A stretch of 20,644 nt of DNA, from IMG/VR virus record IMGVR_UViG_3300020470_000496, positions 1 through 20,644 of that record; one strand, 5' to 3'. The notes under the pieces are model-generated. The model was given only the letters and a program-made list of their open reading frames with translations, made no database searches and was not told where the DNA came from. This DNA is from a virus. A program made the translations under genes and the position numbers. Below, piece by piece: positions 1 to 20,644 of the stretch. Each line of letters opens with the position of its first letter. Within the stretch, counting starts at the first letter, position 1.

Positions 1-255
1 GATGGTACTAGTAGAAAGATTGATGTGATCTTAAATGGTATGGAAACTATCGGTAGTGCTGAAAGGAGTACCGATAAAGAACAAATGCGTAACACCTTCT
101 ACACCATATCAGATGGTGGATATGCTCAGCTTATTATTGATAAGTTTGGTAAGGAAAGAGTGGAAGATGAACTTGAGAAGTTCCTCTCCTTTGATTTCTT
201 CCCTCGTTCTGGAGGTGGTATAGGAGTCACCCGTTTAATCTCAGCCCTTAAATAA
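1..255 (+). CDS. Class II aminoacyl-tRNA synthetase-like protein, C-terminal fragment (Asn/Asp/AsnA group)
   Basis: The gene is cut by the left edge; the reading frame is open from base 1 and 84 residues are visible. LNGMETIGSAERS (fragment residues 11-23) resembles the conserved NG-E-iGsg-R strand of AspRS/AsnRS-type class II enzymes. SGGGIGVTRL (70-79) is class II motif 3, whose arginine binds ATP. The protein stops five residues after motif 3, whereas AspRS and AsnRS usually carry about 30 more residues, so it is short at the C-terminus. The family includes true tRNA synthetases and asparagine synthetases related to AsnRS, and the visible part does not decide between tRNA charging and asparagine synthesis. 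A tRNA with an Asn anticodon starts 9 nt after the stop and is probably co-transcribed. The class II fold call is firm; amino-acid specificity is inference. Confidence 0.75.
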   Translation, partial: DGTSRKIDVILNGMETIGSAERSTDKEQMRNTFYTISDGGYAQLIIDKFGKERVEDELEKFLSFDFFPRSGGGIGVTRLISALK

Positions 256-264
256 GGGCTACCT

Positions 265-349
265 TGTGAGGTGGCGAAACGGTAAACGCTCTAGTCTGTT
301 TAACTAGTGTCTCTGGCGGGACTTGAAGGTTCGACTCCTTCCCTCACAG
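265..349 (+). tRNA. tRNA with anticodon GTT (Asn) and a class II long variable arm
   Basis: The cloverleaf was folded by eye. The acceptor stem TGTGAGG (265-271) pairs fully with CCTCACA (342-348). The D arm is GCG/CGC (274-276/287-289) around AAACGGTAAA. The anticodon stem CTAGT/ACTAG (291-295/303-307) encloses loop CTGTTTA, giving anticodon GTT at 298-300. The T arm is GAAGG-TTCGACT-CCTTC (325-341). The discriminator is G349 and CCA is not encoded. Between the anticodon and T stems lie 17 nt that form a 5-bp arm (309-313 with 318-322, one G-T pair) around TGGC, a class II shape seen in Leu, Ser and Tyr tRNAs. The U1-A72 pair, G73 and GTT are asparagine-like, while the D arm looks like tRNA-Leu. 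Position 37 is T, where a purine is normal. Aminoacylation identity is therefore uncertain. Confidence 0.85.
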
Positions 350-357
350 TTAAAAAT

Positions 358-903
358 CTATTTAGATAATGACAACTTCCAAGCAACAGTAATTCTTAAT
401 CCTTGAAAATGTCGTGTAGTTGATTCTGCATAGTGAGGCATGTTTGCTGGAAACAACACTCCTGTATTTGGTTTAGGTAAGTTGTATACACACTTATCTT
501 TACCATAGAAGAATACTGTTTTTCCACCCCACTCAGGTTTCCATTTATGTACCTTATCAAATACTAGGTTTGAATATAACAAGAATGTATAGTCATCATC
601 TTCTTTACTATCTTGATGTATAGATCCTTGAGTACCAAATATATGACCATTAGCATATACTTCTTTAACTGTATATTCTTTTCCTGCTGTTGAACATATA
701 ATTTCTAACAAATGCTTTGAATAAAATTCATCAGTTTCTAATCTAGGCATATAGAAGAATGGTGTGGATGGAGATTCAGGATTGGATATATTTCCATATG
801 CCCAAGCAGGTTTTCTCATCGCATCATTAATTTTGAGGAAGTCTTCTTTGGTGAAAACTTCCTCAAATGTTCTTACCATATCTGGACTGAACGTTGTCCT
901 CAT
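358..903 (-). CDS. 2OG-Fe(II) oxygenase, prolyl-hydroxylase-like
   Basis: The 181-residue product has the jelly-roll (double-stranded beta-helix) pattern of 2-oxoglutarate/Fe(II)-dependent dioxygenases. Visible ligands are H96-Q-D98 (GSIHQD), a distal histidine at H157 (FPANMPHYAE) and R170 thirteen residues later (GLRITVAW), which would bind the 2OG carboxylate. WGGKTVFFY (about 125-133) is the strand that in prolyl hydroxylases reads GG-L-F. The expected chemistry is hydroxylation or oxidative change of a protein or nucleic-acid substrate using 2OG and O2. It is the last gene of a four-gene minus-strand operon; its start overlaps the stop of the previous gene by 4 nt, which suggests translational coupling. 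It converges on the tRNA. The fold and active-site call is strong; the substrate is unknown. Confidence 0.85.
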   Translation of the reverse strand: MRTTFSPDMVRTFEEVFTKEDFLKINDAMRKPAWAYGNISNPESPSTPFFYMPRLETDEFYSKHLLEIICSTAGKEYTVKEVYANGHIFGTQGSIHQDSKEDDDYTFLLYSNLVFDKVHKWKPEWGGKTVFFYGKDKCVYNLPKPNTGVLFPANMPHYAESTTRHFQGLRITVAWKLSLSK

Positions 904-1715
904 TCTATAACTGAAACTATTGAATATCGTATCTTGGTTTCTTTTTCTGCGTCAAAATTTACACTATGCCATTTCTTACCCCAGTACATATAACAGGAAT
1001 TAAAGTCTGCTGGTAATGAGAGATACTTTTCATAGTAATCATCACCATCAAACTTCACCCAAGGTTCTAGACCAGTGGGAGCAAATCCTTTATCACAATA
1101 TCCATATCTTTCTTTGAGGTTTTCGATGTGACGTTTTCTGGTATCTGGGTTACTATAGATTTCATTAGCACCATAGTAATACTTACCATTAACTCTATCT
1201 CTGACTCTAAAGAAAGCAGTAGCAGTTGTTGGTGAATCTGTTAAAAATGAATTTGCTGCTAAGGAGAATGGATCAACATGAGGTAGATAATTTCTATTAA
1301 ATGCAGTCATGCCTGGATAATAAATGTTAGTAAAGTATTTCCAAGTTACATGTTCTTTGTTAAATTTAATAAAGTTTAATCTCCTCGCAATGAAATACAG
1401 TTGATTACCTATAGCAGGAATCAACTGTCTTTCAAGGGGTTGTTGCATACCAGGTGATTTACTACTCTTACCGAATGATTCACCTTCACCTTCAAGTAGA
1501 CTTCTATTCTTATCTTCAGTAGGAAACTTCATAACAAACTCTCTCAGTTCGAGAGGGTTTTTAAAAACATTTCCTATTCTTAGATACCTAGTTCCCTCAC
1601 ATTCTGTATTGAGAATCTCTAAATCATTTAACGGATTAAATTCACATAATTCAAGTAGTTCATTATATGTGTACGCAGAGAAATCACTTAACTTGATATC
1701 GGGAAGGTTCATCAT
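900..1715 (-). CDS. 2OG-Fe(II) oxygenase-like protein with HxD...H...R set
   Basis: This 271-residue protein carries YLPHVDPF (H146-x-D148), then FF strands where related proteins have GTAFY, a distal H250 in KKWHSVNFD, and R263 thirteen residues after it in RYSIVSVI. These are the iron and 2OG ligands of the 2OG-Fe(II) dioxygenase superfamily. The layout (PHxD, then W-H-S near the C-terminus) is closest to the DUF6445-type oxygenase-like proteins. About 120 residues precede the catalytic core and may serve substrate recognition. The start overlaps the preceding stop in an ATGA; a second Met directly follows, so the start could shift by one codon. Its neighbours are also oxygenase-fold genes. 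Activity is likely from the residues; the substrate cannot be read from the sequence. Confidence 0.75.
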   Translation of the reverse strand: MMNLPDIKLSDFSAYTYNELLELCEFNPLNDLEILNTECEGTRYLRIGNVFKNPLELREFVMKFPTEDKNRSLLEGEGESFGKSSKSPGMQQPLERQLIPAIGNQLYFIARRLNFIKFNKEHVTWKYFTNIYYPGMTAFNRNYLPHVDPFSLAANSFLTDSPTTATAFFRVRDRVNGKYYYGANEIYSNPDTRKRHIENLKERYGYCDKGFAPTGLEPWVKFDGDDYYEKYLSLPADFNSCYMYWGKKWHSVNFDAEKETKIRYSIVSVIE

Positions 1716-2590
1716 ACATATAGCGGATCTTCATCAACTGGATTTTCAAATTCATTTCCTTCATTTTCTTTTGGCTTAGGAGGATTGTTAATACTACATG
1801 TTAGAGTATGGAAATCTCCTTCGTTATTGTAATCATATGTGTGCCATTTAGATCCTTTAAATAGGACAAGTCTATTTGCTTTGGCTTCTACAAATCTAGA
1901 CTTCAGAAATGATTCATTGCCTGTGAAGTTTTCGTATTTAACAATCTCTTCTTCGATCATAGTTTTGTTCAAACCTTCTCCAATCTCTTTTTGAAGGTTC
2001 TCATCATTGATCTCCATTAGATCTTGTAAGTCTGAATAATGTTCACCAGCATGAACATAATCATAGAAAGAAATACCATGATTGGGGTTACCATCTCTAA
2101 AGAGAACAGCGTTGTAATCAAATCTTCCTGGTGCTGGCATGTTTGCATTCTTATTGCAGAACATATCAGGAGTGACTAATTCTGCATATGTTAGAGAGTA
2201 TGTTGGTAGTTCAAATGCAAACGAAGGATTCTCTAGATTTACATCCAAGTCATGTGGAATAAATTCACATTCAATGAATAATTTATAACAATCAAATAGA
2301 ATACCTCTTAGGTAATGAGTACTAATTAATTGCTTAACTCCTGGCCAAGTAGGTTCATTAGTTCCTTTACCTTCTTTTTGTGCTGCTTCAATAACTTTTG
2401 CTTCATATCCTGCTGGACATAGATCTATAGCATTCCAGAAATCATCTGGTTTTTGTAAGAAATTATCAACAACAGCATAGTCACCAAAGTCATCTACTTC
2501 TGTATCATCAGATCCAGATGCACTAATGGTATCCCAGTTAATTTCTTTGATAACATCACGCCGACCACGGCTTAGTGTAAAATCACTCAT
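1712..2590 (-). CDS. Oxygenase-fold protein, probably degenerate 2OG family member
   Basis: The product has 292 residues from the start chosen here. It resembles its downstream neighbour in length and layout: a long N-terminal part, a core with AVLFRDGNPNHGISFYDY (about 161-178), then SKWHTYDY with H250 near the C-terminus. Where the neighbour has PHVD, this protein reads GRFD, so the first iron-binding histidine appears to be lost, and no arginine sits 13 residues after H250. It may be a non-catalytic partner or bind iron differently. The start at 2590 is preferred over 2611 because the strong Shine-Dalgarno AAGGAGG lies 11 nt upstream of it and overlaps the earlier ATG. It then overlaps the previous gene by 8 nt. 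The tail after about residue 270 is acidic and Pro/Glu/Asn-rich, likely disordered. Family membership is inferred. Confidence 0.6.
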   Translation of the reverse strand: MSDFTLSRGRRDVIKEINWDTISASGSDDTEVDDFGDYAVVDNFLQKPDDFWNAIDLCPAGYEAKVIEAAQKEGKGTNEPTWPGVKQLISTHYLRGILFDCYKLFIECEFIPHDLDVNLENPSFAFELPTYSLTYAELVTPDMFCNKNANMPAPGRFDYNAVLFRDGNPNHGISFYDYVHAGEHYSDLQDLMEINDENLQKEIGEGLNKTMIEEEIVKYENFTGNESFLKSRFVEAKANRLVLFKGSKWHTYDYNNEGDFHTLTCSINNPPKPKENEGNEFENPVDEDPLYV

Positions 2591-3074
2591 CTGCAATAGA
2601 TCCTCCTTCATTGGATTGCTGTGCTTCTAGTTCCATTTGAGCAGCAGCTAGTTCTGCTTCTGTTTTAACTTCTTTTCCTTTTAGTCCAGTGTCTTCTTCT
2701 CTAACACTAACGATAGTTTTCATGGTATCAACATTTACTTCGTTACCATCAACTGATTCCTTTTTAGCTAGAGTATCGAAATACATTTGCGTAACAGATT
2801 CTTGAGGTGTGTAGATAACCCTCACAAAATCTTTTACAAAATCAAATTCCCTATCTTGTGCTAGAGGAGCCCAGAAATCAAAATCGATTCTAGCACGTTG
2901 TGCTTGTACCTCTCCTTCTGGAGCAGCTGTATCTATGGTTTCATAGACTGTCTTTACAATATATGGATCTGTTACACGGTATCCAAGAGATTCATTTTTC
3001 TCTTTGTCTAGGACTTCGCTAATATCTCCAATTACTGTTTCGCCTGTTTCCAGGACAAGGACTTGTATACTCAT
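2583..3074 (-). CDS. Unidentified protein with possible Sm-like N-terminal barrel; first gene of the oxygenase operon
   Basis: The product has 163 residues. The N-terminal half, with VLVLETGETVIGDISEV (residues 5-21) followed by LGYRVTDPYIV, has the strand-turn-strand look of Sm/LSm-like small barrels (hydrophobic strand, NGE/TGE turn, then a bent strand). This is a fold impression, not a firm family hit. The C-terminal 50 residues are charged, Glu/Lys/Gln-rich and end in a Gly-Ser-acidic tail, probably helical or disordered. The gene starts about 73 nt from a minus-strand late-promoter motif (3154-3160) and leads the oxygenase operon. No catalytic motif is visible. If Sm-like, it could bind RNA or act as a ring adaptor; that is inference only. 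Confidence 0.7.
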   Translation of the reverse strand: MSIQVLVLETGETVIGDISEVLDKEKNESLGYRVTDPYIVKTVYETIDTAAPEGEVQAQRARIDFDFWAPLAQDREFDFVKDFVRVIYTPQESVTQMYFDTLAKKESVDGNEVNVDTMKTIVSVREEDTGLKGKEVKTEAELAAAQMELEAQQSNEGGSIADE

Positions 3075-3132
3075 TTCAATACTCTCTTATACATTTAGAA
3101 TTATACCGTACAACGGGTATTCCGTCAACTGA

Positions 3133-3139
3133 CTAAATA
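3133..3139 (+). promoter_or_regulatory. T4-type late promoter (CTAAATA) for the neck-gene side
   Basis: CTAAATA sits about 39 nt upstream of the ATG at 3172. By T4 late-promoter geometry the start point would be near 3146, giving a leader of about 26 nt. The same transcript would read into gp13. Confidence 0.6.
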
Positions 3140-3153
3140 TGTTATACTGTAGA

Positions 3154-3160
3154 TATTTAG
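3154..3160 (-). promoter_or_regulatory. T4-type late promoter (CTAAATA) for the minus-strand oxygenase operon
   Basis: Read on the minus strand this is CTAAATA followed by T, the late-promoter motif of T4-like marine phages (T4 itself: TATAAATA). It faces the gene starting at 3074, which would have a leader of about 70 nt. It is the right arm of a 9-bp inverted repeat whose left arm is the plus-strand promoter. Confidence 0.6.
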
Positions 3161-3171
3161 TATAGCATAAA

Positions 3172-3612
3172 ATGACTGAGCGTATACATGAGGGTACGGG
3201 TCTCCCAATCGTACCAATAGACGAGGAAGCAAGACATAGATCAATGGCCACGCTTGATGCAGACGAAGGTTTGTATGAAGTTAAGGACAGAGAAGCATAT
3301 GGAACTGGTATTGCTGACTTACCATTGTATGAGATAGTAAAAGAGATCGAAGAAAAATGGGATCCTCAAAAGTATCACATGGTTATTGATGCTGTTCTAC
3401 TTGCTGAAGATGAGTATGAAGCAGAGGGTTTGTCTAGAATTTCTGATAACCAGTTACTTACAGACAATATTCCAGAAGGTCAGAATGGTGGTATCGGATG
3501 GTACTGTGAATTTGGTGGTACGGAGAAGAATCCAGAACAGGTTAGATTCTTCAATACTATTGCAGCAGCAAAGAATTGGTTCTTAAACGAAGTAAAACCA
3601 TATAACACATAA
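3172..3612 (+). CDS. Hypothetical late protein upstream of gp13
   Basis: This 146-residue acidic protein is not recognised. The N-terminal 45 residues are polar and probably flexible (THEGTG-like, many Asp/Glu/Arg). The middle (about 50-85) looks helical, with IVKEIEEKWD and MVIDAVLLAEDEYEAEG. The C-terminal part holds GGIGWYCEFGG (about 107-117) and a helix with AAAKNWFLNEV. A single Cys is visible and no catalytic or metal motif. The ATG at 3172 has no clear Shine-Dalgarno but follows a late-promoter motif at a suitable distance. Its stop overlaps another late-promoter motif that precedes gp13, so it travels with the neck genes. A virion or assembly role is suggested by position only. Confidence 0.75.
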   Translation: MTERIHEGTGLPIVPIDEEARHRSMATLDADEGLYEVKDREAYGTGIADLPLYEIVKEIEEKWDPQKYHMVIDAVLLAEDEYEAEGLSRISDNQLLTDNIPEGQNGGIGWYCEFGGTEKNPEQVRFFNTIAAAKNWFLNEVKPYNT

Positions 3613-3615
3613 ATA
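3609..3615 (+). promoter_or_regulatory. Late promoter motif (ATAAATA) before gp13
   Basis: ATAAATA overlaps the TAA of the preceding gene. The predicted start, about 13 nt downstream (near 3622), gives a leader of about 20 nt for gp13. This transcript would begin inside the inverted repeat at 3611-3639. Confidence 0.5.
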
Positions 3616-3639
3616 CCATTTAGGAAACTATCGGTATTT
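3611..3639 (+). repeat. 7-bp inverted repeat in the gp13 leader
   Basis: AAATACC (3611-3617) pairs with GGTATTT (3633-3639) across a 15-nt loop that contains AGGAA (3622-3626), the only Shine-Dalgarno-like bases before gp13. The repeat ends two bases before the ATG at 3642. A hairpin could form on read-through RNA only, since the local late promoter would start inside it. Confidence 0.45.
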
Positions 3640-3641
3640 TC

Positions 3642-4478
3642 ATGGCTGCTCCTAGCACGAAGGCTGAGTTTAAAGATTACTGTTTGAGGCAGTTAGGTGC
3701 TCCAGTCTTAGAAATCAATGTAGATGATGATCAAATTGATGATCGGATCGATGATGCTTTACAGTATTTTCGTGAGAGACATTATGATGGATCCGAAAGG
3801 ATGTATTTGAAACACCAGTTTACAGATGATGATGTAACTAGGTTCCAGACAGAGAATGAAGTACAACAGACTACTGCACCTGATGCAGCAGCGTGGGAGA
3901 ATAGAAAGAATTTTTTAGAGATACCAGAACATATCTTTGGTATCTCAAAGGTTTATGGTATCAGTTCAAACTTTGTTCGTAACAGTTTGTTTGGACTAAA
4001 CAACCAGTATTATTTGATGGACTTGTTCTCATACACTTCGGGAACAGGTCTTGCTTTTGGTGGGGTTGACTTGGTTAACTACTACATGGTTAAGCAACAC
4101 TTTGAAACTATTGATATGATTATCAATACAGGTGCTTTGGTAGAGTTTAGATTTAATACAAGAGCAGATAGACTGTATATTGATATTGATGTAAACAGAG
4201 TTACTAAGGATCAATTCCTTCTTATAGATTGTCACAGGGCATTAGATCCAGCATCATACTCGCAAGTTTGGGATGACTTCTTCCTTAAGAAGTATGCTAC
4301 TGCACTTATTAAAAAACAATGGGGTGCTAACTTAATTAAGTTCCAAGGAGTAACACTTCCTGGTGGAGTTAGTATGAATGGTAGGCAGTTATTTGATGAT
4401 GCTCAAAAAGAAATAGATGAACTCATGGATAAGTCTATGAGTACATTTGAGTTACCACCTATGGATATGATAGGATGA
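3642..4478 (+). CDS. 13: Neck protein gp13
   Basis: The 278-residue product matches the T4 gp13 family: an N-terminal KAEFKDYCLRQLGAP segment, then DDDQIDDRIDDALQYFRERHYDGSE (stated here as residues about 27-51), a pattern typical of myovirus neck/head-completion proteins. In T4, gp13 and gp14 form the collar below the portal after packaging and make the platform to which the tail joins. Size is a little below T4 gp13 (about 309). The gene is followed with a 4-nt overlap (ATGA) by gp14, its functional partner. The start has poor Shine-Dalgarno context and lies just after a small inverted repeat. Confidence 0.93.
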   Translation: MAAPSTKAEFKDYCLRQLGAPVLEINVDDDQIDDRIDDALQYFRERHYDGSERMYLKHQFTDDDVTRFQTENEVQQTTAPDAAAWENRKNFLEIPEHIFGISKVYGISSNFVRNSLFGLNNQYYLMDLFSYTSGTGLAFGGVDLVNYYMVKQHFETIDMIINTGALVEFRFNTRADRLYIDIDVNRVTKDQFLLIDCHRALDPASYSQVWDDFFLKKYATALIKKQWGANLIKFQGVTLPGGVSMNGRQLFDDAQKEIDELMDKSMSTFELPPMDMIG

Positions 4479-5887
4479 AGAAGGTATATTTTCCTCAACA
4501 CGGTGGTGCTACCACTGAACAGTTACTTGTACAAGACTTGGTTGATGAACAGATCAAGTTATTTGGTACAGATGTTTACTATATTCCTAGGTCAATGCTT
4601 AGGGATAAGACTCTTGGTGAGGTAGTACATTCTGAGTATAACCAAGCGTATATGATAGAGATGCTTTTGGTTAATGTTGAGGGATTTGGATCCCCTTCAG
4701 AATTCATTAGTCAGTTTGGTGTAAGGATTACTGATGAGATTAAGTTCATTCTTTCTAAGAGAAGATGGGAACAATCTGTAGTACCTTCAGTTGGTCTTAC
4801 TATTACTGATAGACCTAATGAAGGAGATTTAATATATTACCCATTAACAGAGAACGCATACGAGATTAAGTTTGTTGAGAGAGAAACTCCTTTCTATCAG
4901 TTAGGAAGATTATATTACTATGAGATTACTGCTGAGATCTACGAGCAGGGTTCTGATGAATTTGATACTGGTATCAAAGAGATTGACGAGATTGAGACTG
5001 AGAATACATTTGTTACTACTCTCTCACTATCAGCACCTAGAGTTACAGCATTAGGTACTGCTACATTACAGACTGATATTGTTAATACAATTAGTATTGA
5101 TAATGCTGGTAGTGGATATAGAACCGCACCATTAATAACAATATCAGATCCACCAGATGTTGCTGGAGGTGATATACCTGCTACTGCTACATGTACTGTT
5201 AATAATGGAACAGTTAATGCTATTACTATTACCAATGCTGGTAGTGGATATACAACAGCACCAACTGTTACATTTGCTCCACCAGATTCTTCTGTAGATT
5301 TCCAAGCAAGAGAATATATTGTTGGTGGTAACTTCTACAATCAGGGTGGTGATAGGATTTGGGCTGCTCAAGGTGATGGTCAGATATTTGTAGATCATGC
5401 TGCTAGTTTTGATCCTGTCTTTGCTACTACAACTCTAGTTAAATATTTCTTCTGGAGTTTTGAAGACCTAAGGTTGAGGTATCGTTACACATATACTGGT
5501 GAGACTCCAACAACAACTAAGGGTGAGTTTTATTATGATGCTGCTAATTCAAGATATGTTATTAATGCATATGAAACTACAACTACTAGCGGTAATAGAG
5601 CACAGATGTTTGATCTCTCTACAAATACAATAGGAGAGGTTGCTGGATGGAATGGTTCTACATTAGAACTTAGTATGATGAATAAGACAGGTGATTTCCT
5701 AGATGGTGACTTGATAAGAGGAGTAGATTCTAATGCCCTATATACATTAGGATCGTTTAGTACTATTGATAACTCAAATTCTGACTACGACCAGAATAAG
5801 CAGATCGAAACTGGTGCTGATGAATTGGTAGATTGGACAGAGGGTAATCCCTTTGGTGAATTTGGTAACTTTACTGGTAGCTTCTGA
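4475..5887 (+). CDS. 14: Neck protein gp14 with inserted repeat module
   Basis: Residues 1-150 carry gp14 family features, including FPQHGGATTEQLLVQDLVDE, DVYYIPR and ITDEIKFILSKRRW, and match the T4 neck protein that sits with gp13 on the portal. At 470 residues it is much longer than T4 gp14 (about 256). Residues about 203-272 hold two copies of a Gly/Ser/Tyr module, ISIDNAGSGYRTAP and ITITNAGSGYTTAP, each followed by a short beta-rich stretch. The later part, about 275-470, is Thr/Ser/Asn/Gly-rich and beta-like. The inserts probably project outwards from the neck. It begins with a 4-nt overlap with gp13 and its stop overlaps the gp15 start by one base, so the three neck/tail-end genes are tightly coupled. 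Confidence 0.92.
   Translation: MKKVYFPQHGGATTEQLLVQDLVDEQIKLFGTDVYYIPRSMLRDKTLGEVVHSEYNQAYMIEMLLVNVEGFGSPSEFISQFGVRITDEIKFILSKRRWEQSVVPSVGLTITDRPNEGDLIYYPLTENAYEIKFVERETPFYQLGRLYYYEITAEIYEQGSDEFDTGIKEIDEIETENTFVTTLSLSAPRVTALGTATLQTDIVNTISIDNAGSGYRTAPLITISDPPDVAGGDIPATATCTVNNGTVNAITITNAGSGYTTAPTVTFAPPDSSVDFQAREYIVGGNFYNQGGDRIWAAQGDGQIFVDHAASFDPVFATTTLVKYFFWSFEDLRLRYRYTYTGETPTTTKGEFYYDAANSRYVINAYETTTTSGNRAQMFDLSTNTIGEVAGWNGSTLELSMMNKTGDFLDGDLIRGVDSNALYTLGSFSTIDNSNSDYDQNKQIETGADELVDWTEGNPFGEFGNFTGSF
5102..5252 (+). repeat. Direct repeat within gp14 (two copies of a GSGY module)
   Basis: A perfect 19-bp repeat, AATGCTGGTAGTGGATATA, occurs at 5102-5120 and 5234-5252, 132 nt apart and in the same frame. 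Flanking codons are similar but diverged (ISIDNAGSGYRTAP versus ITITNAGSGYTTAP), which points to internal duplication. Confidence 0.85.
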
Positions 5888-6690
5888 TGTTAGGAACACA
5901 TTTTTATAACGAAACAATCCGTAGAACTGTAATCGGATTTGGTACTCTTTTTAATAACGTTGAGATAAAAAAGAGAGATCCTTCAACCAACGAAGTTGTT
6001 GAAGCAGAGAAAGTAGCTTTGGCCTATGGTCCTAAGCAAAAGTTTTTATATCGTTTATTTGAAAACCCGAAAACTCAGAAGGTTGCTATTACAATGCCTC
6101 GAATGTATTTCGAGATGACTGGTATAAATTACGATACTGCTAGAAAGACAAGTCCAGTTCGTAAGTATAAGAATGTTATTCCTAATGATGGTGATGAAGT
6201 AAGAGTACAGTATGTACCAGTACCATATACATTAGATTTTGAATTAGGTATCTTGTCTAAGGATCAGGATACAGGACTACAGATTTTAGAACAGATATTA
6301 CCATTCTTCCAACCATCATTTAATATCACCCTTAACATGGTTCCTGATATGAATGAGAAGAGAGATGTTGCTGTAACTCTCAATGGAATTAATATGGAGG
6401 ATGAGTGGGATGATAGTTTCTTAGAACGTAGGTTGGTAGTATACACATTACAATTTACTGCTAAGACATACCTATACGGTCCTTACAACAAGGCAGATAT
6501 CATCCGTAAAGCAACTGTATACGAAACAGTTGGACAGAAAGGTGGTGTTAGTAGACGTGCTGCTGAACTTACATACACACCTAAAGCTAAGGTTGATAAG
6601 AACCTAGATGGTCAGATCGATGCTAATGATGATCTAATCGTAACAGCAGATGATGACTTTGGATTTAATAGTGGGTATACAATATTATGA
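5887..6690 (+). CDS. 15: Tail completion and sheath stabiliser protein gp15
   Basis: The 267-residue product begins MLGTHFYNETIRRTVIGFGTLF and continues as in the T4 gp15 family, with length close to T4 gp15 (about 272). gp15 forms the hexameric cap at the head-proximal end of the tail, terminates the sheath and joins the tail to gp13/gp14. The C-terminus carries D237-K-N239-L-D241-G-Q-I-D245-A-N-D248, a complete EF-hand/dockerin-type calcium loop, followed by an acidic tail. I do not recall that loop as a feature of T4 gp15, so it looks like an addition. The start overlaps the gp14 stop by one base and the stop overlaps the gp16 start (ATGA). Confidence 0.92.
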   Translation: MLGTHFYNETIRRTVIGFGTLFNNVEIKKRDPSTNEVVEAEKVALAYGPKQKFLYRLFENPKTQKVAITMPRMYFEMTGINYDTARKTSPVRKYKNVIPNDGDEVRVQYVPVPYTLDFELGILSKDQDTGLQILEQILPFFQPSFNITLNMVPDMNEKRDVAVTLNGINMEDEWDDSFLERRLVVYTLQFTAKTYLYGPYNKADIIRKATVYETVGQKGGVSRRAAELTYTPKAKVDKNLDGQIDANDDLIVTADDDFGFNSGYTIL

Positions 6691-7109
6691 GCGACGATAT
6701 ATTTGAAAAGAATATGGAAGAAGTCCTCGACATTGAGGTATCTGATACACCAGAAGGAGGTTGCACTACTAGAAAGGCAAACCTCAAGGATGTTACTGAT
6801 GATGTCCAGAAAGACTATGAGTATACTAGAGGGGAATTGTATTCCCTCATAGATCAGGGTCAGGAGGCAGTCAGAGGTGCTTTAGAGGTTGCTCAGGAGA
6901 GTGGTCACCCTAGAGCATATGAAGTTGCTACAAACGCTATGAAGCAAGTAGCAGACATGACTGATAAACTCATGGATCTTCAGAAGAAAAAGAAAGATGT
7001 GAATGAAGAGCAGAGAGGTCCAAGCAAGGTTACTAACAATGCTATGTTTGTTGGTAGCACAGCAGAGTTACAAAAAATGCTCAAACAAATGAATGGAGGT
7101 AAGAGATAA
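6687..7109 (+). CDS. 16: Small terminase subunit gp16
   Basis: The 140-residue product is placed as gp16 by position after gp15 and by content. An acidic N-terminus is followed by two long helices with coiled-coil character (about 45-75 and 80-110), including AVRGALEVAQESGHPRAYEVATNAMKQ in outline, then a basic KKKK stretch. In T4-like phages the small terminase forms a ring that regulates gp17 and recognises concatemeric DNA. Size is near T4 gp16 (about 164). The helix-rich centre is the oligomerisation core of the family. It starts with a 4-nt overlap with gp15 and ends with a one-base overlap with a 46-codon gene. The partner gp17 lies 2.8 kb downstream rather than next door as in T4. Confidence 0.88.
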   Translation: MSDDIFEKNMEEVLDIEVSDTPEGGCTTRKANLKDVTDDVQKDYEYTRGELYSLIDQGQEAVRGALEVAQESGHPRAYEVATNAMKQVADMTDKLMDLQKKKKDVNEEQRGPSKVTNNAMFVGSTAELQKMLKQMNGGKR

Positions 7110-7249
7110 TGGAATCTAAACTAGAAGTTCTCATAGGTTCTGAGTGGAAAGAGATTGCTAGAGGACCAAGTAAAGATATACATGTGACTGCGGCTATGTT
7201 AGACTTACCAATAATAGGGGCAACTGATTCGAGAATTATTGATTTATGA
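7109..7249 (+). CDS. Small hypothetical protein, 46 residues
   Basis: This short frame starts at an ATG whose A is the last base of the gp16 TAA, and its TGA overlaps the next ATG (ATGA at 7246-7249). It fills the 136-nt gap between gp16 and the oxygenase gene exactly. The upstream GGAGG in the gp16 end (ATGGAGGTAAGAGATAATG) is well placed as a ribosome site. The peptide starts MESKLEVLIGSEWKEIARGP and ends in DSRIIDL; it has no Cys, signal or membrane segment. The double overlap and good ribosome site support a real gene. Function unknown. Confidence 0.65.
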   Translation: MESKLEVLIGSEWKEIARGPSKDIHVTAAMLDLPIIGATDSRIIDL

Positions 7250-7794
7250 GTGCAATAACTATGAGTACAGTGGACAAGAAAGTCCCTGTCTTTTCAACAT
7301 TCCTTCCAGATTATGAAACCCTCAACCCAAAACTAATAACTTTAATCAAACAATATAGAGAGAAGTATCCTGAAAGAGAGGAGCATACGAATCTTAGGGC
7401 TTGGAGAAGTTCCTATGAGACTCATCTTCAGGAAGATAGGTTTGATTTTATAATTCAAAAAGGTTGTGATGCTGCTAAGTGTATAGCAAAAGAGTATTGG
7501 TTAGCACCTGATGTGCATTACTTACCATCTGCTTTTTGGATGTGTATGTATGAGAAAGGAGAGTATGCTAGACAACACCATCATTACCCATCAGATGTAT
7601 CAATAGTATATTACGTTGATGTTAAGGATGATTCTGCTCCTATAGTATTTGAAGATTCATTAACTATTCAACCTAAGAATGGAATGATGTTGATCTTTCC
7701 TGCATGGCTTCAACATAGAGTATTAGAAACAGAATCAGAGAGAATTGTTATAGCGATGAACTTAGTTAAAAAACTAGATATAATAGCGTTTTAA
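7246..7794 (+). CDS. 2OG-Fe(II) oxygenase of the putative-hydroxylase (2OG-FeII_Oxy_5-like) type
   Basis: The 182-residue product carries WMCMYEKGEYARQHHHYP, SIVYYVDV, then GMMLIFPAWLQHRV and ERIVIAMNL. This matches the small phage/bacterial 2OG-Fe(II) oxygenases that read G-x4-H-H-P, S-G-V-Y-Y-V, FP-W-x-H-V and R-I-S-x-x-N. Iron ligands are probably within H111-H113 plus H157, with R166 for 2OG. Chemistry would be hydroxylation of an unknown substrate. Marine T4-like phages often carry such a gene between the terminase genes. The start at 7246 overlaps the previous stop (ATGA); an in-frame Met six codons in (7261) is an alternative. Fold call good, substrate unknown. Confidence 0.85.
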   Translation: MSAITMSTVDKKVPVFSTFLPDYETLNPKLITLIKQYREKYPEREEHTNLRAWRSSYETHLQEDRFDFIIQKGCDAAKCIAKEYWLAPDVHYLPSAFWMCMYEKGEYARQHHHYPSDVSIVYYVDVKDDSAPIVFEDSLTIQPKNGMMLIFPAWLQHRVLETESERIVIAMNLVKKLDIIAF

Positions 7795-7803
7795 CTAATT
7801 CAC

Positions 7804-8061
7804 ATGGCTTATCAAAGAAATGATGTAGACTGTGATCCAGTAGATCCTCAACCAGGAAGTACAACTGTGAATCATTTCTCAGGTAATGAGGGGTGGACTA
7901 CTATAACATTTAAAAATTGGAATGCAGACTTTCAAGCAAGAACTGTAGATAATAACACAAGAACACCTGGAACATTCCAAGCAAGGAATGTTGATAATTC
8001 AACACGTACTCCTGCAGCTTACCAACGTCATGATATAAGTAATAATGCAGTCTCGGCTTAA
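7804..8061 (+). CDS. Small protein with 15-residue tandem repeats
   Basis: The 85-residue product has repeats of the form [FY]QARxVDNxTRTPxx at residues 43-57 and 58-72, a partial third at 73-81 (YQRHDISNN), and a degenerate copy at the N-terminus (YQRNDVD, 3-9). The period is 15 residues, with conserved Gln, Arg, Val-Asp-Asn and Thr-Arg-Thr-Pro. One Cys is visible (C10), and no signal peptide or membrane segment. The family is not recognised. Regular polar/hydrophobic alternation could suit a beta-rich or fibrous virion part, but that is inference. It begins 9 nt after the oxygenase stop, without a clear Shine-Dalgarno, and is followed by a chain of small genes. Confidence 0.7.
   Translation: MAYQRNDVDCDPVDPQPGSTTVNHFSGNEGWTTITFKNWNADFQARTVDNNTRTPGTFQARNVDNSTRTPAAYQRHDISNNAVSA
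7930..8046 (+). repeat. Tandem 45-nt coding repeat
   Basis: Two full copies (7930-7974 and 7975-8019) and a partial third (8020-8046) encode the 15-residue units. The DNA copies have diverged at synonymous and non-synonymous sites, so the duplication is not very recent. Confidence 0.7.
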
Positions 8062-8062
8062 T

Positions 8063-8239
8063 ATGATGCAATTCAATGAAAAGGATATTAGTCGTCTAAT
8101 TACCGCTTGCGAGAGATATAAAGAATATACTGGTTCTGAATATATGTGGGATGAGTATGACCATCTCGTCAAGAAATTACATGACTATGAATCTGAACAC
8201 GAATGCCCAGAATGTGTTCTATGCTCGATCCACCAATGA
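8063..8239 (+). CDS. Small hypothetical protein with CPECVLC motif
   Basis: The 58-residue product is charged and helical (FNEKDISRLITACERYKEYT, then EYDHLVKKLHDYESEHE in outline) and ends in C48-P-E-C51-V-L-C54, which with nearby histidines may bind zinc. The start at 8063 (or the adjacent ATG at 8066) falls just after the preceding stop at 8061; a longer frame from 8045 would overlap it. The TGA overlaps the next ATG (ATGA at 8236-8239). Not assigned to a known family; small acidic genes like this are common between gp16 and gp17 in marine T4-like phages. Confidence 0.6.
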   Translation: MMQFNEKDISRLITACERYKEYTGSEYMWDEYDHLVKKLHDYESEHECPECVLCSIHQ

Positions 8240-8394
8240 AACATTACACCGTTGGTTATCACGATTATTCTATGCATACTCATGAGATCTGTGAGTATGC
8301 AAACGATGCTTACGAAGCAAAAGTTGACGCAGAAGAAGATGTTAAATACATCCACGACCATCCACACTGTATAGATTACGTCCTTGAGTCGTGA
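8236..8394 (+). CDS. Small His-rich hypothetical protein
   Basis: From the coupled ATG the product has 52 residues, starting MKHYTVGYHDYSMHTHE and with seven histidines in all, plus Cys at two sites (EIC, PHC). The His/Cys/acidic mix suggests possible metal binding. An upstream in-frame ATG (8221) exists, but the start at 8236 is favoured because it overlaps the preceding TGA. Its stop overlaps a GTG start (GTGA) of the next tiny gene. Function unknown. Confidence 0.6.
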   Translation: MKHYTVGYHDYSMHTHEICEYANDAYEAKVDAEEDVKYIHDHPHCIDYVLES

Positions 8395-8474
8395 TACGCT
8401 TACTTGTGTGGCTCATAATGTTCGCCTCACTGTATAATTTGTATACACTTGCTTGGGTTGTAGAACCGTTATGA
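8391..8474 (+). CDS. Tiny membrane protein, 27 residues (GTG start)
   Basis: A GTG at 8391 overlaps the previous stop as GTGA, and the TGA at 8472 overlaps the next ATG as ATGA, so the frame bridges its neighbours exactly. The peptide, starting MIRLLVWLIMFASLY, is almost one hydrophobic helix with Arg at position 3 and Glu near the end: a single-pass membrane micro-protein. Without the overlaps it would not be called. Function unknown; a role in membrane or lysis physiology is only a guess. Confidence 0.45.
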   Translation: MIRLLVWLIMFASLYNLYTLAWVVEPL

Positions 8475-8656
8475 ACGATGTGGTTTGGTCAATAAATATA
8501 ATGTGTGCTATACTGTTAGTAGCAGTAGGCATAGTTATATTTTGGATTTTCAAATACGATGATTGGTATCCTAACCCCATTACTCATAACGACATCTCCA
8601 CTGAATCCCAACACAATGATACAGGAGTACAGGAATTGGGAAGCGGAACAGAATAG
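8471..8656 (+). CDS. Small single-pass membrane protein
   Basis: The 61-residue product starts at an ATG that overlaps the preceding TGA. Residues about 7-28 (INIMCAILLVAVGIVIFWIF) form a transmembrane helix, followed by a polar 33-residue tail rich in Asp, Asn, Thr and Glu. By the positive-inside rule orientation is unclear, with few basic residues. A longer frame from TTG at 8453 is possible but less likely. The preceding gene is also a tiny membrane protein, so the two may work together. No family recognised. Confidence 0.6.
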   Translation: MNDVVWSINIMCAILLVAVGIVIFWIFKYDDWYPNPITHNDISTESQHNDTGVQELGSGTE

Positions 8657-8912
8657 AACTTCTCCAGAAGAGGTGCTAAATAGTGCATTGATCATGGAGG
8701 AGGATAAACATGGGTGCTATGGTTCCACCGAGTCGGAAGAGTTGTTACAATTTCCGAGTGGTGAAGATCAACCGAGTGGTGGATGGAGACACGATAGACG
8801 TGACGATAGACCTAGGGTTCAGCCTGACCAAGAAGGAACGGGTGAGAATTGCAGGTGTGGACACACCAGAGAAGAGGACAAGGAATTTAGAAGAGAAGGA
8901 GCTGGGAATTGA
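8616..8912 (+). CDS. Possible overlapping ORF, 98 residues
   Basis: An ATG at 8616 opens a frame that overlaps the end of the membrane-protein gene by 41 nt and the nuclease gene by about 200 nt. The first 45 residues, starting MIQEYRNWEAEQNRTSPEEV and continuing through a stretch with EEDKHGCYGS, look like a normal small phage protein. The remainder, read inside the nuclease gene, is Gly/Asp/Arg/Glu-rich and looks like an out-of-frame product. It may be a small gene whose original stop was lost, or a chance frame. I favour a real N-terminal part with modest confidence. Confidence 0.35.
   Translation: MIQEYRNWEAEQNRTSPEEVLNSALIMEEDKHGCYGSTESEELLQFPSGEDQPSGGWRHDRRDDRPRVQPDQEGTGENCRCGHTREEDKEFRREGAGN
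8676..8682 (+). promoter_or_regulatory. Late promoter motif (CTAAATA) before the nuclease gene
   Basis: CTAAATA lies 27 nt before the nuclease ATG (8710). A start about 13 nt downstream of its first base would give a leader of about 21 nt that includes the strong GGAGGAGG ribosome site. Confidence 0.45.
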
Positions 8913-9168
8913 CGCAACGAACTGGCTCAAAGAAAAACTCACTGACGCTATTAAAGGTGATGACGACTTGGTTATTCGTACTGAGCTTGTTGGTGGTGTC
9001 GGTAAGTACGGCCGCCTTTTGGGCTGGTGTTACATTGGGGACAACAGCGTGTCCCTCAACGAGCAAATGATTGAGGAAGGATATGCTTGGCCATATGATG
9101 GTGGTACTAAGCAAAAGAACTTTGAAGATCTTCGTGAGGTGAGAAGACAACATGGAACACTTGACTAA
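8710..9168 (+). CDS. Staphylococcal nuclease (thermonuclease)-family enzyme
   Basis: The 152-residue product has the complete SNase active-site pattern: VVDGDT (D25, calcium ligand), RVRIAGVDTPE with R46, D51, T52 and E54, and GKYGRLLGW with R102. These correspond to Asp21, Arg35, Asp40, Thr41, Glu43 and Arg87 of the S. aureus enzyme. The expected reaction is calcium-dependent phosphodiester cleavage of DNA or RNA. There is no signal peptide, so it would act inside the cell, perhaps on host nucleic acid. GGAGGAGG ending 6-7 nt upstream makes the start certain. The first part is visibly richer in G and C than neighbouring genes, and another frame stays open across it to 8912. The stop overlaps the next start by 17 nt. 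Confidence 0.93.
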   Translation: MGAMVPPSRKSCYNFRVVKINRVVDGDTIDVTIDLGFSLTKKERVRIAGVDTPEKRTRNLEEKELGIDATNWLKEKLTDAIKGDDDLVIRTELVGGVGKYGRLLGWCYIGDNSVSLNEQMIEEGYAWPYDGGTKQKNFEDLREVRRQHGTLD

Positions 9169-9376
9169 TGCAGTATGTCGTAAATGTGATGCTAGATGGT
9201 TTGAAGGTCAACTCTACTGGTCTACTGGTAAACTAGGAGATCCTCATGATCTTGCAGGGTTAGTATGTAATGAATATGGTGATGATAGATGTATAAATCC
9301 CTGTAAAGGTTCTACAAGCGGTCAGACTTGGGAACAACGTAGAGAATTTATTGATAACTTTACAGATGAATTATGA
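9152..9376 (+). CDS. Small Cys-rich protein, probable zinc binder
   Basis: The 74-residue product contains C9-R-K-C12, then C39, C47 and C51, the last in a C-x3-C arrangement. A C-x2-C plus later cysteines suggests a small zinc-binding module. RKCDARWFEGQLYW and GDPHDLAGLVCNEYGDD make a compact globular core likely. The gene begins 17 nt inside the nuclease gene and ends with an ATGA overlap to the following oxygenase gene, so it is translated as part of the chain. No family assignment. Confidence 0.7.
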   Translation: MEHLTNAVCRKCDARWFEGQLYWSTGKLGDPHDLAGLVCNEYGDDRCINPCKGSTSGQTWEQRREFIDNFTDEL

Positions 9377-9939
9377 GTATTGAAGTATATGATGATGTTC
9401 TAAGTGAAAAGGACTTCCTTACCTTACAGAATGTTGTTATGAAAAACAGAGGTAAGAGCAGGTTTGCTTGGGATTGGTCTGATGATGTTATCAATCCTGA
9501 GGATACTATGTGTGATGAGTTAGATCATTATCAATTATCACATACATTTTTCTTTCTTGGTCCACCAAGAAATAATCCTAATTTAAAACCTAAAGCATAT
9601 CAGAGTCCTCATATTGGTTTAGTAAAACCTATTCTAAGATTTCCACAATTAAAATTTGATGCACCTGTAAGGATTAAAGCAAATTTAAATGTAAGAACTG
9701 AAAAGGTAGTAAGACATGGATTTCATATTGATAATCCAATGCCAAATGGTATGACTGCAATATTCTATGTAAATACTTGTAACGGTTATACAGAGTTTGA
9801 AGAATCTGGACAGAAGGTTCATAGTAAAGAAAATAGGTTATGTGTATTCCCAACACCAACTAGACATAGTGGAACTACTTGTACTGATTGGAAGAGAAGA
9901 GTAGTAATTAATATAAATTATCTTCCTGCTACTAAATAA
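9373..9939 (+). CDS. 2OG-Fe(II) oxygenase, prolyl-4-hydroxylase-like
   Basis: The 188-residue product has GFHIDNPMPNGMTAIFYVN with H118-x-D120, the strand NGYTEFE, a distal H165 in PTRHSGTT, and R175 or R176 in WKRRVVININY. This is the standard HxD...H...R layout of prolyl-4-hydroxylase-like 2OG-Fe(II) oxygenases, and this form is a common one in marine T4-like phages. Substrate unknown; peptide or protein hydroxylation is the general expectation. It starts with a 4-nt overlap and ends 4 nt before gp17. It resembles the minus-strand gene at 358-903 in layout but is diverged in sequence. Confidence 0.9.
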   Translation: MSIEVYDDVLSEKDFLTLQNVVMKNRGKSRFAWDWSDDVINPEDTMCDELDHYQLSHTFFFLGPPRNNPNLKPKAYQSPHIGLVKPILRFPQLKFDAPVRIKANLNVRTEKVVRHGFHIDNPMPNGMTAIFYVNTCNGYTEFEESGQKVHSKENRLCVFPTPTRHSGTTCTDWKRRVVININYLPATK

Positions 9940-9943
9940 TTCC

Positions 9944-11593
9944 ATGGCTACTAATACTGACGTATATCTTGGTAACCCGAACCTGAAGAAGGCAGGTACT
10001 GAGATACAATTTACAAAGAAGCAAGTTAAGGAATGGATCAAGTGTAAGGATGATCCATTATATTTTGCTATGAATTATATGCAGATCATCTCTTTGGATG
10101 AAGGTCTTGTACCTTTTAAGATGTATGATTTTCAGCAAAGTATCCTAAAAGATTTTCACGAAAATAGATTCAACATTGCGAAGCTTCCTAGACAGACTGG
10201 TAAGAGCACCACTGTGGTCGCCTATCTTCTTTATTATGCTATCTTTTACGATAGTGTTAACATTGGTATTCTTGCTAACAAGGCTTCTACCGCCAGGGAA
10301 CTACTGGGTAGGTTACAATTAGCATATGAGAATCTACCTAAGTGGTTACAACATGGTGTTTTAGTATGGAACAAAGGTAATGTCGAACTTGAAAATGGAT
10401 CAAAGATACTGGCTGCTTCTACGTCTGCAAGTGCTGTCCGAGGCATGTCGTTTAACATTCTCTTCCTCGACGAGTTCGCTTTCGTTCCAAACCATGTTGC
10501 GGAGCAATTCTTTGCATCTGTTTATCCTACTATTACTTCTGGTAAGTCAACGAAAGTAATTATCATCTCTACCCCTAATGGTATGAACCACTTCTATAAG
10601 ATGTGGGAGGATGCTAGGAATGGTAAGAATGGATATGTTACGAATGAAGTACATTGGTCTCAAGTTCCAGGCAGAGATGCTAAATGGAAAGAGGAGACTA
10701 TGAAGAACACGTCCAAGAGACAGTTCGCTCAAGAGTTTGAGTGTGACTTTCTTGGATCAGCAGATACTCTTATTTCTCCAGCAAAACTACAAGCTATACC
10801 GTTCACTGAACCCCTTCAAAGCAATGCAGGACTTGATGTTTATGAGAGATCTAAAAAAGGTCACGAATATATTATTACTGTGGATGTTGCCAGAGGAATT
10901 GGTGGTGACTACAGTGCTTTCATCGTGTTTGATGTCACCACTCTCCCGTACAAAATTGTTGCCAAATACCGTGATAATGAGATTAAGCCTGTACTGTTTC
11001 CATCGGTTATACTTCAAGTAGCAAAGGAATATCATCTACCATATATTTTAGTTGAGGTAAACGACATTGGAGACTCTATCGCTGCTACTCTTAATTATGA
11101 TCTTGAATATCCTAACGTCCTTATGTGTGCTATGCGTGGACGAGCTGGACAGATCGTTGGACAAGGATTCTCAGGAAACAAAACACAACTAGGTGTAAAG
11201 ATGAGCATCACTGTTAAGAAGCAGGGGTGTGCAAACCTTAAAGCAATTATAGAAGAAGACAAATTAACATTCCAAGATTTTCACGTCTTGCAAGAACTTA
11301 CTACCTTCATCCAGAAGAAGCAAGCATGGGAAGCAGATGAAGGATATCATGATGATCTTGTAATGTGTATGGTTCTCTTTGCATGGTTAGTCATGCAGGA
11401 ATACTTTAAGGAAATGACTGATCAAGATGTTCGTCGTAGGATATATGAGGAACAGAAGAATCAGATAGAACAGGATATGGCTCCATTCGGTTTTATAGAT
11501 GATGGACTTGGAGATGATTCATTTGTAGAGGACGGATCCCTTTGGGAATATGGAGAGACACAAGAAGAAGTCTCCTATATGTGGAACTACTAG
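9944..11593 (+). CDS. 17: Large terminase subunit gp17 (packaging ATPase and nuclease)
   Basis: The 549-residue product is the DNA-packaging motor. The ATPase has Walker A RQTGKST (83-89) and Walker B ILFLDEF (172-178, with catalytic E177), followed by the coupling motif IISTPNG (about 207-213). The C-terminal RNase H-like nuclease has VDVARG (D314), VEVNDIGD (E371) and GYHDDLV (D470/D471), matching the acidic triad of T4 gp17. It docks on gp20, pumps DNA and cuts the concatemer at headful. Length is somewhat below T4 gp17 (610). The start has no Shine-Dalgarno, and a CTAAATA just upstream is too close to be its promoter. In T4 gp16 lies directly upstream; here an accessory insert separates them. 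Confidence 0.97.
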   Translation: MATNTDVYLGNPNLKKAGTEIQFTKKQVKEWIKCKDDPLYFAMNYMQIISLDEGLVPFKMYDFQQSILKDFHENRFNIAKLPRQTGKSTTVVAYLLYYAIFYDSVNIGILANKASTARELLGRLQLAYENLPKWLQHGVLVWNKGNVELENGSKILAASTSASAVRGMSFNILFLDEFAFVPNHVAEQFFASVYPTITSGKSTKVIIISTPNGMNHFYKMWEDARNGKNGYVTNEVHWSQVPGRDAKWKEETMKNTSKRQFAQEFECDFLGSADTLISPAKLQAIPFTEPLQSNAGLDVYERSKKGHEYIITVDVARGIGGDYSAFIVFDVTTLPYKIVAKYRDNEIKPVLFPSVILQVAKEYHLPYILVEVNDIGDSIAATLNYDLEYPNVLMCAMRGRAGQIVGQGFSGNKTQLGVKMSITVKKQGCANLKAIIEEDKLTFQDFHVLQELTTFIQKKQAWEADEGYHDDLVMCMVLFAWLVMQEYFKEMTDQDVRRRIYEEQKNQIEQDMAPFGFIDDGLGDDSFVEDGSLWEYGETQEEVSYMWNY

Positions 11594-11823
11594 TGGATCT
11601 TGAGCAGCAATTTGATTTAGAACATCTGCTCTTCAAGCAGAGGAAGTGTAGAACCTGTGGAAGAACTAAAGATTTATTGAATGATTTCTATCTTACTCGT
11701 AAGAATAGAAGTAGATTAGCATCAGCATATTCTTATGAATGTAAGATATGCACTATAGAAAGAGTTGTAAAAAATAGAAAAGATAATAAGGGTATTCCTG
11801 AGTGGTCATACCCTGATTGGTAA
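11593..11823 (+). CDS. Small C4 zinc-ribbon-like protein
   Basis: From a GTG at 11593 that overlaps the gp17 TAG, the product has 76 residues. An ATG at 11542 in the same frame would add 17 residues and overlap gp17 by 52 nt. The sequence KCRTCG (C19-x2-C22), a basic middle (FYLTRKNRSR), then ECKIC (C50-x2-C53) forms a C4 zinc site like that at the start of HNH/endonuclease VII-type proteins. No HNH catalytic histidines follow, and the tail is basic then ends PEWSYPDW. It may be a cut-down endonuclease or a stand-alone nucleic-acid-binding ribbon. Confidence 0.65.
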   Translation: MDLEQQFDLEHLLFKQRKCRTCGRTKDLLNDFYLTRKNRSRLASAYSYECKICTIERVVKNRKDNKGIPEWSYPDW

Positions 11824-11862
11824 TGTTCACGTTTTGTTTCCCCACTTGAAAGACGTTAATTT

Positions 11863-11869
11863 CTAAATA
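11863..11869 (+). promoter_or_regulatory. Late promoter (CTAAATA) for the sheath gene
   Basis: CTAAATA lies in the 89-nt intergenic space before gp18. The implied leader is about 37 nt and includes a good ribosome site, CGGGAG, 9-10 nt before the ATG at 11913. This is the clearest non-coding promoter context in the window. Confidence 0.7.
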
Positions 11870-11912
11870 AGTATAGACAATTTATCGATCATTTTATCGG
11901 GAGAAACGAAAC

Positions 11913-14351
11913 ATGGCAAGTCAAATCTCGCCTGGTGTTGTCATTAAGGAAAGAGATCTTACAACTGGTACAGTTGTTAACTCTGCTGCTACAAACGCAG
12001 CAGTTGTTTCAACATTCCAGAAAGGTCCAGTTAATGAAATCACCACGATAGCTTCTCAAAGAGAATTAGTAGACACATTTGGTAGTCCTGGTGACTCGAA
12101 TGCAGATGACTTTTTTGTAGCATCTGAATTCTTGAACTATGGAGGTCGCCTTGCTGTGGTACGTGCAGAAACTGGTGCGGTCAACGCTGGTGCTGCTGCT
12201 ATCATCCGTAACAAAGTTGACTATGAATCAAGGATTGAAGCAACTACTCCAGCATGGAAGTGGGCTGCTCAAACACCAGGTATCTGGGGCAACGGTTATG
12301 ATGTTGTTATCGCAGACCGTGGTGCTGACCAGTATGTAACGTTTGCTTCAGCACCTGCTGGAATGGCTGCTGGTACAGACTTAGCATTCAGTTCAGGTAA
12401 AGCAGGAGAAGTTCTTTCTTACGATGCTGCAACCTATACTGCTGCTGTTATCTTAAATGATCCGACAAGTAGAATTACTTCAAGCGATACCCTTGATACT
12501 CCCGACGAGGGTCGTGTAACAGGACTTACAGTTAGTGCTGGTGGTGTTAACTACACATCAGGTACTGGACTAGTAACCACAGGTGGTGCTGGTACTGGTG
12601 CTAAGGTAGACATCACTGTATCTTCTGGTGCTCCTAACACTCTTACAATTACAGCAGGTGGTTCAACCTATGGTGCTACTGGAACTAACGTAGCAACATC
12701 TGGTGGTAATGGATCTAACCTGACTGTAGACTTCACTTCAACTGGTGGTGTTATTGATAGCGTAACTATTAATACTGCTGGTACTGGATACACAGTTGGA
12801 GATGTAGTAACAGTTACTGGTGGTGGTAACAACGCACAGTTGACCATCACTGCTGTAACAGGTGCAATCACTGCTGTTGCTGTTGCAACTGATGGTGCTG
12901 GTGAAGGATATGCTGTTGGTAACACATTAACAGTTGTTCAAACTGGTGCATCTTCAGGTACAGTTGACGTTGCTACAATTCAAGACTCAACAATCGCTGT
13001 TACGGTTGCCGACTGGTGGACTAATACAAACACAGATGGTAGTAAGTCATCTGCTGCTGATGGTAAGATTAAACTATCTGCTATTGGTCCCCGTCCTGGT
13101 ACTTCTGCCTTCGCTGCTAACCTTGGTCTTTCATATGACGAGGTTCACGTTGGTGTTATTGATAGATCTGAAGGAACTGTTGTTGAAAGGATTCAATACC
13201 TTTCTAAGTTCACAGATGGTACTTCGACAGAAGGTGCTACTGCATACTACCCAACTATCGTGAAGGAAGTATCTAATTACGTTTACTTCGGTTCACACGT
13301 AACTGCTGCACACAATCCTTCTACTGCTGGTGCTGGTCTTGCTGCTGGAACTGCTGCTTCTGCTGCAAGTTCTGGAGACAAATGCCAACTCTTCGGTACT
13401 GTACAAACAGTTCTTGCTGGTGGTACTGATGATTACGCATACACACCAGCTGAGTTCACAACTGGTATGGAACTCTTCAATGATACTGAGACAGTTGATG
13501 TTGACTTCATCCTTATGGGTGGTTCAATGTCTACTGAAGCAGACACTAAATTGAAGGCTGCTCAATGTATCACAACTGCTAACCTCAGAAAGGATGCTAT
13601 CGCATACATTTCTGCTCATAAAGGTAATCAGGTTTCTGGTACAACTGCACTCTCAAGGATAGATCAGAAAGATAATACAATTAACTTCTTCTCTGCCTTG
13701 AGTTCTACATCATTTGCTGTATTTGATAGTGGTTATAAGTATTTCTATGATCGCTTTAACGATAAGTACCGCTATGTTCCTTGCAACGGTGACGTTGCTG
13801 GTCTATGTGTCGCAACTTCTGCAACACTTGATGACTGGTTCTCACCTGCTGGATTATCACGTGGCGGTGTAAGAAATGCTATTAAACTAGCATACAACCC
13901 AACTTCATCCGATAGAGATGAACTTTATCAGAACAGAATCAATCCTATTGTTTCTTTCCCTGGTCAAGGCATCACTCTATTCGGTGATAAGACTGCACTA
14001 TCTTCTCCATCTGCATTCGATAGAATTAACGTTCGTCGTCTGTTCATTAACATTGAGGAGAGAGCTGAAGCACTTGCTAAGGCAGTCATCTTTGAGCAAA
14101 ATGATGAGACTACAAGACTTGGATTCACAAATGCACTCGGATCTTACCTCTCTGAGGTACAGGCACGTAGAGGTATTACAGACTTCCAGATTGTATGTGA
14201 TGATTCAAACAATACCGCTAGTGTAATTGATCGTAACGAATTTGTTGCTGAAGTTTATGTTAAACCAACACGTTCGATTAACTTCATCACCCTTTCGTTC
14301 GTCGCTACACGCACTGGAGTTGCTTTCAGTGAAGTCGTAGGTCGTTCTTAA
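11913..14351 (+). CDS. 18: Tail sheath protein gp18 with a four-repeat insert
   Basis: The 812-residue product begins SQISPGVVIKERDLT, the typical sheath N-terminus, and ends in the family core with VRRLFINIEERAEALAKAV, FTNALGSYLSEVQARRGI and FVAEVYVKPTRSINFITLSFV. It forms the contractile sheath around the gp19 tube. T4 gp18 has 659 residues. Much of the excess is residues about 200-356, four Gly/Ser/Thr-rich repeats of about 39 residues with the pattern (V/T)I-x-x-(A/T)GG-x-x-Y-x-x-G. These fall where sheath proteins carry surface-exposed extra domains, so they probably decorate the outside of the tail. The same repeat style appears in gp14. Confidence 0.95.
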   Translation: MASQISPGVVIKERDLTTGTVVNSAATNAAVVSTFQKGPVNEITTIASQRELVDTFGSPGDSNADDFFVASEFLNYGGRLAVVRAETGAVNAGAAAIIRNKVDYESRIEATTPAWKWAAQTPGIWGNGYDVVIADRGADQYVTFASAPAGMAAGTDLAFSSGKAGEVLSYDAATYTAAVILNDPTSRITSSDTLDTPDEGRVTGLTVSAGGVNYTSGTGLVTTGGAGTGAKVDITVSSGAPNTLTITAGGSTYGATGTNVATSGGNGSNLTVDFTSTGGVIDSVTINTAGTGYTVGDVVTVTGGGNNAQLTITAVTGAITAVAVATDGAGEGYAVGNTLTVVQTGASSGTVDVATIQDSTIAVTVADWWTNTNTDGSKSSAADGKIKLSAIGPRPGTSAFAANLGLSYDEVHVGVIDRSEGTVVERIQYLSKFTDGTSTEGATAYYPTIVKEVSNYVYFGSHVTAAHNPSTAGAGLAAGTAASAASSGDKCQLFGTVQTVLAGGTDDYAYTPAEFTTGMELFNDTETVDVDFILMGGSMSTEADTKLKAAQCITTANLRKDAIAYISAHKGNQVSGTTALSRIDQKDNTINFFSALSSTSFAVFDSGYKYFYDRFNDKYRYVPCNGDVAGLCVATSATLDDWFSPAGLSRGGVRNAIKLAYNPTSSDRDELYQNRINPIVSFPGQGITLFGDKTALSSPSAFDRINVRRLFINIEERAEALAKAVIFEQNDETTRLGFTNALGSYLSEVQARRGITDFQIVCDDSNNTASVIDRNEFVAEVYVKPTRSINFITLSFVATRTGVAFSEVVGRS
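12510..12980 (+). repeat. Four-unit protein repeat insert in gp18
   Basis: Units start at about residues 202, 242, 281 and 319 and read LTVSAGGVNYTSG, LTITAGGSTYGATG, VTINTAGTGYTVGD and VAVATDGAGEGYAVGN. Each is followed by a beta strand ending in L/V-T/D-I/F/V-T. The repeats are diverged at DNA level but share the GG/AG-x-x-Y-x-x-G turn. Confidence 0.75.
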
Positions 14352-14386
14352 TCCATAACCACAAACTCGTAGGAAGGTAAACTAAA

Positions 14387-14989
14387 ATGGCTATTAACTC
14401 AAACGTATCTGAGTTTTTGCAAAAGATCAAGCAGGGTGTCAAACCCAATATGTTCTTGGTCGATATCGAGTTCCCTGGATCACTTGCTAAGGGAGCATCT
14501 GATAAAGAACTCGTTAATGTACTTTGCAAATCCGCAGCTCTACCAGCATCAAACTTAGGTGTAATTGAAGTTCCATTCAGAGGACGTACAGTAAAAATTG
14601 CTGGAGATCGTACCTTTGATACATGGACAACCACATTTGTAAATGACGAAGATATGAGGATTCGATCATTTATGGAACAGTGGTGTGCTGCAATCAATTC
14701 ACATGAAGGAAATGTATCCCCTCTATTCAAACCAGAAACTGCTGGTGATGGATACATGGCCCATCTAACAGTTAAGCAACTTGAAAAAGATGCAACTGCT
14801 ACTGGAAACATAATCAGGTCATACAAACTATGGCATGCATTCCCAACTAACGTCTCACAAATTGATCTTGCTTATGATAGCAATGATCAGGTTTCTGAGT
14901 TCACAGTTGAATTCCAGTTATCCTATTGGACTGCTGAAACAGGAGCAGCCGCATCAACCAATCCACCTAGCGTTTTGGCTGGCGTATAA
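14387..14989 (+). CDS. 19: Tail tube protein gp19
   Basis: The 200-residue product matches myovirus tail tube proteins: an N-terminal helix (VSEFLQKIKQGVKPNMFLVDIEFP in outline), PFRGRTVKIAGDRTF, the strand DTWTTTFVNDEDMRIRSFMEQW, and a C-terminal FTVEFQLSYW strand. T4 gp19 has 163 residues; the C-terminus here has an extra Ala/Ser/Pro-rich tail of about 15 residues. It polymerises into the inner tube inside the gp18 sheath, through which DNA passes. AGGAAGG lies about 10 nt before the ATG. There is no recognisable late promoter in the short gp18-gp19 gap, so it is probably co-transcribed with gp18. Its stop lies inside the gp20 late promoter. Confidence 0.95.
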   Translation: MAINSNVSEFLQKIKQGVKPNMFLVDIEFPGSLAKGASDKELVNVLCKSAALPASNLGVIEVPFRGRTVKIAGDRTFDTWTTTFVNDEDMRIRSFMEQWCAAINSHEGNVSPLFKPETAGDGYMAHLTVKQLEKDATATGNIIRSYKLWHAFPTNVSQIDLAYDSNDQVSEFTVEFQLSYWTAETGAAASTNPPSVLAGV

Positions 14990-14992
14990 ATA
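14985..14992 (+). promoter_or_regulatory. Late promoter TATAAATA before gp20
   Basis: This is an exact match to the T4 late consensus, overlapping the gp19 stop. The implied start is near 14998, with a leader of about 23 nt to the ATG at 15021. Confidence 0.7.
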
Positions 14993-15020
14993 AAAGGGTA
15001 ACTGGTGAGAAAACAATAAT

Positions 15021-16700
15021 ATGAGTCAGCTTTTCGGCTTCCAGATTAATAAAAAGGCGGAACGGAAGGGTCAGTCCCCCGTTCCTCCTAATGCTGAAGA
15101 CGGCGTTGCCGTAGCAGCAGGTGGTTATTTTGGCACTTATGTTGAGACTGACGCACAAGCGAGAAATGAATATGATCTCATCAAAAGGTATAGAGACATG
15201 TCTCTACACCCAGAATGTGATTCTGCTATTGATGATATTATCAACGAGTTTGTGGTTAATGACTCAAACGATAGTTGCGTAGATATAAATCTCGATAACC
15301 TAGAAGTAGGTATGTCGGTAAAGAGAAGAATAAGGGAGGAGTTTGATTATATCAAGCGACTCCTTTCTTTTGATTTAAAGGCACACGAGTTAATCCGTAA
15401 CTGGTATATTGATGGACGGATTTATTATCATAAGGTAATAGATCTGAATGAACCGAAGAAAGGTATTACTGAACTTCGGTACATCGACCCTCTTAAGATT
15501 AGAAGGGTAAGGCAGAAGATCAAAACTGTAGATGATCCAACAGTAGTTAAGGGAACTGCACTCGAACATGAGTGGGGTGACTATGTTGACTATTATATCT
15601 TTAATCCTAAAGGTTTTGGAAGACAATCTGCATTAGTTGGACCTGGAGATTTCACAGGCAACCAAGGAATTAAGTTAGCATACGATTCAGTAACCTTTGT
15701 CCATTCTGGACTACAGGATATGAATAAGAGAATGCATCTTAGTTTCTTGCATAAAGGAATTAAGTCACTCAATCAACTTAGAATGATTGAGGATGCACTA
15801 GTAATCTATCGTTTATCACGTGCTCCCGAACGTAGGATATTCTACATCGATGTAGGTAACCTACCTAAGGTGAAGGCAGAACAATACTTACGTGATGTGA
15901 TGTCTCGCTATAGGAACAAACTTGTCTACGACGCACAGACAGGTGAGATCCGTGATGATAAAAAGCATATGAGTATGCTAGAAGATTTCTGGTTACCTCG
16001 TAGAGAAGGTGGTCGTGGAACTGAAATTACTACCTTACCTGGAGGACAAAACCTTGGTGAACTTAAAGATGTTGAATACTTTAAGAAGAAGCTTTATAAC
16101 TCGCTTAACCTTCCACCTAGTCGTCTTACAGACGATAACAAAGGTTTCAATCTCGGTAAGACTACGGAAGTACTTAGAGATGAACTCAAATTTAGTAAGT
16201 TCATTGGAAGACTACGTAAGAGATTTAGTTTCATCTTCCAAGATGTCCTTAAGACTCAACTTATTCTCAAAGGAGTAATTGCTCCTGAAGATTGGGATGA
16301 GATGCAAGAGCATATTCAATATGATTACTTGCATGATAATCATTTCAATGAGCTTAAGGAAATTGAAATGATGACCCAACGGATTGCTCTGGTAACACAG
16401 ATGGATCCTTATGTTGGTAAATACTATTCAGTCGATTATATACGTCGTGATATTCTTGGTCACACTAACAATGAGATCAGGGAGCAAGACAAGTTGATGC
16501 GTAAGGAGATCGATCAAGGTCTTGTTATGAGTCCAGTCGATATGAATACCTTCGATATGATGGATCGTCAAAACGATGCATTTGCTCCAGAAATTGAAGC
16601 ACAGAATGCAGAAGATGATCATACAAGGGAGTTAGAAGCTGCGAAGCAACAGGCAAAATTAAAGCCAGCTCCTGCTAAAACCACTAGTAGTAATAAATAG
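15021..16700 (+). CDS. 20: Portal protein gp20
   Basis: The 559-residue product has the gp20 landmarks: the conserved LIKRYRDMSLHPECDSAIDDIINEFV block (about 54-79), VRQKIKTV, SGLQDMN, LHKGIKSLNQLRMIEDALVIYRLSRAPERRIFYIDVGNLPK in outline (about 246-286) and LPGGQNLGELKDVEYFKKKLY. T4 gp20 has 524 residues. Twelve copies form the portal ring through which gp17 packages DNA and to which the neck attaches; it also nucleates prohead assembly. The C-terminal 35 residues are Lys/Ala/Pro-rich and probably flexible. The segment LSRAPERRIFYIDVGN is the part commonly used in gp20 diversity surveys. The gene has its own late promoter and ends at a further late-promoter motif. Confidence 0.97.
   Translation: MSQLFGFQINKKAERKGQSPVPPNAEDGVAVAAGGYFGTYVETDAQARNEYDLIKRYRDMSLHPECDSAIDDIINEFVVNDSNDSCVDINLDNLEVGMSVKRRIREEFDYIKRLLSFDLKAHELIRNWYIDGRIYYHKVIDLNEPKKGITELRYIDPLKIRRVRQKIKTVDDPTVVKGTALEHEWGDYVDYYIFNPKGFGRQSALVGPGDFTGNQGIKLAYDSVTFVHSGLQDMNKRMHLSFLHKGIKSLNQLRMIEDALVIYRLSRAPERRIFYIDVGNLPKVKAEQYLRDVMSRYRNKLVYDAQTGEIRDDKKHMSMLEDFWLPRREGGRGTEITTLPGGQNLGELKDVEYFKKKLYNSLNLPPSRLTDDNKGFNLGKTTEVLRDELKFSKFIGRLRKRFSFIFQDVLKTQLILKGVIAPEDWDEMQEHIQYDYLHDNHFNELKEIEMMTQRIALVTQMDPYVGKYYSVDYIRRDILGHTNNEIREQDKLMRKEIDQGLVMSPVDMNTFDMMDRQNDAFAPEIEAQNAEDDHTRELEAAKQQAKLKPAPAKTTSSNK
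16692..16699 (+). promoter_or_regulatory. Late promoter motif AATAAATA before the prohead core gene
   Basis: AATAAATA overlaps the gp20 stop. A start about 13 nt downstream leaves only about 7 nt before the ATG at 16712, so the RNA may serve gp21 (16896) more than the small core gene. Confidence 0.45.
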
Positions 16701-16711
16701 ATAAGTACATC

Positions 16712-16921
16712 ATGGAACAATCTAATCCAGAAGCAGAAATTGTGGATGTCGTGAACCATATTACAGATGGAAAACGTGCAGCAGCAATAGATGCAATTCA
16801 AGACATTCTCTTCTCACGAGCAGCAGATGCAATGTCTACTTACAAACAGGTTGTAGCGAAGTCTTTCTTTGACGAACCAGTAGGAGATACACCCAATGAA
16901 ACTGATAACGGAACAAATTGA
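16712..16921 (+). CDS. 67: Prohead core protein, gp67-like
   Basis: This 69-residue acidic protein lies between the portal and the prohead protease, where T4 has genes 67 and 68. Residues 18-52 form one helix with alternating Ala and charged residues (DGKRAAAIDAIQDILFSRAA), comparable to the gp67 core peptide precursor, followed by an acidic Asn/Thr tail. Such proteins co-assemble with gp22 in the scaffold core and are cut by gp21. Identity rests on position, size and helix type, not on strong sequence similarity. It overlaps the gp21 start by 26 nt. No separate gp68 is present. Confidence 0.7.
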   Translation: MEQSNPEAEIVDVVNHITDGKRAAAIDAIQDILFSRAADAMSTYKQVVAKSFFDEPVGDTPNETDNGTN

Positions 16922-17540
16922 AGATGTAAAGATTGTCACTGAAGGTAAAGGTGATGATAAAAAACTGTACATCGAAGGTGTATTCTTACAAGCCGAACTG
17001 AAGAATCGGAATGGAAGGGTTTATCCTTTCAAAGTTCTTGAGGATGAGGTGGAGAGATACAATGAGGAATACGTTAAAGCAAAACGTGCTCTTGGGGAGT
17101 TGGGTCATCCTGACGGTCCTACTGTTAATCTTGACCGTGTTTCACACAGAATTACCTCACTTAAAGCTGAGGGTAATAACTTCATCGGAAAGGCACAGAT
17201 CTTAGACACACCAATGGGTAAGATCGCAAAGTCTCTATTAGGAGAGGGAGTTCAATTAGGAGTTTCATCTCGTGGTATGGGTAGCATCGACAGACAAGAA
17301 GATGCTAATTATGTAATGGATGACTTTATGTTAGCAACTGCTGCTGATATCGTAGCAGACCCATCTGCACCTGATGCTTTCGTTAACGGAATCATGGAAG
17401 GTAAAGAGTGGGTTTGGAATAATGGTATTCTAAAGGAGACCAAGGTTGCTAAATACCACAGACACATGAGCGAGGCTACTCGCAGAAACCTAGAGGAAAG
17501 AACACTTCAAGTGTTTGAAGATTTCCTTTCAGGATTGTAA
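16896..17540 (+). CDS. 21: Prohead core protease gp21
   Basis: The 214-residue product, nearly the same size as T4 gp21 (212), is the serine protease that matures the prohead. The catalytic His is in GELGHPDGP (H71), and the Ser is in LGVSSRGMG (S124 or S125). FLQAELKNRNGRVYPF (about 30-45) is the conserved N-terminal block of the family. The enzyme cuts after Glu in I/L-x-E sites in gp22, gp23, gp67 and itself. Its ATG lies 26 nt inside the preceding gene, with AGGAG nine bases upstream. A late-promoter-like motif within its 3' end (17449-17455) is probably coding coincidence, since a better one follows the stop. Confidence 0.95.
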   Translation: MKLITEQIEDVKIVTEGKGDDKKLYIEGVFLQAELKNRNGRVYPFKVLEDEVERYNEEYVKAKRALGELGHPDGPTVNLDRVSHRITSLKAEGNNFIGKAQILDTPMGKIAKSLLGEGVQLGVSSRGMGSIDRQEDANYVMDDFMLATAADIVADPSAPDAFVNGIMEGKEWVWNNGILKETKVAKYHRHMSEATRRNLEERTLQVFEDFLSGL

Positions 17541-17544
17541 ATTA

Positions 17545-17551
17545 ATAAATA
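17545..17551 (+). promoter_or_regulatory. Late promoter (ATAAATA) before gp22
   Basis: TTAATAAATA lies just after the gp21 stop in the 50-nt gap. The implied leader is about 33 nt and contains AGGGG 9 nt before the ATG at 17591. Confidence 0.65.
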
Positions 17552-17590
17552 AACTTAGACTAATCATACGAACCATCAGGGGAAACTCAA

Positions 17591-18757
17591 ATGTCAGATA
17601 TGTTAAATGAAAAGTTTGCGGAGTTCGCTACTGAGCATAAGGAAGTACTTAATGAGTACCAAGATCCTATGCCAACGGTGACCGCAAGTGCTATTCCTGC
17701 CAGTCCACCTGCGCCTGGCCAAACAAACAGTGAGCCTAAGCGAGATTCCCATCAGGATCCTCAGCCTAGTGTTGGAACAGATGCTGCTCAGGCAGGTCAA
17801 TCCATCACTGATAACGGAGGACCAGTTCCTACTGGTAATGATGAAGGAGAAGATAATCCAGGTGCCAAGGCTGCAGCCCCTGTAGCAGCTAAAGGTGCTC
17901 AAAGTGACGGAACCGCCCAGACGAATGCAACTAACGATGCAGGAGATCAAGGCGTTCAACCTTCAGTTGGTGCAGATGCTGCATATGCAACATCAACAGG
18001 TCCAGATGTTTCGTATCCTATCAAACCTTCCTTTGAGTCCGTTGACGTATCTGACGACGTTAAGGCTCTCCTTGAAGGAACCGAACTCTCTGAAGAGTTT
18101 GCCGAGAAAGCAAAGACAATCTTTGAAGCTGCTATCAAGGCAAAACTTACAGAAGAGCATACAAAGCTTGTAGAACACTTTGCTAAAGAACACGAAGAGA
18201 AGTTAGTAGCTGCTAAGAAAGAACTCTCTGAGGAAGTTAACGGCACTGTGAACTACGCCATCAGTCAATGGGTGGAAGATAATCAAGTCGCCGTTGACCG
18301 TGGAATCAGAAATGAGATTACTGAAGACTTTATTTCAGGTCTTAAGAATCTCTTTGAAGAGCACTACATTTCTATCCCCGACGATAAGGTCGATGCGGTA
18401 GAGAGTATGGCTACATCTATTCGTGAAATGGAAGAACGCCTTGACGAACAGGTCAAAGCTAATGTGAAACTACAGAATCGTCTAAATGAGAACACACAAA
18501 AAGTAGTTCTGAATCAAATTTCAGAAGGAATGGTGGATACTCAGAAGGACAAACTGGCTGCTCTCGCAGAAGGAATTGAGTTTACTACAGAAGAGGAATA
18601 CTCTAAGAAACTCAAGACGCTTAAAGAGAGTTACTTCTCTGGAGCTCCTAAAGTAGCGAGCACCGATGACGAGACTGCTGTTCAAGATGAGGAGATGGCT
18701 CCAGCAATGGGTGCATATGTCCAAGCTCTTAGCAGATGGTCTGAATCTTCAAAATAA
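17591..18757 (+). CDS. 22: Prohead scaffold core protein gp22 with disordered insert
   Basis: The 388-residue product lies between the protease and the capsid gene. The C-terminal two thirds (about 150-355) are long charged helices (LSEEFAEKAKTIFEAAIKAK, then coiled-coil with EERLDEQVKANVKLQNRL in outline), as expected for the T4 gp22 scaffold. T4 gp22 has 269 residues. The excess is residues about 24-140, Pro/Ala/Gly/Asp/Thr-rich, with a repeated QPSVG(T/A)DAA (58-66 and 123-131). Several L-x-E sites suit gp21 cleavage, such as LNE at 5-7 and 20-22. The scaffold fills the prohead and is digested before packaging. The DNA encoding the insert looks richer in G and C than its surroundings. Confidence 0.9.
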   Translation: MSDMLNEKFAEFATEHKEVLNEYQDPMPTVTASAIPASPPAPGQTNSEPKRDSHQDPQPSVGTDAAQAGQSITDNGGPVPTGNDEGEDNPGAKAAAPVAAKGAQSDGTAQTNATNDAGDQGVQPSVGADAAYATSTGPDVSYPIKPSFESVDVSDDVKALLEGTELSEEFAEKAKTIFEAAIKAKLTEEHTKLVEHFAKEHEEKLVAAKKELSEEVNGTVNYAISQWVEDNQVAVDRGIRNEITEDFISGLKNLFEEHYISIPDDKVDAVESMATSIREMEERLDEQVKANVKLQNRLNENTQKVVLNQISEGMVDTQKDKLAALAEGIEFTTEEEYSKKLKTLKESYFSGAPKVASTDDETAVQDEEMAPAMGAYVQALSRWSESSK

Positions 18758-18786
18758 CTAAAACTTTCCTAAAAGGGTAAACAAAA

Positions 18787-20205
18787 ATGTTTAATGCAAA
18801 AGCCCTAACAGAAAAGTGGGATCCTGTTCTAAGTCATGAAGGCAGTTCTGCCATCAAGGACAATTACAAGAAATCAGTAACCGCAGTTCTGTTAGAGAAC
18901 CAAGAAAGATTCCTACGTGAAGAGCGTGGAATGATTAATGAGGTAGCGGTTAACGCCCTCGGAGCCAGCACAGTATCACCTGCAAATAGTGCATTGGGTA
19001 ATGCTAACACAGCTGGACTTGCAGGTTTCGACCCAGTATTGATCAGCTTAATTCGCCGTTCAATGCCTAACCTAGTTGCATATGATATCTGTGGTGTTCA
19101 GCCAATGTCTGGACCTACTGGATTGATCTTTGCAATGAGATCTAGATACGAGAACCAAGGTGGAGAGGAAGCACTCTTCAACGAGGCAGACACAGGATTC
19201 TCTGCTGGTGGAGACACCAACAAGGGAGACTATGCTGTCCGTGCTGGAGATGGTACTTCTGCTTCTGGTAACTCCTTATCAGATGGTAACAACCCTGCAC
19301 TTCTTAATGATTCCTCACCAGGAACCTATGAGGTTGCTGCTGGAATGAGCAGAGAATCACTCGAAACAATGGGTGAGACTGGAAACTTATTCCGTGAGAT
19401 GTCATTCAGCATTGAGAAGACTTCTGTGACTGCTAAGTCCAGAGCCCTCAAAGCAGAGTACACCTTAGAACTAGCTCAAGACCTCAAGGCAATTCATGGA
19501 TTGGATGCAGAGCAAGAACTTGCTAACATCCTATCTTCTGAAGTTCTTGCTGAGATCAACAGAGAAGTTGTTCGTCGTGTTTATAGCGTTGCTAAGAAAG
19601 GTGCTGCTAATAACGTAGCAACTGCTGGTGTATTCGACTTAGACGTAGATAGTAATGGTAGATGGTCAGTTGAGAAATTCAAGGGACTTCTTTTCCAAAT
19701 CGAGAGAGATTGTAACGCAATCGCACAAGAGACTCGTAGAGGAAAGGGTAACTTCTTGATGTGTTCTGCTGACGTTGCATCTGCTCTTGCAATGTCTGGT
19801 GTACTTGACTATAGTTCTGGTTTAACTGGTGCTGGTGGTCCTTCCATCGGTGAGGTTGATGATACTGGAAACCTTCTAGTTGGTACAATCAACGGACGCA
19901 TTAAGGTCTACGTAGACCCATATGCTGCTAATCTATCTGATAAGCACTACTACGTTGTTGGATACAAGGGTACATCCCCTTATGATGCTGGACTATTCTA
20001 TTGTCCTTACGTTCCTCTCCAAATGGTACGTAGCATCGATCCAGAGACCTTCCAACCCAAGATTGGATTCAAGACACGTTACGGAATGGTTTCTAACCCA
20101 TTCGTTACAACTAACGGTGCATACAATGGTACTCCTGATGGAGAGACCCTCACCGCTAATGCTAACATGTACTACAGACGTGTACAAGTTACTAACCTCA
20201 TGTAA
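18787..20205 (+). CDS. 23: Major capsid protein gp23
   Basis: The 472-residue product has the T4-like capsid landmarks: GFDPVLISLIRRSMPNLVAYDICGVQPMSGPTG in outline (about 80-112), FRE-MSFSIEKTSVTAKSRALKAEYTLELAQDLKAIHGLDAE (about 201-241) and the C-terminal NPF-T end. T4 gp23 has 521 residues and loses 65 at the N-terminus. Here the probable gp21 site is I50-N51-E52 before V53, so the N-terminal delta segment would be 52 residues. It forms the hexamers of the shell. AAGGG lies 8-9 nt before the ATG. No late-promoter match is visible in the 29-nt gap after gp22, so expression may depend on the gp22 promoter. A strong terminator follows 22 nt after the stop. Confidence 0.97.
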   Translation: MFNAKALTEKWDPVLSHEGSSAIKDNYKKSVTAVLLENQERFLREERGMINEVAVNALGASTVSPANSALGNANTAGLAGFDPVLISLIRRSMPNLVAYDICGVQPMSGPTGLIFAMRSRYENQGGEEALFNEADTGFSAGGDTNKGDYAVRAGDGTSASGNSLSDGNNPALLNDSSPGTYEVAAGMSRESLETMGETGNLFREMSFSIEKTSVTAKSRALKAEYTLELAQDLKAIHGLDAEQELANILSSEVLAEINREVVRRVYSVAKKGAANNVATAGVFDLDVDSNGRWSVEKFKGLLFQIERDCNAIAQETRRGKGNFLMCSADVASALAMSGVLDYSSGLTGAGGPSIGEVDDTGNLLVGTINGRIKVYVDPYAANLSDKHYYVVGYKGTSPYDAGLFYCPYVPLQMVRSIDPETFQPKIGFKTRYGMVSNPFVTTNGAYNGTPDGETLTANANMYYRRVQVTNLM

Positions 20206-20227
20206 ATCGAGGTTACGATACTCAAAC

Positions 20228-20252
20228 AAAGACCCCTACGGGGGTCTTTTTT
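20228..20252 (+). terminator. Intrinsic terminator after gp23
   Basis: AAAGACCCC (20228-20236) pairs perfectly with GGGGTCTTT (20241-20249) around a TACG loop, a C(UACG)G tetraloop of the extra-stable UNCG type. Six T residues (20247-20252) follow. It would end transcripts of the capsid block. Confidence 0.95.
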
Positions 20253-20253
20253 A

Positions 20254-20283
20254 TTGCATACATAATGAAAAATATGTTATAAT
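20254..20283 (+). promoter_or_regulatory. Sigma70-like promoter after the terminator
   Basis: TTGCAT (20254-20259) and TATAAT (20278-20283) are separated by 18 nt, a good fit to a host housekeeping-sigma promoter and unlike the late motifs elsewhere. Its start near 20290 falls at or just after the first ATG of the next gene, so the second Met may be used. Confidence 0.65.
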
Positions 20284-20287
20284 TATT

Positions 20288-20425
20288 ATGCAAAAAAGTT
20301 ACATGCAATATTTGATTTGGTCATCTATAGTCTATCAACTTGAGAAAGCAGGTGATCGCAGTTCACAATATTACAATAATGCATTTGCAACTATGAAAGC
20401 ACATGAACCGACACCAACGACCTGA
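20288..20425 (+). CDS. Small hypothetical protein after gp23
   Basis: From the first ATG the product has 45 residues, starting MQKSYMQYLIWSSIVYQLE and continuing as an amphipathic helix with SSQYYNNAFATMKAHEPTP. The Met at position 6 (20303) is a likely alternative start, because the sigma70-like promoter would begin transcription at about 20290. No motif identifies a family. The stop lies 23 nt inside the next gene. The terminator/promoter pair upstream indicates that it belongs to an independent, perhaps early, transcript. Confidence 0.6.
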   Translation: MQKSYMQYLIWSSIVYQLEKAGDRSSQYYNNAFATMKAHEPTPTT

Positions 20426-20618
20426 TCCACCTTTTCCTGATTACCCAGAATACATGAACGGTAGACTTAAAAAAGTAGATATGACTGCTCGTATCATGAA
20501 GATGAAAACAGGTATTGCTGAGAAGCATTGGTATCCTGATTGGAATGATAAGGAACGTTGGGCAGCTCAACAAGCTCTAAATAATGTATTAGAAGTTCTA
20601 GACGAATATTATTACTGA
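20403..20618 (+). CDS. Small basic hypothetical protein
   Basis: The 71-residue product has a Pro-rich start (RPDPPFPDYPEYMNG), a basic middle (RLKKVDMTARIMKMK) and a C-terminal helix (ERWAAQQALNNVLEVLDEYYY). No cysteines, signal or catalytic motif. It overlaps the previous gene by 23 nt and its TGA overlaps the next ATG by one base. Position in the promoter-led cluster after gp23 is the only functional clue. Confidence 0.65.
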   Translation: MNRHQRPDPPFPDYPEYMNGRLKKVDMTARIMKMKTGIAEKHWYPDWNDKERWAAQQALNNVLEVLDEYYY

Positions 20619-20644
20619 TGTTACAGAAGATACTACTCTTCGCT
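20618..20644 (+). CDS. Start of a further gene, cut by the right edge
   Basis: An ATG overlaps the preceding TGA (TGATG) and opens nine codons reading MLQKILLFA to the window edge. The hydrophobic start might be a membrane or signal segment. The call rests on the coupling only. Confidence 0.35.

Follow-up and report, generated by a model that had tools for sequence, protein, structure and literature searches.

A minus-strand operon of four overlapping genes, here called D, C, B and A in gene order, is conserved beside the neck protein gene gp13 in a T4-like marine phage and its relatives. It extends the known clusters of 2-oxoglutarate (2OG) oxygenase genes in cyanophages, and what is new is the combination of two predicted intact oxygenases (A and B) with a maintained pseudo-oxygenase (C), and the presence of two promoter types. 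We tentatively propose, at somewhat less than an even chance, that the four genes encode a protein-hydroxylase unit of the phage in which B would be active, C its partner and A accessory, with a structural protein from the same locus as the likeliest substrate.

The DNA analysed (the window) is the whole IMG/VR record IMGVR_UViG_3300020470_000496, complete at 20,644 bases, from a T4-like marine phage. Its plus-strand virion block starts at 3642 and contains gp13, gp14, gp15, gp16, gp17, gp18, gp19, gp20, gp21, gp22 and gp23, named from matches to annotated cyanophage loci and the standard T4 order. Two extra 2OG-Fe(II) oxygenase genes (7246–7794 and 9373–9939; phrog_81 and phrog_274) are located in this block, after gp16 and before gp17. 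The portal protein shares 73–76% identity with those in Synechococcus phages, and a probable psbA was also found on two loci sharing the tRNA-linked gene of the window, suggesting that the host is likely a cyanobacterium. The operon runs from 3074 down to 358, with ORFs of 163 (D), 299 (C), 271 (B) and 181 (A) amino acids. The features of this region are as follows.

358–903, minus strand: A, predicted 2OG-Fe(II) oxygenase of the phrog_274 family, 181 aa (profiles and motif)
900–1715, minus strand: B, predicted DUF6445/phrog_1644 oxygenase with intact motif, 271 aa (profiles and motif)
1712–2590 (ORF to 2611), minus strand: C, predicted catalytically dead paralogue of B, about 292 aa from a conserved Met (hhalign, motif loss)
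2583–3074, minus strand: D, operon leader, phrog_431, 163 aa (profiles, first operon position)
3100–3128, minus strand: sigma70-like promoter TTGACG-17-TATAAT, matching the consensus at 11 of 12 positions, 26 nt upstream of D
3133–3139, plus strand: divergent late-type motif toward E and gp13, in 10 of 11 relatives aligned
3154–3160, minus strand: late-type motif CTAAATA into the operon, 86 nt upstream of D, in 11 of 11 relatives aligned
3172–3612, plus strand: E, 146 aa, between the operon and gp13, conserved, no known family
3642–4478, plus strand: gp13 neck protein, conserved neighbour of the operon

B and A overlap by 4 nt (900–903) and C and B by 4 nt (1712–1715). The overlap between D and C is 8 nt if the start of C is placed at the conserved Met (2590) and not at 2611. 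These ORF positions and overlaps of 4–8 nt bear out the preliminary description of a tightly coupled four-gene minus-strand operon by the plus-strand virion block.

IMG/VR was searched with B and C, both singly and as profiles. The operon, whole or partial, was retrieved on about 18 other contigs (about 19 with the window), and this conservation of its genes in other phages excludes chance ORFs. The order gp13, E, antisense D-C-B and then A was observed in every contig found that extends far enough, and D is the first gene in all operons found. The most divergent phage (L026 and L027), whose gp13 is only 47–50% identical to that of the window, carries D-C-B without A, indicating that D-C-B forms the operon core and that A is accessory. 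Identity to the window is 32–67% for B and C and mostly 79–95% for gp13; the operon thus evolves faster than its neighbour and has nevertheless been retained. Conservation across phages, suggested as a check in the preliminary description, was confirmed by the antisense D-C-B beside gp13 on about 19 contigs. The proposal made there of a pathway or complex is reasonable, because a conserved operon of 2OG-fold genes has been kept together in these contigs. No relatives of B were found in GTDB genome contigs, and tblastn at 1e-5 revealed no B or C homologues in isolated phages. At E ≤ 1, tblastn with divergent B tied the B family to phrog_1644 of isolates. This family was undetected in six related records (two of about 180 kb), where the control also gave no signal.

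B is a catalytic-looking oxygenase and is predicted to be active. It matches phrog_1644 (2.9e-17) and DUF6445 (PF20043; 5.7e-5), where its 23.6 bits are just under the gathering score of 24; the orthologues in L026 and L035 score 30.2 and 28.1 bits, over that value. Residues H146-x-D148, H250 and R263 make up the HxD...H triad and C-terminal Arg of 2OG oxygenases and are invariant in all relatives. The same residues are invariant in eight aligned phrog_1644 proteins of isolates (Syn9, S-SSM7, P-HM1 and ACG-2014j). These isolate genes are homologues of B, often lie near fibre or other 2OG genes, and encode proteins that share about 22–25% identity with B where tblastn covered most of the protein. 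No literature on DUF6445 was found. A is likewise assigned by profile and motif as a catalytic-looking 2OG-Fe(II) oxygenase. Its residues H96-Q97-D98, H157 and R170, again the triad and the C-terminal Arg, are invariant across six sequences. It matches phrog_274 (1.6e-27), a profile with no cut-off, and exceeds neither of the curated cut-offs, scoring 24.4 bits (5.7e-5) against 27 for Pfam 2OG-FeII_Oxy_3 and 48.1 bits (1.3e-12), far under 240, for the NCBIfam FlmC-family 2OG profile. A profile search of A against solved structures gave no significant match.

C is homologous to B (hhalign 96.1%, E 3e-9) and matches DUF6445/phrog_1644 weakly, and no close homologue was found in the isolates searched. 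The HxD and Arg are absent from C in all relatives aligned, the HxD segment being RFD, NFD or unrelated residues, and the distal His survives in just two of the aligned sequences, that of the window and that of its closest relative. In five of six comparisons, C has a dN/dS of 0.17–0.32, comparable to that of B or somewhat higher; the sixth value, 0.57, comes from the most divergent, saturated pair. Motif loss under purifying selection suggests that C is a retained pseudo-oxygenase, and selection on a dead protein indicates that it probably serves in binding or regulation. Of the three 2OG oxygenases in the preliminary description, A and B thus keep HxD...H...R, whereas the residues of C that would bind metal and 2OG are missing in all relatives. 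Three enzymes acting in stepwise hydroxylation, as suggested there, are therefore unlikely, and one active enzyme with a catalytically silent partner is the better fit.

Structure prediction, which the preliminary description named as a check of the oxygenase fold, was run for B and C. Both models are of low confidence (B: pLDDT 59, pTM 0.60; C: pLDDT 62, pTM 0.66), with alignments of only ten sequences each. The Foldseek neighbours of the C model are mostly prolyl hydroxylases (P. putida P4H, P3H1, OGFOD1, PHD2), with P4H as the best match (E 1.4e-3, probability 0.99). Those of the B model are mostly 2OG oxygenases, the best at E 0.03 and none significant. Neither model gave a match at E 0.001, and the Foldseek results back the 2OG-oxygenase (double-stranded beta-helix, or jelly-roll) fold of B and C only weakly and point to no particular substrate. 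In these weak, low-confidence comparisons, the C model and partly the B model come closest to protein prolyl hydroxylases (bacterial P4H, P3H1, OGFOD1, Tpa1). C differs from these enzymes in lacking the catalytic residues, and a profile search of B against solved structures gave no significant match.

The leader gene D was described earlier as possibly Sm-like. A search of Pfam, PHROGs and NCBIfam profiles detected no LSM or Hfq match, leaving that label without profile support; D matches only phrog_431 (6e-21) and, weakly, DUF6561 and related phrogs. No significant match to solved structures was obtained in a profile search. Cyanophage phrog_431 proteins (T4-GC 176) constitute the family of D. 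P-HM1 carries two of them in tandem, which, unlike D, are located between hsp20 and gp43 in the replication gene block and not with oxygenases.

The motif [AC]TAAATA occurs in 13 copies in the window, of which nine are at most 90 nt upstream of the start of a gene on the same strand, compared with 1.1 expected under random placement, indicating that it is very probably the late promoter element of this phage. A divergent pair of these motifs is present in the D–E spacer in 11 of 12 phages, and the D-ward motif in 12 of 12 (window included). CTAAATA provides the TATAAATA-like motif upstream of the first gene that is typical of T4-type late control, at a distance from D that is unusually long for a late motif. 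The sigma70-like promoter lies between the late motif and D, and its form is conserved across relatives. From these two elements we infer that the operon is probably transcribed early from the sigma70-type promoter and later from the late promoter. The earlier term late-expressed is therefore partly appropriate: a conserved late motif does point into the operon, but a stronger sigma70-like promoter, also conserved, is nearer to D.

On the other side of the operon, a fibre-like virion gene adjoins in 12 of 12 relatives checked, in convergent orientation and with one small ORF between. It is about 1,900–2,000 aa where complete (in L021 it spans 9747–15818) and matches virion structural and tail fibre families; no collagen-like or 7-residue repeats and no repeated prolyl substrate motifs were found in its protein. 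The window differs from its relatives in having a synthetase-like gene and tRNA-Asn at the fibre position. Positions 25–350 contain the 3' end of a class II aminoacyl-tRNA synthetase-like gene, with tRNA-Asn(GTT) close behind. The gene is about 265 aa at full length in relatives, the size of the catalytic core only, and matches Pfam tRNA-synt_2, with weak NCBIfam Asp/Asn ligase matches. Among the best 80 IMG/VR loci, it occurs at varied genome positions, with tRNA-Asn downstream in 73 of 80. The synthetase–tRNA-Asn pair is apparently mobile. The synthetase-like segment reaches at most about 90% DNA identity among the matches listed, and thus no sign of a recent join (misassembly) was seen at the tRNA junction. 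A match to Reelin subrepeat B (3e-19) was obtained for a long ORF (L151, 1–6936) that lies upstream of the fibre-like gene in the divergent phage G003.

The slot between fibre genes and gp13 is occupied by DUF6445 and other 2OG genes in several other phages. In ACG-2014j, a DUF6445 gene and a 2OG gene are located there, and in S-SSM7 several 2OG genes together with sugar and halogenase genes. In G007, six consecutive 2OG-Fe(II) oxygenase-like genes lie between the tail fibre genes and gp13, all in the gp13 direction. In S-SSM7 and Sf-FS3, an antisense DUF6445 gene and a nucleotide-sugar epimerase gene are directly upstream of gp13; the DUF6445 gene is thus paired with an epimerase, whereas B in the window is paired with D and C. 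The positions are as follows.

L148 (G007:C1:31900-43000), 1089–4411: six-gene 2OG row of G007
L053, 16150–16848: antisense DUF6445 gene of S-SSM7, in the slot and orientation of the operon
L057, 8001–8708: antisense DUF6445 gene of Sf-FS3, in the slot and orientation of the operon

DUF6445 genes of other isolates are located after gp23 or between gp55 and gp47. In two records of about 180 kb, gp13 is immediately preceded by a long ORF, and no 2OG gene intervenes. The association of DUF6445/2OG genes with fibre genes is therefore suggestive, not exclusive.

In the proposed hydroxylase unit, B would act as a DUF6445-type Fe(II)/2-oxoglutarate oxygenase that hydroxylates a protein. C would be a non-catalytic partner that helps B to bind its substrate or acts on it allosterically, with A as an additional, accessory 2OG oxygenase and D as a small leader protein. 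The physical partnership of B and C and the protein nature of the substrate are what we infer from several observations: D-C-B is held together beside gp13, the A and B motifs are invariant, C is dead yet selected and homologous to B, protein prolyl hydroxylases predominate among the fold neighbours of C, and a fibre-like gene adjoins the operon. The adjacent fibre-like virion protein would be the leading substrate candidate. A substrate among the virion proteins agrees with the gene neighbourhood, given the fibre gene adjoining in all 12 relatives and the 2OG batteries elsewhere. The case for the fibre is weakened by the synthetase-like gene and tRNA-Asn that replace it in the window and by its lack of collagen-like or 7-residue repeats. 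The proposal as a whole is weakened by the occurrence of DUF6445 genes elsewhere in isolates, by the low-confidence models and by the lack of Foldseek matches at E 0.001. A more specific form, in which B and C make an obligate heterodimer whose dead DUF6445 subunit directs the active one to the fibre-like virion protein of the phage itself, as a dedicated hydroxylase maturing the adhesion structure, is doubtful.

Conservation of the early-type promoter suggests a function that precedes virion assembly, which counts against a virion substrate and favours the main rival explanation, that the operon targets a host protein early in infection, for example in the translation machinery, like ribosomal or EF-Tu prolyl hydroxylases. 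OGFOD1, Tpa1 and the EF-Tu-binding P4H are also among the Foldseek neighbours. These fold matches are weak and broad, however, and the operon sits at a fixed place among late virion genes and carries a conserved late motif; we regard a host target as rather unlikely. The same early-type promoter would suit a role in which the oxygenases consume 2-oxoglutarate and thereby alter host nitrogen signalling or provide succinate, a hypothesis published for cyanophage 2OG genes (PMC3037559). It leaves the dead paralogue, the leader gene and the virion-locus position unexplained and is highly improbable.

Modification of phage DNA or nucleotides appears just as improbable. DNA repair has been proposed for cyanophage 2OG proteins (PMC3037559) and phrog_274, the family of A, is labelled 'DNA endonuclease V', but this label spans proteins with 2OG motifs. 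The fold matches of C are mostly to protein prolyl hydroxylases, and packaged DNA, named as a possible substrate in the preliminary description, has found no support. The genes may instead be cargo, each independent of the others and without a common pathway, in a 2OG hot spot that lies between the fibre genes and gp13. The 2OG sets in this slot differ among phages, up to the six in a row of G007, and A is missing from L026 and L027. Against this, D-C-B keeps a constant order with mostly overlapping reading frames across large divergence, and dead C is kept beside B; independent cargo is accordingly an improbable explanation, less so than 2OG consumption or DNA modification. The protein-hydroxylase unit remains the reading we prefer.

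Clustered 2OG genes are known from other T4-like cyanophages, such as Syn9 (gp45–gp54) and S-SCSM1, which has 24 2OG-Fe(II) oxygenase genes (PMC9602691). Unlike these arrays, the window operon is a fixed minus-strand unit that opens with a leader gene, pairs an intact with a dead protein and has conserved promoters of its own. 2OG oxygenase genes are numerous in cyanophages; according to PMC9602691, their functions in viruses have not been investigated, and the ideas published for cyanophages concern DNA repair and 2OG metabolism (PMC3037559). The operon brings together a single enzyme family, a dead partner of its own, a constant neighbouring gene and conserved promoters, and offers a small testable unit for cyanophage 2OG function. 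If the fibre were the substrate, 2OG genes would be tied to host adhesion rather than to general metabolism. The PHROGs labels 'minor coat protein' for phrog_1644 and 'DNA endonuclease V' for phrog_274 appear misleading for proteins with 2OG-oxygenase motifs, since the aligned members of these families carry 2OG-oxygenase residues or 2OG Pfam matches.
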